Of a stretch of DNA of 64,000 bases, positions 1-64,000 are shown piece after piece; the stretch's first letter is position 1, and each line of letters starts with the position of its first letter. The notes below the pieces were generated by a model. That model saw nothing but the letters and a program-made list of their open reading frames with translations. It made no database searches and was not told the DNA's origin. This DNA comes from Pseudomonadota bacterium. GTDB lineage: Bacteria > Chloroflexota > UBA5177 > JAJPKF01. The stretch covers positions 186,001 through 250,000 of the forward strand of contig JAJPKF010000020.1 in the NCBI GenBank assembly GCA_021323865.1, given 5' to 3'. The position numbers and the translations under genes were made by a program.

Positions 1-30
1 GTTCAAGGCAAGCGCCCGGGAGAGGTATGA
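1..30 (+). CDS. C-terminal end of an upstream gene, probably an ECF sigma factor (partial)
   Basis: Frame 1 is open from the window edge and reads VQGKRPGEV before a TGA at 28-30. That stop overlaps the ATG of the anti-sigma gene (ATGA), the usual translational coupling of a sigma/anti-sigma pair. The sigma identity is inferred only from the partner; nine residues cannot show it. Confidence 0.4.
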   Translation, partial: VQGKRPGEV

Positions 31-584
31 GGCTTCTATTTCGGCATCCTGAGCAGCGGGAGCATGACGTGCTCACGCTATCTCAATTTGTCGACGGCGA
101 CCTCGACCCGGCGATGGCGCTAAGGGTCGAAGCGCACCTGGGGGATTGCGAGGACTGTCGGGGAACGGTCGCGGATTTTCAGTCCGTGAACCAGCGGGTG
201 ACGGAGGTCGGCTCGCGCGTGGTTCGGGTGCCGATGGAGGTTTCGGAGTCTGTGCGGCTCGACACCAGCCGCGGCCGGACCACCGGGCGAATTGGGATCG
301 TGGCCTCAGCTCGTTCCATGCCGGCGGCGGTGGGAACCGTGGCGGCCGCCGTGCTGCTCTTCATCGGCTCGGGATTTCTCCATCATGCTTCCGGCCCGAC
401 AACCCCTTCATCTCGTGCGTCCACGCCGGTCGTCAAACCGGCGAAGCGGTTCCTTCGGCAGAAGTTCCTTTCCATGGAGCACTCGGGGGCGGGACGGAAT
501 GTATCCCGCTCGGCTTCTGGCCCCAAGACCGGCAAGCCGACGCCTCCGCGACGCCAGGGACACACCCCCTTGATGCCTCTGTAG
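27..584 (+). CDS. Zinc-finger transmembrane anti-sigma factor
   Basis: A 185-residue protein. The N-terminal cytoplasmic part carries the ZAS-type zinc motif H37-x3-C41-x2-C44 (HLGDCEDC), preceded by the typical 'FVDGDL' helix that embraces a sigma factor. One hydrophobic segment at about residues 97-118 would anchor it in the membrane. It is followed by a Pro/Ser/Arg-rich outer tail with no recognisable sensor domain. The family holds an ECF sigma factor inactive until a signal releases it. The start overlaps the stop of the preceding frame, so the two are probably one operon. The sigma factor's target genes cannot be read from this window. Confidence 0.8.
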   Translation: MRLLFRHPEQREHDVLTLSQFVDGDLDPAMALRVEAHLGDCEDCRGTVADFQSVNQRVTEVGSRVVRVPMEVSESVRLDTSRGRTTGRIGIVASARSMPAAVGTVAAAVLLFIGSGFLHHASGPTTPSSRASTPVVKPAKRFLRQKFLSMEHSGAGRNVSRSASGPKTGKPTPPRRQGHTPLMPL

Positions 585-893
585 CTCGTCGCTCGTCGGT
601 CGCGACAGGGCCCACGCGACAGGCGTTCGGGCACCGTCTCCCGGTCATGAGGTAAAAGATATGGGACGGAATTTTGTGTGAATCGGCTCACACTGTTACG
701 CATCGCACTGTCTGTCCGTCTAGGTATATGTCAGGAGTTTTGCCTCCTGATTCGCAACAACAGCGATGCCACCGAGTACGAGATCAGGGAAATAGGAGGT
801 GCGCGGGGAGAAGCTGTGTCAAGTTCGTTCGCGCGAGCAGTAGCACTGTCGCAACCAAACTAGTCGATTTCAGAACTGTAGGAGAAACAACGC
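585..893 (+). other. Non-coding leader of the peptide transporter operon
   Basis: A stretch of 309 bases with no convincing gene. It holds an inverted repeat GTCGCG/CGCGAC (599-604 and 615-620), which could end the anti-sigma transcript, and a perfect CRP-type operator at 677-692. A TATATG hexamer (725-730) could be a -10 box with a poor -35, as expected for an activated promoter. A 7-bp hairpin TCAGGAG/CTCCTGA (731-750) follows. The binding-protein gene has a clear ribosome site (aggaga) about 8 bases before its ATG. Promoter assignment is inference. Confidence 0.5.
677..692. promoter_or_regulatory. CRP-type operator TGTGA-N6-TCACA, site 1
   Basis: The sequence TGTGAATCGGCTCACA matches both half-sites of the CRP consensus exactly, and the symmetry extends one more base (GTGTGA/TCACAC). 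It lies about 200 bases upstream of the peptide-binding protein gene. A Crp/Fnr-family protein encoded at 25400-26266 has the CRP-like helix 'RRESVTMAL'. Which regulator binds here is inference. Confidence 0.65.
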
Positions 894-2744
894 ATGAGCC
901 ATTTTTGGCGAAAGCCGTTGAACGTCGCGGCCACGCTGGCCGTCGTCCTGGGGATGGCGGGATTCAGCGCCGCCGCGGTGAGCGCTCACACGAGCGTGCA
1001 CCACAACGCTAAGGCGAGGGGCACGGTCATCTACTCGGACTATGAGTCCGCGAACACGCTGAACATCTTCCTGCCCAACGCCAACGGCGTGGCGGCAGCG
1101 GAGATCAACTCGAACACCGATCCGTTCGGGATCGAGCCGTTCTACAACAACAAGACCAAGCTCATCCCGGCGATGTTCACGAACATCCCCAACCCGACGA
1201 ACCACGGCAAGACCTACAACTTCCATCTGCGGAAGGGTATGCACTGGTCCGACGGCGCGCCCATCATTGGCCGCGACCTGCTGTTCGCGTGGCACGTCCT
1301 GATGAACCCCAAGACTGGCCCCTACTGCGCCGGCACCTGCGACGTGATCAAGAGCATCTCGCTGCACGGCAAGTACGGGATCACCTTCAAGCTCAAGAGC
1401 GTCTACTCGGTCTTCATCCAGCAGGCTCTGCCCTCCCTGTTCCCCTCCACCTTTAAGAAGGGCTGGAACAACATGGGAACGAAGGCGCAGATCGCCGCTT
1501 GCGTCAAGAAGATCTCCAACTGTGATGCCATCGGCACCAAGCTCATCAGCGACACGAGCTTCGACTACACAAACGACCACTACATCACGTCGGGCCCGTA
1601 TCAGATCACCAGCTTCTCGGACGCCGGTAACATCAACCGAGTGAGCTTCAAGCCCAACAAGCAGTGGCACAACTGGTATGTCGGCGCCAAGGCTGTTCGG
1701 CCCATCAAGACGCTGATCTTCCAGAGCTACGGCAGCCAGCCGGACATGATCGCGGCGGCCGCCTCCCACTCGACCGACGTCACCACCGACTACACGCTGG
1801 TGAATCTGCCTCAGCTGAAGGCGAACAAGGGCAAGTACAAGATCCAGACGTTCGGCAGCAATGACTTCGAGGCGCTGTTCTTTAATGACTTCAACAAGAT
1901 CATTAAGGGCGGCACCCATGGCATTCCTGCGAAGACCCGCAATCCCATCGATAACGCGAAGGTTCGATTGGCGCTCGGCCTCTCGTTCGATCGCGCTGCC
2001 CTCATCGCCAACGTGCTTAGTGTGAGCCACAAGGTGGCCTCGCGCTTCGTGTCCTACACCGTTCCGGTCATGAGCGCAAAGGCGCACCGCAGCTCCTATG
2101 CTGACCTGGCCATCCGCGGCGCGTGGGATCCCCTCAAGCACAAGTACGTGAAGCCAAACACCAAGGCTGCCCGCAAGGACGCCAAGAAGCTGCTGAAGCA
2201 GGCAGGCTTCGCAGGCGCCAAGGTCTACATCTCGACCAACTGCAGCAACCCGGCACGTCAGGCCTCGGTGACCTATCTCGCCTCCAGCAAGGCCTGGGGC
2301 GCGATCGGCGTCAAGGTCGTTCCCAACTGCGTGTCCGCGCAGGAGTTCTTCTTCACTGACCTCCTGTCGGGTGGTCACTACGAGGTCGCCATTCACGCGT
2401 ACACCAACCTGCCGGACTATCCGGACTGGGCGTACTTCCTGCTTGGTGGCCAGTTCTGCCCGCAGCTCTACAAGAACCCCAACGGCAACGATCAGAACGA
2501 CAGCTGCATCCGCAACAAGACGCTAGACCACGCCTATGTTGCCGCGCAGCACACGACCAGCTTCGGCAAGCGCCACAAGGCGTTCGACACCGCGCAGAGC
2601 GTCATCGCCAAGGAAGCCTACTGGATCGCTCTCTACGAGCGAGCCGGCATCCAGACGAACGACGGCAAGGTCAAGAACGTGACCGGTGACGCGAGCGTTG
2701 CCGGCGAGGCGAACTGGGATCCGTGGGTATGGAGCGCCGCGTAA
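894..2744 (+). CDS. Peptide ABC transporter substrate-binding protein (SBP_bac_5 family)
   Basis: A 616-residue extracytoplasmic receptor of the DppA/OppA class, the usual length for the family. It captures peptides or similar solutes and delivers them to the permeases encoded just downstream. An N-terminal Sec signal (residues 1-31, hydrophobic core AATLAVVLGMAGFSAAAV) has no lipobox cysteine, so the protein is probably secreted or held by the signal anchor. Family features include 'YNFHLRKGMHWSDGAPI', followed by the AWH helix, and the C-terminal 'YWIALYE' block. A good ribosome site precedes the ATG. A strong hairpin follows the gene, consistent with extra expression of the receptor over the membrane parts. 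Substrate is not determinable; peptide, nickel or sugar oligomers are all used by relatives. Confidence 0.9.
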   Translation: MSHFWRKPLNVAATLAVVLGMAGFSAAAVSAHTSVHHNAKARGTVIYSDYESANTLNIFLPNANGVAAAEINSNTDPFGIEPFYNNKTKLIPAMFTNIPNPTNHGKTYNFHLRKGMHWSDGAPIIGRDLLFAWHVLMNPKTGPYCAGTCDVIKSISLHGKYGITFKLKSVYSVFIQQALPSLFPSTFKKGWNNMGTKAQIAACVKKISNCDAIGTKLISDTSFDYTNDHYITSGPYQITSFSDAGNINRVSFKPNKQWHNWYVGAKAVRPIKTLIFQSYGSQPDMIAAAASHSTDVTTDYTLVNLPQLKANKGKYKIQTFGSNDFEALFFNDFNKIIKGGTHGIPAKTRNPIDNAKVRLALGLSFDRAALIANVLSVSHKVASRFVSYTVPVMSAKAHRSSYADLAIRGAWDPLKHKYVKPNTKAARKDAKKLLKQAGFAGAKVYISTNCSNPARQASVTYLASSKAWGAIGVKVVPNCVSAQEFFFTDLLSGGHYEVAIHAYTNLPDYPDWAYFLLGGQFCPQLYKNPNGNDQNDSCIRNKTLDHAYVAAQHTTSFGKRHKAFDTAQSVIAKEAYWIALYERAGIQTNDGKVKNVTGDASVAGEANWDPWVWSAA

Positions 2745-2784
2745 GCGTCGTACCCATAAGCCTCGGATAATCGTCGAGCCGAAC

Positions 2785-2817
2785 AAGAACCGGGAGGGAG
2801 TCGCCCTCCCGGTTCTT
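2785..2817 (+). terminator. Strong hairpin after the binding-protein gene
   Basis: A perfect 14-bp stem (AAGAACCGGGAGGG with CCCTCCCGGTTCTT) closes a 5-base loop 41 bases after the stop codon. There is no long T-run, so it may act as a partial terminator or as a 3' stabiliser of the receptor mRNA. Confidence 0.7.
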
Positions 2818-2901
2818 CGTCTCCAAAGAGTGTGCAGAAACCACGAGCCCAAGGTCATGGGCGGATCCCGAAATGCCCAGTGTGCGCCACAGCACTTCAA
2901 C

Positions 2902-2917
2902 TGTGAACTGGGTCACA
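2902..2917. promoter_or_regulatory. CRP-type operator TGTGA-N6-TCACA, site 2
   Basis: The sequence TGTGAACTGGGTCACA is a second exact match to both CRP half-sites, 44 bases before the start codon of the first permease gene and after the hairpin. A TATGAT hexamer (2918-2923) abuts it, which would put the site inside a core promoter (repression). A weaker GGTATT at 2936-2941 would instead place the site near -40 (class II activation). The sequence alone does not decide. Confidence 0.65.
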
Positions 2918-2960
2918 TATGATTTCAGTAGTGACGGTATTCCAGTAAGGGGGGCCCGAG

Positions 2961-3956
2961 TTGACTACCTACATCATTCGCCGGCTTATTCAGTCGACGA
3001 TCATCATGTTCGGGCTTTCAATCATCTTCTTCTTCATGCTTCACCTGGCGCCTGGTGGGCCTTGTGATGTCTTTATCCAGAGCCAGCGTCAGGTGATCCA
3101 ACACGAGCTCTGCGTCAAGACGCTGGGGCTTCATAAGCCGCTGCCCGTCCAGTACTGGTATTGGATCAGTGGGTACCTGCACGGCAATTTCGGCAAGACC
3201 ACAGGAGGCCAGCTGGTCAGCAGTACCATATTGGCTGCCCTTCCCGTTACCGTCCTGCTGGCCACTGTCAGCTACTTCTTCCAGCAGATCATCGCTCTGC
3301 CGCTGGGCATGTTCTCCGCGCTGCGCCAGTACTCGTTCTTCGATACGGTCTTCACCTTCATGTCGTACGTGGGGCTCTCGATGCCGACGTTCTGGCTCGG
3401 ACTGATGCTCATCTACCTCTTCGGCGTGCATTTCGCAGTCTTCCCCGTCGGATTGGTGACTGACACCCACCTGCCGGTTTTCTGGACGCATGATTGGTTC
3501 GTCGCGCTCGCGCACGATCCGCCACTCATCATTGGCGATCTAGCGCGGCATCTCGTGCTTCCGGCGATAACCCTGATGGTGGTGGGCGTGGCCGCGGATA
3601 GCCGCTTCATGCGGGCCTCCATGCTGGACGTGATCCATCAGGACTACATTCGCACCGCCAAGGCAAAGGGGCTCAAGCGGCGAACGGTGATCTTCAAGCA
3701 CGCCTTTCGGAATGCGGTGTTGCCCATCATCACCAACATCGCGCTCTATCTCCCCACCCTGGTGGGCGGGTTTGTGATCACGGAAGCGATCTTCAGCTAC
3801 GCCGGAGTGGGCAACCTGTTTGTGCAGTCGATAACGTCGCACGATTACGGGGTGGTGCAGGCGCTGCTCATGCTGAGCGCGATAGCGGTGCTTCTGGCCA
3901 ATCTGCTCGCCGATCTGACCTATGCCTGGGTCGACCCGCGCATTCGGTACGACTAG
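2961..3956 (+). CDS. dppB: Peptide ABC transporter permease, DppB type
   Basis: A 331-residue inner-membrane protein with six hydrophobic segments, starting at a TTG behind a purine-rich AAGGGGGG site. The N-terminal 'YIIRRLIQSTIIMFGLS' and 'HLAPGGP' match the DppB/OppB subgroup. The coupling (EAA) loop is intact: 'YIRTAKAKGLKRRTVIFKHAFRN', which docks on the ATPases. It forms the translocation pore with the next gene. A CRP-type operator lies just upstream, so it may head its own transcript as well as being read through from the binding-protein gene. Confidence 0.92.
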   Translation: MTTYIIRRLIQSTIIMFGLSIIFFFMLHLAPGGPCDVFIQSQRQVIQHELCVKTLGLHKPLPVQYWYWISGYLHGNFGKTTGGQLVSSTILAALPVTVLLATVSYFFQQIIALPLGMFSALRQYSFFDTVFTFMSYVGLSMPTFWLGLMLIYLFGVHFAVFPVGLVTDTHLPVFWTHDWFVALAHDPPLIIGDLARHLVLPAITLMVVGVAADSRFMRASMLDVIHQDYIRTAKAKGLKRRTVIFKHAFRNAVLPIITNIALYLPTLVGGFVITEAIFSYAGVGNLFVQSITSHDYGVVQALLMLSAIAVLLANLLADLTYAWVDPRIRYD

Positions 3957-3994
3957 GCGAAGGACCAGGAGCGGCGTGAGAGGGAAAGGGAATC

Positions 3995-4981
3995 ATGCAA
4001 GATCCTGAGCTTATGGAAACTGCGGTCCTATCTGATCAGGAGCCGACTCCGATTGCACCATCCGACTCTTCTCGGATGCTCATGGGGGCGGAGGATGACC
4101 AGCTGGGAATCCGGCAGCTCTCGCAGATGCAGCTCTTCTGGATCCGCTTTCGGCGGCACAAGGTAGCCCTCGTGGGCGCCGTGATCCTTGCCTTCTTCGT
4201 GGTTCTGGCCATTATCGGGCCCTATATCAGCCCGGAAACCTACGAAGGGTCCGGATGGAACCCGGTCGCTCTAAACTGGGCGCCGCAGTGGAGCTGGCAC
4301 TACCTCATGGGGACTGACGCGAACGGTCACTCCATCCTGATGTACGTCCTGCTTGGGGCGCGCACGTCTCTGGAGGTGGGCGTTCTTAGCGCGTTCGTCG
4401 CCACGCTCATTGGGATTCTGGTCGGCGCAGTTTCGGGCTATTTCGGGGGCTGGGTGGACGCGGTATGGATGCGCATCACTGACGTGTTCCTTACCTTGCC
4501 GTTTCTCCCGCTGGTCATCCTTGTCTCGGCCTATCTGGGCGGCGGCAACGCCTACATCATCGTGGCCATCTTCGGGTTCCTGGGCTGGTCGAGTGTCGCC
4601 CGGTTGATACGGAGTTACTATCTGACGCTCCGGGAGCAAGAGTTCGTGGACGCGGCTCGGGCGGTGGGCGTGTCGCATTCTCGGATCATGTTCCGGCACA
4701 TCTTGCCCAATGCCCTCAGCCCGGTGATCGTCTCGTTCACTCTGGCCGTCGCCGGGTTTATCGTTGGCGAGGCCGCCATCGACTTCCTCACGGTCGGAAT
4801 CAGGCCGCCGTCCGTCAGCTGGGGCATCGCCCTCGCGGGTGCCCAAAACAATCTGATCTTGGGGAACTGGTGGTGGGCATTCTTCCCCGGGGTCTGCCTG
4901 CTGCTCGTGGTTCTCGCCATCAACTTCCTGGGTGACGGCCTTCGGGATGCGCTAGACGTTCGCGCCAAGACATCCGAGTAG
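3995..4981 (+). CDS. dppC: Peptide ABC transporter permease, DppC type
   Basis: A 328-residue partner permease. A soluble N-terminal stretch of about 55 residues precedes the first membrane segment, as in DppC/OppC. The family block 'YLMGTDANGHSILMYVLLGAR' starts about residue 102, and the coupling loop 'EFVDAARAVGVSHSRIMFRHILPN' is complete. The gene follows dppB by 38 bases and precedes the ATPase genes in one direction, indicating an operon. Confidence 0.92.
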   Translation: MQDPELMETAVLSDQEPTPIAPSDSSRMLMGAEDDQLGIRQLSQMQLFWIRFRRHKVALVGAVILAFFVVLAIIGPYISPETYEGSGWNPVALNWAPQWSWHYLMGTDANGHSILMYVLLGARTSLEVGVLSAFVATLIGILVGAVSGYFGGWVDAVWMRITDVFLTLPFLPLVILVSAYLGGGNAYIIVAIFGFLGWSSVARLIRSYYLTLREQEFVDAARAVGVSHSRIMFRHILPNALSPVIVSFTLAVAGFIVGEAAIDFLTVGIRPPSVSWGIALAGAQNNLILGNWWWAFFPGVCLLLVVLAINFLGDGLRDALDVRAKTSE

Positions 4982-5035
4982 ACTTGCCCATGCACGGAGG
5001 GCTGTCCGCCGATTGTTGCCTGCCTAGGAGGCAGA

Positions 5036-6046
5036 TTGTCTACGGAGATTAGTCAGCACGAACTGATGCAGGAGACCCACAACGGACGTCTGCTTCGAGT
5101 CGAGGGCCTGCGAACCTACTTCAAGACGATGGACGGGATCGTCAAGGCTGTGGACGGCGTGTCCTTCGACATGCCGGAGGGATCCAGCCTGGGCATCGTC
5201 GGCGAATCCGGCTGCGGGAAGAGTGTTACTTCGCTTTCCATAATGCGGCTGGTCGAGCGGCCGGGATGGATTGCCGGTGGTCGCATCTGGTTTCATGACA
5301 AAGATTTGCTCCATCTGCCCGAGGAGCAGATGCGTCAGATTCGTGGCGACGACATCTCCATGGTTTTCCAGGAGCCGATGACGTCGCTGAACCCGGTCTA
5401 CACGCTGGGAGACCAGGTGGCCGAAGTGGTGCGGGTTCACCGAAAGGTCAGCCGCAAGGAGGCGATGAACCGGGCCATCGAGTTGTTCAAGCTGGTGGGC
5501 ATCCCATCGCCGGAACGGCGGATCAAGGATTACCCCCACAACATGAGTGGGGGTATGCGCCAGCGCGTCATGATCGCCATGGCTCTTGCCAACGACCCAG
5601 ACCTGTTGATCCTGGACGAGCCCACAACGGCCCTGGACGTCACGATTCAGGCACAGATTCTAGAGCTCGTGAAGGACCTGCAACAACGAGTCAATACGGC
5701 GGTCATGCTCATCACTCACGACCTCGGGGTCGTAACGGAGATGTCTGATCGCATCATCGTCATGTACGCGGGCCGGGTGGTCGAGGACGGCGACGTCCTC
5801 TCTGTGCTGAAGGACCCGCTGCATCCCTACACGAAGGGCCTGCTTGCCTCTATCCCTTCCCTCGGCAAGAAGAATCAGCGCCTAAACGTCATCGCCGGCG
5901 CCGTTCCCAATCCGCTGCGCATGCCGCAGGGCTGCAAGTTTGCGCCGCGCTGCCCCTATGTCATGGATGTGTGCCGAAATGAGGAGCCCGAGCTTCTGAC
6001 CCAGGGCGAACATGGGGAGCGGAAAGTCCGCTGTTGGTTGTACTGA
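5036..6046 (+). CDS. dppD: Peptide ABC transporter ATPase, DppD type
   Basis: A 336-residue ATP-binding subunit. Visible motifs are Walker A 'GESGCGKS', Q-loop '[12 protein letters not shown]', signature 'MSGGMRQRV', Walker B '[12 protein letters not shown]' and the switch His in 'LITHDLGVV'. A C-terminal oligopeptide-transporter tail has the clustered cysteines '[15 protein letters not shown]'. The start is a TTG with a near-perfect AGGAGG four bases upstream; no ATG fits as well. With DppF it forms the ATPase heterodimer that powers import. Confidence 0.92.
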
Positions 6047-6056
6047 TGAGAGCCGC

Positions 6057-7064
6057 ATGACAATCGAATCCGAAGCCATTCAGCAGCACTCGGACGCCAA
6101 CGGTAATCTTCTCCTGGACGTCCGTGACCTCAAGACGTACTACCCGATTCTGGGTGGAGTCCTCCGGCGTCGTGTGGGCTGGGTCAAGGCCGTTGACGGC
6201 GTGAGCTTCTCCATCAAGTCAGGCGAGACCCTGGGCATGGTGGGCGAGTCCGGATGCGGGAAGAGCACCATCGGCAGAACGGTGGTTCGCCTCGTCGACG
6301 CCACGGGCGGCAAGGTCATGTTCGAGGGGCGCGACATCCTGTCGCTCCGCGGGCAAGAGCTCAAACGTATGCGCCGCAACATGCAGATCATCTTCCAGGA
6401 CCCGTACGCGTCACTGAATCCGCGAATGCCGGTCGGCGACATCATCGGCGAGGGCTTGATGGTGCACGGGATGAAGAGTCGCAAAGAGCGCGAGGAACGC
6501 GTTCAGTACTACCTGGAGGTGGTGGGTCTTCGCAAGGAATACGTCCGCCGGTATCCGCATGAATTCAGCGGCGGCCAGCGACAGCGAATCGGAATCGCGC
6601 GAGCCCTTGCCCTGCGTCCAAAGCTGGTCGTGTGTGATGAGCCGGTGTCGGCCCTTGACGTGTCGATTCAGTCTCAGGTGCTCAATCTGCTCAGCGATCT
6701 GCAGAAGGAGTTCGGGCTCACCTATCTATTCATCGCCCATGACCTGAGCGTCGTCGAATACATCAGCGATCGGGTCGTGGTCATGTATCTGGGCAAGGTT
6801 GCGGAGGTGGCCGACTCGGAGCGCCTCTACGCCAATCCGAAGCACCCGTACACACAGGCTCTCCTTTCGGCCATTCCCATCCCGGACCCGACGGTTAAGA
6901 AGCAGAGGATCGTGCTCCATGGAGATGTTCCGAGCCCTATCAATCCGCCCAGCGGCTGCCGGTTTCGGACTCGCTGCTGGCTCGCACAGAGTATCTGTGC
7001 CGAGCAGGAGCCGCAGCTACGGCAGGTCGAATCGGGGCATTGGGCCGCATGCCACTTTGCGTGA
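6057..7064 (+). CDS. dppF: Peptide ABC transporter ATPase, DppF type
   Basis: A 335-residue second ATPase subunit. Walker A '[12 protein letters not shown]', Q-loop '[16 protein letters not shown]', signature '[12 protein letters not shown]', Walker B '[12 protein letters not shown]' and switch 'FIAHDLSVV' are all intact, with the C-terminal tail '[15 protein letters not shown]'. The extended '[18 protein letters not shown]' is typical of the DppF side. The ATG at 6057 starts just after the dppD stop; an in-frame ATG inside dppD (6012) would add non-homologous residues and is rejected. Confidence 0.92.
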
Positions 7065-7076
7065 CGATCTAGAGCC

Positions 7077-8738
7077 ATGCGTGCGCTACTCCGTCGGGTT
7101 GGCAGGGTACTCGGACGCATCGCCGTAGTCTGGCTGCCGATTCTGGCGGTCTTCCTCGGCGTCGGATTTGTGGTCGAAGTGACTCATGCCCGGACGACGT
7201 ACTCGCAGCGGTTCTCTGCCCCCACGAACGACGGACAGAGCTCGGGGGCGACGGGGTATTCAGCCGTTCCCGATGGACAAGGTTGGCAGCTCTTCAGCCC
7301 GGATCTGCACGGCAATCTGGTACTGCGGCGCATTGGATCGACCGGGCGGACGCTCTGGCAGCGAGTTGTTGGTCAGTCTGCCAGCAACCTGAGCTGGCCG
7401 GCAATGGCCTGGGGAGCCGGATCCGATCTGGGCGCCTGGGTCAACAATCCCGGTGGATCGACCCAGACCCTGGAGATCGCAGCTGTAACTCCCAATCACG
7501 TCTACCGGAGAGCCCTGACCACCTCCGGTTTCGCCGAGCACCCGTTTGTCGTTGCCAACCCGCGACGGCATCAGTTCGACGTGTTCTTCGGGTGGCAGCC
7601 GGCCAAATCGAACTTCGACATCTACGCGGCACGCCTTTCGTCGACCGGAAGACTGTTGGGGCGCTTGGTCCGACTCTCCAACGCCGTAATCTACGACTAC
7701 TATCCGCGAGCGACTTGGAACGGACATCAACTGACGCTCCTCTACCTCAATCAGTGCTGCCGAAGCAACTATCTCCACGTGGTTTACCAGCGGCTCTCGT
7801 GGACGCTAAGGCCACTGGGTGCGCCTCGGTTCCTCGACCTGCTTGCGACATCCAGTGCGGCTCCGGATGAGTGGGGTCTCGACGTCCGAACAGGGCCCGG
7901 TGGATCGGTCTGGGCGACCTGGATCAACAGCTCTGCGCTGAAGCTGGCTCGGTGGTCAGCGGCCGGAAAGCTGTCTTTCGTGAGAACCATCCTGGTCGCG
8001 AACGGGTTCGACCAATCGAATCTTGCCGTGAGCCTGGGCCTGAATCACAACGAGGGCTGGTTGTACTACGCGACCGGGGGCGCCGTGGGCTTCTACCTCG
8101 CGTCGACCCGCTTCAATAGGCAGGGATTTCCCGTGGCCTCCTATCGCGTCAGCTATGGGACGCTGGGGTCTGACATGAATCCGGTAACTGGGGTGTCTGC
8201 GGGCCGCTCCCGGGTCATCTGGGAAGAAGGCACGGGCGGCTCGGCCGTCTTCCAGTCGAGTACCGACCGAGGTCATGTGGCCGCAAGCGGCATTCAGAAC
8301 CTGGGTCTGGGATTGGGAAGCCCTCTCGTCGACCTGACCATTCTGCTAATCGGATCGCTGCTGGCGGGCGCAGTGCTCACGATGATCAACGGCTTCATCC
8401 TGCTGCCGCTGCTATTCGCCTGGCTGCCCATCGGTAAGCTGCTTCCCGACCGCTTCAATTGGATCGTCTATGGCGGTGTCGTCGCGGCCGTTCTGAGCCT
8501 CCTATTTGCCACCAGGACGTTCGCCAGTAATTGGATGCTTCTTGTGAGGCCGTTGAGCCAGCCATCGAGCGCGCTCGCCGTGGGGGGAGCGGTATTTGTG
8601 GGCTACTGGGTCAATCGAGTGGGTATGCGGGAACAGGAGCCGGTTTTCCGGGCGGCCGCTCTGGCACTCACGGCGTTCTACTTCATCGCCGCAATGTGGG
8701 CCATCGGTGGCATCGAGAACCGGCTGACCCTGATCTAG
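7077..8738 (+). CDS. Membrane protein of unknown function with large outer domain
   Basis: A 553-residue protein 12 bases after dppF, so probably co-transcribed. One hydrophobic segment (about residues 11-30) is followed by about 380 residues rich in beta-type sequence, aromatic residues and Gly/Ser ('DGQGWQLFSPDLHGNLVLRR', 'DIYAARLSSTGRLLGRLV'). This part resembles beta-propeller-like secreted domains. Four to five hydrophobic segments follow from about residue 410 to the end. I do not recognise a catalytic motif or a named family. The position suggests a role tied to the transporter or cell surface, but this is inference. Confidence 0.75.
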   Translation: MRALLRRVGRVLGRIAVVWLPILAVFLGVGFVVEVTHARTTYSQRFSAPTNDGQSSGATGYSAVPDGQGWQLFSPDLHGNLVLRRIGSTGRTLWQRVVGQSASNLSWPAMAWGAGSDLGAWVNNPGGSTQTLEIAAVTPNHVYRRALTTSGFAEHPFVVANPRRHQFDVFFGWQPAKSNFDIYAARLSSTGRLLGRLVRLSNAVIYDYYPRATWNGHQLTLLYLNQCCRSNYLHVVYQRLSWTLRPLGAPRFLDLLATSSAAPDEWGLDVRTGPGGSVWATWINSSALKLARWSAAGKLSFVRTILVANGFDQSNLAVSLGLNHNEGWLYYATGGAVGFYLASTRFNRQGFPVASYRVSYGTLGSDMNPVTGVSAGRSRVIWEEGTGGSAVFQSSTDRGHVAASGIQNLGLGLGSPLVDLTILLIGSLLAGAVLTMINGFILLPLLFAWLPIGKLLPDRFNWIVYGGVVAAVLSLLFATRTFASNWMLLVRPLSQPSSALAVGGAVFVGYWVNRVGMREQEPVFRAAALALTAFYFIAAMWAIGGIENRLTLI

Positions 8739-8761
8739 CCTTTCCGTCTATTCGGCGGCGT

Positions 8762-9322
8762 CTAGGCGAACTTGGGGATCCGGAAGGTCTTCAGCAACTT
8801 GGCGAACTGGGCGATCTCCGCCTTGGACATGTTCGGATAGTTGGGGAAGTTCAACTCCCAACCATAGAGCCGCGAATTGATATCCGCGTCCTCCTCTACG
8901 ATTCGCGAGCCATTGGTCTGACGCACAAAAACTGCAGGCAATCCGGAGACGTGGATCCGAAAGAACGTGCAGACAAACGGGCATGTTGCCGTCCTGCTGA
9001 TCACCTTGCCGTTTGGCACCTTGTTCAGCAGCGGAATAGGGGCATGAACCACGACCCGGAATCCGGGCGGCTTCACAAAGTGCAGGATGTAGGTATTGGC
9101 CGGCGTCGTCGTGAACGTACCGCCGTGAGGAGGCGGAGTCCAGGATGAGGGGTACCGGAAGGAGAAGTGAAGCTTCCGGTCGACGTACCGTCGCGTGGCC
9201 GAGTCCGATCCGCAGGCGGCCACGCTCAGCAGAAGCGGTGCCAAGAGAGCCAGCAGGATGGCCCTGGGTCCCAGACCAAGGTGCCGGGGCGTGCCGCTCA
9301 TGTGGTGGATTTTAGCACCCAC
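8762..9322 (-). CDS. Predicted lipoprotein, function unknown
   Basis: A 186-residue protein with a type II signal: basic n-region, hydrophobic 'AILLALLAPLLL' and lipobox 'SVAACGS'. It would be lipid-anchored on the outer face. The mature part starts 'YVDRKLHFSFRYPSSW', a pattern found in PsbP-like or stress-response lipoproteins with a surfactant-like fold; no active site is evident. A shorter start at 9301 (ATG) also keeps the complete signal, and neither start has a strong ribosome site. It converges on the preceding membrane protein gene. Confidence 0.65.
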   Translation of the reverse strand: MGAKIHHMSGTPRHLGLGPRAILLALLAPLLLSVAACGSDSATRRYVDRKLHFSFRYPSSWTPPPHGGTFTTTPANTYILHFVKPPGFRVVVHAPIPLLNKVPNGKVISRTATCPFVCTFFRIHVSGLPAVFVRQTNGSRIVEEDADINSRLYGWELNFPNYPNMSKAEIAQFAKLLKTFRIPKFA

Positions 9323-9436
9323 GGCCAGCTGCTTCGGGCGAGCAGATGGGAGGAAACAAAACAGCCCGGACGCCTTAGACTGAATATGACCGGGCGTGCG
9401 GTGGTGGGCCGGCGCCAGGAATCAGATGCGGGTGGG

Positions 9437-10378
9437 ATGAACCTGGAAGCAAGAGCGCCCGGTGAGCGGCTGCCCACGCGGCCGGTCTCGCCCTCGGCAG
9501 GCTCCTCGGCTTCCCGACGGCCCTCTCCACTGCAACGGCTTTCCAAGCGCAAATGGCGCATGGCCGCGATTCTCTTCCTTGTCGTCATATCTCTGGTGGC
9601 GATCGTCGCGCCGGTGATCACGCCCGAGACCTACAGTGGCTACGATTTCACCCAGGGGTCTCTCCACCCCCATATCGGTTGGCGATACCTGCTCGGAACC
9701 GATGTCTATGGACACTCGATTCTGATGTACCTGATTTTGGGTGCCCGCGGAACGCTCATGATAACCGCGGGCTCGGCCCTGGTAGCCCTCGGCGTAGGCG
9801 GCATAACGGCGATGTTTGCGGCTGCTTTGGGGAGTTGGTGCCGCTACATCTTCACCGGCGTTGTCGCGCTGGCCATGACCCTCCCGCTCTTCCCGCTGGC
9901 CCTCGTACTGGTGGCATATGTGGCGGGCGGAAGCCCTTGGTGGATCATGCTGATCCTGGGATTGGCGACGGCCCCCGGCGTGTGTGAGCATGTTTCGAAT
10001 CTGTTGGATCGGCGCCTCGCAGATCGGCGAGACGACGTGGCTCTCGTCTCCGGCGCTCCTGTATCAGGCATCGTCCTGGGCCATGTCTTACCCGATCTGC
10101 TTCGCCGGTCCGTTGGATATGTCGCGCTTCTTCTCATAACGCTCATCGGGCTGGAAACCACCATCGACTTCTTTGGCCTGGGTCTGCGACCTCCCGACGT
10201 GAGCTGGGGAACGGCTCTGGCAGGCGCCTCGAACTATTTCGGGGCCGGCCTCTGGTGGTGGTACCTCTTTCCCGGGATTCTCATCTTTCTGACCACACTG
10301 TCGCTGGTCGTAGTCGCCGACGGCCTTGAAGACGTTCAAGGCACCGGCTTTGGGGAGGCCACCTCCCGCACCGACTGA
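9437..10378 (+). CDS. Orphan DppC-like ABC permease with degenerate coupling loop
   Basis: A 313-residue protein resembling DppC over its length ('YLLGTDVYGHSILMYLILGAR', 'DFFGLGLRPPDVSWGTALAGA'). The coupling loop that contacts ATPases, normally with E-A-A and an invariant Gly, reads 'DDVALVSGAPVSGIVLGHVLPD' (about residues 199-220). The Gly is kept but the acidic-Ala-Ala part is not. No binding protein, ATPase or partner permease gene adjoins it. It may be a decayed duplicate or a protein with a new role. The ATG at 9437 is chosen; 9386 is also possible. Confidence 0.65.
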   Translation: MNLEARAPGERLPTRPVSPSAGSSASRRPSPLQRLSKRKWRMAAILFLVVISLVAIVAPVITPETYSGYDFTQGSLHPHIGWRYLLGTDVYGHSILMYLILGARGTLMITAGSALVALGVGGITAMFAAALGSWCRYIFTGVVALAMTLPLFPLALVLVAYVAGGSPWWIMLILGLATAPGVCEHVSNLLDRRLADRRDDVALVSGAPVSGIVLGHVLPDLLRRSVGYVALLLITLIGLETTIDFFGLGLRPPDVSWGTALAGASNYFGAGLWWWYLFPGILIFLTTLSLVVVADGLEDVQGTGFGEATSRTD

Positions 10379-10405
10379 AAACCGGTCCATGGGAGCGGCC
10401 TGCGA

Positions 10406-10424
10406 CGGTCCGCGCGCGGGACCG
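10406..10424. terminator. Hairpin between convergent permease and hflX genes
   Basis: The stem CGGTCC/GGACCG with a 7-base loop lies between two genes that converge here. It could terminate either transcript, but lacks a long T-run. Confidence 0.3.
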
Positions 10425-10444
10425 ATTTCGTGCTTCGCGAACGA

Positions 10445-11716
10445 CTACGCGGTCAGGAACTCCTCGAACCGCGATATGAGGGAGGCCGGCAGCCTGCCCA
10501 CGATGACGGTCCCGGCGGTGCGATGATCTTCACGTTCGATCATGCCCCGTCGGTGGAAGAGATTGACCGCATCGGCCTGCGCGTATGGAATCCTGACCTT
10601 GACGGGAATGTACGCCTCAGCGACCAGCTGCGCCATTCTGCGCTCCAGTCCTTCGACTCCCTGCCCTGTCGCGGCCGAGACGCCCACAGCGCTCGGATGT
10701 CGCTTCAGCAGGAGCGGGAGTTGCGCCATCTCGATGAGGTCGATCTTGTTCAGGACGGTGATGCGTGGCCGCCCCGCGACGCCGAGGTCCTCCAGTTCCT
10801 CCTCCACGGCGGACGCCTGTGCATCGCGATCTGGATGGGAGACGTCGACGACATGCAGGATGGCATCGGCATCCTGGATCTCCTCGAGGGTGGCCCGAAA
10901 GGCGGCGACCAGATCCGTCGGAAGCTTCTGGATGAATCCGACGGTATCCGTCAACAACACCTGGAGGTTGTTGGGCAGCTCCAGCTGTCTCGTTGTCGGG
11001 TCGAGGGTGGCGAACATGACGTTTGACTGGAGCACGCCGGCCGCGGTGAGCCGGTTCATCAACGTTGATTTGCCGGCATTCGTGTACCCGGCCAACGCCA
11101 GCACGGGAAGGCCGGCCTCGGAGCGCTGCCTTCGATGCATCAAGCGCTGCTTGCGGATGTCGTCAATGGCCTCGGTTAGATCCCCGATGCGTTTGCGGAT
11201 TCTCCGTCGATCGGTTTCAAGCTTGGTTTCTCCGGGACCCCGGGTGTTGATACCGGCCCCCAGGCGAGAGAGCTCCACGCCCCGACCAGTCAAGCGCGGC
11301 AGTCGGTAGCGGTACTGGGCCAGCTCGACTTGGAGCCGACCTTCGCGGGTTCGAGCATGCTTCGCGAAGAGATGGAGAATGACGGCCGTGCGATCGGCGA
11401 TCTCGGCCTCGAGCTCACTCTCCAGGTGCCGCTGCTGCCCGGGAGTCAGCTCGTCGTCGGCGACAACCGCATCGAAGCGAAGCTCATCATGCAGGGATCG
11501 TAGCTCATGGACCTTGCCCCGTCCCAGATAGGAAACTGGGTGCGGCTGGTCAAGTCTTTGGACGACGCGACCAACCACGGTGTCGCCAGCACTTCGGACC
11601 AACTGTTCCAGCTCGTCGAGAGACTCCTCGGGCGGCAGAAAGGAACTGCCGTTGCGGGTCTGTTCAACGGCGACGAGGAGCGCGCGGCGGGGCGTTCCAT
11701 CTCCTAAGCTCGGCAT
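10445..11716 (-). CDS. hflX: GTPase HflX
   Basis: A 423-residue translational GTPase that binds the large ribosomal subunit and rescues stalled or stress-hibernating ribosomes. The N-terminal HflX domain (about residues 1-185) ends in 'GPGETKLETDRRRIRKRI', the family hallmark. The G domain follows with G1 'GYTNAGKST', G3 'DTVGF' and G4 'NKID'. The C-terminal segment is short. Length and order are normal for the family. The gene stands alone between an orphan permease and the DUF2298 block. Confidence 0.95.
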   Translation of the reverse strand: MPSLGDGTPRRALLVAVEQTRNGSSFLPPEESLDELEQLVRSAGDTVVGRVVQRLDQPHPVSYLGRGKVHELRSLHDELRFDAVVADDELTPGQQRHLESELEAEIADRTAVILHLFAKHARTREGRLQVELAQYRYRLPRLTGRGVELSRLGAGINTRGPGETKLETDRRRIRKRIGDLTEAIDDIRKQRLMHRRQRSEAGLPVLALAGYTNAGKSTLMNRLTAAGVLQSNVMFATLDPTTRQLELPNNLQVLLTDTVGFIQKLPTDLVAAFRATLEEIQDADAILHVVDVSHPDRDAQASAVEEELEDLGVAGRPRITVLNKIDLIEMAQLPLLLKRHPSAVGVSAATGQGVEGLERRMAQLVAEAYIPVKVRIPYAQADAVNLFHRRGMIEREDHRTAGTVIVGRLPASLISRFEEFLTA

Positions 11717-11810
11717 ATCTATCTCGCGTCCGGGTGAGGGTCTATGGCGTCTCTGCGGAAGTGGAAAATGTGTTCGAGTGTATCACGGTCCCGGCCAGTG
11801 ACTTCCCTGG

Positions 11811-14087
11811 CTATCTTGGTTTCACGCGGTAAATCTGCACTCCCTCTCGGTTGTAGACCCGAGCGAAAAAACCGGCGAACTTTGAGAGCGCGTTTGGAGC
11901 AGAAGGCACTGCCGGCGCTGGGCCACAGAGCACCGGACCACCAGCGTAGACCTGTCGTTCACACGGTCCGATGTAGACGAAATCAACACCGGCCGAACGG
12001 AGCAGACGGCTCGCGAGGCGCGCATCGCCCGTTGAGTAAATGCGGTCGATCAGAGCATGGCGGTAGCCAATAACGGGAGTGTTGCCGCGCCACTGGATCT
12101 CGTGTCCCGCCCATCCTAGGAGCGTGGGGAGCCCGGTATAGGTCGAGACGCGACTGAAGGTTGTGTACTCGCCGCCGGTGGCTTCCAATACTCGAGCGTT
12201 ACCTCTCATGTGAGCCTGCATCCAACGGATGGCGTCATAGTCACTGGGATCCGTGGCGTGCACCGTCTCCAGGCCCGATAGGTCATGGATGCCGAAGGCG
12301 ATGGTTTTGCCCGACGATGCTCCGTAGAAAGATATGGGCCCGAGCACCGTATACACGCCGCCGATTGCCGTTCCGATCGAGAGAATCAGGATGGCGGGCG
12401 TCACGAGGAGGCGCTGGAGCGTCCACAGGCGCGTGATGGTCCGAAACGCCGCGTAGCTGCCGGCGATGCCGAGCAGTATCCAAAGCTGGAAGTAGAGCTT
12501 GAAGACCGTGTTCAAGCGGTAGGCAGAGCTTCCGTCGAACACGTCTCGCACATACACCGTTTCAGTCGTCAGGATGAGCACGCCCGCGACCAGGAGCAGC
12601 ACGAGCACAAAGGAGTCTTGGGGCTCGTTCCGGAGTCGAGTCAGCCCCGCAAGACCTCCGAAGCCGAGGATGAACGCCAAGAGAAGGACCCACAACTGCA
12701 GCAGAATCACTGCAATGACCGTAATGAGCGCGACAAGGGCGACGATCCACTCGAGTCGCCAGGGGGCGCTGAAGTCAATGCTTCCCGCTTCCGGAATTGC
12801 CGCGATCACCCGTCTGCCCGCCGTTCTGACGAAGCCTGCTTCATGAACAAGTACAGCGAGGAGACCCACCGTCAAACAGAGCTGGAAACCGAAGACCACC
12901 ATAAACTGCGATGCGCTTGTAATGGTCGTTACTCTGCCGATTCCGTGAGTGGGAGAGACGTAATGGAGGGTGAACGGCAGTGAAGTGATCAGGCCAACAG
13001 TTACCAGCAGCGTCGAGGCGCCGAGCAACGGCACGAGCCATCCACGAGCTGTGCCAGGTCGACGTCTGTAACTGGCGACCGCTAGAGCTACGACGAGAAT
13101 CAAACCATACGTCGGCACATCCCAGGTATTCGTGGCAACAAGGGAGCCGGCAATCAAGCCGCCCAGCAGGACCAGCTCCGGACAGAGAAGGCGCGGGTTA
13201 TGACCGTTGGAAAGGACGATGGCAAGCGCAGTGGCGACGGCCAGCAAGCAGAGCGGGACGGCGAGCAGGTGGGGATGAAGATCGCCGAGGATGAACGAGA
13301 ACATGGGAAATTCGTTGATCGTGGTGGCGGCACCAGGTGAGGTCTCTCCCACCACTCGCGAGCTGTCCCAATACCAGCCCGCCGCCGTCCACGGAAATCT
13401 TCCGACGAGCACCTGTTGGAAGAAGCCGTGTGCGTTGCCGAGGAGAACCACAAGGACCGGAGATAGCACCGCCCAGGCGCGGGAACGAGTGAGGCAGAAG
13501 AGCAGGCTATAGCTGCCGCTCACTGCGACCCCGAACAGGAATGCAAGCGCGAGATTGAATGTGACGAGCGGCGTCGTTCCGGCCAGATGACCGAGGAACG
13601 CCATAAGCAGGTAGCCGAAGTAGTAGTAATTGACCGAATGGCCCGCCAGCCATAGGTCCTGGGGTGGATAGCTGGCTGACCGGCTCGCCGTCTGTAGGTA
13701 CATGAGGTCCATGGGCTTCTCGGTGCCGGCGATATCCGGGTGCAGCGACCGGATGAGTGCCCACCCAAGAAAGGCCAGGACGAATACCGCCTCCTCAAGG
13801 AGGATGACGCGCATGGTTCCCTTCGTCGCTGCCCAAGCGAGCCTTCCGAATGCCAGCCATGAGATCCCGCTCACAGAGGCGACGGCGATCCATGGGGCAA
13901 CCCAGCTTCCTCCTACCGGCAAGAGGCTGCCGATGACCCAGACGAGCCAGGTGGCCGTCAGGAGTCCAATCACGCGGGAGAAGGGGATGCCGCGATCCGC
14001 GAGGGGGCGAAAGATTCGGGCCGTGAGAGGGGCCGCTCCCAGCGCCAGGGCCTCGACAACTAGGAGCCACTGGACTACCGGCAGCAA
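11811..14087 (-). CDS. DUF2298 (Chlor_Arch_YYY) polytopic membrane protein
   Basis: A 758-residue protein with many hydrophobic segments. It carries the family signatures 'GHSVNYYYFGYL' (the YYY motif), 'GNAHGF', 'FPMFSFILGDLHPHL' and 'YRLNTVFKLYFQLW'. The soluble C-terminal quarter includes 'GTPVIGYRHALIDRIY', resembling the outer domain of membrane glycosyltransferases. The family is thought to be GT-C-like and to work in envelope glycan assembly; no reaction is established. It begins at the base after the stop of the upstream gene and is homologous to that gene's C-terminal half. Confidence 0.85.
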   Translation of the reverse strand: MLPVVQWLLVVEALALGAAPLTARIFRPLADRGIPFSRVIGLLTATWLVWVIGSLLPVGGSWVAPWIAVASVSGISWLAFGRLAWAATKGTMRVILLEEAVFVLAFLGWALIRSLHPDIAGTEKPMDLMYLQTASRSASYPPQDLWLAGHSVNYYYFGYLLMAFLGHLAGTTPLVTFNLALAFLFGVAVSGSYSLLFCLTRSRAWAVLSPVLVVLLGNAHGFFQQVLVGRFPWTAAGWYWDSSRVVGETSPGAATTINEFPMFSFILGDLHPHLLAVPLCLLAVATALAIVLSNGHNPRLLCPELVLLGGLIAGSLVATNTWDVPTYGLILVVALAVASYRRRPGTARGWLVPLLGASTLLVTVGLITSLPFTLHYVSPTHGIGRVTTITSASQFMVVFGFQLCLTVGLLAVLVHEAGFVRTAGRRVIAAIPEAGSIDFSAPWRLEWIVALVALITVIAVILLQLWVLLLAFILGFGGLAGLTRLRNEPQDSFVLVLLLVAGVLILTTETVYVRDVFDGSSAYRLNTVFKLYFQLWILLGIAGSYAAFRTITRLWTLQRLLVTPAILILSIGTAIGGVYTVLGPISFYGASSGKTIAFGIHDLSGLETVHATDPSDYDAIRWMQAHMRGNARVLEATGGEYTTFSRVSTYTGLPTLLGWAGHEIQWRGNTPVIGYRHALIDRIYSTGDARLASRLLRSAGVDFVYIGPCERQVYAGGPVLCGPAPAVPSAPNALSKFAGFFARVYNREGVQIYRVKPR

Positions 14088-17000
14088 CTAGGCGCCCTCG
14101 ACCCGATAGATGGTGGTGCCTTGCTTATGAAAGACCGGTCGCACGGACCGCAGTCTGGCGAACTTTCTCGATCCCGCAGGCCAGAGCTGGCGCTCAGGTG
14201 AGCCGACGATCACGTAGCGCACTTGGTATCGGCGGAGAAGAAAGGTCGTGAGACACGCGGCGCGGTCGGCGGATCTGCCGCGACAACGGTCCGCACCAAA
14301 TGCGCGCACTGTGTCCGGCGTGACAGCTGGACTCGTGGCGCCGTAGATCTCCTCCAGTGCAGCTTGCCGGGGGCCGATTTCGTCGGCATATCGCTGGGCC
14401 GGCTCGTAGATGCCGCCGTAGAGTGTCGGCAAGCCGGTGAATTGCACGATGCGGGAGCGCCAGTTGTAATCGGCTTGGTCGGCCTCCAAGATGACGGGCG
14501 CTCCACGTACGTGGGCGTCCAACCACTGAATTGCGCCATAGTCCCCCGGATAGGCGACTCTCATAAAGGCCATGCCATCGAGGGTGAACGGAACACTGTG
14601 GGGCGGGAGCCATGTCTGACGGTACGTCTCTCGCGAGACGGTTCCAGCCACGTCATAGATGAGTGATCCGGCCATGAGGATGCACAGAGCAACGCCCCAC
14701 GCTCGGTGATTGCGAACCGCAAAAAGCGCCGATGCGGCGTAACGACGCGACCGGCCGGCGTGCCGACCGTGCCTGGAGGCCATCAGGCAGAACATGGAGC
14801 CAGCCGCCCCCACGGCAAAGAGTATCCACGACTGGTTGTAGACCTTTGCCATGGTGTTCATCCGGAAGGCCAAGCCGCCGTTGAGGTAGTCGGGAATGTA
14901 AAAGATCTCGGCGAAGGAGGTGAGCAGCAGAGGCAGCAGGATGATGCCGAGAAGCCATAGAACGCGGGCGGGAAGGCGGCGGGCTCCGCGAGTCGCGATC
15001 ATTGTGATCGTCGCGATTGAGGTGAAGAGAAGCGCGAGCAGCCACAGATCTCGGGCGGCGAGCGCGACGACGACGGTGAGCGCGCCCAGCGAGAGCAGTG
15101 AGCCAAGCACCAGCCGGGAGCGGTTTCCTGGGGCGGGATGGAGGTGTGGCTTCGGCACCAGATGCGCACACAGGAGAATCAGCCAGGATGCGCACAGGAA
15201 GAGGAAGAGACCGAAAATCTCGACGTAGTCAGAGAGCGGCGTCACAATCGTGTTGTGTACGGCCTGCCGCAGGCTAGTCCCCACGAGGGTTGGGTCGGTT
15301 GCGGCAAGCGCGGACCCAATGGGCTGCGACTGGCTTAGGACTGTCGCCAATCCGGTGTCGAAGACGGGGTGATACCCCTGCAGCTGCGGGGGAAACAGCA
15401 CGAGCGCCACAACGAGGGCAGCCACGACTCCCATCGCCGCCAAGCCGACACATCGCCACAGGCCCGCCCAGGTTGCACTTCCGCCAGCTCTGGCCCGGCA
15501 CCACACGGCGACCAGCATGCCCAGCCCAAGAACCAACAGGTATGCCGGAAGGTCCAGAGGGTTGGTGGCTTCGATGCCGCCGAGCAGCACGCCCGCCATG
15601 AGCAGCAAACCGATGACCCGTCCTCGAGAGAGGGTTCTCCAGGAGAGGACTGGGGTCAGTGATAGGGCGATGACGGCCAGCGTCATCGGAAATGCAATGA
15701 GATGCGCGTGCAGGTCGGCGAACACATAGGTGAAATATGGGAACTCGGCAAAGTCAATGCCGGCGGGGGGAAGCACCCTGGTGCTTTGCCAGAAGTCGAA
15801 CGCCGGAGGCGCCCGGCCAAAGAACAAAGCTTCAACGAGACCATCGACCAACTCAATCAGGCCGCCGATCACCGGTACTCCACTGTGGACTGCCGCAACC
15901 GCCTGAAGATCTCCTATCCCCTGAACGAGTCCATTGAGGTTGCCGATGCATCCCGTGAAGAGTGCCGTGATGAGTCCAAAGATCGTCGACCGCGACAGCG
16001 CGCGGCCGATCGAGTACGCGATGCCCAGAAACAAGCCGAAGAAGGTGGGTATTGCGAGGTTGAAGGCAGTAGCCGGGGCGATGCCGGTAGCTTTGGACAG
16101 TGTCGCGACGATGACGTACCCAAAGTAGTAGTAGTTGATCGAGCCGCCGGCAAAGAAGGGATCGAGCGGCGGGAACGTCCGGCTGCGGACGATGGCGTTG
16201 AGGAATGCCAATTCCAGCTGTTTCTCGCCCATGCGTCCCGCTCCCACGTTTGTGGGAGACACAGGAGCGAACTGGTGGCCCAGGTCCGGGTACCACATCC
16301 GGAGCAGGACCGAGAACGCAAAGCCCAATAGGAAGACCAGCTCCGCGGCCAGGACGCCGCGGCCGTGTGCCTCAATGAGTGTCAAAAGGCGGTTTCGCCA
16401 CATGACCGCCAAGAAAGCGCCGGCAAGCACCAGCAAGCCGATGGCGGACCAGATGAGCAGCCGATCGAAGACGAACACTTGCGAAATTGCCGCAATCCAG
16501 ACGAGCCATCCCAGGACGATGAAGGCCACGATCTTCGCGACAATCCAACCCCGGTCGGCAAGCGGTTGGAAGACCAGAGATGTGACCGGAAAGGCTGCCA
16601 TCCCAAGAAGCTCAACAAGAACGAGCCAGGTCAGGATTGGGTGCGACATGCCGAGCCCGTGTGGCGGAAACATCTGGTCGTATGTGGGACCGCGTTGATC
16701 CTCTGCCCACTCCGGCCCTGTCAGCATCAACCGCTGATCTGATGGGCCCCGTGTGGAGCGGATCGGTGGGAGAGCGTCACTCCTATTGGACGCGGACGGG
16801 AGCCCGGCTAGTCGCATCGCCGCGGATCCCGATTGTCGATGCACGGGGGCAACAGAGGCCCGGGGAGATGAGGGTGGAGTCGCGTCCGGTTCAGGTAGAC
16901 CCGGGCGACTGATGGGGGCTCTGCTCAGCAATTGGTGCAGCCGTGCACGGGAGAGCATCCCTGAGCGCTCGAATACTCTGACGTCGGGATGGTCGAAGAC

Positions 17001-18755
17001 GGTGAAGTTTTCGTCGGCGCTATAGTCGTCGATCACCCATGGACCCAGTTGGGGATGCGAGGTGAAGCGCCTGACGAGCCGGAAGTTGAGGCGGTTGTGG
17101 AACAGGAGGCGATAGTAGCGGTTGGTGATGGGATAGACCGTCGGCTCCCGAGGGATGGAGTCAAAGAACCGCTGTGTCGACATAACTATGAACTGCTCAT
17201 GCCGGAGTGCGTAGGTCAGGCGGCGAATCTTGGCCCGATTGTCGGAAGAGTACAGGTTGAGCGGGAAGCTGGAGTAACCGGGCGGACATTGACCGGGCTG
17301 CGGAAGGCAGAGGGGAAGACTGCGGTCCCACGCACCCTCGGTGGCAAAGGGTGTATCCGGTCGCAGGTGGTGATAGATCCAGCGACTGGCGCCGATTTGG
17401 GTATCGGTCGTGGTGTAGATGTGCATGAACGCCAGGGCCCAACAGGCGGTGGCCACGATAACGGAGGCAAGTGCCGCCTTGCCGGCCAGCTTCCAACGGC
17501 CAGGAAGTGATCGGGCGAGAGAGAGAAGGAGCGCAGACGCAAACAGGCACAGACAGGGGATGATGGGCAGCAAGTAGCGGCCAAACTTGGCCCAGAAGTT
17601 ACCCACGATCAGGAAGTACGGGATCACCCACAAAAGCAGGATCGCAGCGGCGTCGATGTGTCGCCCCAGGAAGAGCCGCGCCAAGAGCCAAAGTACTGCG
17701 AAACAGGCCGCCACACCCAGAGCCGGTCCCAGATACCAGAGGATAAGGTTCTTGATGAAGAACAGGTAGGGAGTGGTGTGCACGAACTGAATCGTGTACG
17801 GGGCCTGAATCGCGTGGGTGACGATGATGCCGTTTTGCTGCTCAATGGCCGTCACGAGATGATCGTGGTCGATGAGCCCGTAGGGATCGCAGACGGCAAA
17901 GACGAGAGCTGCGACAACAATGGAGGCCACCGCCCGGGCCAGCTCGCGGTTGAGTATTTGAACATTGGATTGGTACCACGCCGCCAGGCGGTGCCTGCTC
18001 CGAAGCGAGCCATCGTTCTCGCGCTCTTGTTGCGGTGGTTGTAGATGGTAGACGATTGGCGCTGCGAGGAGCGGAAGCAGTAGCGGCAGCCCGCTGGTCT
18101 TGGTGGCCAACGCCGCCCCGAGTCCGAGTCCCGCAAGTATGTAGCTTCTTGTCTGATTCTGAGCGGCGACCCCGACGGCCCCAAGCAGGGTTACCAGAAC
18201 GAAGAACCCTAGCACCGTGTCCACGGCATAGAAATGGGACAGCTGGATGGACAGAACGCTGAAGGCGGCGAAGAACACCGCAACCAAGGCCACCGAACGA
18301 TCGAAGAGTCGCACGCCGATCCGGAAGAGAACCAGCAGAGAGGCAGTGTCGAAGATGGCTGAGAGCCAGCGCCCGATCCAGTTGGTGTGGACGAGATCGT
18401 CGGCGCTGCTCCAGCCATGAAGCACGGGAATCAGCCCGCCGATCGCCGCTACCGTGCGGGTCACGAGGGCCAAAAGGTACAGCGGCAGGGAGCCGTAGTT
18501 GAACAGATGCGGGTTGTATGGAGCGACTGCCGGGTCGAACGCATGACTGAGGGGATTCGGCCAAGAGGCAAATGAACCCGCACCGGTGCCCGAGCAGCAG
18601 CCGAGGGACGTCACCGCCTGATCAATAGCAAGCTCATCTGGGTGGATGAGCTGGCCGTCATCGAAGTTGAAGCCATACAAACGCAAGGCTAAGGCGACCA
18701 CGATCAGCAGAACGAGGACGCCGTACTGCCAATGCGTGAAGAGCCGCCTCTTCAT
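14088..18755 (-). CDS. Fusion of GT39-like glycosyltransferase and DUF2298 membrane protein
   Basis: A 1555-residue protein in two parts. Residues 1 to about 610 resemble protein-mannosyltransferase-type GT-C enzymes: N-terminal membrane helix, 'GQLIHPDELAIDQAV' (acidic catalytic-loop pattern), and repeated membrane segments ending in an outer soluble domain. A Pro/Ser-rich linker (about 615-690) leads to a complete DUF2298 part with 'GGSINYYYFGYV', 'GNLNGL', 'FPYFTYVFADLHAHL' and 'FRMNTMAKVYNQSW'. Enzymes of the first type move sugars from polyprenyl carriers on the outer face. The second part is paralogous to the next gene. The fusion suggests that the DUF2298 domain cooperates with a glycosyltransferase; substrate unknown. 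Confidence 0.85.
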   Translation of the reverse strand: MKRRLFTHWQYGVLVLLIVVALALRLYGFNFDDGQLIHPDELAIDQAVTSLGCCSGTGAGSFASWPNPLSHAFDPAVAPYNPHLFNYGSLPLYLLALVTRTVAAIGGLIPVLHGWSSADDLVHTNWIGRWLSAIFDTASLLVLFRIGVRLFDRSVALVAVFFAAFSVLSIQLSHFYAVDTVLGFFVLVTLLGAVGVAAQNQTRSYILAGLGLGAALATKTSGLPLLLPLLAAPIVYHLQPPQQERENDGSLRSRHRLAAWYQSNVQILNRELARAVASIVVAALVFAVCDPYGLIDHDHLVTAIEQQNGIIVTHAIQAPYTIQFVHTTPYLFFIKNLILWYLGPALGVAACFAVLWLLARLFLGRHIDAAAILLLWVIPYFLIVGNFWAKFGRYLLPIIPCLCLFASALLLSLARSLPGRWKLAGKAALASVIVATACWALAFMHIYTTTDTQIGASRWIYHHLRPDTPFATEGAWDRSLPLCLPQPGQCPPGYSSFPLNLYSSDNRAKIRRLTYALRHEQFIVMSTQRFFDSIPREPTVYPITNRYYRLLFHNRLNFRLVRRFTSHPQLGPWVIDDYSADENFTVFDHPDVRVFERSGMLSRARLHQLLSRAPISRPGLPEPDATPPSSPRASVAPVHRQSGSAAMRLAGLPSASNRSDALPPIRSTRGPSDQRLMLTGPEWAEDQRGPTYDQMFPPHGLGMSHPILTWLVLVELLGMAAFPVTSLVFQPLADRGWIVAKIVAFIVLGWLVWIAAISQVFVFDRLLIWSAIGLLVLAGAFLAVMWRNRLLTLIEAHGRGVLAAELVFLLGFAFSVLLRMWYPDLGHQFAPVSPTNVGAGRMGEKQLELAFLNAIVRSRTFPPLDPFFAGGSINYYYFGYVIVATLSKATGIAPATAFNLAIPTFFGLFLGIAYSIGRALSRSTIFGLITALFTGCIGNLNGLVQGIGDLQAVAAVHSGVPVIGGLIELVDGLVEALFFGRAPPAFDFWQSTRVLPPAGIDFAEFPYFTYVFADLHAHLIAFPMTLAVIALSLTPVLSWRTLSRGRVIGLLLMAGVLLGGIEATNPLDLPAYLLVLGLGMLVAVWCRARAGGSATWAGLWRCVGLAAMGVVAALVVALVLFPPQLQGYHPVFDTGLATVLSQSQPIGSALAATDPTLVGTSLRQAVHNTIVTPLSDYVEIFGLFLFLCASWLILLCAHLVPKPHLHPAPGNRSRLVLGSLLSLGALTVVVALAARDLWLLALLFTSIATITMIATRGARRLPARVLWLLGIILLPLLLTSFAEIFYIPDYLNGGLAFRMNTMAKVYNQSWILFAVGAAGSMFCLMASRHGRHAGRSRRYAASALFAVRNHRAWGVALCILMAGSLIYDVAGTVSRETYRQTWLPPHSVPFTLDGMAFMRVAYPGDYGAIQWLDAHVRGAPVILEADQADYNWRSRIVQFTGLPTLYGGIYEPAQRYADEIGPRQAALEEIYGATSPAVTPDTVRAFGADRCRGRSADRAACLTTFLLRRYQVRYVIVGSPERQLWPAGSRKFARLRSVRPVFHKQGTTIYRVEGA

Positions 18756-18836
18756 GGGTCAGTATCCAGGGTCGCCAGCCGGCCGGCGCTACGCGCTCGG
18801 CTTAGAGCGCTCGATTAGAATCTCCGCTGAGCCGGC

Positions 18837-20510
18837 CTAGCGCCGAAACACGGATGCCAGCGTCGAGAACCGGATCGGATCCTCGGCCTGCACCACGGCC
18901 ATGATGATCTTCCCGGTGCTCACCAGATCTCCATATACCAGGTAGCGGCTGGCCCACTCGGGCTCGAACTTGGTGTTGAACTGGTAGAGCGACTTGAGCT
19001 GGTAGACGCTCGAAAGGTTCTCAAAGAGAAATCTGCGCAGGGTCGTGACGACCCGAGGCTCGCGGATTGTCGCTTCGGTGCTGGAAAGAGAGGCGAAGTT
19101 GAGGCTCATGAAGTCAAACCCTTCGGACTGAAGCTGCCGTGCCGCCTGAATGACCATGAACGCGGTGAGCCCGTTCGGAGTGTCGGAATCCCGCCGCATC
19201 ATGTCCAGGGACCAGCCGTTTGCTCCGAATACCGGGACGAATGTGAGGAAGCCGACGACCCGTTCTGACTGTCGAGCAATGAGCACCCGTGCGTCCGGAT
19301 CCTGCTGCCGTGGGACTCTGCCCAGCGTCATCGAGAAGCCGCGTTCGAGCTTGCCTCGTTCATTGACCCACCCTCGAGAGATCCGGAGGGCCTGCTCCCG
19401 AAGCTCGGCAGGCAGCCTGTCTGCCGAAAACATCTCTGCCGATATGCCTGCTTCCGTGCAGTGGCGCTCGGCCCGCCGGACCTTGCGCTTGAGGGCTGCG
19501 GGGTTGAATCCCGCCAGCCTGATGACGGCTTCCTCGCCGATTTTCAGGACTCGCAGACCCAAGGCCTGATACATGGACAAGTGCCGGCCGTTGGTGCCCA
19601 AGAAGCAGGGAATCAAGCCATTGGCTCGACAGAACTCCACGAAGGCCACGGTGAGTGGACCAATTCGCCCCGCGGGACCCACAGGGTCGCCGCCCACCAG
19701 GGCTACGTTCCGCCAAATCTTGTATGACAGAAAGGCCTGGCGGGACTCGTCGAAGAAGTAACTGCGGTCGTCGCGGAGGGCGAAGTAGGACAGAGTATCG
19801 TGGCCGAAACGACGAATCAGCTCCCACACTCGATCTCTGTCGGCAGCGGTTGAGGGTGGAATCGGAATGAGTGGTCTCAAGACCAAGAGAGCAGAAAAGC
19901 CTACGGCCGCGATTCCCAGCGCAATCAAGGACCCGCCGAACCAGTGCGCCTGATAGCCGTGGTAGTGGTACATCGGCGTATCGACTGCCAGCCGCAGGGG
20001 CTCGAGCGCGGAGCCCGCCAACGTCGGTGTAGGCGTGATCCAGCGCGCCAGGATTCGGAAGCCGATGAGGGCATATGCATAGTACAGGAGTCCGAAGGCT
20101 AGGGTGTTGGTGAACGCGCTGCTCAGATTGATGGGGCGGCTCGGTACCACGTAGTCTGCACGTCTGGAGAACAGAATGCCGGCGAGGCCTAGGCAGACGA
20201 GGGCCTCCTCGTAGTCGAGACCTTTGGTGATGTGAAGCACCGCTGACAGGGCCAGAACACCCAGCGTGAGCTGCATCGCTCGCCTGTGGCGTTTCGCCAG
20301 CCCGTTCGCCAGCAGGATCAACACGACGCCAAGCAGCACGGTGGCCACGTCGGAGTCGTTGATGACCCGAACGGGAACAAGATCCCGAAGCAGGAGGTAG
20401 CGCCAATGGAAGGCAGGGAACAGCGCCGAAAGGATGTTCATGAACCCCGCGAGGGCGGTCGCCATGGCAATGAAGGCTCGAACCCGCACCGAGGGCAAGC
20501 GCTTAATCAT
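18837..20510 (-). CDS. MprF-like lysylphosphatidylglycerol synthetase (DUF2156)
   Basis: A 557-residue protein with an N-terminal set of six or so membrane segments (about residues 10-230) and a cytoplasmic GNAT-fold DUF2156 domain (about 235-545). The domain shows typical blocks 'SYFALRDDRSYFFDESRQAFLSYK', 'FCRANGLIPCFLGTNGRHLSMYQALGLRVLKIGEEAVI' split over about 70 residues, and 'FMSLNFASLS'. The family transfers lysine or another amino acid from aminoacyl-tRNA to phosphatidylglycerol, reducing envelope charge and sensitivity to cationic peptides. The membrane part is shorter than full MprF, so flippase activity is doubtful. It lies next to the envelope glycosyltransferase genes. Confidence 0.8.
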   Translation of the reverse strand: MIKRLPSVRVRAFIAMATALAGFMNILSALFPAFHWRYLLLRDLVPVRVINDSDVATVLLGVVLILLANGLAKRHRRAMQLTLGVLALSAVLHITKGLDYEEALVCLGLAGILFSRRADYVVPSRPINLSSAFTNTLAFGLLYYAYALIGFRILARWITPTPTLAGSALEPLRLAVDTPMYHYHGYQAHWFGGSLIALGIAAVGFSALLVLRPLIPIPPSTAADRDRVWELIRRFGHDTLSYFALRDDRSYFFDESRQAFLSYKIWRNVALVGGDPVGPAGRIGPLTVAFVEFCRANGLIPCFLGTNGRHLSMYQALGLRVLKIGEEAVIRLAGFNPAALKRKVRRAERHCTEAGISAEMFSADRLPAELREQALRISRGWVNERGKLERGFSMTLGRVPRQQDPDARVLIARQSERVVGFLTFVPVFGANGWSLDMMRRDSDTPNGLTAFMVIQAARQLQSEGFDFMSLNFASLSSTEATIREPRVVTTLRRFLFENLSSVYQLKSLYQFNTKFEPEWASRYLVYGDLVSTGKIIMAVVQAEDPIRFSTLASVFRR

Positions 20511-20600
20511 TGATCGAGTGAATTCTCAGTTCAGCACCATCCCGCCTGCTGTATACCGACTCTGACCGGGTCGCGTCAATAGGCGAGTCGCCCGAAAAGT

Positions 20601-20677
<77 letters not shown>

Positions 20678-20745
20678 ACTTTCGATGAATGTCGACGCCT
20701 CCGCCCGATGAAGGCGAAGTCGGCAGGAACCTGGATGCTATGAAC

Positions 20746-20919
20746 CTAGACTGCTTCGGGGCCGCCCGACGTCGGGCCGGAGGCCATCCCGAGCATCTCC
20801 TTCGCCCGATCCAAGAGCATGGGGGCGGCGACGACGGCGGCCGCCGCGACCACCACCAGGAGCGCCAAAACGATGGGACCGAGGACGAGAAAGGCGAGCG
20901 CCTTGATCAAGAGCTTCAA
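20746..20919 (-). CDS. Small single-span membrane protein (57 residues)
   Basis: A TTG start lies about 5 bases after an AGGGAGG ribosome site. The product begins MKLLIKALAF, has one long hydrophobic segment of about 24 residues (LVLGPIVLALLVVVAAAAVV) and a short amphipathic tail 'DRAKEMLG'. A GTG six bases upstream is too close to the ribosome site. The gene is divergent from pcrA. Function unknown. Confidence 0.5.
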   Translation of the reverse strand: MKLLIKALAFLVLGPIVLALLVVVAAAAVVAAPMLLDRAKEMLGMASGPTSGGPEAV

Positions 20920-21033
20920 TGTCACGGCCTCCCTGGAGTGAAGCGGGAACCGGCTGGGCCAGCCCGTGACAATTGTAGTATGCCCCGAGGGCCGGGAACG
21001 GTGGCAGTCGGGCTGGTATTTGGGGAGGATTCT

Positions 21034-23250
21034 GTGAGGTCGGAGGCGCACGAACTCCGTGTGGAGGCTCAGGATCTGATCGCCGGTCTGAACCCGCCAC
21101 AGGCCTCCGCCGTCATCGAGGGCGAGGGCCCGATTTTGGTGCTCGCGGGGGCAGGATCCGGGAAGACTCGGGTGTTGACTCGCCGCATCGCACATCTCAT
21201 ATCGGAGCGATCAGTTGCACCGTGGCGCATTATTGCCGTCACCTTTACGAATAAGGCTGCGGCGGAGATGCGGCAGCGAGTCGCGGCCCTCGTGGGCGAT
21301 GCCGGTCGCTCGGTCACGATGGGCACCTTTCACGCCATTTGCTCGCGGATGCTCCGACGAGACCCGGCCCAAGGACGCTCCGCCGACTTCACCATCTATG
21401 ACTCGGACGACCAACGACGATTGATGAAGCAAGCGCTGGGCGATGCCGGTGTTACCGATCCGCGCCTGACACCGGCCGTGGCTCTCGACGCCATCTCTCG
21501 ACTTAAGAGCGAGCTCATTGGCCCCGAGGCGTTTAGGCCATCCGGCTACCTCGAGGAGCTCGTGCATCGCGTCTACCCGGTCTATGAGCAGTTGTTGCAG
21601 CGCAGCAACGCCTACGACTTCGACGATCTCATCTTCGCAACGGTGCGGCTCTTTCGCGACGAACCGGCAATCCTCGAGCGCTATGCCTCGCGCTATCTTC
21701 ATGTCCTCGTGGACGAATACCAAGACACGAATCACGCGCAGTACGTTCTGGTGAGTCTGTTGGCTTCCCAGAGCCGCAATCTGTTCGCGGTGGGGGATCC
21801 GGACCAGTCGATCTATGGGTGGCGGGGTGCCGATATTCGGAACATCCTGCAATTCGAGGCCGAGTTTCAAGATGCCCGGACGATCACCCTCGACCAGAAC
21901 TATCGCTCGACTCAGAACATCCTCGACGCGGCTCACGCCATCATCGTTGCGAACCCTGAGCGGCCCGATAAGCGGCTCTGGACCGATAGCGGCCCGGGAG
22001 CGCTTCTCCGCGTCTACGAGGCGCGGAATGGGGAAGAAGAAGCTCAATTCATTGCCCGTGAAGTACGGCGACTAATACACCGTCGGGCGGGCGAGGCCTT
22101 CAGCTGTGCCGTCATGTATCGCACCAATGCGCAGTCTCGTGCACTCGAAGATGCATTCATCCGCGAGGGCGTCGCCTACCGAATCGTGGGCAGCACCAAG
22201 TTCTACGAGCGCCGCGAGGTCAAGGACGCTCTGGCCTACCTGCGCTTCGTAGCCAATCCCTCGGACGGCCTCAGCCTCCAACGGATCATCAACGTTCCGC
22301 CGCGCAAGATCGGGGCGAAGTCGCTTCAGGTGCTTGGTGACTGGGCGGCAGCTCATGACCTCTCGCTTTGGGATGCGGTGGGTCGTGCAGCCGAGATTCC
22401 AGGGCTGCGGGCTGCCGCTATTCAGCAGCTGGCCGTAGTAACGCGGCTCTTCCGACAAATGCGGCAGTTTGCGAGCTCGCACAACGTCGTGGAGACTCTC
22501 GACTGGATCTTGGAAGGAACGGGCTATCTCCGGTGGCTCGAGAGCGAACCGGAAGGACTCGAGCGGCGAGCCAACGTGGAAGAGTTGCGTACGGTAGCGG
22601 AGCTGTTCGAAGATCTGGAGCCGTCAGAGGGTCTGCAGCGGATGCTGGAGCACGTCGCCTTGGTGAGCGATGCCGACCTCGTCAGCGAGTCGGCGGTGTA
22701 CGCAACCCTAATGACCTTGCATCTCGCGAAGGGACTCGAGTTCGACGCCGTGTTCTTGACGGGCATGGAGGAGGGCCTGTTTCCGCACGCGCGAGGAATG
22801 GACGATGCCGAAGAGCGCTCCGAGCTCGAGGAGGAGCGCAGGCTCTGCTACGTCGGGTTTACCCGGGCACGCAAGCAGCTGTACTTGACCTATGCGATGC
22901 GGCGAACGCTTTTCGGACGCACACAAGCCAATCCGCCCTCCCGGTTTTTGCTTGACGTGCCTGAGGATCTACTGGACCCCCAGTCCAACCTGCCTCGACG
23001 GGCGGCGGCTCGGTCGATTGTGTCGTCGTTCGGATTCGAATCCGAGACGACCCCCACACCGGTCCCGGTGATTAGCGAAGCATCGTTTCGGCGGGGCGAC
23101 AGGGTTTACCACAAGCATTTTGGTCTCGGAACCGTGCTGGCCAGCCAGCTGACCGGTGGAGATGAGGAGATTAGCGTGGAGTTCCGTTCCAAGACTGGAC
23201 CGACGACGAAGAAGCTGTCAGTCATGTACTCGGGCATCGAGCACGCATGA
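21034..23250 (+). CDS. pcrA: ATP-dependent DNA helicase PcrA/UvrD
   Basis: A 738-residue superfamily 1 3'-5' helicase acting in repair and clearing of proteins from DNA. Motifs in order: Q-motif 'LNPPQASAV', Walker A 'AGAGSGKTRVLTRRI', motif Ib 'TFHAI', motif II 'VDEYQDTNHAQY', III 'GDPDQSIYGWRGAD', IV 'LDQNYRST', V 'TLHLAKGLEFD', VI 'CYVGFTRARKQL'. The C-terminus has a Tudor-like 'GDRVYHKHFGLGTVL', typical of PcrA. The GTG at 21034 has a GGGGAGG site; longer forms would run through the opposite-strand gene and add unrelated sequence. It overlaps tpiA by 4 bases. Confidence 0.95.
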   Translation: MRSEAHELRVEAQDLIAGLNPPQASAVIEGEGPILVLAGAGSGKTRVLTRRIAHLISERSVAPWRIIAVTFTNKAAAEMRQRVAALVGDAGRSVTMGTFHAICSRMLRRDPAQGRSADFTIYDSDDQRRLMKQALGDAGVTDPRLTPAVALDAISRLKSELIGPEAFRPSGYLEELVHRVYPVYEQLLQRSNAYDFDDLIFATVRLFRDEPAILERYASRYLHVLVDEYQDTNHAQYVLVSLLASQSRNLFAVGDPDQSIYGWRGADIRNILQFEAEFQDARTITLDQNYRSTQNILDAAHAIIVANPERPDKRLWTDSGPGALLRVYEARNGEEEAQFIAREVRRLIHRRAGEAFSCAVMYRTNAQSRALEDAFIREGVAYRIVGSTKFYERREVKDALAYLRFVANPSDGLSLQRIINVPPRKIGAKSLQVLGDWAAAHDLSLWDAVGRAAEIPGLRAAAIQQLAVVTRLFRQMRQFASSHNVVETLDWILEGTGYLRWLESEPEGLERRANVEELRTVAELFEDLEPSEGLQRMLEHVALVSDADLVSESAVYATLMTLHLAKGLEFDAVFLTGMEEGLFPHARGMDDAEERSELEEERRLCYVGFTRARKQLYLTYAMRRTLFGRTQANPPSRFLLDVPEDLLDPQSNLPRRAAARSIVSSFGFESETTPTPVPVISEASFRRGDRVYHKHFGLGTVLASQLTGGDEEISVEFRSKTGPTTKKLSVMYSGIEHA

Positions 23251-24047
23251 GCAGGCGAAGCGCTGTTATCGGCGGGAATTGGAAGATGAACACCACCCTC
23301 GCCGAGGCAACGGAGTTGGCGGCCGAGCTCACGACGCGCATCGGGTCGGTGGGGCACCCAGATGTGGTGATCTTTCCGCCGTTCCCCAACCTTCACGCGG
23401 TTGACACAGTCATCCGAGACACGCGCCTGCAGCTGGGGGCCCAAGATGTGTTCTGGGCGGAGAAGGGCGCCTACACGGGTGAAGTTTCGGCGGCCATGCT
23501 CAAGAGCGTCGGAGCGCGCTGGGTCATCGTCGGTCATTCGGAGCGCAGGCACATCATTGGAGAGTCTGACGAGGTGGTGAACGCCAAGCTGAGGCTGGCG
23601 CTTTCTACCGGTCTCGATGTCGTTCTCGCGGTAGGGGAAACGGAGTCGCAACGTGAGGCGAACGAGACACAATACGTGCTGGCCAGTCAGCTTGGCCGTT
23701 CACTGGACGGAGTCGACAAGCCGGCCGGAGCGCGGCTGGTGATTGCCTACGAGCCCGTATGGGCAATCGGCACGGGTCGCACGGCAACCCCCGAGCAAGC
23801 CCAGGCCGCCCACGCCTTCATCAGGGCATGGCTTGGAGACCGCTGGTCCTATGAAGTGGCGGCCGGGACGTCCATCCAGTACGGTGGCAGCGTTAGCGCA
23901 GCAAACGCGTTCGATCTCCTCGCTCAACCCGATATCGACGGCGCCCTGGTTGGCGGGGCAAGTCTGAAGGCTGAGGAGTTTGCATCCATCGTGATGGCGC
24001 AGCGAGAACTGCTGGAGAACGATCGGTCAGACACGATCGGCTCGTGA
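23247..24047 (+). CDS. tpiA: Triosephosphate isomerase
   Basis: A 266-residue (beta/alpha)8 enzyme that interconverts dihydroxyacetone phosphate and glyceraldehyde 3-phosphate in glycolysis. The active-site Lys is in 'GNWKMN', the electrophilic His in 'VGHSERRHI', the catalytic Glu in 'AYEPVWAIGTG', and the phosphate loop is 'QYGGSV'. Length is normal. It starts at an ATG overlapping the pcrA stop (ATGA), and its own stop overlaps the next start (GTGA), indicating one transcript. Confidence 0.97.
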   Translation: MSRRSAVIGGNWKMNTTLAEATELAAELTTRIGSVGHPDVVIFPPFPNLHAVDTVIRDTRLQLGAQDVFWAEKGAYTGEVSAAMLKSVGARWVIVGHSERRHIIGESDEVVNAKLRLALSTGLDVVLAVGETESQREANETQYVLASQLGRSLDGVDKPAGARLVIAYEPVWAIGTGRTATPEQAQAAHAFIRAWLGDRWSYEVAAGTSIQYGGSVSAANAFDLLAQPDIDGALVGGASLKAEEFASIVMAQRELLENDRSDTIGS

Positions 24048-25324
24048 GACGCGCCACCGGGATGCAGCGGTGGGCCGTGCTTGGCGCCGGCGCTCTCGGC
24101 CTCACGGTTGCGCTTCGGTTGGCCGAGCGAGGCGACGAGGTCATCATCTATGAGCGGGAATCAGAGCCGGGCGGGCTTGCCGCGGGGTTCCCTCTGGGTG
24201 CCGCGCACCTGGAGAAGTTCTATCACCACTTGTTTCGGACCGACCACTCAGCTGTCGGTCTCATTGACGAGCTGGGCTTGGGGGACCGACTTGAATGGCA
24301 CCGACCCGTAACAGCGGTGTTTCGAGAGGGAAGGGCATGGCCGATGGACTCAGCCCGGTCGGTCCTCCAGTTCGGACCACTGTCACCACTGGAACGGGCC
24401 CGCCTCAGCGCGGGGCTCGCATACCTCAAGCTGAGCCCTTCGTCCCCGGACAACGCAGAGACCGCAAGCGAGTGGATTCGGCGGTGGATGGGGAATGAGG
24501 CATATCGGACGCTGTGGGAGCCGCTGCTCCGTTCGAAGTTCGGTGAGCATCATGACTCCATCGCCATGCCCTGGTTCTGGGCGCGGGTGCATCTCCGCAC
24601 CTCTCGGCTGGGGTATCTCCGTGGAGGATTTCAGCAGCTCTACGACAGCCTGGCACACCGGATTGCCGGCCTCGGGTCCACGGTCATGCTTGATACGACG
24701 GTGGAAGAGGTCAGGCCCGAGGCCGGGAAACTGCAGGTGAGAACGAACCGAGGAAACGACCGGTTCGATGCGGTCGTATCGACGTTGCCGGGGCCGCTCA
24801 CCCTGCGACTCGTTCCGTCATTGCCTGAGGTTTACAAAGAGCGGTACGCAACGGTCGACGGACTGGCGGCGATGTGCCTCGTTTTGGCGTTAGACCGCCG
24901 GCTCACGGATATCTACTGGCTCAATTTGAATGACGACGGGTTTCCCTTTCAGCCGTTGGTTGAACACACGAACCTGGTGGGCACCGGCGACTACGATGGA
25001 AGACATATTGTCTATCTGGGGAATTACCTGCCGGTAGCTTCGGAGCTGCTTCGAGCCTCACCCGCCCAACTTCTGGCGGCCTTCGAGCCACACCTGAAGC
25101 GCATAAATCCGTCGTTCCGGACATCCTGGGTGATGGAGACCTGGCTGTTCCGGGCACCCTTCGCGCAACCCATCGTGACGCCGGGGTATGGTAGACGACG
25201 GGCGCCACACCTCACACCCGTCACGGGGCTCTATGTGGCCAACATGTTCCAGATCTTCCCTCAGGATCGTGGACAGAACTACAGTATCCGGCTTGCAGAC
25301 CACCTGGTTCAATCTGTGCTGTAG
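24044..25324 (+). CDS. FAD-dependent oxidoreductase (amine oxidase / protoporphyrinogen oxidase-like)
   Basis: A 426-residue flavoprotein. The N-terminal Rossmann motif 'VLGAGALGLTVALRLAERGDEVIIYE' starts about residue 11 and is followed by the second FAD motif region 'GGLAAGF'. The C-terminal 'GLYVANMFQIFPQDRGQNYSIR' closes the FAD site. Relatives include UDP-galactopyranose mutase-like and HemY-like proteins encoded near sugar-modifying enzymes. The substrate is not evident. The start is a GTG overlapping tpiA; an ATG at 24062 (MQRWAVLG) is also reasonable because it puts the Rossmann strand right at the N-terminus. Confidence 0.8.
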   Translation: MRRATGMQRWAVLGAGALGLTVALRLAERGDEVIIYERESEPGGLAAGFPLGAAHLEKFYHHLFRTDHSAVGLIDELGLGDRLEWHRPVTAVFREGRAWPMDSARSVLQFGPLSPLERARLSAGLAYLKLSPSSPDNAETASEWIRRWMGNEAYRTLWEPLLRSKFGEHHDSIAMPWFWARVHLRTSRLGYLRGGFQQLYDSLAHRIAGLGSTVMLDTTVEEVRPEAGKLQVRTNRGNDRFDAVVSTLPGPLTLRLVPSLPEVYKERYATVDGLAAMCLVLALDRRLTDIYWLNLNDDGFPFQPLVEHTNLVGTGDYDGRHIVYLGNYLPVASELLRASPAQLLAAFEPHLKRINPSFRTSWVMETWLFRAPFAQPIVTPGYGRRRAPHLTPVTGLYVANMFQIFPQDRGQNYSIRLADHLVQSVL

Positions 25325-25335
25325 GGATCATCGGG

Positions 25336-25366
25336 CGTTACGCTAAGTAACGTTCATGCGTCGTTA
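25336..25366. promoter_or_regulatory. Inverted repeats upstream of the Crp-family gene
   Basis: CGTTAC (25336-25341) and GTAACG (25347-25352) form a perfect palindrome with a 5-base spacer, and a further CGTTA lies at 25362-25366. The half-site CGTTA thus occurs three times in alternating orientation directly before a regulator gene. An autoregulatory operator is plausible but unproven; it does not resemble the TGTGA-N6-TCACA sites. Confidence 0.4.
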
Positions 25367-25399
25367 TTGGTGAAGAGCCCAGCGCAGGGAGGAGCCCCC

Positions 25400-26266
25400 A
25401 TGGGGATTGCCATCGGCGCCGAGTACCGAGCCTCATTACTGGGGACGATTCCACCCTTTCGCTCCTCGCTCCGTGATCTCCTCGAGACGGCGGGCGGCAG
25501 GATCCGGTGCCGCCGATACGACCGTGGGGAACGAGTCTACAGCGAGTTTGACGAGCCAACCGAGGTGTTCGCGCTCCAGGCCGGGCGGATACGGACATTG
25601 CGCATCACTCCCCAGGGTAAGGACGTGACGCTCTTTCTCGTCGAGCCGGGTCAGCTGTTCGGAGTCGACGCAATCGCCCATGCGGCTGGAGATGCACCGC
25701 CGTGGGGGCACGATGCGGAGGCACTGGATCAAGACACGGTCGTCGTGTCTGTCCCCCGACAGGATTTTGGGCTGGTGGCTGCTCGCCATCCCGAGCTCAT
25801 GAGCCATGTGGTCCGATCACTTTGGATGCAGACACAGGACCTCATGGATCAGGCGGAGACGCGGGCCTTTCATGATGTCCGGGGCAGGCTCGCCAACGCC
25901 ATCCTCATGCTGGGACACAAGGAGGGAGTTGCAACCTCACGTGGTTTGGTCATCTCACCGGCAATGACGCATGAGCAGCTTGCGGCGCTTGCAGGAACGC
26001 GTCGCGAGAGCGTGACGATGGCCCTCGGGAGCTGGCGACGCGAGGGGATTATCGCCAGTGATGAGAACGAACGCTCGATCGTGATTCTCGACGTGGAGGC
26101 GCTCGCTCAGTATCGTGAAGGCGGTACGTCCGCAAGGGTCATTGTCGATTCGATTCTGGCGCGGCTCACCGCCGTTCAGAGACAGAATCGGGAGACTCGG
26201 ATCGCAGAGGTGGAGCTGGTGCGGGAGCGCCGCCGCGCCACGTATCAGAGCTATAGCCGGCGGTAA
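25400..26266 (+). CDS. Crp/Fnr-family transcription regulator
   Basis: A 288-residue regulator. The N-terminal cyclic-nucleotide-binding-type beta barrel (about residues 25-135: 'GERVYSEFDEPTEVFALQAGRIRTLRITPQGKDVTL' in sequence blocks) is followed by a dimer helix and a winged helix. The recognition segment 'GTRRESVTMALGSWRREGII' aligns with 'GCSRETVGRIL' of CRP, so the Arg-Glu pair that reads TGTGA is conserved. No cysteine cluster for an Fe-S centre is seen. About 60 extra residues follow the winged helix. The ATG at 25400 has a GGGAGGAG site; the upstream TTG does not. It may bind the two operators near the peptide transporter genes. Confidence 0.88.
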   Translation: MGIAIGAEYRASLLGTIPPFRSSLRDLLETAGGRIRCRRYDRGERVYSEFDEPTEVFALQAGRIRTLRITPQGKDVTLFLVEPGQLFGVDAIAHAAGDAPPWGHDAEALDQDTVVVSVPRQDFGLVAARHPELMSHVVRSLWMQTQDLMDQAETRAFHDVRGRLANAILMLGHKEGVATSRGLVISPAMTHEQLAALAGTRRESVTMALGSWRREGIIASDENERSIVILDVEALAQYREGGTSARVIVDSILARLTAVQRQNRETRIAEVELVRERRRATYQSYSRR

Positions 26267-26269
26267 GAG

Positions 26270-26660
26270 GCCCGAGCAAGCGATAAGCCGAGTTCTGTTC
26301 CGGTGGATTCTTCCGTCACCACCGGCGGCGATCATCTATCTAGGGTGACGGTTTCCCGCCGCCTCGAGCGACCGAACCCGGAGGTCTCGGACGAGCAGCC
26401 CTTAGACGCGCAGTCCGCGCCACGCCTCCCTACTTGGTCTTGCTCCGGACGGGGTTTACCCGGCCAGACAGTCACCCGCCTGCCGGTGAGCTCTTACCTC
26501 GCCATTTCACCCTTACCCAAGTCTCGCGACTCGGGCGGTATGTTTCTGTGGCACTTTCCTTAGGGTTGCCCCCACTGGGCGTTACCCAGCGCCCTGCTCT
26601 GTGGAGCTCGGACTTTCCTCGAGCCGAATGGCTCGCGATCGCCTCGCTTGCTCGAGCCAG
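26270..26660 (-). ncRNA. rnpB: RNase P RNA (bacterial)
   Basis: The minus strand carries the universal core: 'GAGGAAAGTCC' near the 5' end and 'ACAGAACTCGGCTTAT' near the 3' end, about 350 bases apart. The two ends pair over 11 bp (CGAGCAAGCGA with TCGCTTGCTCG) as helix P1, which sets the ends to within a few bases. It is the catalytic RNA that matures tRNA 5' ends. It converges on the Crp-family gene with only a few bases between. Confidence 0.95.
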
Positions 26661-26663
26661 TCG

Positions 26664-26669
26664 AGTATA
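26664..26669 (-). promoter_or_regulatory. -10 box of rnpB
   Basis: TATACT lies seven bases before the expected 5' end of the RNase P RNA, the right spacing for a sigma-70-type -10 element. No good -35 is visible. Confidence 0.5.
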
Positions 26670-26686
26670 TGTCGTCTATCCCTGAG

Positions 26687-27088
26687 TCAGTCCAGTGCGA
26701 GTCGGCGCCCTCGAGTCTCGACAGCCAGGATAGCTAACCGCTCTGCGACCGACATCACCTTTGGGTCGGGGACCGGCAGTACAACGTCGGGCTGATCGGC
26801 CAGCAGCGCCTCTGCGCGAGCGAGCAGATCAATGGTCTCCGGAATATGGGCGCGGCTCTTGCCGGTCAACTGGCGGCGTACGGCGTCATTTTCCAACAAC
26901 AGCCTGACCGAGTCGGGCCTCCAGCGACGTGCCTGCTCCAAACCGAGGATGACCGCCTGGAAGGCGGCTTGGGCGGAGGTGGCAATGCCGAGATACTTGG
27001 ACACGCGCTCCAGCGTCTTGCCTCGGGAGTCAAGAATCTCGGCGGCTGCACCGGCGAGACCGGGGTTTCCGTGTGCGACCCCCGCCAC
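26687..27088 (-). CDS. RNase HI-like fold protein lacking catalytic residues
   Basis: A 133-residue protein aligning with the RNase HI family used as single-domain 'reverse-transcriptase-like' nucleases. The hallmark 'DGxxRGNPGPAG' reads 'AGVAHGNPGLAG', 'NNxAEYxALIxGLE' reads 'SAQAAFQAVILGLE', and 'xDSELVVRQLTG' reads 'LENDAVRRQLTG'. The acidic residues become Ala, Ala, Glu and (near the C-terminus) Glu, so hydrolysis by the usual two-metal mechanism is unlikely. The GTG start lies just after the hydrolase stop; residues of the first strand (LEIR) are encoded upstream of it, so a non-standard start such as CTG at 27118 is possible. RNase H-like genes beside rnpB also occur in actinobacteria. 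Confidence 0.65.
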   Translation of the reverse strand: MAGVAHGNPGLAGAAAEILDSRGKTLERVSKYLGIATSAQAAFQAVILGLEQARRWRPDSVRLLLENDAVRRQLTGKSRAHIPETIDLLARAEALLADQPDVVLPVPDPKVMSVAERLAILAVETRGRRLALD

Positions 27089-27114
27089 TCGTATCTCGAG
27101 AGCACCTGCCCCGG

Positions 27115-27963
27115 TCAGGATCGTTCCTCTGACGAGGGTGTGTTTGCCGTCAGCCGGTCTTCGACGAACGCCTTGAGGTCGGCAACGAATCGCAATGGCT
27201 CGGTGGCGTGGATGGCGTGCCCAGAGTGGGAATAGTACCTGGCCATCCCCTTGGGTAGGGTGCTGGCAGCGAGCCGGGCGTCATCCGGAGTGAGCACCGA
27301 TCCCTGCCTTGGGTCCCCGTGCATGATGAGGGTCGGCTCATCGATCGCTCCCAATGCCGACTCGATCTCTTGGAAGCCTTCGGATGGCTCGAGGGCCTCG
27401 ACGAGAACGCCGGGCGCCGCGGCCATCCAAGTCTCGGTCATGTAGTCGACGATCAACCTGCCGGCTGTTGAATCGTCACGCCTCAAGGCGGCTGCAATTC
27501 GCGGCTCGGGGGATTGCGACCCGTCGCCGGATCGCTTGGCCTCGAGGATTTCTCGAAACAGTCTTCGGTTTCTGGAGCGGTGAAGTGGCGGGTCCACCAG
27601 CACCCGGTGGCTGATCCTTCCGGGCTCCGGCTCAATGGCGATGGCCACCAGGGCACCCAGTGAACTGCCGACTATTGTCGCGTCTGAGAGATCGAGGTCG
27701 CTCATGAGCCGTTCGATGTCGGAAGCATAGTCGATCAGGCCGTAGCCCGCATTGGGTTTCGCGCTCTGCCCGTGCCCGCGCAGATCGACGAGGAGAAGCC
27801 GAAACTCCTGAAGTCGTCGTGAAAGAGATTGCCAAACCCGCCAATCCATCCCGATGCCGTGCAGAAAGACCAGCGGAGTGGCGGCCGAGGAGCCGGACTC
27901 GACGAGGTGTATCCGGACGTCACCGGGTAGGAGGCGGTGACGAAAGGGAACGCGGTTACTCAA
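27115..27963 (-). CDS. Alpha/beta hydrolase
   Basis: A 282-residue alpha/beta-fold hydrolase. The oxyanion region is 'FLHGIGMDW', the nucleophile elbow 'GSSLGA' (Ser in GxSxG), an acid probably in 'MHGDPRQG' or 'TPDD', and the catalytic His in 'YSHSGHAIHAT'. Substrates in this superfamily are too varied to predict. The start is a TTG at 27963 placing 'RVPFRHRLLPGDVRIHLVESG' at the N-terminus; longer frames are non-homologous. It is divergent from the glycosyltransferase gene and is followed by the RNase H-like gene on the same strand. Confidence 0.8.
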   Translation of the reverse strand: MSNRVPFRHRLLPGDVRIHLVESGSSAATPLVFLHGIGMDWRVWQSLSRRLQEFRLLLVDLRGHGQSAKPNAGYGLIDYASDIERLMSDLDLSDATIVGSSLGALVAIAIEPEPGRISHRVLVDPPLHRSRNRRLFREILEAKRSGDGSQSPEPRIAAALRRDDSTAGRLIVDYMTETWMAAAPGVLVEALEPSEGFQEIESALGAIDEPTLIMHGDPRQGSVLTPDDARLAASTLPKGMARYYSHSGHAIHATEPLRFVADLKAFVEDRLTANTPSSEERS

Positions 27964-28034
27964 CGGCTGGGGATGAGCTCGATGGGCCGCAGGCTGGGAA
28001 AGCCCCGGCAATCGGCACCGTGATAGGATTGCCC

Positions 28035-29303
28035 GTGAGTGGGCTGCCGAATGTGGCGCTCGTCGTTCCCACCTACTGGACGCGGGCAGGCAGTGCTTCC
28101 ATGCCGGGGGACGCGGTCTATGACCATCCGACCCCGGTCGACGAGGACGGGACTCTCGGCCGCCTGCTCGACAGCCTTGAGCGCTTGAGCGGGCCGGACT
28201 TCTTCGTCCTTGTCTTGGTCGCCGTCGTCGGTCCCGATGTGGAAGAGGCGGCCGAGAGACGAGTCCATGCGCTTCTTGAGGGACGCCGTCAGTTCCCGAT
28301 CCTGATGGTTGGGCCACGCGCGATTGACGACGCCTTGACCACCCTGTCTGAACGGATCCCGCTGACGAGGCACCTCCTCGGTCTTCACGGTTACGCCGCG
28401 GTCCGCAATCTCCAGCTGGCCGTTCCACTGCTCCTGCGTGCAGACGCCATCGTCGCCGTCGACGACGACGAGGTGGTGACCGACGCGGATTTCATCGATC
28501 GGGCCGTTTCGCCACTCGGAGGCGTTCACCATGGTCACACCGTGGACGGCGTCGGAGGCTACTATGCCCAGGATGAAACGGGGAGAGTACTGCTGGATGT
28601 AGACGAAGCGGCGGCCTCGGCACGAAACATGTTCGACCGCAAGGCCGTCATCATGAACGAAGCGACGGACTACCTGAACCGTCTTCCCGGAGAGATCGTG
28701 CCAACCCCGTTCTGCTTTGGGGGCAACATGATCTTTTCCAGGGATCTGGCTCGCTCCACCTTCTTTGATCCCGGGATCACTCGGGGAGAGGACATCGATT
28801 ACCTCATCAACGCACGCCTGGAGGGTCGGTGGTTCTTCATGAACAAGGCGCTGACGATCTTGCACCTTCCACCCTCGGGCGGCTCCTACCGGGACGTGGC
28901 TCACCATAAGGTTGTACAGGACATCTTGAGATTCGCATACGAGCGCGAGAAGATTCGCCGCTCTCAGGATCTGGGAACCGCCCTAACAGCTGCTGACCTC
29001 TGGCCGTATCCGGGTGAGTTTCTCACTGACGACCTCGACGATGCCGCCCGGGAAGTGACCGAGCGCATCTTCTCGGAAACGAGCCCGGCACAGCGCGCCG
29101 AGCTTGGTTTGGACGATTCGCCTCGGGAGTTCTGGAATCGGGCGGAGCGCTTGGCCGTTGAGGAAATACGCCGATATCCCGAGTACCGTGATGCATGGAA
29201 GGCTATCGTGGGCCGGCTCGAAACCGACCGAGAGGTGCGCTTCGCTCTGGAACAAGCTGTCCTTCCTTCAGAGGAGGTGAATGCGGCCAGTGGGACGGTT
29301 TGA
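28035..29303 (+). CDS. Glycosyltransferase-like protein (GT-A fold)
   Basis: A 422-residue protein. The N-terminal strand 'NVALVVPTYWTRAG' and the acidic motif 'AIVAVDDDEVV' (DxD-like, binding metal and nucleotide sugar) fit a GT-A, family-2-type fold. It also has 'NMIFSRDLARSTFFDPGITRGEDIDYLINARLEG', split over two turns, with the ED acceptor-base pattern. No membrane segment is visible, so it is probably cytoplasmic. The sugar is unknown. GTG at 28035 is chosen because it precedes the first conserved strand. It is followed closely by two small membrane-protein genes and rpiA. Confidence 0.7.
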   Translation: MSGLPNVALVVPTYWTRAGSASMPGDAVYDHPTPVDEDGTLGRLLDSLERLSGPDFFVLVLVAVVGPDVEEAAERRVHALLEGRRQFPILMVGPRAIDDALTTLSERIPLTRHLLGLHGYAAVRNLQLAVPLLLRADAIVAVDDDEVVTDADFIDRAVSPLGGVHHGHTVDGVGGYYAQDETGRVLLDVDEAAASARNMFDRKAVIMNEATDYLNRLPGEIVPTPFCFGGNMIFSRDLARSTFFDPGITRGEDIDYLINARLEGRWFFMNKALTILHLPPSGGSYRDVAHHKVVQDILRFAYEREKIRRSQDLGTALTAADLWPYPGEFLTDDLDDAAREVTERIFSETSPAQRAELGLDDSPREFWNRAERLAVEEIRRYPEYRDAWKAIVGRLETDREVRFALEQAVLPSEEVNAASGTV

Positions 29304-29508
29304 TGGCGTCTGGTACGGACGAGCCTCCGCTTGGTGTGGGTGCGCGTTGCTGGTATTGATGGCGGTGGCCGGCCGGCAGGTAGTGCTCGTAACGGTAATC
29401 GCGGTCCTTCTTGCCTTGATCGGATTCGTCCTGCTCCTGTGGTACGGTCCTCGCTCCGGAGGAACTACCGAACCGGATAGGAACGGAGAGACGGGTGCCG
29501 TTCGCTAA
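29281..29508 (+). CDS. Small membrane protein (75 residues)
   Basis: A good GAGGAGG site six bases before the ATG supports this gene, whose start lies inside the end of the glycosyltransferase frame. Two hydrophobic segments (about residues 18-30 and 34-54) and a polar tail. No family recognised. Confidence 0.6.
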   Translation: MRPVGRFDGVWYGRASAWCGCALLVLMAVAGRQVVLVTVIAVLLALIGFVLLLWYGPRSGGTTEPDRNGETGAVR

Positions 29509-29704
29509 GGCTGGCTGCCTGGGCCAGCTCCTGATTGGCGCCGTAAGTGTGGTGGTAGCTGTGGTCCTGGCCGTTTTGATTGCCCTCGCCATCTACCACT
29601 TCACGAACCCGCCGAAACCGGCACGGGCCCCGGCTTCGATCCGTTTAGTCTGGTCTCCGATTTCGTCTGCCCTGTCGGCTCAATCTGCCGCTGCCTGGCG
29701 CTGA
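29495..29704 (+). CDS. Small membrane protein (69 residues)
   Basis: A GTG start with a GGAGAG site overlaps the previous small gene by 14 bases. One long hydrophobic segment (about residues 10-36, LIGAVSVVVAVVLAVLIALA) is followed by 'YHFTNPPKPARAP' and a short tail. It sits 15 bases before rpiA in the same operon. Function unknown. Confidence 0.5.
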   Translation: MPFAKAGCLGQLLIGAVSVVVAVVLAVLIALAIYHFTNPPKPARAPASIRLVWSPISSALSAQSAAAWR

Positions 29705-29719
29705 GCCACTCCCATCCCG

Positions 29720-30397
29720 ATGAGTGGCCTGGACGGGGCAAAGCGAGCCGCGGCTTGGCGGGCCGCCGCTCGTATCGAGAGTGGCGCGGTCCTGGGTCTG
29801 GGATCCGGGTCCACCGCCCTTTACTTTGTCGAGGCGCTCGCCGAACGGTGTCGAAGCGGTCTTTCCGTCGTGGGGGTGCCGACCTCGGTGGCCACCAAGG
29901 AGCTTGCCATCAGCCTCGGCCTCCCCTTGACGGATTTGGAAAGCCGGCCGCGTCTTGACCTTGACGTGGATGGGGCCGACGAGATTGATCCAGCTCTGAA
30001 CGCGATCAAGGGTGGGGGTGGCGCCTTCCTGCACGAGAAGATCGTGGCCCTTGCCTCCGACCGGCTGGTGCTCATCGCGGATGAGACGAAGCTCGTTCCG
30101 CGGCTGGGGACGACCCGGGGAATACCGGTTGAGGTTGTGGCCTTCGGCTGGCGCGGAGCCGCCGATGCCATCGCATCATTGGGGGCAGCATGGCAGATCA
30201 GGGGCGGCGATCGTCCCTATGTGACGGAGAGCGGCAACTTCATCATCGATGTGATGCCTCCGACCGGAGACCTGTTTGCCTTTGTCGATGCGGTCAAGCA
30301 GCTGACCGGAGTGGTGGAGCATGGCGTGTTCCGCCATCTCGCGGCAGAGGCGCTGATCGGCTACGCCGATGGGTCCGTTCGCACGCTCTCGCCGTAG
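29720..30397 (+). CDS. rpiA: Ribose-5-phosphate isomerase A
   Basis: A 225-residue cytoplasmic enzyme of the non-oxidative pentose phosphate pathway, converting ribose 5-phosphate and ribulose 5-phosphate. Family motifs are 'GLGSGSTALYF' (phosphate loop), 'DLDVDGADEIDP' (catalytic Asp region) and 'IKGGGGAFLHEKI' (catalytic Glu/Lys region). Length is normal. Its last 37 bases overlap the end of crtB on the other strand. Confidence 0.95.
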   Translation: MSGLDGAKRAAAWRAAARIESGAVLGLGSGSTALYFVEALAERCRSGLSVVGVPTSVATKELAISLGLPLTDLESRPRLDLDVDGADEIDPALNAIKGGGGAFLHEKIVALASDRLVLIADETKLVPRLGTTRGIPVEVVAFGWRGAADAIASLGAAWQIRGGDRPYVTESGNFIIDVMPPTGDLFAFVDAVKQLTGVVEHGVFRHLAAEALIGYADGSVRTLSP

Positions 30398-31296
30398 GAA
30401 AACAATCGTCCCGGAGGCGGATCGGCCATCATTTCTTCGTGCTTGGACCTGCCGCCAAGCGCCCCGGGAAGGCAACAAGCTCCGATTACGAGTTTTTCGA
30501 TGGCGGATAGACTCGCCCTGCGGGCAAAGACATCGAGGCCGTTGCGTTCGATCTTCCAAAGGATGCCCGAGTAGAGGGCCGCGGCCAGGTGGATGGCCGG
30601 CCGACACTCGGGCCGTAGGTATCGGGTCCCGGCCATGGCCACCCGGTAGAGGGTGCGGGTGCGATCGATCTCCAGTCTCATGAGCCTCCGGAAACAGTCG
30701 TCGATTTTCTCCCTCTCGAGATCCGTCTCCCGATAGCCAAACCGAGAGAGGTCGGTCAGTGGGAGGTAGATGCGGCCGCGACGTAGATCCTCGCCAACGT
30801 CTCTCAAGACATTGGTGATCTGCATGGCGACCCCAAGCTTGCGGGCCGAATCGAGGGCTTGCGGAGATGGGGTCCCGAGGATGTAGCAAAGGGCAGCGCC
30901 CACGCTCCCCGCAACCAGATCGGAGTAGCGCAGCAGCTCATCGAAGGTCGTGAGTCTGCTGTGGGCGAGGTCGAACCGGGCGCCGGTGATGATCTCGGTG
31001 AGGACCGCACGGGGAATCCCGTGCTCGGTGGCGATGGATTGAACTGCACGAACGAGCGGATATCTGGCAACCGGCGCCTCCAGATCGCACTGGATCTCAT
31101 CCAGCTGTTGGAGGGCATGGGGGTTCCCGGGCTCATCGGTCAAGTCGTCGATCCAGCGAAAGTAGGCGTACAGGATCTCGACGTCACGACGGCTCGAGGG
31201 GGGCAGGAGCCGGGAAGCGATGTAGAATGTCCGCGACTTGGAACGCAGGACGCCACGTGCTTCTTGCCTATCCATGGGCAAGATCCATGAGGACAC
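30361..31296 (-). CDS. crtB: Phytoene synthase
   Basis: A 311-residue head-to-head prenyl synthase joining two geranylgeranyl diphosphates to phytoene, the first carotenoid. The two Asp-rich Mg-diphosphate motifs are 'WIDDLTDE' and 'NVLRDVGEDLRRGRIYLP'. The substrate helix 'SRTFYIASRLLPPSSRRDVEILYAYFR' (two blocks) is typical. It is the last gene of the crtYc-crtYd-crtI-crtB run and overlaps crtI. An ATG at 31275 is an alternative start with the same core. Confidence 0.93.
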   Translation of the reverse strand: MSSWILPMDRQEARGVLRSKSRTFYIASRLLPPSSRRDVEILYAYFRWIDDLTDEPGNPHALQQLDEIQCDLEAPVARYPLVRAVQSIATEHGIPRAVLTEIITGARFDLAHSRLTTFDELLRYSDLVAGSVGAALCYILGTPSPQALDSARKLGVAMQITNVLRDVGEDLRRGRIYLPLTDLSRFGYRETDLEREKIDDCFRRLMRLEIDRTRTLYRVAMAGTRYLRPECRPAIHLAAALYSGILWKIERNGLDVFARRASLSAIEKLVIGACCLPGALGGRSKHEEMMADPPPGRLFSYGESVRTDPSA

Positions 31297-32752
31297 GCTC
31301 CGCCGTCAAACGAGAACCAATGATGACCATGGGGACACCCCCGCCGGGGACTGTGCTGGCGCCCACGAAATACACGTTCGTGATGGACCGGTGGCGGTTG
31401 GATGGCCGAAAGTAGCCCACTTGAGTGAAGTTGTGCGCCAGGCCGAACGCGGCTCCCCGGCTCAGGTTGTACTGTGCCGCCAAATACTCTGGAGTTTGCA
31501 TCTCCATGGGAGAACGGCCAAGGTCTCCGAATCCCAGGAGCTGCAACCGAGCAAGCACCTTCTGCCGGAGCTCCGGGGCCGCCGACGACCAGCAGATTCC
31601 GGCCGTTTGTTCCGGCACAGGAACCAACGTGTACACGCCATCCTGGCCATTGGGGCTGAGGCTGCGGTCCGTTCGAGACGCCACGCAGACGTAGAGCGAG
31701 GGGTCTGCAGGCAGGCGGCGGTCCGCGAACACGGCTCGGTAATTGGCGGACACATCCGACGAGAGAAAGACCGTATGGTGACGTGCCTGGGGAAATTCAC
31801 GGGGCGCCGCTACGAAAAGTAGATAGACGGAGCAGCCGTGACGTAGCGATCGTGATGAGACAAAGCGGCGCCGCGGTTGGTCCTGCGGTAGTAGACGTCG
31901 GTAGGTGTAGGGCAGGTCGGCATTACTGACCACGACGTCTGCAGGAACATCCTCGCCCGCTACCCGTACGGCGCGGGCACGGGATCCCCTGACGGTGACC
32001 GCCTCCACCTCCTGGTCTGTTCGGACACCGACGCCGAGCTCTAGAGCCAGCCGCTCCAGGGCCTGGGTGAGCGCGTACATCCCGCCTTTCGGGAACCATA
32101 TACCCTCAGCGATCTCGGTATAGGGAAGCAGGGCATACACCGCCGGCGAGATGGCAGGCGAGAGGCCGAGATACATGCTTTGGAAGGTGAAGGCCGCTTG
32201 CAGGCGTGGGTCGGGGAAGTAGCGACCGGCGTGAGCCGCGAGGCTGCGAAGGGTGTTGGTGCGCAGGAGATAGTAGAGGTTCGGCAGCGTAGCGAACTGA
32301 GCGATCGAGGTAAAGTTTCGCTCGACGAAACGGGCTCGCGCGACTCGGTACTTGTAGCCGGCATCGGCAAGGAATCGCTTAAACCCCGGGACTGCTCCTG
32401 GCGAAAACAGGTCCAGGTTGTGAGCCAGCTCTTCCGGATCCGAGGTCACGTCCAGTGAGGTTCCGTCCACACCAAAGTGGATTCGGTAGTTGGTATGCAT
32501 ACGTTCGAGGGAGACGTAATCGTCGAGGCGTCTTCCCACAGCCGAAAACAGCTCTTCCACCGCGTCCCGCATTAGGAGCATGGTTGGTCCGGTATCAAAG
32601 CGATGGCCGGCAACCTCCAGCCGGCTACACCGTCCCCCGGTCGTTGGGTTCTTCTCTAGGACCGTCACGTCGAGCCCTGCGTGCGCCAGCCGGATGGAAG
32701 TCGCCAGTCCGCCAAGGCCCGCTCCCACGATGACGGCGCGCTTGCGAGTCAC
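31268..32752 (-). CDS. crtI: Phytoene desaturase (CrtI type)
   Basis: A 494-residue FAD enzyme that desaturates phytoene, generally to lycopene. The FAD Rossmann site is 'VIVGAGLGGLATSIRLAHAGLDVTVLEK', seen as two blocks, followed by 'GGRCSRLEVAGHRFDTGPTM'. The C-terminal signature is 'NVYFVGASTVPGGGVPMVI'. Length is as in bacterial CrtI. The GTG start has a GAGGAAGA site and overlaps the crtYd stop by 4 bases. Confidence 0.93.
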   Translation of the reverse strand: MTRKRAVIVGAGLGGLATSIRLAHAGLDVTVLEKNPTTGGRCSRLEVAGHRFDTGPTMLLMRDAVEELFSAVGRRLDDYVSLERMHTNYRIHFGVDGTSLDVTSDPEELAHNLDLFSPGAVPGFKRFLADAGYKYRVARARFVERNFTSIAQFATLPNLYYLLRTNTLRSLAAHAGRYFPDPRLQAAFTFQSMYLGLSPAISPAVYALLPYTEIAEGIWFPKGGMYALTQALERLALELGVGVRTDQEVEAVTVRGSRARAVRVAGEDVPADVVVSNADLPYTYRRLLPQDQPRRRFVSSRSLRHGCSVYLLFVAAPREFPQARHHTVFLSSDVSANYRAVFADRRLPADPSLYVCVASRTDRSLSPNGQDGVYTLVPVPEQTAGICWSSAAPELRQKVLARLQLLGFGDLGRSPMEMQTPEYLAAQYNLSRGAAFGLAHNFTQVGYFRPSNRHRSITNVYFVGASTVPGGGVPMVIIGSRLTAERVLMDLAHG

Positions 32753-33171
32753 TCTTCCTCGGCCGAATCGAAACTCAGGAATGGCCGGCTGGTTGGACGA
32801 GCCAGGGAGGCCTGGGGCATGGGATTGCCTCGAGATTTCTGCACAAGCGGCAGGCCCAACTCTCGATATGCCGGGACGAGGATCAAGGTCTGTACGACCA
32901 TCAGCGTGGTCAGCGAGAAGAAAATGATCTCTTCCACGGGTAGGTCAAAGAATGTGATGCCAAGTACAGCGGACGATCGAATCGACCATATCCCCTGGTG
33001 TATGGCCGTACCGTCCGCAATCGAGAGGTACACGATTGGAACCATGGCACCGATGGCCAGAAGCTTGGCCTCTCGCCGGAGCACTCGATGACCCAGGAGC
33101 CATTGAATGGCAAGAATTGGGAGACCCCAGCCAAGCTCAAGGGCGATGTATGTCGCGTGACCCAGCATCAT
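32749..33171 (-). CDS. crtYd: Lycopene cyclase subunit, CrtYd type
   Basis: A 140-residue membrane protein forming one half of the heterodimeric lycopene cyclase known from actinobacteria. It has three to four hydrophobic segments and the family acidic motif 'DLPVEEIIFF' (about residue 75-84). The ATG at 33171 overlaps the crtYc stop (ATGA), so the subunits are made together. The two-subunit enzyme makes beta- or epsilon-type rings; the product type cannot be read from sequence alone. The Ser/Arg-rich C-terminal tail is not conserved. Confidence 0.85.
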   Translation of the reverse strand: MMLGHATYIALELGWGLPILAIQWLLGHRVLRREAKLLAIGAMVPIVYLSIADGTAIHQGIWSIRSSAVLGITFFDLPVEEIIFFSLTTLMVVQTLILVPAYRELGLPLVQKSRGNPMPQASLARPTSRPFLSFDSAEEE

Positions 33172-33476
33172 GACGAGCGAATCCGCCTGCGAAGCCAGAG
33201 GAGCCAGAGCCCCGTTGCAACGACCTGAAGCACATAGAACGAGTACTCCTCGATGGGCACCAAGCCGATGCGGACACCGGAGACCAACGACATCCGATAC
33301 GACCACACGTGCTCGGCCACGAGCAGATTGTCCCAGGGCCCGGTGTACAACACGGCGAGGCCCGAAAGCGCCAGGAGCAGCACCGCGAGACGACCGGGGA
33401 ACGCAAGGCGATTGGCCGCCGCGAGTATGGCAATGGGAAGACCCAGGAAAAGGATGAGGAACAGCCAATAGCTCAT
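33168..33476 (-). CDS. crtYc: Lycopene cyclase subunit, CrtYc type
   Basis: A 102-residue membrane protein with three hydrophobic segments. The pattern 'YTGPWDNLLVAEHVWSY' and acidic motif 'VPIEEYSFYVLQ' identify the CrtYc half of the heterodimeric cyclase. It is the first gene of the carotenoid run, divergent from the molybdopterin oxidoreductase gene with about 54 bases between them. Confidence 0.87.
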   Translation of the reverse strand: MSYWLFLILFLGLPIAILAAANRLAFPGRLAVLLLALSGLAVLYTGPWDNLLVAEHVWSYRMSLVSGVRIGLVPIEEYSFYVLQVVATGLWLLWLRRRIRSS

Positions 33477-33530
33477 TCGCTACCCACCTGGAGACGGCTC
33501 CTAGGCCGGTACCGGCGAGGAGTGCTGGCG

Positions 33531-34919
33531 ATGGCGCTTGCCCTCATTCCCGTGGATCTCTTGTGCCTCGCAATGGGGTGGGCCTCGCCCCTAGAGGCCC
33601 TGGGAGAGCGTGTCATCCAGTGGACCCCGATCCCGGTCGCCACCTTCCTTCTGCTCAATCTACATGGTCAAGCCGTCCATGCCGCCTTTCTGGGCGCGAC
33701 CGCTCTCGCCCTGGTCCTCGGCGGCCTGGCTGGCGTTGCCGTTGGCATCACCTCAGCGGCCGGCATTCGGATCATGCTCCCCGGCGTTGTGTTCCTGGGG
33801 ATCAACGCCCTGTTCTTCCCGCCATTGGACTGGCGACCGCTGCTCTTCCTCACATGTGTGTACGGCCTTGTCGCGGCACTGATTTTCGGAATCCCTATTG
33901 CCGTCCATGGGCGAGATCTGGTTGCCTCTGATCGTTCCCGACAGCGCTTTCTTCGTGAGTTTTTCCTCGTGGTGGCCGCTGCCGCGGTCCTGGCAGCCAC
34001 ACCTGATCTGGCGAGCCTGATGCTCTCGGCACCTGGCAGGCGCCTGTTCCGCTTCGAGCCCCATGGGGACCGTCTCCGACTGGTAACTGCCGTGGACGCC
34101 TTCTACGTCAACAGCAAGAATCTGTTGGCTCCTGCGCCTCGGCCACTCTCGATTGCCATCTCGGGCCGGGTCAAACGTCCGCTCACCATGGATGCCGCAG
34201 CCTTGGAGCGGCTGCCGCAAATCCGTCATTACAGCACCATGGAGTGCGTGGACAATCCGGTTGGAGGACCCCTCATCGGAACCGCACTTTGGAGCGGTGT
34301 GCGACTGCATGACGTCCTCCTCCTCGTCGATCCCCATCAGGACGCCACGGCCCTCGTCGTCCATGGGGCTGACGGCTTCGACCAGTCGATCCCGCTGGAT
34401 CTGGCCGGCGATCCTGACGTCTTGCTGGCCACCGGCATGAACGGGTCGACGCTATCCCGAGACCATGGCTACCCTGTGCGGCTCGTCGTGCCGGGTAGGT
34501 ATGGCTTCAAGAGTGTGAAGTGGGTGACGGGCCTCACGCTGGGGTCAGAGCTGGAAAGGGGTCTGTGGCAGCGGCTCGGGTGGACTGAGGATGCTACCGT
34601 TCGAACGACGACTCGAATCGATCGGGTCATCCTGCGCGGAGGGCGGGCGATCGTGAGCGGGATGGCCTTTGCCGGAAACCGAGGCATACGCGGGGTCCAG
34701 CTGCGGGTGAATGGCGACCACTGGGCGAACGCGACGCTCATCGGTCCAGTCCTCTCCAAGGACGCTTGGCGTGTCTGGCAGGGGAGTGTCACCGTCTCGG
34801 GTCACGTGCACATCGAGGCGCGGGCTATTGATGGGCTGGGACATCTCCAAGCCGGCGCTGCCCGGGGCGTGTATCCCAGTGGCGCCGGCGGATACGCGTC
34901 CTGGAGCGGGCGCGTATAG
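33531..34919 (+). CDS. Membrane-anchored sulfite-oxidase-type molybdopterin oxidoreductase
   Basis: A 462-residue protein. Five or so N-terminal membrane segments (about residues 1-170) are followed by an outer Moco domain of the sulfite oxidase family. The Mo-ligating Cys lies in 'YSTMECVDNPVGG', followed by 'GTALWSGVRLHDVL', 'GYPVRLVVPGRYGFKSVKWV' and a C-terminal immunoglobulin-like dimer domain. Its electron acceptor and substrate are unknown; relatives reduce or oxidise sulfoxides, sulfite or other small molecules. ATG at 33531 has GAGGAG eight bases upstream; a GTG at 33522 is possible. It begins a run of carotenoid-type modifying genes. Confidence 0.8.
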   Translation: MALALIPVDLLCLAMGWASPLEALGERVIQWTPIPVATFLLLNLHGQAVHAAFLGATALALVLGGLAGVAVGITSAAGIRIMLPGVVFLGINALFFPPLDWRPLLFLTCVYGLVAALIFGIPIAVHGRDLVASDRSRQRFLREFFLVVAAAAVLAATPDLASLMLSAPGRRLFRFEPHGDRLRLVTAVDAFYVNSKNLLAPAPRPLSIAISGRVKRPLTMDAAALERLPQIRHYSTMECVDNPVGGPLIGTALWSGVRLHDVLLLVDPHQDATALVVHGADGFDQSIPLDLAGDPDVLLATGMNGSTLSRDHGYPVRLVVPGRYGFKSVKWVTGLTLGSELERGLWQRLGWTEDATVRTTTRIDRVILRGGRAIVSGMAFAGNRGIRGVQLRVNGDHWANATLIGPVLSKDAWRVWQGSVTVSGHVHIEARAIDGLGHLQAGAARGVYPSGAGGYASWSGRV

Positions 34920-34940
34920 GCATGGTCTCGCCGGACGGTC

Positions 34941-36041
34941 ATGAGTCTCGCTAGTTCACGGGCGGCATGGCGCTCGCTGCCCGCCTTCGTCATTCAGGTC
35001 GTCGGGTTCCAGCAGAGTTGGCGTCACTATGCCTCTCTTCCGGAGTTGGAGAACCGGCCTGAGCCGCCGGCTCCAGAGGAGTCGGTGACCATTGTCATTC
35101 CCGCCCGCAACGAAGCCGGCCGGCTGCCGCGTTTGCTGGATAGTCTCAGCCGCCTGGATTATCCCGCCTTCCGGGTTCTGGTCGTCGATGACGCGTCGGA
35201 GGACGGTACCGCACATGTCGCGCTCGAGCGCCGCTGTGAGGTGGTTCGGCTGAGAGCGCTACCGGAAGGTTGGCTGGGGAAGAGCTGGGCCTGCTGGAAT
35301 GGAGCGCTTCGTTCCGAGAGCAAGTGGATTCTGTTCACCGATGCGGACACCGTGCACGGGCCGGTCTCACTGGGGCGGGCAGTGTCCACGGCGAATCGGA
35401 CCGGTGCCGACATGCTGTCTGTGTTCCCTTGTCAGGAGTGTCGTACCCTCTGGGAGCGGATCATCCTGCCCTTCGCTTACTGTCTGTACTTTGCCGGCAT
35501 TCGTCCCGACTTGGTGAACACGGGCCCTCGAGACGCCTTGGCAAACGGCCAGTACATCCTGATTTCCAAGCGCGTCTATCTCGAATGTGAAGGCCATTCG
35601 GCCGTGCGGTCGTCGATTGTCGAGGATCTGGCACTGGCCGCACGAGTCATTTCTGTCGGCGGGACGGTACGGGTGTTTCGAGCGCAGAGTGACGTCTCAG
35701 TGCGGATGTATCAGAGCCTAGGCGACATCGTGGAGGGTTTCTCTAAGAATGCGGCTTCGTTTGCGTTCTTTCGATTGGGAAGTGGGATCGTGGTGGTGGG
35801 GCTGCTGGTGACCGCGCTCTCACAGACATCGAGACTGCTCCGGCGGCCCCTGTGGCCGGCCATCGGTTCCTGGCTTGCTTGTTCCCGTCTCATCGCTCCG
35901 TGGTACCGCGAATTCGGGTTGGACGGCCGATGGGCGTTTGCATACCCCATTGCCGCGGCGGCATTTCAGCTCATCGCCATACGGAGTCTGGTGAAATCTC
36001 TGCTTGGAGCTCAGCACTGGCGAGGCCGAAGGCTCGCATGA
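34941..36041 (+). CDS. Family 2 glycosyltransferase, probably carotenoid glycosyltransferase
   Basis: A 366-residue protein. The GT2 domain has 'VTIVIPARNEAGRLPRLLDSL', 'VLVVDDASEDGT', the metal-binding 'LFTDADTVH' and a late 'EDLALAARV' base motif. Two or three hydrophobic C-terminal segments anchor it to the membrane. The arrangement is like CrtQ/CruC enzymes that glycosylate carotenoids. Its place beside the crt genes supports that role, but other lipid acceptors are possible. It overlaps the acyltransferase-like gene by 4 bases. Confidence 0.82.
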   Translation: MSLASSRAAWRSLPAFVIQVVGFQQSWRHYASLPELENRPEPPAPEESVTIVIPARNEAGRLPRLLDSLSRLDYPAFRVLVVDDASEDGTAHVALERRCEVVRLRALPEGWLGKSWACWNGALRSESKWILFTDADTVHGPVSLGRAVSTANRTGADMLSVFPCQECRTLWERIILPFAYCLYFAGIRPDLVNTGPRDALANGQYILISKRVYLECEGHSAVRSSIVEDLALAARVISVGGTVRVFRAQSDVSVRMYQSLGDIVEGFSKNAASFAFFRLGSGIVVVGLLVTALSQTSRLLRRPLWPAIGSWLACSRLIAPWYREFGLDGRWAFAYPIAAAAFQLIAIRSLVKSLLGAQHWRGRRLA

Positions 36042-36757
36042 GATACCCAGTCCCGTGGAGCGGACTCATGAGTTTGACAGGCTCACTGGTGAGCGGGGCG
36101 CCGCGATCCCAGGCTGACGACGCACGAGCGTTGTGGAGCGGCATCGATCCGGCCCCGAAGGTGGTGGGCATGGAAAACATTCCTGCAGAGGGTCCTGTTC
36201 TCCTGATCGCGAACCACTATCAGCGGCGCGGTCTATGGATCGGCTATCCTGCCGCACTGATCACCACGGCGGTGACGCGGCGCCGAGGCCGGCCGCCATG
36301 CTGGCTGGTCACCGGTGGTCTCCGTCTGTTCCAATGGCGCAACTCGGGGCCCGTTCTGCCGGCGTCCCAATGGCTGTTTGATCGCGTTGCCCACACCTAT
36401 GGGTTGGTTTGCATGCCGCTATCCGATACCCGTAGGCGGGCGGGCCGGGTCCGAAGCTGGATGGCCGTCCTGGAGAGTGGGGGCGCGCTCGCCGTTTTCC
36501 CGGAGGGATTGGGGGGCAGCAGCCGCGGGCTGTCGCCTCCAGAGCGCGGCTTCGAGCGGCTTTCTGGAATCCTGCTCAGCCGGTACGAAGTCGGCGTGCT
36601 ACCAGTCGGCATCTGGGAAGACGACGGCGTCATCACGGTTAGGTTTGGGGAGCTGAGGGCGGCGATTCCCGGTTGTGCCGAGCAGATGCAGACGATCGCG
36701 GAGCTGCTTCCCGAACGACTTCGGGGTGTGTACGGCACGGATGGCCCGCTGGGGTAG
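36038..36757 (+). CDS. PlsC-like acyltransferase with altered HX4D motif
   Basis: A 239-residue protein of the 1-acylglycerol-3-phosphate acyltransferase fold. The substrate motif 'FPEGLGGSSRGLSP' is present, but the catalytic NHxxxxD motif reads 'NHYQRRG', Gly replacing the Asp. Activity by the usual His-Asp dyad is therefore uncertain. It starts at ATGA overlapping the glycosyltransferase stop and could acylate a glycosylated carotenoid, as CruD-type enzymes do; this is inference. The longer reading frame upstream lies inside the glycosyltransferase gene and is rejected. Confidence 0.7.
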   Translation: MRYPVPWSGLMSLTGSLVSGAPRSQADDARALWSGIDPAPKVVGMENIPAEGPVLLIANHYQRRGLWIGYPAALITTAVTRRRGRPPCWLVTGGLRLFQWRNSGPVLPASQWLFDRVAHTYGLVCMPLSDTRRRAGRVRSWMAVLESGGALAVFPEGLGGSSRGLSPPERGFERLSGILLSRYEVGVLPVGIWEDDGVITVRFGELRAAIPGCAEQMQTIAELLPERLRGVYGTDGPLG

Positions 36758-37454
36758 AGCCCTTAGGATGCTGGACCTCCCGAGCGGCTCTCGGGTGCTG
36801 GATCTTGGGTGCGCCTTCGGCTATGGCACCCAACGACTGGCGCGCTGCTATCGAGTCGTGGGGAGAGATCTGGATGCCGGATACATCGATCGGGCGAGGC
36901 ACCGACTGCCTGGAGTCGACTTGAGCTGTGGGCCGGCCGAGAGCCTTCCCTATCCGGATCACTCCTTCGACGGGGTGGTCATGCTTGACGTGCTGGAGCA
37001 CGTCATCGACGAGGAGCCTGTGCTACGGGAGGTGGCACGGACCCTACGGCCGGGCGGCACATTGGTTCTGTCTGTACCGCATCAGGGCATCTTGGCTCAG
37101 CTCGACTCGTTGAATCTGTATCGAGCTTTGGTTGGTGCCGACCCGCCGTTTCCGACGGAGGATCCATCCTGGCCAGCATCACCGCATCATCGGCACTATT
37201 CCCTGGAAGGGTTGCGGACGATACTTGGAGACAACTTCCAAGTGGAGGCAGTTCGGTTTAGTGGCATTGGCCTGGCAGAGATCATCAACCTGGTCCTCCT
37301 AATGACCGTGCGTCGTGCCCTCGGAAGCGCCCGCTGGTATTCGATCCTGCAGTACGTCTACTTCGCCGGCTATGTGATCGAGGATCAGCTGAGCATCGGT
37401 TCCCTGTCGTACCACGTCATGCTTCGCTGCCGAAGGCGGCCAACAGCTTCGTGA
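36741..37454 (+). CDS. Class I SAM-dependent methyltransferase
   Basis: A 237-residue methyltransferase. The SAM-binding site is 'VLDLGCAFGYGTQRLA' (motif I), acidic 'VVGRDLDAGYI', and 'FDGVVMLDVLEHVIDEEPVLREV' typical of the UbiE/methyltransferase-11 group, then 'LRPGGTLVLSVPHQG'. The start overlaps the end of the acyltransferase-like gene by 17 bases. The substrate is unknown; placement suggests a lipid or carotenoid acceptor. Confidence 0.8.
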   Translation: MARWGRALRMLDLPSGSRVLDLGCAFGYGTQRLARCYRVVGRDLDAGYIDRARHRLPGVDLSCGPAESLPYPDHSFDGVVMLDVLEHVIDEEPVLREVARTLRPGGTLVLSVPHQGILAQLDSLNLYRALVGADPPFPTEDPSWPASPHHRHYSLEGLRTILGDNFQVEAVRFSGIGLAEIINLVLLMTVRRALGSARWYSILQYVYFAGYVIEDQLSIGSLSYHVMLRCRRRPTAS

Positions 37455-37498
37455 TAGTTTGAGGCAAGCAGTCCGCCTCCTCTTTTCGTGGGAGATCG

Positions 37499-38014
37499 AT
37501 GGGGCAGCCTCTTCGCGCGCCGGTCCTTGTCCCGAACGAACCAATTTTGAAGCGGCGTCAGTACCGCTTCCGGCGCCGGCATACCCCGCACTTCTATCTG
37601 GTCATCTCCGCCCTCAGCTTCGCCACATTGCTCTGCGGGATGGATGTAGGCGCCTATGTGAACGGCACTGTGCTGGGCGCCGAGGTCGCCTTCGTCTGGA
37701 CCGGCATAACGGCGATCGTCGTGTGCGCCGCCTACTTCTGGGGCTTCTATCTGCTGATGAAGGGAACGATCGCGGAGTCGCGCCTGAAGGTGCTCGTTCC
37801 TCACGCCACCGTTGGGACTTTGAGCCCGCTCCTTTACATGCTGAACGTGAGCATTGCCTTTGAGGACTTCAGTTTTCGGTCTGAAGCGGCGGTCTCGGTG
37901 GTAGTCGCCTTCTTTAGCCTTGCGCTCCTGCTGGTGCAATTCCGAATGGGACGAGCCGTCGCTCGGGTTGACCCGCCGCGTCTCCTCAGGATGGTTCCGG
38001 GAAGCCGTTCATGA
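37499..38014 (+). CDS. Four-span membrane protein of the oxidase cluster
   Basis: A 171-residue protein with a basic N-terminus and four hydrophobic segments (about residues 31-50, 62-86, 99-117 and 130-150). A His in 'VLVPHATVGTLSPLLY' could bind a cofactor. It resembles the small membrane proteins (DUF420/CtaM-like) found with aa3 oxidase genes, but the similarity is weak. It overlaps the Sco gene (ATGA), so it is probably co-expressed for oxidase assembly. Confidence 0.6.
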   Translation: MGQPLRAPVLVPNEPILKRRQYRFRRRHTPHFYLVISALSFATLLCGMDVGAYVNGTVLGAEVAFVWTGITAIVVCAAYFWGFYLLMKGTIAESRLKVLVPHATVGTLSPLLYMLNVSIAFEDFSFRSEAAVSVVVAFFSLALLLVQFRMGRAVARVDPPRLLRMVPGSRS

Positions 38015-38637
38015 CAACCCGGCGTTTGGCCTATCTGAGCGCCTGTATCGCAGGCCTGGCCGTCGCGGCCACGATCATCGCGCTCAGCCTCGGCGTCACG
38101 TTCGCGACAGGTGGACCCCACCGGCTGGATCTCCGTGGAACAGAGGTATTCAGCGCACCTGGCCGTCTGGCCCCGCGCTTCACACTCCGCGACCAGCAAG
38201 GGAAGCGGTTTCGTTTGTCCCAGACCCGCGGCAAGGTGGTTGCGATCACTTTCATGGATGCCAACTGCCGGAAGAACTGCCCCATCGAGGGCGCGGAGCT
38301 GGCGTCTATGGAGCGCGATCTCGGTTCTGCACGAGGACGTTTGGACTTGGTGGTGGTCGCCATCACTCCCCGGAACACACCCGGGGAGGCGCAGCGATTC
38401 GTCCATCGTGCCCACATTCATGGTCGGTGGTTCTGGTTGACGGGCTCCTATGATCAGCTCTCCAAGGTATGGCGCTCGTACGGAATACTCGTTCGTCCGA
38501 TCAAGGGCGACATCGAACACACGACCGTGGTTTACCTTGTGGATCCTCGGGGACACATCCGCGTGGCAGATGCGATCCCGCTTCTGCCCGGCCAGCTTGC
38601 CGAGAGCATTCGGGCGCTGGCCGCGGGGCCGGTTTGA
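38011..38637 (+). CDS. Sco/SenC-family copper chaperone
   Basis: A 208-residue membrane-anchored thioredoxin-fold protein that delivers copper to the CuA centre of cytochrome oxidase. An N-terminal anchor (about 12-33) precedes the fold. The copper ligands are the CxxxC of 'ANCRKNCPIEG' and the His in 'IEHTTVVYLVD'. It directly precedes subunit I, as expected. Confidence 0.88.
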   Translation: MTTRRLAYLSACIAGLAVAATIIALSLGVTFATGGPHRLDLRGTEVFSAPGRLAPRFTLRDQQGKRFRLSQTRGKVVAITFMDANCRKNCPIEGAELASMERDLGSARGRLDLVVVAITPRNTPGEAQRFVHRAHIHGRWFWLTGSYDQLSKVWRSYGILVRPIKGDIEHTTVVYLVDPRGHIRVADAIPLLPGQLAESIRALAAGPV

Positions 38638-38720
38638 GTCCCTCATTGGGCCGAAGCATTTCGTCGTACTACATTCAAGAGGAAGGAAGCATATCGGGGG
38701 ATGATGCAAGAGTTGCGGGT

Positions 38721-38744
38721 CGGGCAGAGGCGGGTTTCTGCCCG
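38721..38744 (+). terminator. Hairpin in the leader of the oxidase subunit I gene
   Basis: An 8-bp stem CGGGCAGA/TCTGCCCG with an 8-base loop lies between the Sco gene and subunit I, about 46 bases before the ATG. With no T-run it may be an mRNA structure or a weak terminator. Confidence 0.4.
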
Positions 38745-38790
38745 GTGAGCTGAGGTAGGCAAGATCTAGGTCCTAGAGCGGGAGGATCGC

Positions 38791-40698
38791 ATGGCTGTGG
38801 CGGCGCCTGTCGAGCGACGGAGCACGTTGTTCACGTCCAATGTCTTCACGGCATTGTTGGTCGCGGTGCTCGGCTTCTTGTTCATTGAGTACGTCATCGG
38901 ACGGGGTGGCGGGCCGTTATGGGCGTTCGGTCTGAGTCCCAATTCGACACTGCTCCTCGCCTACATCGTCGGCGTTCTCCTGTATCTCGCCGTTCTCGGG
39001 TTCTTCACCTACCCCTTCAAGTGGATCTTGGGCGGAGATGAGACGCAGGAGGAGCGACTCTATCGATATGGCGCGGTTCCCGGAATTGGAAAGTACTTCC
39101 GGCTAACGCTGGACCACAAGATCATCGGAGCGCAGTATCTGTTCACGGTGCTGCTGTTCTTCTGCGTCGGCGGCTTCAACGCAATGCTCATCCGTCTGGA
39201 GCTCACCGGCTCCAATGCTCATTACTTTTCGCCGCAGACGTATCTGACGCTGGTGGGCGAGCACAGCGTGATGATGCTCATCATGGCCAGCAGCATCATC
39301 ATCGGACCGTTTGGAAACTACTTCGTGCCCCTGATGATCGGCGCGAAACGGATGGCCTACCCACGGATTGAGGCACTCTCGTTCTGGCTGTTCCTGCTCT
39401 CAGGTCTGGTGCTGTTGACGGCCATCTTCTATGACGGTTTCCCGACCGGCTGGACGGGGTACGCTCCGCTCGCGGACCAGGCGCACCTCGGCATGGACGC
39501 CTATCTGGTGGCGTTTGGGCTAGCCGGCACCAGCATGATCGTTTCGGGAATCAACATCGTCGCGACGGTTCTCCTCATGCGCGCCCCGGGCGTCATCTGG
39601 ACGCGAATCAATGCCACGACTTGGGCGGTTGTGGTGGCGTCAATTCTGGCCTGGCTGGCGGCGCCGATTCTCATTGGGGTGCTGACGATGGTCGGGTTCG
39701 ATCGGGCCTTTGAGACGGGGCTCTTCGTGCCGGCCTGGGGAGGGAGCGCCTTCCTCTACGAGAACCTGTTCTGGACCTTTGGTCACCCGGAGGTATACAT
39801 CCTTGCCGTGCCCGCCTTCGGCGTGGTGCTGGATATTCTGTCCGTCTTCAGCCGCAAGCCGCTCTTCGGCTATCGCGCTGCCGTCGTCTCGATGTTCGGC
39901 ATCGGGCTCTTGAGCTGGTTCGTGTGGCAGCACCACCTCTTCGTGAGCGGGTTGACCCCTGGGCTGCGTCCCTTCTTCATGTTCTCGACCGAGATGATCT
40001 CGTTCCCGACCGGCATCATCTTCCTCTCCGCATTGGGCACGCTGTTCCTGGGCAAGGTGCGGTTCACACTGCCCATGCTGTTTGCGCTCGCCTTTTTCCC
40101 CAACTTCCTCTTGGGAGGGATCTCTGGGGTCTTTCTGTCAGACGTTCCGGCAGACATCCAGCTTCATGGATCCTACTTCGTTCAGGCGCACTTCCACTTC
40201 GTGCTGATGGGCGGCACACTCTTCGCATTCTTCGCCGGTGTGTATTACTGGCTTCCGAAGTGGACCGGCAGGCAGTTCAACGATCTCTTGGGCAAGATCC
40301 ACTTCTGGACCATGTTCCTCGGATTCAACGGCACCTTCATAACGCTGGCTGTCGTCGGTCTCTTGGGCATGCCCCGTAGGGTGCCCTATTACCCACCGTA
40401 CCTGCACACGACCAACTTCATTGCCTCCGTATTTGCCTTTATTCTTGGCGCCTCAATCTTCCCGTTCCTGGCGAACCTGGTGTACGGAATCGTCTGGGGC
40501 AAGCAGGTGAACGAGAACCCCTGGCAGGCGCGAAGCCTGGAGTGGCAAACCACGACTCCGCCTCCGATTGAGAACTTCGACGAGATTCCTCAAGTTGTGG
40601 CTGGGCCGTACGACTATGGCGTCGTCCCCTCGCGGCCCATGGCAATCCTGCGGCCTTCTCAAGTCACGGCCGCCGGTGCAACGGCGGGAGCTGAGTGA
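38791..40698 (+). CDS. ctaD: Cytochrome c oxidase subunit I (heme-copper oxidase)
   Basis: A 635-residue catalytic subunit. Two extra membrane segments precede the usual core. Heme a ligands H158 ('GEHSVMM') and H469, CuB ligands H332 ('GHPEVY'), H381 and H382 ('WQHHLF'), heme a3 ligand H467, and Y336 for the His-Tyr link are present, as is the branch-point E334. Aligned with A1-type enzymes, the D-channel Asp of 'GAPDMAFPR' is Arg187 ('GAKRMAYPR'). The K-channel Lys of 'PTGIK' is Ile410 ('PTGII'), and the Mg-site 'HD' is 'HG'. It should reduce oxygen, but the proton routes must differ. Ribosome site GGGAGG precedes the ATG. Confidence 0.93.
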   Translation: MAVAAPVERRSTLFTSNVFTALLVAVLGFLFIEYVIGRGGGPLWAFGLSPNSTLLLAYIVGVLLYLAVLGFFTYPFKWILGGDETQEERLYRYGAVPGIGKYFRLTLDHKIIGAQYLFTVLLFFCVGGFNAMLIRLELTGSNAHYFSPQTYLTLVGEHSVMMLIMASSIIIGPFGNYFVPLMIGAKRMAYPRIEALSFWLFLLSGLVLLTAIFYDGFPTGWTGYAPLADQAHLGMDAYLVAFGLAGTSMIVSGINIVATVLLMRAPGVIWTRINATTWAVVVASILAWLAAPILIGVLTMVGFDRAFETGLFVPAWGGSAFLYENLFWTFGHPEVYILAVPAFGVVLDILSVFSRKPLFGYRAAVVSMFGIGLLSWFVWQHHLFVSGLTPGLRPFFMFSTEMISFPTGIIFLSALGTLFLGKVRFTLPMLFALAFFPNFLLGGISGVFLSDVPADIQLHGSYFVQAHFHFVLMGGTLFAFFAGVYYWLPKWTGRQFNDLLGKIHFWTMFLGFNGTFITLAVVGLLGMPRRVPYYPPYLHTTNFIASVFAFILGASIFPFLANLVYGIVWGKQVNENPWQARSLEWQTTTPPPIENFDEIPQVVAGPYDYGVVPSRPMAILRPSQVTAAGATAGAE

Positions 40699-40730
40699 TG
40701 ACAACCAACGTGAGGAAGGAGGGCTAGGCC

Positions 40731-41432
40731 GTGGCGACTGTCAATCCCGGCGCGAGTGACGCTTTGGATGCGACCGGCACAACCGCAACTGCTCTGGCTC
40801 GGGAGACCCGCTCTCTGGATGACCGGCTCACCCTGCTCCAGGCGCGTATGGTTTACATTGCCCTGGCATTTGGCCTAGCATGCTTCTGGTTCGGCCTCGT
40901 CTACCTCCAGCTCATTAACGAGAACGGCATGTGGAAGCCTCCGGGAGTGCACCAGCCCACACTGCTGGTCGGACTGTTCGAGATGGGCCTCATCCAGGCT
41001 TCAGGAATCGTCTACTTCTGGGGACAGTGGGCCGGCCTCTACCAGCGCAAATTCAATATCCTCACCCTCGGTCTGTGGGTGGCGGCTCTTCTGGGTCTCG
41101 CATCGTTCGGGTTCCACATCTACGAGCTGCATCAGCCTGGATTCAATTCCCTCGCACCCCCGCTTCCCGGCGCGAAGTATCCCGCGGTCCACGTTTCCCA
41201 GCTGCAAACGGGTTACACGAGCGTCTTCACGGTGACGGAGGGGGTGTTCACCATCCTTCTCGGAGCGAGCCTGTTCGTGCTCTTCGGTATCGCGAACCGC
41301 GCTCGCTTGGGCCGATTCGCGAAGTCGGCCGTGGCCGTCGAGGCCTTCGGAGAGTTCTGGGGATTCATGGCGGCTGTGGCACTGCTCAATTTCCTGGCTC
41401 TGTACGTGCAGCCGTTCTTCCACAGCGGGTAA
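40731..41432 (+). CDS. Cytochrome c oxidase subunit III-like protein
   Basis: A 233-residue membrane protein with five hydrophobic segments, starting at a GTG with a ribosome site (GGAGG). The pattern 'FGFHIYELHQPGF' and the terminal 'FWGFMAAVALLNFLALYV' resemble COX3, where the last segment contains 'WHFVDVVWLFLF'. The position between subunit I and CtaG supports this. It is divergent, and the family assignment is moderate. Confidence 0.65.
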   Translation: MATVNPGASDALDATGTTATALARETRSLDDRLTLLQARMVYIALAFGLACFWFGLVYLQLINENGMWKPPGVHQPTLLVGLFEMGLIQASGIVYFWGQWAGLYQRKFNILTLGLWVAALLGLASFGFHIYELHQPGFNSLAPPLPGAKYPAVHVSQLQTGYTSVFTVTEGVFTILLGASLFVLFGIANRARLGRFAKSAVAVEAFGEFWGFMAAVALLNFLALYVQPFFHSG

Positions 41433-41445
41433 GGAGTAGCCGGCC

Positions 41446-42330
41446 GTGAGCTGGAGCGTGCTGACCGGATATTGGAGCTTCGAGCCAATCGTGCTTGTCT
41501 CCCTGGCACTTGCGGCCATGCTCTATTGGTTTGGCGAGTGGACATCTGCTGCACGGCCCCTATGGCGCTCGCTGTGCTACTACGCGGGGCTCCTCGCGAT
41601 CTTCTTGGCGCTCGAGTCGCCCATCGACGGATTGGACGGACGGCTGTTCTGGGTACACATGCTCCAGCACTTGATCCTCATCATGGTGGCTGCCCCGCTC
41701 ATCATCCTGGGCGATCCAGCCATGCCGATCCTGCGTGCGTGGCCCCTCAAGCCGCGCCGCCGCTTTCTCCGCCTGGTAACCCAGCAACCATGGTCCCGCG
41801 ATGCCGGCGCAGTGCTTGCCTTTCTTACCTCACCGTGGACGGCGGCCCTGGTCTTTTTGGTCGATCTGTACCTGTGGCACTGGGATGTCCTGTTCAACTT
41901 GACGCTGCGGAACCAGGCCGTGCACGATCTGGAGCATGTGTGCTTTCTGAGCACCGCATTGCTCCTCTGGAGCCAGATCATTGATCAAAAGCCGATCCAT
42001 GCGCGCATGACGTACCTGGCGAGGGCGGGCTACATCCTGCTGGTCGGAGCTGCGGGCAACCTGCTCGCGATGTACTTCGTGTTCGCGCAACGGCCGCTCT
42101 ATGCCCAGTACGCCAACCTGTTTCCACGGCCCTTCGGAATGGGAGCACTAATGGACCAACAGCTCGCGGGTGCCCTGATGTGGGTCCCCGTGCTGTTCGT
42201 TTTCGCCATCGCTTTCTGCATCTGCCTCTACAAGTGGCTGGGGGATGAGCAACGGAGCACCGAGGTTGGGACGGTTCCGGCATATCGCCTGCTTGATGGA
42301 TCTTTGAGCAGCGAGGTAATACGGCGATGA
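41446..42330 (+). CDS. ctaG: Cytochrome c oxidase assembly factor CtaG
   Basis: A 294-residue polytopic protein of the caa3_CtaG family, with about seven membrane segments. Conserved elements include 'WVHMLQHLILIMVAAPLIILG', 'DLYLWHWDVLFNLTLRNQAVHDLEHVCFL' (seen in two blocks) and 'DQQLAGALMWVP'. The His residues in these blocks are typical and may handle copper for CuB insertion. It starts at a GTG 13 bases after the subunit III-like gene. Confidence 0.9.
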   Translation: MSWSVLTGYWSFEPIVLVSLALAAMLYWFGEWTSAARPLWRSLCYYAGLLAIFLALESPIDGLDGRLFWVHMLQHLILIMVAAPLIILGDPAMPILRAWPLKPRRRFLRLVTQQPWSRDAGAVLAFLTSPWTAALVFLVDLYLWHWDVLFNLTLRNQAVHDLEHVCFLSTALLLWSQIIDQKPIHARMTYLARAGYILLVGAAGNLLAMYFVFAQRPLYAQYANLFPRPFGMGALMDQQLAGALMWVPVLFVFAIAFCICLYKWLGDEQRSTEVGTVPAYRLLDGSLSSEVIRR

Positions 42331-42394
42331 GACACAAGGTTATTCATCCGCTTCGGAGAGTGAGTGCGCAAAGCGAAGGAAGAAGGGCAACACG

Positions 42395-43162
42395 ATGAAC
42401 AACAGCAAGGCCTTGATTGTGATTGCCGCCAGCGGGACCGCAGTGCTATTGGTGGCCATATTCTGGGTACTCGCCCTCAATTACACGCCGTTCGCCTACA
42501 GTTATCCGGATCACGGTCAGCTGGCCGTCTCACCACACAAGTGGACGACCAGGCCGAAGCACGTTACCATCCGGCTCAGCATTCAACAGACAACCAACAG
42601 AGGGCCGCACGGTGATTGGCTTGGCTACCAGCTGCAGCCTCCGGCGTCTCTTCAGCCCAATCCCCCGAATGCGGTCTCGAGTGGCCTCTCGTCGAGTGCT
42701 GCGTCACGCCTGGCCAAGTACCAGTACGGCGCGACCGTGCTCACCATCCCGGCTCATGCTCTCGTAACCGTCATCATTCACAACTACGACAGCCAGACGG
42801 CACTCAGGAACCCATTCTTCACGCAGGTCCAGGGGACCGTGGGTGGTGTCGCCTCCTGTGCGGCGACCAGGGATGCCGCGTTGACAAAACCCGACACGAG
42901 CTTCTGCAGCGGCAAGCCATTCAAGGTCATGCCGCTCGACATGACGTCCCACACATTTACGATTCCGGACCTGGGCGTGACGGTTCCGATCGGTGGGATC
43001 GGCGGCAGCAACGGCTATATCAGCATGAAGTTCACGTTCAGGGCTCCCAACAAGGGCACGTTCCGCTGGCAGTGCATTGTGCCCTGTGGCGGCGGCACCT
43101 ATGGGTTCGGGGATCCCATGTCTCAGTTTGGATACATGAATGGGCTGTTTCATGTCGTCTAG
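42395..43162 (+). CDS. Membrane-anchored cupredoxin with incomplete CuA-like motif
   Basis: A 255-residue protein with one N-terminal membrane segment (about residues 6-28). The C-terminal domain is cupredoxin-like, with His in 'DMTSHTFTIPDLGV' and 'RWQCIVPCGGGTYGFGDPM'. The Cys-x3-Cys spacing of CuA is kept, but the Glu between the cysteines is Val, the later His is Thr and the Met is displaced. Two further cysteines occur at 'ASCAAT' and 'SFCSG'. It lies between ctaG and a canonical subunit II and may be an electron donor or copper carrier; it could also be a non-copper paralogue. Confidence 0.65.
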   Translation: MNNSKALIVIAASGTAVLLVAIFWVLALNYTPFAYSYPDHGQLAVSPHKWTTRPKHVTIRLSIQQTTNRGPHGDWLGYQLQPPASLQPNPPNAVSSGLSSSAASRLAKYQYGATVLTIPAHALVTVIIHNYDSQTALRNPFFTQVQGTVGGVASCAATRDAALTKPDTSFCSGKPFKVMPLDMTSHTFTIPDLGVTVPIGGIGGSNGYISMKFTFRAPNKGTFRWQCIVPCGGGTYGFGDPMSQFGYMNGLFHVV

Positions 43163-43179
43163 CGACAGGGAGGCTTGAG

Positions 43180-44004
43180 ATGCGACGCCACGGGCTGCGA
43201 ATTCTGGCTATCTGGCTGGTACTCACGATCATCCTGGAGTTTCTGGTTGCCAAGCTGCCGGTCCCATCGCCCACCGGCTCGGACGAGGGTCTCGGCGAGC
43301 ATCAAACGGTCTACATGCTCTTCTATGTCGCCATCCCGTTCTTCACCTTCATATGGGCCATGCTGCTTTACATCCTGCCGACATTCCGTGCCAGGGATGC
43401 GGATAGCGGTGACGGCCCGCCCGTCACCGACAGCACCCCTCTTCTCCTGCTGTGGGCCGGCATCAGCTTCGTTACGGTCATTTTCCTGGCCGGCTGGGGC
43501 ACCTTTACACTCCACGAGATCACCCAGCCGGACGGTGGCAAGCCCCTTCACATACAGGTCATCGGACAGCAATGGTACTGGACGTATCGCTACCCCACCT
43601 ACGGCGGCGCCGAGTCGAGCGTGCTGGTTCTTCCCGTCCATCGCTCGATCGAGCTGGACGTGACGTCCATCGATGTCGTGCACAGCCTTTGGATCTACTC
43701 CTTGGACATCAAGGAGGATGCGGTTCCCGGCGTCGTGAACCATGCCTTTTTGAACGCCACGCACACGGCCAGAAGCAATCAGTACGGACAGAACTGGGTG
43801 GCGTGTAACGAGCTATGCGGACTGTATCACGGGTATATGCGCAGCCGGATGCGAATCGTCTCGCACGCCGCATTTAAGCGTTGGGCGACCGCACTCTATC
43901 ACAGAGAGAAGGCCAACGGGCTGCTCAAGAATCTGCCCAAGTATCACGGCGAGTACTTCCCGCCGCCGGTCTATCCGCCGGCGCCGCAGGACCAGTCGAC
44001 CTGA
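43180..44004 (+). CDS. ctaC: Cytochrome c oxidase subunit II
   Basis: A 274-residue subunit with three hydrophobic segments near the N-terminus and an outer cupredoxin domain. 'IGQQWYWTYRYP' is the aromatic electron-entry motif. The CuA ligands are His in 'DVVHSLWIYSL', the CxExC set in 'VACNELCGLYHGYM', with its Glu, His and Met. No fused cytochrome c domain is seen. The ATG at 43180 has an AGGGAGG site. Confidence 0.92.
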   Translation: MRRHGLRILAIWLVLTIILEFLVAKLPVPSPTGSDEGLGEHQTVYMLFYVAIPFFTFIWAMLLYILPTFRARDADSGDGPPVTDSTPLLLLWAGISFVTVIFLAGWGTFTLHEITQPDGGKPLHIQVIGQQWYWTYRYPTYGGAESSVLVLPVHRSIELDVTSIDVVHSLWIYSLDIKEDAVPGVVNHAFLNATHTARSNQYGQNWVACNELCGLYHGYMRSRMRIVSHAAFKRWATALYHREKANGLLKNLPKYHGEYFPPPVYPPAPQDQST

Positions 44005-44007
44005 TCC

Positions 44008-44616
44008 GTGCTTCCGGCTAGCCCCGTCGCAGACTCGAGGTGGCAAGGTTTGCCCTTCCTTCGACGGCGGGGCGCAGTTCTCAAGGCAGGGCTGATCGTC
44101 GCGCTCGGGCTGGCCCTCCTGGTCGAACAGATCGTATTCAGCGTTGCGAGTCCCGCCACCCGGCGGCTCTCCATTGCCACACCGCACTCCTTTGGCGGCC
44201 GGGTGGATAGAGCACTCAGCCAGGCATTGGGACCAAGTGACCGCGGCGTGCAGCGCTTCCGAATCCTCAAGATGCGCTCAACCCCGTCCGGGCGGATTCT
44301 TACCGTTCGATGGGCGATCAACAGCGACCTATCCGCGGGAAGCATCGGCAATGGGGCTCAGGTCGATGCCTACCTTGCATTTGACCGGTTGTTCTCGAGC
44401 GCGTTGCGTGTGCGACGCGTGAACCTCATCGGAACCTATCCCAGCATGCAGCGGGGCCGCGTCCGGGAGATGGTTGTCATGCGGCTATGGATGAACCGGA
44501 AGACTGCCCGCCTGATCGGCCGGTCGGGTTGGTCAAACCTGGATGCTCCAACGGCCTGGCCATTGATTCACCGGGTGTATGTCGCCGCCGATTTCCAGCC
44601 CATCCAAGGAGAATAG
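44008..44616 (+). CDS. Membrane-anchored protein of unknown function
   Basis: A 202-residue protein beginning 3 bases after subunit II. One hydrophobic segment (about residues 26-46) is followed by a soluble outer part with mixed beta-type sequence ('RILKMRSTPSGRILTVRWAI', 'DAYLAFDRLFSSALRVRRV'). No motif recognised. Its placement suggests it is part of the oxidase transcript. Confidence 0.6.
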   Translation: MLPASPVADSRWQGLPFLRRRGAVLKAGLIVALGLALLVEQIVFSVASPATRRLSIATPHSFGGRVDRALSQALGPSDRGVQRFRILKMRSTPSGRILTVRWAINSDLSAGSIGNGAQVDAYLAFDRLFSSALRVRRVNLIGTYPSMQRGRVREMVVMRLWMNRKTARLIGRSGWSNLDAPTAWPLIHRVYVAADFQPIQGE

Positions 44617-44621
44617 GGGCT

Positions 44622-45818
44622 CTAGCCGACGAGTCGCACCTCTGGTGGAGTCAGCCCCCGGCTGCTGAATGCAGACTGGATGTCTCGGATTACCTTTTCT
44701 CCAGACCTCGACTTGCCGGTCACACGGAGATGCTCCAACGCCTGGGCGGTTTCTTCGGTCAACCCTACACCGGCAAGCCGGACAGACTCATCTCCGACGA
44801 TCCTCACCAAGACCAACCCCGCCCGGGCGGCCGCTAGGCGCCGCGCAGACGGGTCTTCGACGGGTCGCTCGACATTGCGCTGGTGAATCAGCTCGAGGCC
44901 GGGGAGCCGATATTCACCTCCGGCTGCCGCCACGCGAATGACTGATGCACCGGTGTTCTCAGAGAGGTAACGGGCGAGGAGAATCTGTTCTGAGATCGGT
45001 CCCGCCGCGATGAGCACCTCGGCCGGCAGCCACATTCCCACCATCTCCAGCGCCTCTTCTCGCGATGGTCCGGGTCCGCTGCTGAGGGGATGACTGGGAA
45101 ATGCCCAAACGCGAGTCGTTCGGGCAGCGATGTCGCTGCGCAGCTGTTGAAACGCCCCCCGATCGTCCCGTCCAGGCGTCAAGCCGATGAGAACGGTGTC
45201 CTTTCGGCCGAAGTCGGACAGCCGGGATCGGACCTGCGGGAGGACGTCCTTACCATGCCCGTCGATTGCAACGACCCGTGCGTCGAGGTGCTCAAATCCG
45301 GCAGCGGTGGCTGTGAAGAGCTCAGCATCCCAAGGAAGGTTGGTCACGTAGTGGACTCGACCACTCGCATCGCGGCACGCGTCTTCAAAGGCCTGGGCGA
45401 TTTGCTCCTGGTCAGGAAAGCTCACGATGTGTGTCCAGCTCGCGTCGACGATCACGACCCGATTCGTGGCAGCGGAAAGTTCTCGCAAATCCGCCGTGAT
45501 GTTGAAGCCCACGGCCAGATCCTGTGCTCCGATAACGTATCCGCGAAGACCCGCGCGGCGGTCGTCGACGGCACTCTCCATGCGGCAGTCATCGTTGTCA
45601 ATCCCACCCTCGGCTCCGGCTGACCCCGCTTGCCTGAGATAGATGGAACCCGTAGACCTGCGCTGCCAGGAGTCTGCAAGATGCGGCCAATTGCGGCCCG
45701 CCTCCTCAGGTGTCAGATTGACCAGCACGGACCAACCGCGGCCGATGACCACCCCAGCGACGCCGTCAACTCGGCCGGGCCCGTCCAAGATGAGAACCCG
45801 GACCCGCTGCCTAGGCAA
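44622..45818 (-). CDS. Degenerate RNase J-like (beta-CASP) protein
   Basis: A 398-residue protein that can be threaded onto the neighbouring RNase J. 'RVLILDGPGRVDGVAGVVIGRG' matches the first hairpin, and 'NRVVIVDASWTHIVSFPDQEQI' followed by 'SGRVHYVTNLPWDAELFTATA' matches the beta-CASP region, then 'DTVLIGLTPGRDDRGAF'. The HxHxDH metal motif and later metal ligands are missing, and the segment that carried them is shortened. It is probably a non-catalytic partner or regulator, comparable in concept to RNase J2 or CPSF100. It starts at a TTG overlapping the RNase J stop by 8 bases. Confidence 0.6.
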   Translation of the reverse strand: MPRQRVRVLILDGPGRVDGVAGVVIGRGWSVLVNLTPEEAGRNWPHLADSWQRRSTGSIYLRQAGSAGAEGGIDNDDCRMESAVDDRRAGLRGYVIGAQDLAVGFNITADLRELSAATNRVVIVDASWTHIVSFPDQEQIAQAFEDACRDASGRVHYVTNLPWDAELFTATAAGFEHLDARVVAIDGHGKDVLPQVRSRLSDFGRKDTVLIGLTPGRDDRGAFQQLRSDIAARTTRVWAFPSHPLSSGPGPSREEALEMVGMWLPAEVLIAAGPISEQILLARYLSENTGASVIRVAAAGGEYRLPGLELIHQRNVERPVEDPSARRLAAARAGLVLVRIVGDESVRLAGVGLTEETAQALEHLRVTGKSRSGEKVIRDIQSAFSSRGLTPPEVRLVG

Positions 45819-47343
45819 GCAGGACCACCGCCGGCGGCGGTCGGAATCGGCGTTTGAGGGCCAGGCTCAGGTCATCCGGACTGCCGATGTCTCGGCCGTG
45901 ACGCTCGACCCAAGCAGTCACGTCGGCTCGACAGTCCATGCAATCGGTCACGAGGCGATTGCGCCCCGGTCGGATAACGACAAGTCCGGCATCGCGAATC
46001 CGGGCTCGCTCGTCGAGCACCGTTTCGGACAGACGTGAAGCGGATCGCTGTTTGCCCTTGGCGAGCTGATAGTAGTCGACCGATCCGTTCCCTTTGATGA
46101 CGCGCGGCTTGTCATCCAGCAGCACCCGATCACCGTTTGCCGCCTGAACAATGCGCTCGCTGGGAATGCCACATCGGGCCCCAAGCTCTCGCATGACCGC
46201 ATGTCGGTAGTAGTCGCCGTGAAACGGGATGACCCAGCCCGGCCTGATCAGCTTCATCACTCTCTGCAGCTCCTGGCCAGTGCTGTGGCCGGAGATGTGG
46301 ACGAGGTAGTCGCGATACGTGATGACTTCGACGCCCTTTCGCATTGCCATTTCGACGAGGGACCAGAACGGCTCCTCGTTGCCGGGGATGGGCGTGCTGG
46401 ACATGATGAGCCCGTCACCGCGACGCGCCTGCACCGGGTAGTGGCCACGGATGAGGCGGGAGAGCCCTGCGTCCGGCTCTCCCTGCGCTCCCGCGACCAT
46501 GATCAGCACCTTGGAGTCCGCGGCGTCGCGGGGTGGTGGGCCAATGGTCCAGGCATGGCTTGGCATCCGCTCGAATTCCTGGGCCATCTCTACGGCATTT
46601 CGCATGGATCGGCCAAGAACGTAGCAATGCCGTCCGACCGCCTGAGCGAGCTCGATGACGATTTGAAGTCGCGTCAGGTTGCTGGCAAACGCGGAGACAA
46701 TGACCCGACGGCCAGCCAACCGCCTGAGCGCAAGGAGGAGGCCTTCTTTCAGATCCGCCAGTGTGGGATCCGGTTCATCCACGTCAGCTCTGACGGCTTC
46801 GAGGAGCAGGACATCGATGGACTTGTACTGGCGGAGGCTCTGCGCGGGCAGGCGACCATATCCCGACTCATCACTCCCGCGCAGATCGCCCGAGTAAAAC
46901 AGTCGCTTCTTTGGAGTTTCAATGTACAGCGCCATCGATTCACTGGCCGAGTGGGGCACGGGTACCATCTGGAAACGAAATCGCTCGGTCATGGCCCACT
47001 CGTAGGGACCGACCGTTTCCACGGGAACGTCAATCCGCGCCTCGCCCAGCCGTGCACGAATAATGGCGGCTGTTACGGGTCCGGCCACGATTCGGGGGCC
47101 ACGCGGCAGCTGGCGCAGGATGTAGGGCAGCGCGCCGACGTGGTCTTCGTGCGAGTGCGTCAGGGCGACGGTTTGGACGGTTTCGGCCTGTTCTGTCGTA
47201 AGCCGCGGCACGCTGAAGTCGACTCCGAGATCGCGGTCCTGGCTCCAGGCAAGTCCCGCGTCCAGCATGAGAGTGTCTCGCCGGTCGGACACGAGATAGC
47301 AATTGCCGCCGCTGCTCGGGTTTCCCAGCAGGTCAAGATGCAC
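45811..47343 (-). CDS. RNase J-like metallo-beta-lactamase ribonuclease
   Basis: A 510-residue beta-lactamase/beta-CASP nuclease acting in mRNA and rRNA processing. Metal ligands are H63, H65, D67 and H68 ('THSHEDHVGAL'), H131 ('VPVPHSASES') and D153 ('YSGDLRG'). The beta-CASP part has 'VSAFASNLTRLQIVIE', 'GRSMRN', 'GAQGEPDAGLSR', 'SSTPIPGNE', then 'ISGHSTGQE' and 'IPFHGDYYRH'. The C-terminal extension is shorter than in B. subtilis RNase J1. The GTG start follows a GGGGA site. It is immediately upstream of and overlaps the degenerate partner gene. Confidence 0.88.
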   Translation of the reverse strand: MHLDLLGNPSSGGNCYLVSDRRDTLMLDAGLAWSQDRDLGVDFSVPRLTTEQAETVQTVALTHSHEDHVGALPYILRQLPRGPRIVAGPVTAAIIRARLGEARIDVPVETVGPYEWAMTERFRFQMVPVPHSASESMALYIETPKKRLFYSGDLRGSDESGYGRLPAQSLRQYKSIDVLLLEAVRADVDEPDPTLADLKEGLLLALRRLAGRRVIVSAFASNLTRLQIVIELAQAVGRHCYVLGRSMRNAVEMAQEFERMPSHAWTIGPPPRDAADSKVLIMVAGAQGEPDAGLSRLIRGHYPVQARRGDGLIMSSTPIPGNEEPFWSLVEMAMRKGVEVITYRDYLVHISGHSTGQELQRVMKLIRPGWVIPFHGDYYRHAVMRELGARCGIPSERIVQAANGDRVLLDDKPRVIKGNGSVDYYQLAKGKQRSASRLSETVLDERARIRDAGLVVIRPGRNRLVTDCMDCRADVTAWVERHGRDIGSPDDLSLALKRRFRPPPAVVLLA

Positions 47344-47381
47344 GGCACATTATCCCCATCGGCGTCCCGATCGAGCGTTGC

Positions 47382-48602
47382 CTACCGAGTAGGCAGGTGC
47401 AATCCGAGCTTCTTTTTGAGCTTCAGGATGCGGGTAACAGACGCGTTGACACGCCCAAGGATGTGCGGATGGCCTTTGGATGCCTGGATGATCCGGTTCT
47501 CAACGTCATTGGCCGTTGCCCAGGTCACGGGGCCGCCGGCAATCAAGAGCACATCCTCGCCCGCCTGAAGCGCCATCAGGCTCGCGGTGGCAATCCCAAA
47601 GTGACCCGACACCGAGCCCATGGTGAGGCTGTCCGTCATCAAGACGCCACCAAAGTGCAGCTGATCACGGAGCAAACCGGTGACGACCTTATAGGAGAGT
47701 GAGGCAGGTGTGTGGGCTCCCGTTATGCCAGGAAGCAGTACGTGTGTAACCATGATCGAATCGACGTGGGCCGACACCGCTTTCCGGAAGGGCAGGAGCT
47801 GATTCTGGAGGCCTGCCTTCGATAATCGTATCGTCGGCAGCTGGGTCTCCGGATTGACCGACGTGACACCGAGGCCCAGCACGTGCTTGGCAGTCGCGGC
47901 GACTCCGTGATGCTGATAGGCGCGGATCTCTGCCGTTCCAAGGCTGGCATCAATGTTCGCGTTCGGCCCAAACGACCGCCGCTCTTGTGCCATGATGCTG
48001 TTTGGGTTGCTCGCCACGTCGAGAACCGGCGCCAGGTTCATATTGATGCCGAGCTTACGAATCTGCGTCGCCTCGGTTGAGCAATCGGAATAGACTCTAC
48101 CGGCATTGTTGAGCTGTCCGTAATAGCTCTCGGATGGAAGCTGCTTCACTCCTCGGGTGATGCGGATGACCTCTCCGCCTTCCTGATCCACCGAAATGAA
48201 GAGCGGAATGTGGCCCTGTCGCTGAATCGATCCGTCGAGCGCCTTGAGCTGTGATGGAGACGCGAAGTTGTCTCCAAAAATGGTGATACCGCCGGGGTGA
48301 AAGTGCCGCAGCAGCTTTGCTTCTTGGTTGCTGAGACTCGTTCCCGAGAAGCTAATCATCAGCATCTGGCCAAGCTTCTGACGCAGGGTCATGTGGTGGA
48401 CCAAGGCGGCGATGGATCCGCTACCTGAACCGGCGACACGGGGCGGGTGCTTCGAGTGACTGGCTGCACCGAGACAGCCTGCAAGGAGCGTCAGACCAAG
48501 AATCCCGACTGAAAGGGTGCGAACGGGGGTGGTAGGGTGGGTCAGAACTGCGCCGGGCGCCGTCCACGATCGGCCTGACGTTGCTGGGGAATGGGGACGC
48601 AT
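47382..48602 (-). CDS. Glycoside hydrolase family 3 lipoprotein (NagZ-like)
   Basis: A 406-residue protein with a lipobox 'LLAGC' at about residue 42 after a long n-region, so probably lipid-anchored outside. The GH3 domain shows 'FISVDQEGGEVIRI', 'GINMNLAPVLDV' and the nucleophile Asp in 'VLMTDSLTMGSV'. The 'KHFPGHG...DSH' loop of Gram-negative NagZ is 'KHVLGLG...NPE', a variant known in other bacteria that lacks the loop His. It probably hydrolyses N-acetylglucosaminyl or similar beta-linkages, maybe peptidoglycan fragments. A small TGCCTAC/GTAGGCA hairpin spans its stop codon. Confidence 0.82.
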   Translation of the reverse strand: MRPHSPATSGRSWTAPGAVLTHPTTPVRTLSVGILGLTLLAGCLGAASHSKHPPRVAGSGSGSIAALVHHMTLRQKLGQMLMISFSGTSLSNQEAKLLRHFHPGGITIFGDNFASPSQLKALDGSIQRQGHIPLFISVDQEGGEVIRITRGVKQLPSESYYGQLNNAGRVYSDCSTEATQIRKLGINMNLAPVLDVASNPNSIMAQERRSFGPNANIDASLGTAEIRAYQHHGVAATAKHVLGLGVTSVNPETQLPTIRLSKAGLQNQLLPFRKAVSAHVDSIMVTHVLLPGITGAHTPASLSYKVVTGLLRDQLHFGGVLMTDSLTMGSVSGHFGIATASLMALQAGEDVLLIAGGPVTWATANDVENRIIQASKGHPHILGRVNASVTRILKLKKKLGLHLPTR

Positions 48603-48713
48603 AAAGCCCTCTCTGGGGACGGTAGGAGGTAGTCCACGAACCGAGCCGCCAAGGCCAAGACTGCGCTGGCGCCGGCAGCCGCCGGTTGCTGCCTTATCAT
48701 AGGTGCCGGCCTC

Positions 48714-50849
48714 GTGATCGCCGGCTGCGCACGATCATATTCGCCGGCACCGGTCTCAACCCGAGCTTCGCGCCCGCCGGTAACTTCACCCACGCTCGTG
48801 CCGTCGGCCCCAACGCCATCGCCGCGTCCGCGGGTACGCCGCCGGCATACTGCGACGCCGACTCGGTCGGTTGCCGCGAAACCTACGAGGCGAACACACC
48901 CAAACAGGCGCCACAAGCGGAACCGCACCGGAACAGCCGTAAGGGCCACCGCCGCTGAACCGCGCCACGGCACCCCCAAGCCGCGGCAGACCCGTGCCCA
49001 CTCGGTGTCTGCCCAGCACTCCTCTCGCCTGAAGCCCCAACCAACGGTTCGGCCTTCGCCCAGTCCGAGCCCGAGCCCCACTGGACCGCCCCCATCGCAG
49101 GCGATTACGCATATTGTCATCATTGACAAAGAGAATCGCTCTTTTGACGAGTATTTCGGGCGTTTCCCAGGCGCCGACGGTACGACCTCCGGTGAGCTGG
49201 CGAATGGAACCCGCGTGCCATTGGGCCACACTCCGGACCACACACTGCTCGACATTGCCCACTCGGGAAGGGCGGCGCGAAGAGCCGTCAACGGGGGGCT
49301 GATGAATCAGTTCAACCTCAATCCAGGTGCGATTCAGAACGGTGTCGACATCGCCATGAGCCAGATGTGGCGCCGCGATATCCCCAATTACTGGCGATAC
49401 GCGGGATACTTCACACTGGACGACCACTTTTTTTCGACCATCAATGGACCAAGCTTTCCCAACCACCTGGTCACGGTCGCGGGGCAATCGGTCAACACCG
49501 ACGACAATCCCCGCAACATTGCTCACTACGCCTGGGGGTGTGACAGCGGCCCAACCGCCTGGGTGGATCAGATCAACCCCACGAGCGGAGCCCATCGCAA
49601 GGTCAAACCCTGCTTCAACGTCCTCACGCTGCCGGATGAGCTCCAGCGCGCGCATGTGAACTGGAAGTACTACGCTCCACCACGGTTTCGATCCGGGTAC
49701 ATCTGGTCCGCCCTCGACGCCATTCGACACATCCGCTATTCCAACCTGTGGACCAGCCACGTTCCATCGGACAAAACGTTCATCCCCGACGCGCTGCATA
49801 ACCGTTTGCCGGCAGTCAGCTGGCTGGTGACGAACGAGATCGAGAGCGAGCACCCACCGCACAGCGCGTGTGCCGGAGAGAACTGGACAGTCCGTGTCCT
49901 CAATGCCCTCATGCGGAGCCGCGAGTGGCCGCACACGGCGGTATTCCTTACGTGGGATGACTTCGGAGGCTTCTACGACCACGTGCCACCGCCTCGATAC
50001 AACCTCCTTGCTCTGGGCCCTCGGGTGCCAACGATTGTCATCTCGCCGTACGCGCGGCCTCACTTCGTAGACCACGCAACCTACGACTTCAGCTCAATTC
50101 TTCGCTTCATTGAGGATCGCTTCCAGGTGAAGCCATTGACGAGCTTCGATCGGCGAGCGGCAAGCATGTCCGGCAGCTTCGACTTTGCGCAAGCGCCGCT
50201 TAAGCCGCTGCTGCTGCACACTCGAAAGTGTCCGCCGGGCGCCTACCAACGCTCCAGCATCCTCCAGGGCAGGATCGTCAGAGTGGTGAACGGCGAGCAG
50301 CCGGCTGTCAAGCTTCGCATCAAGCAAGTGAGCGCGATCGCGACCGTCAACATCTTGCCGGGAAGCATCCTCCAAGCCGCCGACGGCCACACAATGCATG
50401 TTGTGGCTCTGCAGCCCGGCGATGAGATCGTCGTTCGGGCTAGGCCCTCCCCCAACGCTGCTCTCACCTATACGGCGATGCTGTTGGAGGATCGAGACGC
50501 CGTGGTCTCTCGAGGCAAGGCCGTCATCAGCAACATCCGGGAGAAGAAGCGGAATCTCTCGATCTGGTACCGGTCCGGTGAAGTTACGGTTCACGTCCCC
50601 AAGGGGACGTCGATCCTCCTGCCGGGTGGTGGCACCGGTACGTTTGCCGACCTGGTTGTCGGCGAGCACATTCGGATTGCCGGTCTTTTCAATACCCGGA
50701 CACTGCACTTCCCCGGACCGTGGAGAATCAGAATTCTCACGTCCGTGGAGCCGCCTCAACCCATCGCGGCCGGAGCGTGCCTCGCACTCCCCGGCACTTC
50801 CTTCCTCTGCCCTCAGGCCTCCGGCGCGGGCGCCACTTCCGGAGGCTGA
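48714..50849 (+). CDS. Secreted phosphoesterase (phospholipase C/acid phosphatase-like)
   Basis: A 711-residue protein. Residues about 1-130 are an Arg/Pro/Thr/Ser-rich linker. The catalytic domain (about 135-500) has '[26 protein letters not shown]' in two blocks, the start signature of the phosphoesterase family, plus '[14 protein letters not shown]' and '[17 protein letters not shown]'. A C-terminal region (about 500-700) of beta-type repeats resembles DUF5666. In-frame codons before the GTG encode '[15 protein letters not shown]', a lipoprotein signal, so the true start is probably upstream, perhaps a CTG. It would act outside the cell on phosphate esters or lipids. Confidence 0.82.
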
Positions 50850-50965
50850 AGCACGGCGATCAGCTGCGAAGCGCAGTCAGCCGTTGCCGAGTTGGCGTTC
50901 AGGCGCCAGCAAACAGTCAAGCGCACGCTGATAGGCTGTAGCTGAATGGACCTTCGAGGTGAGGA

Positions 50966-51097
50966 ATGGGTAGCTGGCTGTACTCGGAGTTCGTCGCCGC
51001 TTTCCTGGGACTGCGCACGCGCTACTGGTTGATCATCATCGTCGTGATCGTGGTGGTCCTGGCCTTGATCTGGTTTGCCCGAAGCCGGAACGCCTAG
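50966..51097 (+). CDS. Very small membrane protein (43 residues)
   Basis: The ATG follows a GAGGTGAGG site. The product starts MGSWLYSEFV, has one strongly hydrophobic segment (WLIIIVVIVVVLALIWF, about residues 21-37) and ends in a basic 'ARSRNA'. It lies in the gap before the amidase gene, whose TTG start overlaps its end by 23 bases. Small tail-anchored proteins of this shape are common; function unknown. Confidence 0.5.
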   Translation: MGSWLYSEFVAAFLGLRTRYWLIIIVVIVVVLALIWFARSRNA

Positions 51098-52619
51098 CGG
51101 GAACGGCGCCCCCCCGCAGGTAACCGAGGGGTCGGTCGCCTACGCGTCGCTGGCAGAGCTGCGGGCGCTTTTGGATTCGGGGGACCTTGGCCTGGTTGAT
51201 CTCGCCCAGGCGTGCCTGGACAGGATCGCCGCGCTCGACCACGCGGGTCCGACTCTCCGCTCGATCATCGAGACAAGCCCCTCGCTTCTTGAGGATGCCG
51301 CGGAGCTGGAACGCAGTCGGCCTCGAGGACCGCTGCACGGAATGCTCGTGCTGCTCAAAGACAACATCGATACGGTCGATGCTACGGCTACCACGGCCGG
51401 ATCGTTGGCGCTCATGAGCTCCCGACCGCGGCGCGATGCTTTCGTGGTGCGAAGGCTCGGCGAGGCGGGAGCTCTCATTCTGGGAAAGGCGAACATGAGC
51501 GAGTGGGCCAACTTCCGCTCGAGCCACTCTTCGAGCGGTTGGAGCGCCAGAGGCGGTCAGGCCCGGAACCCATACGTGCTGGACCGCTCACCGTGCGGCT
51601 CGAGCTCGGGTTCGGCGTCGGCGGTGGCGGCAGGGCTGGTGCCGCTATCCCTGGGCACGGAGACGAACGGTTCTATTCTCTGTCCCGCCGCCGTCAACGG
51701 CGTGGTAGGGATCAAGCCGACCGTGGGGCTCACCAGCAGGAGCGGCGTCGTTCCCATCTCTCACACGCAAGACACGGTTGGTCCGTTTGCCCGGACCGTT
51801 GCGGACGCAGCTCTGCTGCTCAGTGTGATCGCTGGCCCGGACGCCGAGGACCCGGCGGCAGCCTCGGTAAGCCCGTTCTCGAGGCAGGATCTCGCCGGCG
51901 CTTTGCGACCTGACGGCCTAACCTCGGCTCGGATCGGCGTCGCCCGGGAGAGCTTTTTCGGCTACAGTCCCAAGACGGATGCGGTCATCGAAGAGTCCAT
52001 CGTGGCGATGCGCAATGCGGGGGCAACCCTGGTTGATCCTGCCGATATCCCGACCGCTCGAGAGCTGAAGAGCACCGAGTCGGAGTTCACGCTGTTGCTG
52101 TACGAATTCAAGCACGACTTGGCGGCCTATCTCCAAGGTCGGGAGGGGACCGGACCGAAGACCTTGGCGGACGTCATTGCCTTCAATGAGGACCATCGGG
52201 TGCAGGAGATGCCCTACTTCGAGCAGGAGCTGATGGTCCAGTCAGAGGCAAAGGGCGATCTGAGCGAGCAAGAGTACGTCGCTGCTTTGGACGAATGTCG
52301 CCGTCTCTCACGAACGGAAGGCATCGACGCGGTACTCGAGAAGCATCAGCTCGATGCGTTGGTCATGCCCACCACTGGCCCGGCCTTCTGCATCGATTTG
52401 ATCAACGGCGACCACTACGTGGGCGGAGCATCGTCGGCTGCGGCGATGGCAGGGTACCCGGCCATCACCGTGCCTGCCGGCGAAGTGTCGGGACTTCCCG
52501 TGGGGCTGACATTCGTGGGCCGCGCCTTCTCCGAGCTGACATTGCTTCGACTCGCTTACGCATTTGAGCAGGCGACGCAGGCTCGGTTCAACCCGGAGTT
52601 CTTGCCCACACTGCGCTAG
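51075..52619 (+). CDS. Amidase signature family hydrolase
   Basis: A 514-residue amidase. The Ser-cisSer-Lys triad is evident: Lys in 'MLVLLKDNIDT', the Gly/Ser-rich 'PCGSSSGSASAVAAGL' with the cis-Ser, and the nucleophile Ser in 'GTETNGSILCPAA', then 'GIKPTVGLTS'. C-terminal 'GYPAITVPAG' and 'GLPVGLTFVG' are typical. Substrates of single amidases vary; a GatA role is unlikely because no gatB/gatC genes adjoin. Start is a TTG at 51075; no ATG/GTG fits nearby. Confidence 0.85.
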   Translation: MPEAGTPSGNGAPPQVTEGSVAYASLAELRALLDSGDLGLVDLAQACLDRIAALDHAGPTLRSIIETSPSLLEDAAELERSRPRGPLHGMLVLLKDNIDTVDATATTAGSLALMSSRPRRDAFVVRRLGEAGALILGKANMSEWANFRSSHSSSGWSARGGQARNPYVLDRSPCGSSSGSASAVAAGLVPLSLGTETNGSILCPAAVNGVVGIKPTVGLTSRSGVVPISHTQDTVGPFARTVADAALLLSVIAGPDAEDPAAASVSPFSRQDLAGALRPDGLTSARIGVARESFFGYSPKTDAVIEESIVAMRNAGATLVDPADIPTARELKSTESEFTLLLYEFKHDLAAYLQGREGTGPKTLADVIAFNEDHRVQEMPYFEQELMVQSEAKGDLSEQEYVAALDECRRLSRTEGIDAVLEKHQLDALVMPTTGPAFCIDLINGDHYVGGASSAAAMAGYPAITVPAGEVSGLPVGLTFVGRAFSELTLLRLAYAFEQATQARFNPEFLPTLR

Positions 52620-52991
52620 CGGCGGTCGTGTCGTGCGGCTGCCAGAGCCGACGCGCCTGCGTGCAACTGCACACTCTAGCCAGCCCAACGTCGCGTGGGG
52701 ACCAACGAGTTGGACGATGATGGCGGCCGCGGCCGGTTCGTACGAGCATGCGGACTCCACCACCGAAAGCGTTGAAGTTGCGATAGCAGCGCGTCATCTG
52801 GGGATTTGGAACGTCTCATCGGCCGCATGTGATTTATCCCTCCGAATCGACCGACTCCTCCTTCTAACCCTGTCCCTGGCTGTAGCGATGGCTTGACAAA
52901 GGAGTCACCATGTGGCGGGCGAGCCGGGAGTCGTGAAGCTTCACTCGCCTATGCAGAGAAGGAAGGCATATCGGTTCGCCTTCCGTTACCC
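52620..52991. other. Non-coding stretch after the amidase gene
   Basis: A stretch of 372 bases with several short frames but none with coding character or family resemblance. A small GTGCA/TGCAC palindrome lies near 52660. I see nothing else of note. It separates the amidase gene from the decayed end of the first flavin module. Confidence 0.5.
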
Positions 52992-53626
52992 TCATCGATC
53001 CATCCGTGACATCCAGACCGACCACGAATGGTCCAAGGGAAGAGCGCCAATTGCCAGAGCCACGCCGAGTACTAGGCTCCCAATTACAAGACCACTCCTG
53101 GTGGCCCTCCCACCAAGCATGGCGATCCGGAACATTGAGGATCCAGTGCGCCCGAGCACCTCACCGAGGCCGAGTTGAACAGCCTTCCAAACATGAGCCA
53201 ACACATGGAGGCTCATGAGTCCAAACCAGCAAATGAAGGATAGTTGATGCAGTCTCCGCCAGGTCTCGCCCGGCGCAGGCCCAAGCACTAACAGCTCGAT
53301 CCGCTTCCAAACAAGACCAGGGTTGCAAGCACCAGAAAGGGGCCGGCCAGGCGTAGGAGTGGAGGCGGAGGCCCCAACGCTCTGTACCTCCGGCTCCCGG
53401 CATAATACATGACGAACCGATATCCGGAACTGGCCAGCTTCAGCAGGATAGTTGGGATCAGAACGATCCCCAGGAATAGGTGAACCGTCAAGAGGTGGTG
53501 CAGCGACAAAAGGGTCAGCCCCTCGAGGAACAGGAGCACCAGCAGCGCGAGACCTGTTAGCGACGTAAGGCGTGCGTTCCCTACCTCGCCACCACTTGGA
53601 CCTGGCGTTCTGTCGCCGGATGACAT
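52992..53626 (-). pseudogene. Frameshifted heme-type membrane protein
   Basis: Two overlapping frames form one protein. The first (53626 down) gives 'LLSLHHLLTVHLFLGIVLIPTI' and 'GPPPPLLRLAGPFLVLATLVLFGSG', then runs into a stop. The second continues 'IELLVLGPAPGETWRRLHQLSFICWFGLMSLHVLAHV' (two blocks). The junction lies at about 53298-53302 and needs a single-base deletion relative to an intact gene. The joined protein would have five membrane segments with paired His residues, like cytochrome b561-type or related membrane proteins found beside ferric-reductase genes. A base-calling error is the alternative. Confidence 0.65.
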
Positions 53627-53653
53627 CGGTTTAGTCGGCCGTCATCAGGACAG

Positions 53654-53983
53654 TCAGAATGTTCCACCGGCCGTGAGGACCGCTGCGACCACTCCATGAC
53701 CTTCCACCTGCTTCGATCTTTGCAGGCCCAGATTATCCCGATTCGCACCGACGGAGCAGCTCTTCACGGCGCCTTGGGCGTCCGGATCGACGGCGAAGCC
53801 GGCATTCAGCCGGCTGATCTGGCTATCAAGCTTGTATGTGCTGAAGGTTGCGTCCACCCAACGGAGCCAGTCGAACGCCCGGTCGAGGGCGGCCGGATCG
53901 ACGTCCGCGTCTCGGACGTCGATCTCGACCGGCATGCCCATGATGAGCTCGATGCGGTGGAGCGGCTCAAGCTTCGTAATCAA
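53654..53983 (-). pseudogene. ApbE (FAD:protein FMN transferase) remnant
   Basis: Residues 1-62 match the N-terminus of the intact ApbE encoded at 58630-59616: 'HRIELIMGMPVEIDVRDADVD' aligns with 'NRVEQVMGMPIGIEVHDLDMA', and 'FDWLRWVDATFSTYK' with 'FDWLRHVDDVFSTYK'. After 'ISRLNAGFAVDPDA' the similarity is lost. The rest of the enzyme, including its FAD and metal-binding parts, is gone. A short 'VKSCSV' may correspond to 'VKGWSV'. The start is a TTG behind CGAGG. It lies downstream of the first FMN-protein gene. Confidence 0.7.
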
Positions 53984-54010
53984 GGTTAACCTCGAAGTTA
54001 AATGTTCCGA

Positions 54011-54727
54011 TCAGATGCGTGCCCGTGAGAGCGCAGCTTGGAGCGACTGGACATAGGCTTCGCTGGTGACCGTCGCCCCCGAGACGAGATTGACGTTTGC
54101 GCTCTGAGCCTGCAGAGTCTCGTTTCTGAGTATCGGAATCGCCTGCTGGTTGATCGCCGCCGACATTTGGTTGCCCATCGGAGCTGACGCCGTGACGGAG
54201 GTGATTCTTCCCCGTGTAACGGTGATCGTGGTCTGGACGGTTCCGAAGGGCTCGTTCACGGCCGTACCGGCAAAACTGCTGCTGAGGGCTCCTGTGTGCC
54301 TGCCGCCCGGGTTGGGTGGCGGGACGGCAGGCGAGCCATGGGCAGGGGCGGAGCGAGACGTGGAGGTGGTAGTCGGGTGTCTGCGCACCCGGGCGTGGCC
54401 TCCGCCCCAGGCACCATCATTCCCGCTAGCGTCGTCCCCGCCACTCTCGTCGCTCATGGAGGAAGGCAGATGAATCGACGAGACGGCGCTTGAGGAGGAG
54501 CGCCTTTGGAAGACTGATTTCGTGCTCGGGGCAGCCGCAGGCTTGCCGGACGGACTCGGGGTCGCGGGAGGCCTTGTTGGGGGAAATGGTGCGGCGGAGG
54601 ACGCCGGCCCGGCCCCGGTCTGAGACGAGGGTTGGTTGAGGAACTCTACCGTCGCCGCCGCCGGAATCCCAGTGGCGGCCCCAATGACCAGCACCGGGAT
54701 GACTTGGTGCGCTTTGATTCGTGCCAT
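54011..54727 (-). CDS. FMN-binding electron-transfer protein, copy 1
   Basis: A 238-residue exported protein. An N-terminal membrane anchor (about residues 8-28) precedes a long Pro/Ser/Thr linker and a C-terminal FMN-binding domain as in NqrC/RnfG. The flavinylation motif is 'SGATVTSEAY' with T219 the likely residue receiving FMN by phosphoester bond, a modification made by ApbE. The AAAGGAGA site precedes the ATG. It follows its NADH-oxidoreductase gene by 28 bases. The linker is much longer than in copy 2. Confidence 0.85.
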   Translation of the reverse strand: MARIKAHQVIPVLVIGAATGIPAAATVEFLNQPSSQTGAGPASSAAPFPPTRPPATPSPSGKPAAAPSTKSVFQRRSSSSAVSSIHLPSSMSDESGGDDASGNDGAWGGGHARVRRHPTTTSTSRSAPAHGSPAVPPPNPGGRHTGALSSSFAGTAVNEPFGTVQTTITVTRGRITSVTASAPMGNQMSAAINQQAIPILRNETLQAQSANVNLVSGATVTSEAYVQSLQAALSRARI

Positions 54728-54755
54728 GACTGGATTCTCCTTTGTTACGGATTGT

Positions 54756-56195
54756 TTACAGGCTGAAATCGTCTCGATGAATACGGACGGGTGGTACGCC
54801 CACCCGGCGAAGGCTGTCTTCTATAAGCGCCATCATGGCGGGCGGTCCACAGAGGTAGACATCTCGCCTCCGGATGTCTGGAATCAGACGGCGCAGATGC
54901 CGGGGTGTGAGGAATTCGCTGTTCTCCGGGCGGGAGCGATCGCCGGTCAGGTAGTGAAGCTCGGCGCATCGCTCAGCCGCGAGCATTTCCAGCTCGTGGC
55001 GGAAAATGAGATCATCGTACCGGCTGGCTCGGTAAATGACGGCAATGTCGCCCCGCATAGACTCCAGGAGCGCCCGGATGGGAGTGATACCAACGCCGCC
55101 GGCGATCAGCGCGACCCTGTCGCCGATGCGGGCACCGACCGTGAACGACCCGAATGGCCCCTCGGCAATAACCCGGGTCCCAGGCCGGATCAGGCCCGCT
55201 CTCCGGCTGAAGTCTCCGAGATCCTTTATCGTGATTCTCAATGACCGACCGTCGGGGGCTTCCGAAAGTGAGAACGGGTGCGACTCCCACCACCGGTGTC
55301 GATCCAGGAAGCGCCACTGGAAGAACTGCCCCGCATGCGCGTTGAGATATTCCAAGTGGCGTCCCACGATCCGAATGGAAACCACCCCCTCGCCCTCCGG
55401 TACAACCTCGGCCACCCGCAACTGATGCAGCCAACTGCGAAGCGCCGGCTGAAGGAAGCGGAAGATGATGACAAGCTGAAGCGTGAAGACATAGAGGCCG
55501 GTCCAGAGCATCGTCACCAAGGGGTTGCTGAAGACCACCATGCCGGTCGGAATCTGATGAAACCACGTGAGGAGCGCGCCCACATACGCGGCGAGGTGAA
55601 CGGCGTACCAGGTCTCATACCGGAGACGCCGTTTCACGATGACGACCGACGTCACGACTACCAGGATGAGGAGAGCCGTGCCGATAACCGCTGCCACCAT
55701 GGCGTGGTAGCCCGTCACGAACACCGCGAGCTGAGTCCCGATAGGGATCTTAGACAGCAAAGCATAGCCGGATGTAATCAGGGCGATGTGAGCGAGTATC
55801 AGACCAAGGCAGACCTTCCCGTTGATGCGGTGCAAGGCTGTGAGTCGGTCGAAGCCCGCAACCCATTCGAAGAAGGGCAGTCGGGCCAGAGACAGGATCT
55901 GCAAGAGCAGTAGATACGCTCCGAAGAGGCCGGTAAGGCGGCCTGCACTAATAAGGAGAGTTGCCGTGTTTGTGACGCCCGTTAAGCCGCCACTATGCGC
56001 CCAGATGCCGATGATCACCCCGCCCACGGCGAGCAGGACAAGACGGATGATCCATCCCATCGCCGATTTGGCGGCCCGGATGAGTGCGGTACTGGTCGTC
56101 TGGGGACCCTCGCGATTGGCTTGCACGGATCCGGCGGTAGGGGTGGCCCACCGAAGCCACGGCCGATGCTGGGCTTGTTCGAGTGTGGTACTCAA
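54756..56195 (-). CDS. Ferric-reductase-like transmembrane NAD(P)H:FAD oxidoreductase, copy 1
   Basis: A 479-residue protein with six membrane segments and His residues in 'TALHRINGKVCLGLILAHI' and 'WYAVHLAAYVGALLTWFHQ', suited to bind two hemes. A cytoplasmic reductase domain follows: FAD site 'ESHPFSLSEAP', 'GPFGSF', NAD(P) loop 'IAGGVGITPIRALLE' and terminal 'YLCGPPAMM'. It can carry electrons from NAD(P)H across the membrane to an outer acceptor, probably the FMN protein next to it. The TTG start has a GGAGGGG site five bases away. It is paralogous to the gene at 56693. Confidence 0.87.
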   Translation of the reverse strand: MSTTLEQAQHRPWLRWATPTAGSVQANREGPQTTSTALIRAAKSAMGWIIRLVLLAVGGVIIGIWAHSGGLTGVTNTATLLISAGRLTGLFGAYLLLLQILSLARLPFFEWVAGFDRLTALHRINGKVCLGLILAHIALITSGYALLSKIPIGTQLAVFVTGYHAMVAAVIGTALLILVVVTSVVIVKRRLRYETWYAVHLAAYVGALLTWFHQIPTGMVVFSNPLVTMLWTGLYVFTLQLVIIFRFLQPALRSWLHQLRVAEVVPEGEGVVSIRIVGRHLEYLNAHAGQFFQWRFLDRHRWWESHPFSLSEAPDGRSLRITIKDLGDFSRRAGLIRPGTRVIAEGPFGSFTVGARIGDRVALIAGGVGITPIRALLESMRGDIAVIYRASRYDDLIFRHELEMLAAERCAELHYLTGDRSRPENSEFLTPRHLRRLIPDIRRRDVYLCGPPAMMALIEDSLRRVGVPPVRIHRDDFSL

Positions 56196-56647
56196 TCTGA
56201 CCCCTCCATTTCGCCTTCGGTGTTTATTTCCAAAGGCTGCTTCTACCTTCACCGTAGAAAGGGGGCATGACAGGCGCGTGAGAAGTTCATGATCATTTGA
56301 TGAGCATCTACCATTCAGAGCCTGTCGACTACCCGGTGCATTCGCGAAGTAGTTCGGTTGCGTTCGAAACGCGCGGACAGGGTGACGGCATGTGGCGCTC
56401 CCCGACTCGAGGGAAGCTCAGTACAACTTGATCGTCGGGGCCAGTCCCAATGGCCGATGGTGCCATTCCGGTTAAGGCGGTGCCATGCTGACGGTGCTTC
56501 CCCCAACGCGGCACCGGAGCCAGAGACTGCTGGGCGACACGTCTTCACACCAGACCCGCAAGCTCCCACTGCCCTGCGTGGCGCCATCTTTGCCATGGTC
56601 CGGCTGCCGCTCCAAGATGGCGCTAATGCGGTCCAGGCATAGTCATC
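56196..56647. other. Divergent control region between the two reductase genes
   Basis: A stretch of 452 bases with no convincing gene. It separates oppositely oriented paralogues, so it should hold promoters for both. It contains the inverted repeat at 56241-56259. I see no riboswitch-like conserved core such as an FMN aptamer. Confidence 0.5.
56241..56259. promoter_or_regulatory. Inverted repeat upstream of reductase copy 1
   Basis: TTCTAC and GTAGAA flank a 7-base spacer, a perfect 19-base dyad located 46 bases before the TTG start of the minus-strand reductase gene. It is of operator size; no cognate regulator is identified. Confidence 0.3.
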
Positions 56648-56692
56648 GTGAGGGGGAGAAAGCGAGCGACAGATGTCTACTACGGCAGGCAC

Positions 56693-58147
56693 ATGAACCC
56701 GACGGTCCGTTCGACCAGGATGCGGCCTGCTCGCAAGCCAGCCCGGACCACCTCTCGTGCAAGGACCTCGCAGGGCCGGCCGCCATCCACCGAGGAGATC
56801 GTCCGACGCAACGCGGCGAGGCTTCGTTGGAAGGGATTCTGTCTCCGGATACTCCAGGCTCTATTGATCGCAGGCCTCACGGCCATTGTCTGGTTGTGGT
56901 GGCGTGATGGCGGGATCAGCGGCGTCCACAACGTCGGCGAGGGATTCACAAGCTTCGGTCGAATCACGGGCCTCATCGCCGGGTACCTCCTCGCTCTGCA
57001 GGTACTGCTGCTGGCGCGCCTTCCGGTTCTCGAGTGGACCGCGGGATTCGACCGCCTGACCCGATGGCACGGACTCAATGGAAAGGCCACTTTTTACGTC
57101 ATCGTCGCTCATGTTGTCTTGATAACCATCGGCTACGCGATGACACGAGGCGTCTCAATCTTTGCCGAGATCCCGCTATTGCTCTCGGGGTACTACGGCA
57201 TGGTGGCCGCCGTCATCGGAACGGCGTTCCTAATCGTGGTATCTGGTACCTCGATCGCCATCGTGCGTGGCCGCGTCCGCTACGAGTGGTGGTACCTCGT
57301 TCACCTGCTCACCTACGTCGGACTCGCCTTGGTTTGGTTCCATGAGACGGCGACCGGGCTGGACTTCATCGCGAATCCCTGGGCGACCGCCTGGTGGACG
57401 GGCTTGTATCTACTGACTCTGCAGCTCCTGATCCTGTTCCGCATCGCACAGCCCGTCATTCGTGCCTTCGTGCACCAGCTTCGGGTTACCAGAGTGGTGA
57501 CCGAAGCTCCCGGGGTCGTGTCCGTCCACATGACGGGCAAGCACCTCGACTGGCTCAGCCCGCGCGCCGGGCAGTTCTTTCTGTGGCGCTTCCTGGCGCC
57601 GGGGCTGGCGCTCGAGTCCCACCCGTTTTCGCTGTCGGCGGCCCCCGACGGGAAGGCATTTCGCATCACCGTACGGCAGTTGGGAGACTTTACGAGAAAG
57701 CTCTCGACCCTGCGACAGGGAACTCGGGTGTTTGCCGAAGGCCCATTCGGGGGGGTTACGGAAGACACCCGGTCGCATACCGGGGTGGCCCTCATTGCCG
57801 GAGGCATCGGCATCACGCCATTGCGGGCGATGGCGGGAGTGCTGACCGGCGACGTCGTGCTCATCTATCGAGTGCTGCACGACAGCGACATCGTGTTTCG
57901 CGAAGAGCTTGAAGCCCTTGCCTCCCGAAGGCATTTCAAGATTCACTATGTTGTCGGCGATCACCGGGATCCAAAGAACCGAGACCTGCTATCGCCGGAT
58001 CATTTGCGCAGGATGGTGCCCGATCTGGCCAGGCGAGACGTCTATCTCTGCGGCCCACCTGCTATGGTGGACACCTTGGAGCCAAACATTCGAGCCGCGG
58101 GTGTATCTTCCGCACACATTCACGTCGAGCGCTTCGCGCTCGCCTAG
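56693..58147 (+). CDS. Ferric-reductase-like transmembrane NAD(P)H:FAD oxidoreductase, copy 2
   Basis: A 484-residue paralogue of copy 1 with a longer, Arg-rich N-terminus. Membrane heme-site candidates are His in 'WHGLNGKATFYVIVAHVVL' and 'YLVHLLTYVGLALVWFHE'. The reductase part has 'ESHPFSLSAAP', 'GPFGGV', 'IAGGIGITPLRAM' and 'YLCGPPAMV'. It lies 9 bases upstream of its FMN-protein gene. Start choice between ATG 56693 and GTG 56648 is uncertain. This copy belongs to the complete module, with an intact ApbE gene just beyond. Confidence 0.87.
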   Translation: MNPTVRSTRMRPARKPARTTSRARTSQGRPPSTEEIVRRNAARLRWKGFCLRILQALLIAGLTAIVWLWWRDGGISGVHNVGEGFTSFGRITGLIAGYLLALQVLLLARLPVLEWTAGFDRLTRWHGLNGKATFYVIVAHVVLITIGYAMTRGVSIFAEIPLLLSGYYGMVAAVIGTAFLIVVSGTSIAIVRGRVRYEWWYLVHLLTYVGLALVWFHETATGLDFIANPWATAWWTGLYLLTLQLLILFRIAQPVIRAFVHQLRVTRVVTEAPGVVSVHMTGKHLDWLSPRAGQFFLWRFLAPGLALESHPFSLSAAPDGKAFRITVRQLGDFTRKLSTLRQGTRVFAEGPFGGVTEDTRSHTGVALIAGGIGITPLRAMAGVLTGDVVLIYRVLHDSDIVFREELEALASRRHFKIHYVVGDHRDPKNRDLLSPDHLRRMVPDLARRDVYLCGPPAMVDTLEPNIRAAGVSSAHIHVERFALA

Positions 58148-58156
58148 GGAGCAGTT

Positions 58157-58624
58157 ATGAAGGGTCACCGCATTGTTTCCACCATCCTCGCCGCCGCAGG
58201 CCTCGTGCTGCCGGTGGGAATCACGATGGAGATCCTCTCTCACGTCGGTTTAAGCAGGGTCTCCGCTCCGCCGTCGACCGGAGCCGGCGGTTCGGCGTCC
58301 CCACCTGGTCGTAGGGGGGGACCGCCATCATCCGGCGGTCAGCGCCCCTCCGGCTCTTTCAGTGGCCCGGTCGTCCAAGGCATGTTTGGCCCCGTTCAGG
58401 CTCGCATCACCGTCCTCGGTGGCAGAATTACCAACATCGCCATCAGCGCACCGAAAGACAACCCGACATCGCAATACATCAACTCGATCGCCGTTCCCCT
58501 CCTGCGCAAGGAAACATTGCGAGTGCAGAGCGCCAACATCAACGCGGTTTCTGGTGCAACCGTGACGAGCGAGGCGTATTACCAGTCGCTGGTCTCCGCC
58601 CTGAAAAAGGCGCATATCGCTTAG
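58157..58624 (+). CDS. FMN-binding electron-transfer protein, copy 2
   Basis: A 155-residue exported protein with an N-terminal membrane anchor (about 8-28), a short Gly/Ser/Pro linker and an FMN-binding domain. The flavinylation motif is 'SGATVTSEAY', with T135 the likely attachment residue. It follows the reductase gene by 9 bases and converges on the ApbE gene, which would install its FMN. Together they form a NAD(P)H-to-outside electron path. Confidence 0.87.
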   Translation: MKGHRIVSTILAAAGLVLPVGITMEILSHVGLSRVSAPPSTGAGGSASPPGRRGGPPSSGGQRPSGSFSGPVVQGMFGPVQARITVLGGRITNIAISAPKDNPTSQYINSIAVPLLRKETLRVQSANINAVSGATVTSEAYYQSLVSALKKAHIA

Positions 58625-58629
58625 ACTGC

Positions 58630-59616
58630 TCATGGGGCAACGGAGTTCTCGGGTGTAGGCGGCTCCCCAAACACGCGTTCGTCCGGGAAGCCAGGCGTCA
58701 TGGTGACGGTCTGATCCTCCTCGATGACCATGGCATCCCAAGCCACCAGATGTGCCACCCAGTCCACTGCGTCCCGCCCCATGGCGAACGCCGCTGTGGC
58801 GAAGGCATCGGCAGTGCCAAGCTCTGGGCCAGTGATCGTGACGGAGAGGAGACCCGACGGGGACTTTCCCGTGAGAGGATTGTGAATGTGCGCGCCTCGC
58901 TCATAGGCGCCGGAGGTGGCAATTGACAGGTCGCTACCCACCACCACGGCTGCCAGCATGCCGCGTTCCAGAGGGTGTTGGATCCCGACCTTCCAATCCC
59001 TCTCACCCTGAGGCGATCCGGCAACGATCACATCCCCACCGGCGTTGACACAGAAATTGCTCGCTCCTCCCTTCCGCAGGATCTCGGCGGCGCGATCTAC
59101 CGACCACCCCTTTACGTATCCTGATGGGTCGACTCCCTCGCCATCCGGCCGCCTGATGTCGAAGTATCCACCAGTCTCCTGACGCAGCTGCTCACACCGG
59201 TCGAGTACCTCAACCACCTCGGCCGTGAGCTGACTGGCGTCCAGCTCGGCCCGGTTGAACCGCATGACCTCGCTCTCGGATTTGTAGGTACTAAACACAT
59301 CGTCGACATGCCGCAGCCAGTCGAACGCGTCCTCGAGAACGCCAGGCGCCATATCGAGGTCATGAACCTCGATGCCGATGGGCATACCCATGACCTGCTC
59401 GACTCGATTGAGCTGAGGAGGAAGCGGCCGAGCTGGAGCGGGTGCAGACGGATTAACCCTCGCCGGCAGGCGACGGAAGAGCGGTGTCAGCGGGAAGCCT
59501 CGGCCGGATCCCCGGGTCGGGGTGCGTCCATCCTCCGTCCATTTGCGGAGGCCTCGATCAACGTTTGGACTCGCCGGCGCCGCGTCTCCTCCCGCTTCGC
59601 GCTCATAACCCACCAT
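58630..59616 (-). CDS. apbE: FAD:protein FMN transferase (ApbE)
   Basis: A flavin transferase that attaches FMN from FAD to Thr in exported proteins. Motifs are 'MGMPIGIEVHDLD', 'FSTYKSESEVMRFN', 'YVKGWSVDRAAEIL', 'NAGGDVIVAGSP', 'ATSGAYERGAHIHNPLTG' and the metal-binding 'GTADAFATAAFAMG'. The reading frame runs up to 59616, overlapping the YdeI-family gene by 130 bases, but homology begins near residue 70. The true start is unclear; an ATG at 59391 would remove part of the conserved N-terminus. It can serve both FMN proteins in this window. Confidence 0.88.
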   Translation of the reverse strand: MVGYEREAGGDAAPASPNVDRGLRKWTEDGRTPTRGSGRGFPLTPLFRRLPARVNPSAPAPARPLPPQLNRVEQVMGMPIGIEVHDLDMAPGVLEDAFDWLRHVDDVFSTYKSESEVMRFNRAELDASQLTAEVVEVLDRCEQLRQETGGYFDIRRPDGEGVDPSGYVKGWSVDRAAEILRKGGASNFCVNAGGDVIVAGSPQGERDWKVGIQHPLERGMLAAVVVGSDLSIATSGAYERGAHIHNPLTGKSPSGLLSVTITGPELGTADAFATAAFAMGRDAVDWVAHLVAWDAMVIEEDQTVTMTPGFPDERVFGEPPTPENSVAP

Positions 59617-60098
59617 GCCGCGGCTTTTCGATATGAGGCCGATTGCGCCCCAAACCAGGAACGCGCCGCCTCATTCGCATCGAGGAGCGATCGGTACTCC
59701 GGGGCCAGCTCAGCCACGCGCCGCTCGTATGAGTACTCCCGATCCCGTTGGATGTCGCGCGCCTCGTACGCACGACGGCCGGAGGCATGGACTCGACCCA
59801 TCGCCTCCAGTTCGGCGAATCGCCCGGTGTTGCGCTCGCTCCAACGGCTACGCCGGCTTCTGGGCGTGAAGCGATGGCAATAGGTCTCCGCGTCGAGCGG
59901 CTTCTGAATGCCGTCGATCCACCCGAAGCACAACGCCTCGTCTACCGCGTCGACATAGCTGATCGAGGGCAATTGCGAAGACTTCTTGCGGAACGCGACC
60001 CAAACCTCATCGGCCCGATCGTGGTTGGCCCGAAGCCACTCTCGGAATTCCTCCGCCGTCAGGAAGAACTGGACGTCGCGCGGGGCAAGCACCGCCAT
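59487..60098 (-). CDS. YdeI/OmpD-associated family protein
   Basis: A 203-residue cytoplasmic protein. Family features are 'REWLRANHDRADEVWVAFRKK', 'SYVDAVDEALCFGWIDGIQKPLD', 'YCHRFTPRSRRSRWSERN' and the basic C-terminal 'WVMSAKREETRRRRV'. The function of the family is not established; some members affect resistance to peptides. Its start abuts the stop of the ABC ATPase gene upstream, suggesting read-through from that operon. Confidence 0.85.
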   Translation of the reverse strand: MAVLAPRDVQFFLTAEEFREWLRANHDRADEVWVAFRKKSSQLPSISYVDAVDEALCFGWIDGIQKPLDAETYCHRFTPRSRRSRWSERNTGRFAELEAMGRVHASGRRAYEARDIQRDREYSYERRVAELAPEYRSLLDANEAARSWFGAQSASYRKAAAWWVMSAKREETRRRRVQTLIEASANGRRMDAPRPGDPAEASR

Positions 60099-61094
60099 CT
60101 ACGAGTCTGCCTGGGCGACGTGGCAGGCGGCGAGGTGCGCCGGGCGAAGCCTACGAAGTGGCGGGGTCTGCTGGGAACAGACCGGCTGGGCAACGGGGCA
60201 GCGCCACCGGAAGCGACAACCTTCACCGGGGTCGATCACACGTGGTGGCTCTCCGCTGTCGGACGAAACCGGCTCATCGAGGTCATAGGGGTCGGGTACG
60301 GCTGAGAGGAGCAGCTGGGTGTAGGGATGCTTCGGGAATTGCAGGACGTCTTCGGTCGGCCCCTGCTCCACCACCCGCCCCGCGTACATAACCAAGAGAC
60401 GGTCGGCAATATAGCGCGCACTGGCGATGTCGTGGGTGATGTACAGGAAGGACACGCCCTCTCGCACTCGCAGTTCTTGCATCAGATTCAGCACGCCGAT
60501 ACGTATGGAGACGTCGAGCATGGAGACCGGCTCATCGGCCAGGATGAGCTTCGGACGGCAGGCCAGGGCCTGGGCGAACCCGAATCGCTGACGCTGGCCG
60601 CCGGACAGCTCGTACGGATACTTGCGCAGCATCTCATCGCCGGGCGTGAGCCCGACCTCTTCCAACAGGCCGGCGGCCATCTCGCGCCGCTTTGTTGTTG
60701 ACTGCCTCGGATGGTGAAGCTTGAGAGCACGTAGGAGGCCGTGGGAGGCGCGAAAAACGGGGTTCAGCGAGCTGTAGGGATCTTGAAACACCATCTGAAC
60801 CTGGCGCCGGTATTCACGAAGGGGGATGCTGGAGGCCGTACGGCCCGCCAGATCGATGCTCCCGCTCGTTGGCTGATATACCCGCGCCAAGAGACGAGCC
60901 ACGGTGCTCTTGCCGCTGCCGCTCTCTCCAACCAGCGCGACGATCTCGCGCGGCGCGATTGTCAGATCAACGTCGTCGGCGGCATGAAGTGCGCCTCGTC
61001 GAAGAAAGCCACCCACCCGGAAATGTTTGGTTAACCCGTGGGCTTCGAGGAGCATGTCCTGGACAGCCTCGCGAGGCGGCGAGGGTTGGACCAA
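60099..61094 (-). CDS. Peptide-type ABC transporter ATPase, DppF-like (second importer)
   Basis: A 331-residue ATPase. Walker A 'GESGSGKSTVARLLA', Q-loop 'MVFQDPYSSLNPVF', signature 'LSGGQRQRFGFA', Walker B 'LILADEPVSMLD', switch 'YITHDIASA', and the C-terminal 'GCRFRWRCPVAQPVC'. The start is a TTG at 61094 or an ATG 39 bases inside. It lies 14 bases after the DppD-like gene. This importer differs from the first one in sequence, so it is a separate system. Confidence 0.9.
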   Translation of the reverse strand: MVQPSPPREAVQDMLLEAHGLTKHFRVGGFLRRGALHAADDVDLTIAPREIVALVGESGSGKSTVARLLARVYQPTSGSIDLAGRTASSIPLREYRRQVQMVFQDPYSSLNPVFRASHGLLRALKLHHPRQSTTKRREMAAGLLEEVGLTPGDEMLRKYPYELSGGQRQRFGFAQALACRPKLILADEPVSMLDVSIRIGVLNLMQELRVREGVSFLYITHDIASARYIADRLLVMYAGRVVEQGPTEDVLQFPKHPYTQLLLSAVPDPYDLDEPVSSDSGEPPRVIDPGEGCRFRWRCPVAQPVCSQQTPPLRRLRPAHLAACHVAQADS

Positions 61095-61108
61095 CGATGC
61101 TTCCTTGA

Positions 61109-62110
61109 TCAGGTGCCTGCCATCAGCGGCTCATTTTCGGTGACTGCCGGGCCATAGAGGAAGCAGCGCACGGCATCTTCTCCCCGCGGGGAGTACAAAT
61201 CCGGCGGGTCCTGAGTGCAGACAGGCATGACATGGGGACAGCGAGGATTGAACCGACACCCTTGAGGGGGGAACCGGAGATCAGGCGGGCGACCCGGAAT
61301 ACCCTTCAGCTCCTGCTTAGGACCTCGGACCGATGGGTAGGCACGGAGCAAGCCTTGAGTGTACGGGTGCTTGGGATCATCAAAAACCTCTCTGGTGGAA
61401 GCAAGCTCGACCATCTGTCCCGCGTACATGATGGCCATCCGATCGGCATAACGCCCCACGAGCGACATGTCGTGAGTCACGAAGATGACGGCAAAGCCCA
61501 GCTTGCGCTGCAGCTCCTTGAGCTGGATCATGAGTGACCGCTGGGCCACCACGTCGAGGGCCGAGGTTGGCTCATCCGCCAGGATTAGCTCCGGGGTAAA
61601 CAACAGGGCCATGGCGATCATGGCTCGCTGCCGCATGCCGCCAGAAAGCTGGTGGGGATAGCTGACCAGGTGCACCGGGTCGATTCCGACCAGCCGTAGC
61701 ATTTCGGCAGCGCGTGCCTTGGCCTGCCGCTTATCGGCTCGCTCGTGAGCAGCCATCGCGTCCAGCAGCTGGGCCTCCACGGTCAGGACCGGATTCAGCG
61801 CGTTCATCGAGCTCTGCATGACCACGGAAAAGTTGCGCCACCGGAGCCGGCGAAGCTGCTTCTCGCGCAGCAGAACCAGGTTCGCCCCCCGAAAGAGCAC
61901 TTCCCCTGAGACGATCTCCGCCGGCTCCATCAGCAGTCGGGAGATCGCAAACAGTAGAGTGGACTTTCCACACGCCGACTCCCCGACGAGGCCGAGGAAC
62001 TCCCCCGGATACACGCTCAGGTTGACGCCGTCTACTGCTCGCGTACTGACCGAGCCACCATACTCCACGGCCAGGTTTCGGACCTCAAGCAGCGGCTTGG
62101 GTTCGTCCAC
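61109..62110 (-). CDS. Peptide-type ABC transporter ATPase, DppD-like (second importer)
   Basis: A 333-residue ATPase. Walker A 'GESACGKSTLLFAI', Q-loop region 'VVMQSSMNALNPVL', signature 'LSGGMRQRAMIAMALL', Walker B 'LILADEPTSALD', switch 'FVTHDMSLVG', and tail 'GCRFNPRCPHVMPVC'. In the Q-loop the usual 'FQEP/DP' is 'MQSS', as in several oligopeptide transporters. GTG at 62110 with a GAGGAAGC site is chosen; it overlaps the permease gene by 26 bases. Confidence 0.9.
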   Translation of the reverse strand: MDEPKPLLEVRNLAVEYGGSVSTRAVDGVNLSVYPGEFLGLVGESACGKSTLLFAISRLLMEPAEIVSGEVLFRGANLVLLREKQLRRLRWRNFSVVMQSSMNALNPVLTVEAQLLDAMAAHERADKRQAKARAAEMLRLVGIDPVHLVSYPHQLSGGMRQRAMIAMALLFTPELILADEPTSALDVVAQRSLMIQLKELQRKLGFAVIFVTHDMSLVGRYADRMAIMYAGQMVELASTREVFDDPKHPYTQGLLRAYPSVRGPKQELKGIPGRPPDLRFPPQGCRFNPRCPHVMPVCTQDPPDLYSPRGEDAVRCFLYGPAVTENEPLMAGT

Positions 62111-63035
62111 GCTTCCTCTTCTTTGCGCGCAAGGCAGGATTACCGATCTCGTCGACGGCGTAGTTGATGAGCGCCACGCCGGCGCCCAAGAGGGCAATGC
62201 AGAGACCCGGTGCGATGACCCAGAGCGGGGAGCCGGACAGCAGCGCTTCCGAATTTTGGGCCCAGTAAAGCATGGTGCCCCAGCTCAGGTCGTTGGGATT
62301 GCCCAGGCCGATGAACTGCAGACCGGCCGCTGCGAGCACTCCATACAACGCCGCGCCCAGGAATATGGCGACGATGAGGCTGACCATGTTGGGGAGTACT
62401 TCCCAGAGGATGATGTATCCGGCGTGCTCCCCGCGGACGCGCGCCGATTCCAAGAAGTCACGGTTACGGAGCGAGAGGGCCTGAGGTCGGATCTGACGAG
62501 CGCCATACGACCACCCCGTAATGGAAATCACGGCGATCAGGACCCACATCCCTCCGCCCTGGGCGTACTTGGCGATGATGATCATCAACGGGAGTGCAGG
62601 GATCACCAGGAAGATGTCGGTGATCGAGGAGAGCACCCCGTCGACCGCACCGCCGAGATAGGCGGCCGTCACTCCAATCAGCACGGCCAGCACCGTGGCA
62701 AAGAGGCCGGCGAGAAAGCCAATGGCCAGTGTCTCGCGAGCGCCCCATATCAGCTGGGAGAAGATGTCCTGCCCTGATTGCGTCGTTCCCAGCAAGTGGG
62801 CGGCCGACGGTGCCGACGAGAGCGAGTACACGGCCGCGTTTGGATCGTACGGCGAGATGAGCGGGGCCAAGAGGGCCATGGCGACGAACCCGCCAAGAAT
62901 CACGACACCCAGCAGGACCTTGAGGTTGGAAGTTGCCATCGTGGCAACGCGCGCGACGGCGCCAAGAACCGACCCGCCTGGGGGGGCTCGCAGAATCTGC
63001 GTCGATGGCTCGTCGAGGGCGACATGCTGATACAT
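62085..63035 (-). CDS. Peptide-type ABC transporter permease, DppC-like (second importer)
   Basis: A 316-residue permease with a soluble N-terminus of about 35 residues and six membrane segments. 'HLLGTTQSGQDIFSQLIWGAR' is the subgroup motif. The coupling loop is 'DFLESARVRGEHAGYIILWEVLPN', acceptable though with some divergence. It follows the DppB-like gene by 9 bases. Confidence 0.9.
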   Translation of the reverse strand: MYQHVALDEPSTQILRAPPGGSVLGAVARVATMATSNLKVLLGVVILGGFVAMALLAPLISPYDPNAAVYSLSSAPSAAHLLGTTQSGQDIFSQLIWGARETLAIGFLAGLFATVLAVLIGVTAAYLGGAVDGVLSSITDIFLVIPALPLMIIIAKYAQGGGMWVLIAVISITGWSYGARQIRPQALSLRNRDFLESARVRGEHAGYIILWEVLPNMVSLIVAIFLGAALYGVLAAAGLQFIGLGNPNDLSWGTMLYWAQNSEALLSGSPLWVIAPGLCIALLGAGVALINYAVDEIGNPALRAKKRKRGRTQAAA

Positions 63036-63044
63036 GACTCGAGC

Positions 63045-64000
63045 CTAGTCTGCGCTGCGCGTTCGCGGGTCAAGAATGGCGTTGGCTATGTCCGCGAGGA
63101 GGATGGCGCAGAGTACCGCGACCGTAACCATCAAGAACAGCGCCTGCATCAGCGGATAATCGTTGTTCTGTACTGATTGAAAGAAGAGAAAGCCGACTCC
63201 CGGGTAGTTGAACACGATCTCCACCAGGAGCAGACCGCTGACGACGAAGCCCAGTGACATCGCGAATCCTGCCAGGTTGGGAAGAACCGCATTTCGCCCG
63301 GCGTACTGCAGCATGATGCGCATCGGCGACAGACCCTTGGCGCGGGCCATTCGGACGTAATCCTCAGAGAGGGTTCCGATCATGTTGTTGCGCATGGTTA
63401 GGATCCACCCGCCGATCGCAGTGATGATGATGGTCCCGGCCGGGAGGATGGCATGGACAACGGCCTGCCGGATGAAGGACCACGAGAGAGAGATCCCGCC
63501 GTTGATGTCGTATCCGGCTCCGCTCGGAAGCCAGTGGTTGAGCACTGAGAAGAAGTAGATGGCCAGGAGCCCGATCCAGAAATATGGCACCGTGTTCAAA
63601 ACGATGAAGGATGGCGTCAGGAGGGCATCGAGTATTCCGGCGCGCCGCCAGGCGACCACCATGCCGATGAAGGTTCCCAGGACGAAACCGATGACGGTGG
63701 TTACGCCCGCCAGGGCCAGTGTCCAAGGGAGGGCTTCCATCACCACATGGCTCACGGGTTCCGGGAAGTAGCCGATTGAGAGGCCAAACTGCAGGTGAGC
63801 CATGTTGTTCAAGTAGTCGAGGTACTGGCTGAAGAAGCCCTCGTGGGGGTGGATGCCGAAGGCTACCTCAAATGCCTTGACCGTGGCCGGACTCAGCCGG
63901 CCCTTGTACTGGGCCATGAGAGCGGTCATGGGGCTGCCGGGCATCATGCGAGGCAGCAGGAAGTTGAGGGTCACCGCTGCCCAGAGGGTGATCACGAAGA
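63045..64000 (-). CDS. Peptide-type ABC transporter permease, DppB-like (5' end outside window)
   Basis: At least 317 residues of a DppB/OppB-like permease. The frame is open through the window edge (reads 'FVITLWAAVTLNFLLPRMMPGSP'), so the true start lies beyond 64000; about 10 more residues would be normal. The coupling loop 'EDYVRMARAKGLSPMRIMLQYAGRN' is intact. It heads the visible part of the second importer operon; a binding-protein gene is probably further upstream. Confidence 0.9.
   Translation of the reverse strand, partial: FVITLWAAVTLNFLLPRMMPGSPMTALMAQYKGRLSPATVKAFEVAFGIHPHEGFFSQYLDYLNNMAHLQFGLSIGYFPEPVSHVVMEALPWTLALAGVTTVIGFVLGTFIGMVVAWRRAGILDALLTPSFIVLNTVPYFWIGLLAIYFFSVLNHWLPSGAGYDINGGISLSWSFIRQAVVHAILPAGTIIITAIGGWILTMRNNMIGTLSEDYVRMARAKGLSPMRIMLQYAGRNAVLPNLAGFAMSLGFVVSGLLLVEIVFNYPGVGFLFFQSVQNNDYPLMQALFLMVTVAVLCAILLADIANAILDPRTRSAD

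Follow-up and report, generated by a model that had tools for sequence, protein, structure and literature searches.

Two predicted CRP-type operators ahead of the receptor and permease genes of a peptide importer in an uncultured bacterium

Two palindromes of the pattern TGTGA-N6-TCACA precede transport genes in a 64-kb stretch of DNA (the window) from the draft genome of an uncultured bacterium. They raise the question of whether one regulator controls the receptor of a peptide importer and its membrane subunits separately. An earlier note had proposed this and had named a Crp-family protein encoded in the window as the regulator. On sequence grounds, we put at about 0.64 the probability that a global CRP-type regulator, most likely a Crp protein encoded on contig C30 (C30 Crp), acts at both transporter promoters.

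Two palindromes in the gaps of a transporter locus

Both palindromes were found, exact, where the earlier note had placed them. Predicted CRP-type operator 1 (TGTGAATCGGCTCACA, 677–692) is a pattern match and one of the seven intergenic exact sites of the genome; its arms gain one further pair, reading GTGTGA...TCACAC over positions 676–693. Predicted CRP-type operator 2 (TGTGAACTGGGTCACA, 2902–2917) is likewise a pattern match that belongs to the genome-wide set, and neither site is assigned a strand. The window contains no third exact copy. Dinucleotide shuffles of the window yielded a mean of 0.04 exact matches and none of 100 shuffles reached two, in line with the earlier judgement that such a pair is unlikely by chance. 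At up to one mismatch the window holds 3 sites against 1.33 expected, whereas at up to two mismatches it holds 14 against 20 expected, which is no excess. As the surplus is gone once mismatches are allowed, the information appears to be carried only by near-perfect copies.

The non-coding placement before transport genes was also borne out. Site 1 lies in a 309-base gap, 92 bp past an anti-sigma-like open reading frame (27–584) and 201 bp ahead of a plus-strand gene (894–2744) for a secreted family-5 peptide/solute-binding protein of 616 aa (SBP_bac_5, E 2e-42). Site 2 lies in a 216-base gap, 157 bp past this gene and 43 bp ahead of an oppB-type permease gene (2961–3956, plus strand; domain match and alignment to a relative), whose TTG start is supported because the ATG start of the relative aligns there. 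An oppC-type permease (3995–4981), an oppD-type ATPase (5036–6046) and an oppF/dppF-type ATPase (6057–7064) follow on the same strand, each identified by a domain match. At the borders of the locus, the product of 27–584 is a putative anti-sigma factor (zf-HC2) and a 553-aa protein without a Pfam match is encoded past oppF (7077–8738).

The strong hairpin said to separate the two sites is a perfect 14-bp stem on the plus strand at 2785–2817, 3′ of the binding-protein gene, with a 5-base loop and no clean T-run after the stem. It is a probable terminator or mRNA 3′-end stabiliser of the binding-protein transcript. A small hairpin also lies on the plus strand (731–750) within the 200 bases that precede the binding-protein gene, with the 7-bp stem TCAGGAG-TTTTGC-CTCCTGA, but the folding of the whole 200-base leader is no better than that of shuffles. 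No Rfam element was found in positions 1–9000 of the window.

A genome-wide set of CRP-type sites

A scan of the genome, which the earlier note had suggested as a check, showed enrichment of the motif upstream of genes. The 2.96-Mb draft contains 8 exact TGTGA-N6-TCACA sites compared with 1 match to the reversed-pattern control, and 39 compared with 16 when up to one mismatch is allowed. Genes were called around all 39 sites with a home-made codon-usage model trained on the host genome, and the non-coding share of ~11% (89% coding) was taken from ~180 kb sampled around the sites, not from annotation. Against this background, seven of the eight exact sites (binomial 1.3e-6) and 13 of the 31 one-mismatch sites (binomial 9.4e-6) lie between genes and precede at least one of them.

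Two further properties of the set, neither of which was used in picking the sites, concern the flanking DNA. In the shoulders, 2–5 positions beyond the palindrome, AT content is 58% around intergenic sites and 34% around coding matches (P 1.5e-5); the excess at the intergenic sites ends at position 6. With a graded -10 score, -10-like hexamers occur 20–23 bases downstream in 6 of 31 gene-facing flanks compared with 1.1 expected (P 0.0003, or 0.013 allowing any window) and in none of the coding matches. This spacing would place the site centre at ~-41.5, the position of a class II activator. Counted alone around the sites, TANNNT was not significant (P 0.07), so the class II signal is in part a matter of how -10 elements were scored. 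Taken together, enrichment, intergenic placement, AT-rich shoulders and class II -10 spacing suggest that a global CRP-type regulator very probably uses the set as its operators. With 20 intergenic candidates and a class II signature, the set outlines, at the level of motifs, a CRP-type regulon of an uncultured lineage.

The candidate targets include MFS exporters, ABC transporters, tandem GNAT acetyltransferases, a solute-binding protein, a MoxR ATPase gene that faces a sigma factor gene, a UvrA-like gene and a zinc-binding dehydrogenase. CRP-type sites, exact and one-mismatch, lie upstream of two tandem-GNAT genes (L169:7374-8372, minus strand, and L155:1613-2572, plus strand), and a third GNAT gene (L167:844-1485) also has such a site upstream. 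Two transporters of the multidrug-exporter type within the MFS (L171:7331-8860 and L148:1-1434) each combine the upstream site with a -10-like element spaced as for class II activation. On contig C25, two putative secreted proteins without a Pfam or NCBIfam match (L154:97-1227 and L155:294-1451) share a similar N-terminal region; their genes are several kb apart, and each is divergent from a neighbouring gene with a CRP-type site in between.

The set resembles that of E. coli CRP-cAMP in its TGTGA-N6-TCACA pattern, AT-rich shoulders and class II spacing. GlxR of C. glutamicum, which is mostly an activator, has the consensus TGTGANNTANNTCACA (PMC4254451). The operator arms are the same here, and the targets similarly span transport, metabolism and regulators; the present set differs in its lineage, in the small number of exact sites (8) and in that none of the eight has the TA found at the centre of the GlxR consensus. 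Because this TA is absent, the sites are filed as CRP-type and not as GlxR sites.

Promoter geometry and the choice of regulator

The two window sites do not show class I or class II spacing, as their best predicted promoters place them at -52.5 and -20.5. This counts against the promoter model and not against binding. For the binding-protein gene, the best but weak -10-like hexamer is TATATG on the plus strand (725–730), which would place site 1 at -52.5 and has a promoter score no better than shuffles (P 0.93). The small hairpin at 731–750 directly follows this hexamer and may be a leader hairpin. Before oppB, the best promoter-like element (2896–2923, plus strand) consists of TTCAAC (2896–2901), a 16-base spacer and TATGAT (2918–2923), and the spacer is exactly site 2, which would be centred at -20.5.

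With site 2 occupying the whole spacer of the best oppB promoter, activation at this gene is no more likely than repression. In one variant, compatible with the reading of a global CRP-type regulator at both promoters, site 2 would be a repressor operator that blocks RNA polymerase in the TTCAAC–TATGAT spacer, while site 1 would activate or be idle. The exact fit of the site into the highest-scoring element of the gap (score 10.0) speaks for this variant, but that score is marginal against shuffles (P 0.07), the TTCAAC hexamer has only three of six -35 matches, and the genome-wide set indicates class II activation. In addition, TATTCC at 2938–2943, as read from the sequence, would place site 2 at about -40.5, near class II, although with a very short leader: a class II start at about 2950 would leave ~10 bases before oppB. 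We therefore hold the repressor variant to be tentative, short of even odds. For the sign of regulation, the site set favours activation and the local geometry at oppB favours repression.

The genome encodes two proteins that combine a cyclic-nucleotide domain with a strong Crp helix-turn-helix, and a third in which only the nucleotide domain is present. One of the two is the Crp-family protein of the window (25400–26266, plus strand), which profile and PDB matches describe as LdrP/NtcA-like with a degenerate nucleotide pocket. Its recognition helix, RRESVTMAL, does contain the Arg-Glu pair attributed to it, followed by Thr-Met where CRP and GlxR have Asn-Lys. A cAMP pocket or phosphate-binding cassette (GE...RS/T) was absent from the corresponding region (GQLFGVDAIAHAAGDAPPWGHDAEAL). 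LdrP is the nearest named family (NCBIfam E 2e-15), and in the PDB the protein matched NtcA first (E about 5e-14) as well as the Thermus-type Crp proteins 5i2d and 3b02.

The other protein, C30 Crp (G000:C30:239957-240637), has a cNMP domain and a Crp helix-turn-helix and matches CRP/GlxR over its full length. Of the proteins with solved structures, it is closest to M. tuberculosis CRP and C. glutamicum GlxR (E 1e-43 to 1e-41). The best PDB match is M. tuberculosis CRP (Rv3676; PDB 3d0s, 3i54 and 3mzh; residues 5–226), a likeness at the protein level, and the GlxR structures 4byy, 4cyd and 3r6s are among the nearest, with a shared RES/T..NK helix and PRT pocket. Judged by its sequence, C30 Crp retains the pocket (GEISIF..PRTGTV) and the R-E-x-x-N-K helix TRESINKTL, which resembles SRETVNKAL in M. 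tuberculosis CRP. The host genome also encodes two class III cyclase domains, which make a cyclic-nucleotide signal plausible. The system differs from that of E. coli, in which Cya is a class I cyclase, and C30 Crp is closer to actinobacterial CRPs than to the E. coli protein. In view of the full-length match, the kept pocket and the TRESINKTL helix, we assign the sites to C30 Crp, which probably reads both of those in the window. No site with up to two mismatches was found near the C30 crp gene, which gives no sign of autoregulation. The GlxR-like crp gene directly follows a gene for a cyclic-nucleotide-domain protein without a Crp helix-turn-helix match (G000:C30:239957-241030), a two-gene sensor arrangement.

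The earlier choice of the window protein as the reader of both sites, controlling receptor and permease separately, is thus displaced by a better candidate and appears unlikely. Its gene is on the same contig, 23 kb from the sites, its recognition helix includes Arg-Arg-Glu-Ser, and its LdrP likeness and Thermus-type matches recall TTHB099, a CRP-family protein of Thermus that binds the 16-bp palindrome TGT(A/g)N...ACA regardless of cAMP, with a preference for TGTA over TGTGA (PMC7662524). Against these points, the window protein has neither the nucleotide pocket nor the Asn-Lys of the CRP/GlxR helix, its Thr-Met also differs from the Ser-Lys of its Thermus matches, its best PDB scores are far weaker, and the same genome encodes a more canonical TGTGA reader in C30 Crp.

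Relatives, remaining alternatives and control of the transporter

Among the named genomes scanned, a single syntenic locus was found (genome G001, contig L025), in which OppB is 66% and the binding protein 35% identical to those of the host; other OppB relatives in the scan were ordinary, at 43% identity or less. Neither orthologous gap of this one distant syntenic relative contains a site at up to two mismatches. The earlier note had taken loss of the sites in close relatives that keep the genes as evidence against its proposal. G001 does keep the genes without the sites, but, although placed in the host's order, it belongs to another family and is not a close relative. The gap after its binding-protein gene contains a 14-bp hairpin at the same place as in the host, with a different sequence. 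As the structure is kept and the bases are not, the hairpin is most likely a terminator or 3′-end cap that keeps the permease transcript apart from an abundant transcript for the receptor. A TAAAAT-like element also lies before oppB in this relative, and together with the hairpin it makes a separate permease promoter plausible.

Order-level relatives that share the recognition helix of C30 Crp contain, together with one class-level genome, 8 exact sites compared with 2 controls, a weak enrichment. Five of these eight lie between genes, whereas each of the 10 one-mismatch sites that were looked at falls in coding sequence. In 60 relatives from the phylum, some of which may use other regulators, the exact motif occurs 145 times compared with 29 for the control. 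Enrichment in relatives and absence at the syntenic locus suggest that the type of regulator is shared, and that CRP-type control of this transporter may be specific to this lineage. Elsewhere in the phylum, two genomes each have three exact TGTGA-N6-TCACA sites within 6 kb (L175:2239-7643 and L176:2977-8364). The cluster on L175 (genome G010) adjoins a run of three crp-type genes and may be a separate regulon; the sites of both clusters were set aside, as their regulators are possibly of another kind. A literature search for CRP with an oligopeptide transporter, or for cyclic AMP receptor protein with Chloroflexota, found no such regulon.

The syntenic locus without a site, the missing excess at up to two mismatches in the window, and the expectation that eight randomly placed sites would include two this close in about 4% of genomes are the points in favour of chance palindromes without a regulatory role. 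The 0.04 exact matches expected in the window make this distinctly improbable, as do the properties of the site set: its enrichment, its position between genes, its AT-rich shoulders and its -10 spacing. That the palindromes are RNA or DNA hairpins (terminator-like elements) and not protein sites is highly improbable: both are perfect dyads, but with arms of 5–6 bp, 6-base loops and no T-run, their arm sequence is conserved across genes as expected for protein sites and not for hairpins, and a much stronger 14-bp hairpin already lies between the binding-protein gene and oppB.

The favoured explanation is that a global CRP-type regulator, sensing cAMP or another cyclic nucleotide, would bind as a dimer at 677–692 to act at the binding-protein promoter, and that a second dimer at 2902–2917 would act on a separate promoter of oppBCDF, with the hairpin at 2785–2817 ending or capping the binding-protein transcript. 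Such a regulator would be mostly a class II activator genome-wide, with repression at oppB as a local counterpart at least as likely as activation. From the earlier proposal, the arrangement of CRP-type sites before two separately transcribable parts stands and it is plausible that receptor and permease are controlled independently, whereas the named regulator is replaced: correcting the most likely reader to C30 Crp is one outcome of this analysis. It is quite unlikely that one CRP-type regulator acts with opposite signs, activating the binding protein and repressing the permease/ATPase operon from the promoter spacer; if it did, the receptor-to-channel ratio would be set by the cyclic-nucleotide level. 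More generally, a single global signal could tune the stoichiometry of a peptide importer, provided that its receptor and permease are switched independently. Apart from this separate switching, the locus reflects ordinary CRP biology and is a sound case of global regulation in an uncultured organism.

Follow-up and report, generated by a model that had tools for sequence, protein, structure and literature searches.

A divergent bacterial RNase J gene overlaps a gene for a putative RNase J-like pseudonuclease

The described systems closest to the present locus are the RNase J1/J2 pairs of Bacillota (rnjA/rnjB), in which an RNase J-type subunit whose HxHxDH motif is intact is joined by a second one whose motif is degraded. 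According to the parts of the papers drawn on here, RNase J acts as a dimer or tetramer, the C-terminal domain drives dimerization in RNase J1, and J2 of S. epidermidis is predominantly a monomer in solution (PMC7864078). J1 and J2 of E. faecalis form heteromers with a KD of about 74 nM, which is similar with J2 active-site mutants, and J2 activity matters for pilus production (PMC5383250, in part). For S. aureus, the cited portion of one study reports no detected phenotype of a J2 active-site mutant and a phenotype of the J2 deletion, and its authors propose a mainly structural part for J2, with J1 supplying the active site (PMC3937233). Since RNase J2 retains some activity and an incomplete metal site, its contribution alongside J1 is still under debate. 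This partial site reads HGHEHA in S. aureus (PMC3937233) and holds one Mn in S. epidermidis (PMC7864078), as given in the same portions of these papers.

Pairs of an active nuclease and a pseudonuclease are also known as CPSF73/CPSF100 and INTS11/INTS9, which heterodimerize via their C-terminal regions, INTS9 and INTS11 being 21.7% identical (PMC7980224, in part). These belong to another MBL/beta-CASP branch, and the inactive partners there keep the full MBL/beta-CASP domain. Besides, a single homo-oligomeric RNase J occurs in S. coelicolor, D. radiodurans, M. tuberculosis, and the relatives of the present bacterium considered here.

Herein, we describe two overlapping genes, P1 and P2, on the minus strand of the window, that is, the whole stretch of 64,000 nucleotides that was analyzed (Table 1). 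A first-pass annotation made from the sequence had claimed that an RNase J gene overlaps by 8 bases a downstream gene about 110 residues shorter; both open reading frames were found where it had placed them, the overlap was seen, and the length difference is 112 aa. The overlap possibly couples translation of the two genes. In S. aureus, rnjA and rnjB lie apart (SAOUHSC_01035 and SAOUHSC_01252 in the consulted part of PMC4419217), whereas P1 and P2 overlap. P1 is preceded on its own strand by a glycoside hydrolase family 3 gene, which ends 38 bases before it and is possibly co-transcribed with it. On the other side, the convergent ORF 44008-44616 ends 5 bases past P2, and the Pfam search with it gave no match. 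No promoter-like site was found across 44500-48900, and terminator-like sequence matched at chance level only.

Table 1. Positions of the genes, motifs, and aligned blocks at the P1-P2 locus (window coordinates)
Feature	Position	Strand	Basis
Glycoside hydrolase family 3 gene	47382-48602	minus	Pfam E 6.3e-61
P1: divergent RNase J, 510 aa, GTG start	45811-47343	minus	MBL + beta-CASP + short C-terminal domain
P1 HSHEDH metal motif, residues 63-68	47140-47157	minus	invariant in RNase J alignment
P1 H131, metal ligand	46951-46953	minus	RNase J alignment
P1 D153, metal ligand	46885-46887	minus	RNase J alignment
P1 S351-G352-H353, phosphate-pocket motif	46285-46293	minus	RNase J alignment
P1 H375, last metal ligand	46219-46221	minus	RNase J alignment
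P1 short C-terminal domain, residues 453-510	45814-45987	minus	length comparison, AF2 model
P1 end/P2 start overlap, 8 bases	45811-45818	minus	read from sequence
P2: RNase J-like putative pseudonuclease, 398 aa, TTG start	44622-45818	minus	coding signal, MSA-free AF2 model + Foldseek, collinear profile placement
P2 residues 5-36, fit RNase J N-terminal strands	45711-45806	minus	profile column 7 = best offset
P2 residues 135-197, beta-CASP block	45228-45416	minus	profile column 206 = best offset
P2 residues 204-290, second MBL half	44949-45209	minus	gapless at offset 103 to P1, rank 1/468 offsets
P2 short C-terminal domain, residues 334-398	44625-44819	minus	strand-strand-helix-helix-strand, AF2 model

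Two further observations concern the surroundings. A 455-aa open frame runs antisense to P1 (46201-47568, plus strand) and is probably mechanical; as a gene it was rejected, since codon usage of the P1 region was 0.244 bits/codon in the sense frame versus 0.132 in the antisense frame. ORF 44008-44616 and a second plus-strand ORF, 42395-43162, both without a Pfam match, lie inside a cytochrome oxidase cluster (coxA, ctaG, cox2-like).

Pfam revealed both the MBL and the RNase J beta-CASP domain in P1, with matches to PF22505 (RNase_J_b_CASP, E 2e-26), PF12706 (2.6e-16), and PF07521 (1.6e-5). The NCBIfam score for MG423 was 215.8 bits, under the curated cut-off of 400; NCBIfam scores this far below the cut-offs fit strong divergence. 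A search against PDB sequences gave 28 distinct sequences at E<=0.001, the best RNase J chain being 5a0t (E 1.5e-54), which we take to be RNase J of S. coelicolor. As the annotation had claimed for the upstream gene, the metal set is complete: all seven ligands (H63, H65, D67, H68, H131, D153, and H375) are present in P1, together with the S-G-H pocket motif, the roles of these residues being those that we presume for the family. The J1 ligands named in the cited parts of PMC7864078 and PMC5383250 agree with these roles. An AF2 model of P1 built on 7 sequences reached a pLDDT of 76.5 and a pTM of 0.72, and its Foldseek match to RNase J (E 2.4e-41) was much stronger than that to CPSF73 (4e-20); of the 50 rows listed, 42 were RNase J and the others were CPSF73 or Integrator entries. 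P1 is predicted from its sequence to be the 5'-3' exo/endoribonuclease RNase J of the host bacterium.

A scan of genome contigs with P1 gave 23 loci, and six of them (L032-L037) served as complete RNase J proteins in the comparisons. Among the matches listed from the 400 genomes searched, the closest P1 relative in another genome was 36% identical. In a tree of 42 RNase J proteins including P1, from which P2 was left out as too divergent to place, the end branch of P1 was 7.06 versus a median of 0.33, and five order-mates of P1 formed one 100/100 group. Considering the very long P1 branch and the grouping of its order-mates, the tree position of P1 is unsure. P1 shares the full catalytic set and the order of elements with the homo-oligomeric RNase J proteins, whereas it differs from them in the long branch, in a shorter C-terminal domain (58 aa versus 85-106 aa), and in the overlapping partner gene.

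P2 is very likely a real gene. Its frame scored 0.173 bits/codon in codon usage, more than the maximum of 0.152 among 95 wrong frames from 19 other window genes, and within the range of those 19 genes (minimum 0.158), which were themselves scored on the model that they had trained. The coding signal was weaker over the first ~80 codons.

Plain sequence methods found no significant similarity of P2 to RNase J. Searches of P2 against Pfam, NCBIfam, PDB sequences, PHROGs, and PADLOC gave no significant match, and the sub-threshold rows (Pfam E 0.01, NCBIfam 0.17, PDB 0.06 and 0.1) look like chance. No relatives were found by tblastn of plasmids, nor in viral contigs, where a search with the RNase J alignment gave none either. 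The annotation had proposed an HMM comparison to beta-CASP as a check; it was positive for P1 (the RNase_J_b_CASP match above) and negative for P2, to which the RNase J HMM gave -2.5 bits, with 202 of 2000 shuffles equally good. A crude local profile alignment of P2 with RNase J found nothing. A semiglobal one was weak (z 1.2-2.75), with 2 to 41 of 300 shuffles equally good depending on gap costs, and hhalign scored P2 against RNase J at 24.3, which 6 of 300 shuffles equaled. If these plain tests stood alone, the proposed kinship of P2 with RNase J would fall.

Part of the case for this kinship comes from where the segments of P2 fit. In hhalign, P2 204-273 aligned without gaps to P1 307-376, an offset of 103, and the elements of the AF2 models give the same offset. 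We then placed hand-picked blocks of P2 on a profile of 35 RNase J proteins that excluded both P1 and P2. For P2 204-290 at offset 103, 0 of 2000 shuffles reached the score at that register and 17 of 2000 reached it anywhere; the best offsets of P2 135-197 and 5-36 fell at collinear columns. Of 221 control windows from other proteins, 4 attained the z of P2 204-290 and 47 attained that of P2 135-197, so it is the agreement of the places that carries weight and not the z itself. Registers taken from P1 fared less well elsewhere. The beta-CASP block ranked only 34/492 at the 58-residue offset from the P1 model, the neighboring family column being best; we attribute this to one inserted residue in P1. 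For the N-terminus, registers that followed P1 ranked 262/524 and 55/528, other sub-blocks ranked 8 to 371 of about 520, and no C-terminal block ranked first (14/521, 81/532, and 51/526). A chain test without chosen blocks, run at four window sizes, was moderately selective only: 0/96, 3/96, 10/96, and 4/96 controls scored as high, some of them from loci fetched as MBL relatives that may include true distant kin, and so did 0, 2, 11, and 2 of 200 shuffles. MAFFT registers made with few RNase J proteins shifted the middle of P2 from one to another and were not used for the model.

At offset 103, the residues of the phosphate pocket and the last metal histidine are replaced in P2 (H349 by S246, S351 by G248, G352 by P249, H353 by G250, and H375 by A272), and D310/D207, E358/E255, P368/P265, and G376/G273 (P1/P2) are kept. 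There is no HxHxDH anywhere in the P2 protein, and the segment that bears it in P1 has no counterpart. The annotation had stated that P2 lacks every metal ligand. This is borne out for the histidines, and the exception may be one Asp of P2 (near 100 or 111), which could face P1 D153 in some alignments.

A structural comparison pointed to the same family. The AF2 model of P2, made from the P2 sequence without any alignment, had low confidence (pLDDT 45.2, pTM 0.36). When this model was searched with Foldseek against 350,542 PDB chains, all nine matches at E<=0.001 were RNase J; the best was 3bk1 (E 2.5e-6), and the next family appeared only at 8e-3. The TM-score against RNase J was 0.12-0.15, indicating that the domains of the model are wrongly packed and that the match reflects local order. 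VIA-align also placed RNase J on top (Z 7.1), barrel folds tying at 6-7; many other rows of that list were barrels, and absence from it excludes no family. Within the second MBL half, the elements start at 208-220-236-253-275 in the P2 model and 310-322-338-355-377 in the P1 model, and the spacings between element starts are the same (12/12, 16/16, 17/17, and 22/22 residues). What P2 lacks of the P1 elements lies mainly in three places: the metal-site region of the first MBL half, a single segment of beta-CASP, and the strands leading to the C-terminal domain. Thus, the earlier claim that P2 follows the same fold order gains support from structure prediction and from collinear profile placement and none from ordinary sequence search. 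The prediction for the 398-residue protein, which had been proposed as a check, returned RNase J as the sole family at E<=0.001, from a model whose pLDDT of 45 and TM-scores stay low.

In both models the C-terminal domain is built as strand-strand-helix-helix-strand, with element spacings of 10/10 and 10/9 residues (P2/P1), and it is the best-modeled part of P2 (block means 54-81). Counted from the conserved Gly, the rest of the protein measures 58 aa in P1 and 65 aa in P2, versus 85-106 aa (median 90) in 35 other RNase J proteins. An Ala precedes this Gly in P1 and P2, and in 0 of 34 other listed RNase J proteins (under 105 aa; by eye). The shared short domain and the Ala favor a duplication that followed the shortening, which suggests that P1 and P2 arose by tandem duplication. 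However, P2 resembles P1 no more than it resembles other RNase J proteins, P1 ranking 32/36, which counts against duplication and is expected only if P1 and P2 both evolve fast.

P2 was found in its own genome only, in sets that overlap: 1 of 61 genomes of relatives, 1 of 7 of the class, and 400 of the phylum, where none was credible in the 399 others. Among 396 genomes recorded as Actinomycetota, the phylum of one other locus, none was credible either. Weak matches appeared in 16 other genomes of the 400-genome search (E 0.005-0.08) and in 6 of the 396-genome search (E 0.002-0.01). They were counted as chance, the loci checked with the RNase J profile (9 of 16 and 6 of 6) all proving not to be RNase J. 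The annotation had asked whether the gene pair is conserved in related genomes, and on this point the result is negative: the pair was present in 0 of 60 other relatives and 0 of 6 others of the class. The obligate nature of the pair named in the annotation is thus conjectural. Yet this absence is no refutation of the pair, since what the relatives have is an ordinary rnj distinct from P1, in many cases at a pnp-udg locus whose equivalent in the present genome lacks one.

Taken together, the central claim of the first-pass annotation, that a catalytically dead RNase J-like protein overlaps an active RNase J, is supported. We consider it fairly likely that P1 and P2 are an active nuclease and a pseudonuclease paired in the manner of J1 with a structural J2, the partner being far more eroded here. 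P2 would be a tandem duplicate of P1 with a dismantled active site: its HxHxDH segment would have been lost by deletion and the histidines of the phosphate pocket and of the last metal position exchanged for other residues, with the beta-CASP core, second MBL half, and C-terminal dimerization domain left in place. The overlapping genes may then yield a hetero-oligomer, with P1 as the cutting subunit and P2 in a structural or regulatory role. The gene overlap and the retained C-terminal domain suggest that the two proteins probably associate. By analogy with C-terminal dimerization in RNase J1 and the structural J2 of S. aureus, the role of P2 may be purely structural or regulatory, such as keeping the dimer stable, giving the RNA channel its form, or recruiting other proteins. 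Whereas J2 is still recognizable as RNase J by sequence and has an incomplete metal site, the 398-aa P2 lacks the entire HxHxDH segment and escapes Pfam and PDB sequence search. If the pairing is true, a partner without any metal site would allow what the second subunit does structurally to be told apart from what it does catalytically.

Other readings of P2 were weighed against this pairing. P2 may be derived from RNase J and act outside the complex, for example, as an RNA-binding or degradosome adaptor, the overlap being a trace of duplication. The loss of ~110 core residues and the nearly unrecognizable sequence would suit such a protein, as would the mostly monomeric J2 of S. epidermidis (PMC7864078, in part). 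However, the domain described in the same source as the dimerization driver of RNase J1 is the best-modeled part of P2, its shortness matches that of P1, and the genes overlap, and we regard this reading as unlikely. An inhibitor or titrating regulator, that is, a dominant-negative subunit poisoning the oligomer when in excess over P1, would show the same anatomy as a structural partner, with the dimer domain kept and the active site lost, and coupled translation would fix the P1:P2 ratio. Such a regulator is more usually under separate control than held at a fixed ratio by overlap; nothing specific speaks against it, and we give it a small chance.

Whether P2 is related to RNase J at all was also considered. 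The Foldseek matches could reflect a generic alpha/beta order in a low-confidence model, considering that the sequence tests are weak, barrels tie in VIA-align, and unrelated windows can reach a similar z. But it would then be accidental that the sole family at E<=0.001 among all the PDB chains is the family of the adjacent overlapping gene, that hhalign, the AF2 elements, and the profile placement agree on the register, and that the short C-terminal domain matches that of P1; an unrelated P2 is therefore quite improbable. A decaying pseudogene of a second RNase J, free of selection, would explain the core deletions, the absence in relatives, and the low coding signal in the first 80 codons. 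It is hardly credible beside 398 codons without a stop despite near-complete divergence, with codon usage retained over most of the gene.

The paired reading of P1 and P2 can be carried further with the rest of the genome. Searches with P1 and PF22505 found no RNase J besides P1 in the assembly, which is ~92% complete; a second rnj may lie in the missing part. We read 11 RNase J loci of relatives by eye from the start sequences of their ORFs, using no family search: udg lies directly upstream of rnj in 7 of 11, pnp precedes udg in 5 of these 7, and an FtsK-like gene follows in 2. In the own genome, pnp and udg stand together and an FtsK-like ORF follows with no RNase J there (L082, contig 5, 452-5695; 65 bases between udg and ftsK). 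A pnp-udg-ftsK site without RNase J indicates that the usual rnj site is empty and that the P1-P2 locus is a relocation or replacement. The sole RNase J of this bacterium might then be obligately heteromeric, pairing a catalytic subunit with a metal-site-deleted pseudonuclease. It would form an independent bacterial parallel to CPSF73/CPSF100 and, from a new locus, would have taken over from the ordinary RNase J seen in relatives; this extended reading is plausible, if on balance somewhat doubtful. If it is true, MBL/beta-CASP pairs of an active nuclease and a pseudonuclease would have arisen a second time, outside eukaryotes.

Among the titles and abstract openings listed from the open-licence literature, none showed an RNase J gene that overlaps an eroded partner. 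The annotation had called such a bacterial pair little described. For the pairing itself this does not hold, as J1/J2 heteromers with a mainly structural J2 are known (PMC3937233 and PMC7864078, each in part); what is new here is how far the partner is eroded and its overlap with the active gene. As a separate observation on RNase J copy number, one genome of the same class (G006) carries two full-length RNase J genes (L070 and L071), which lie on separate contigs and fall in different parts of the tree.
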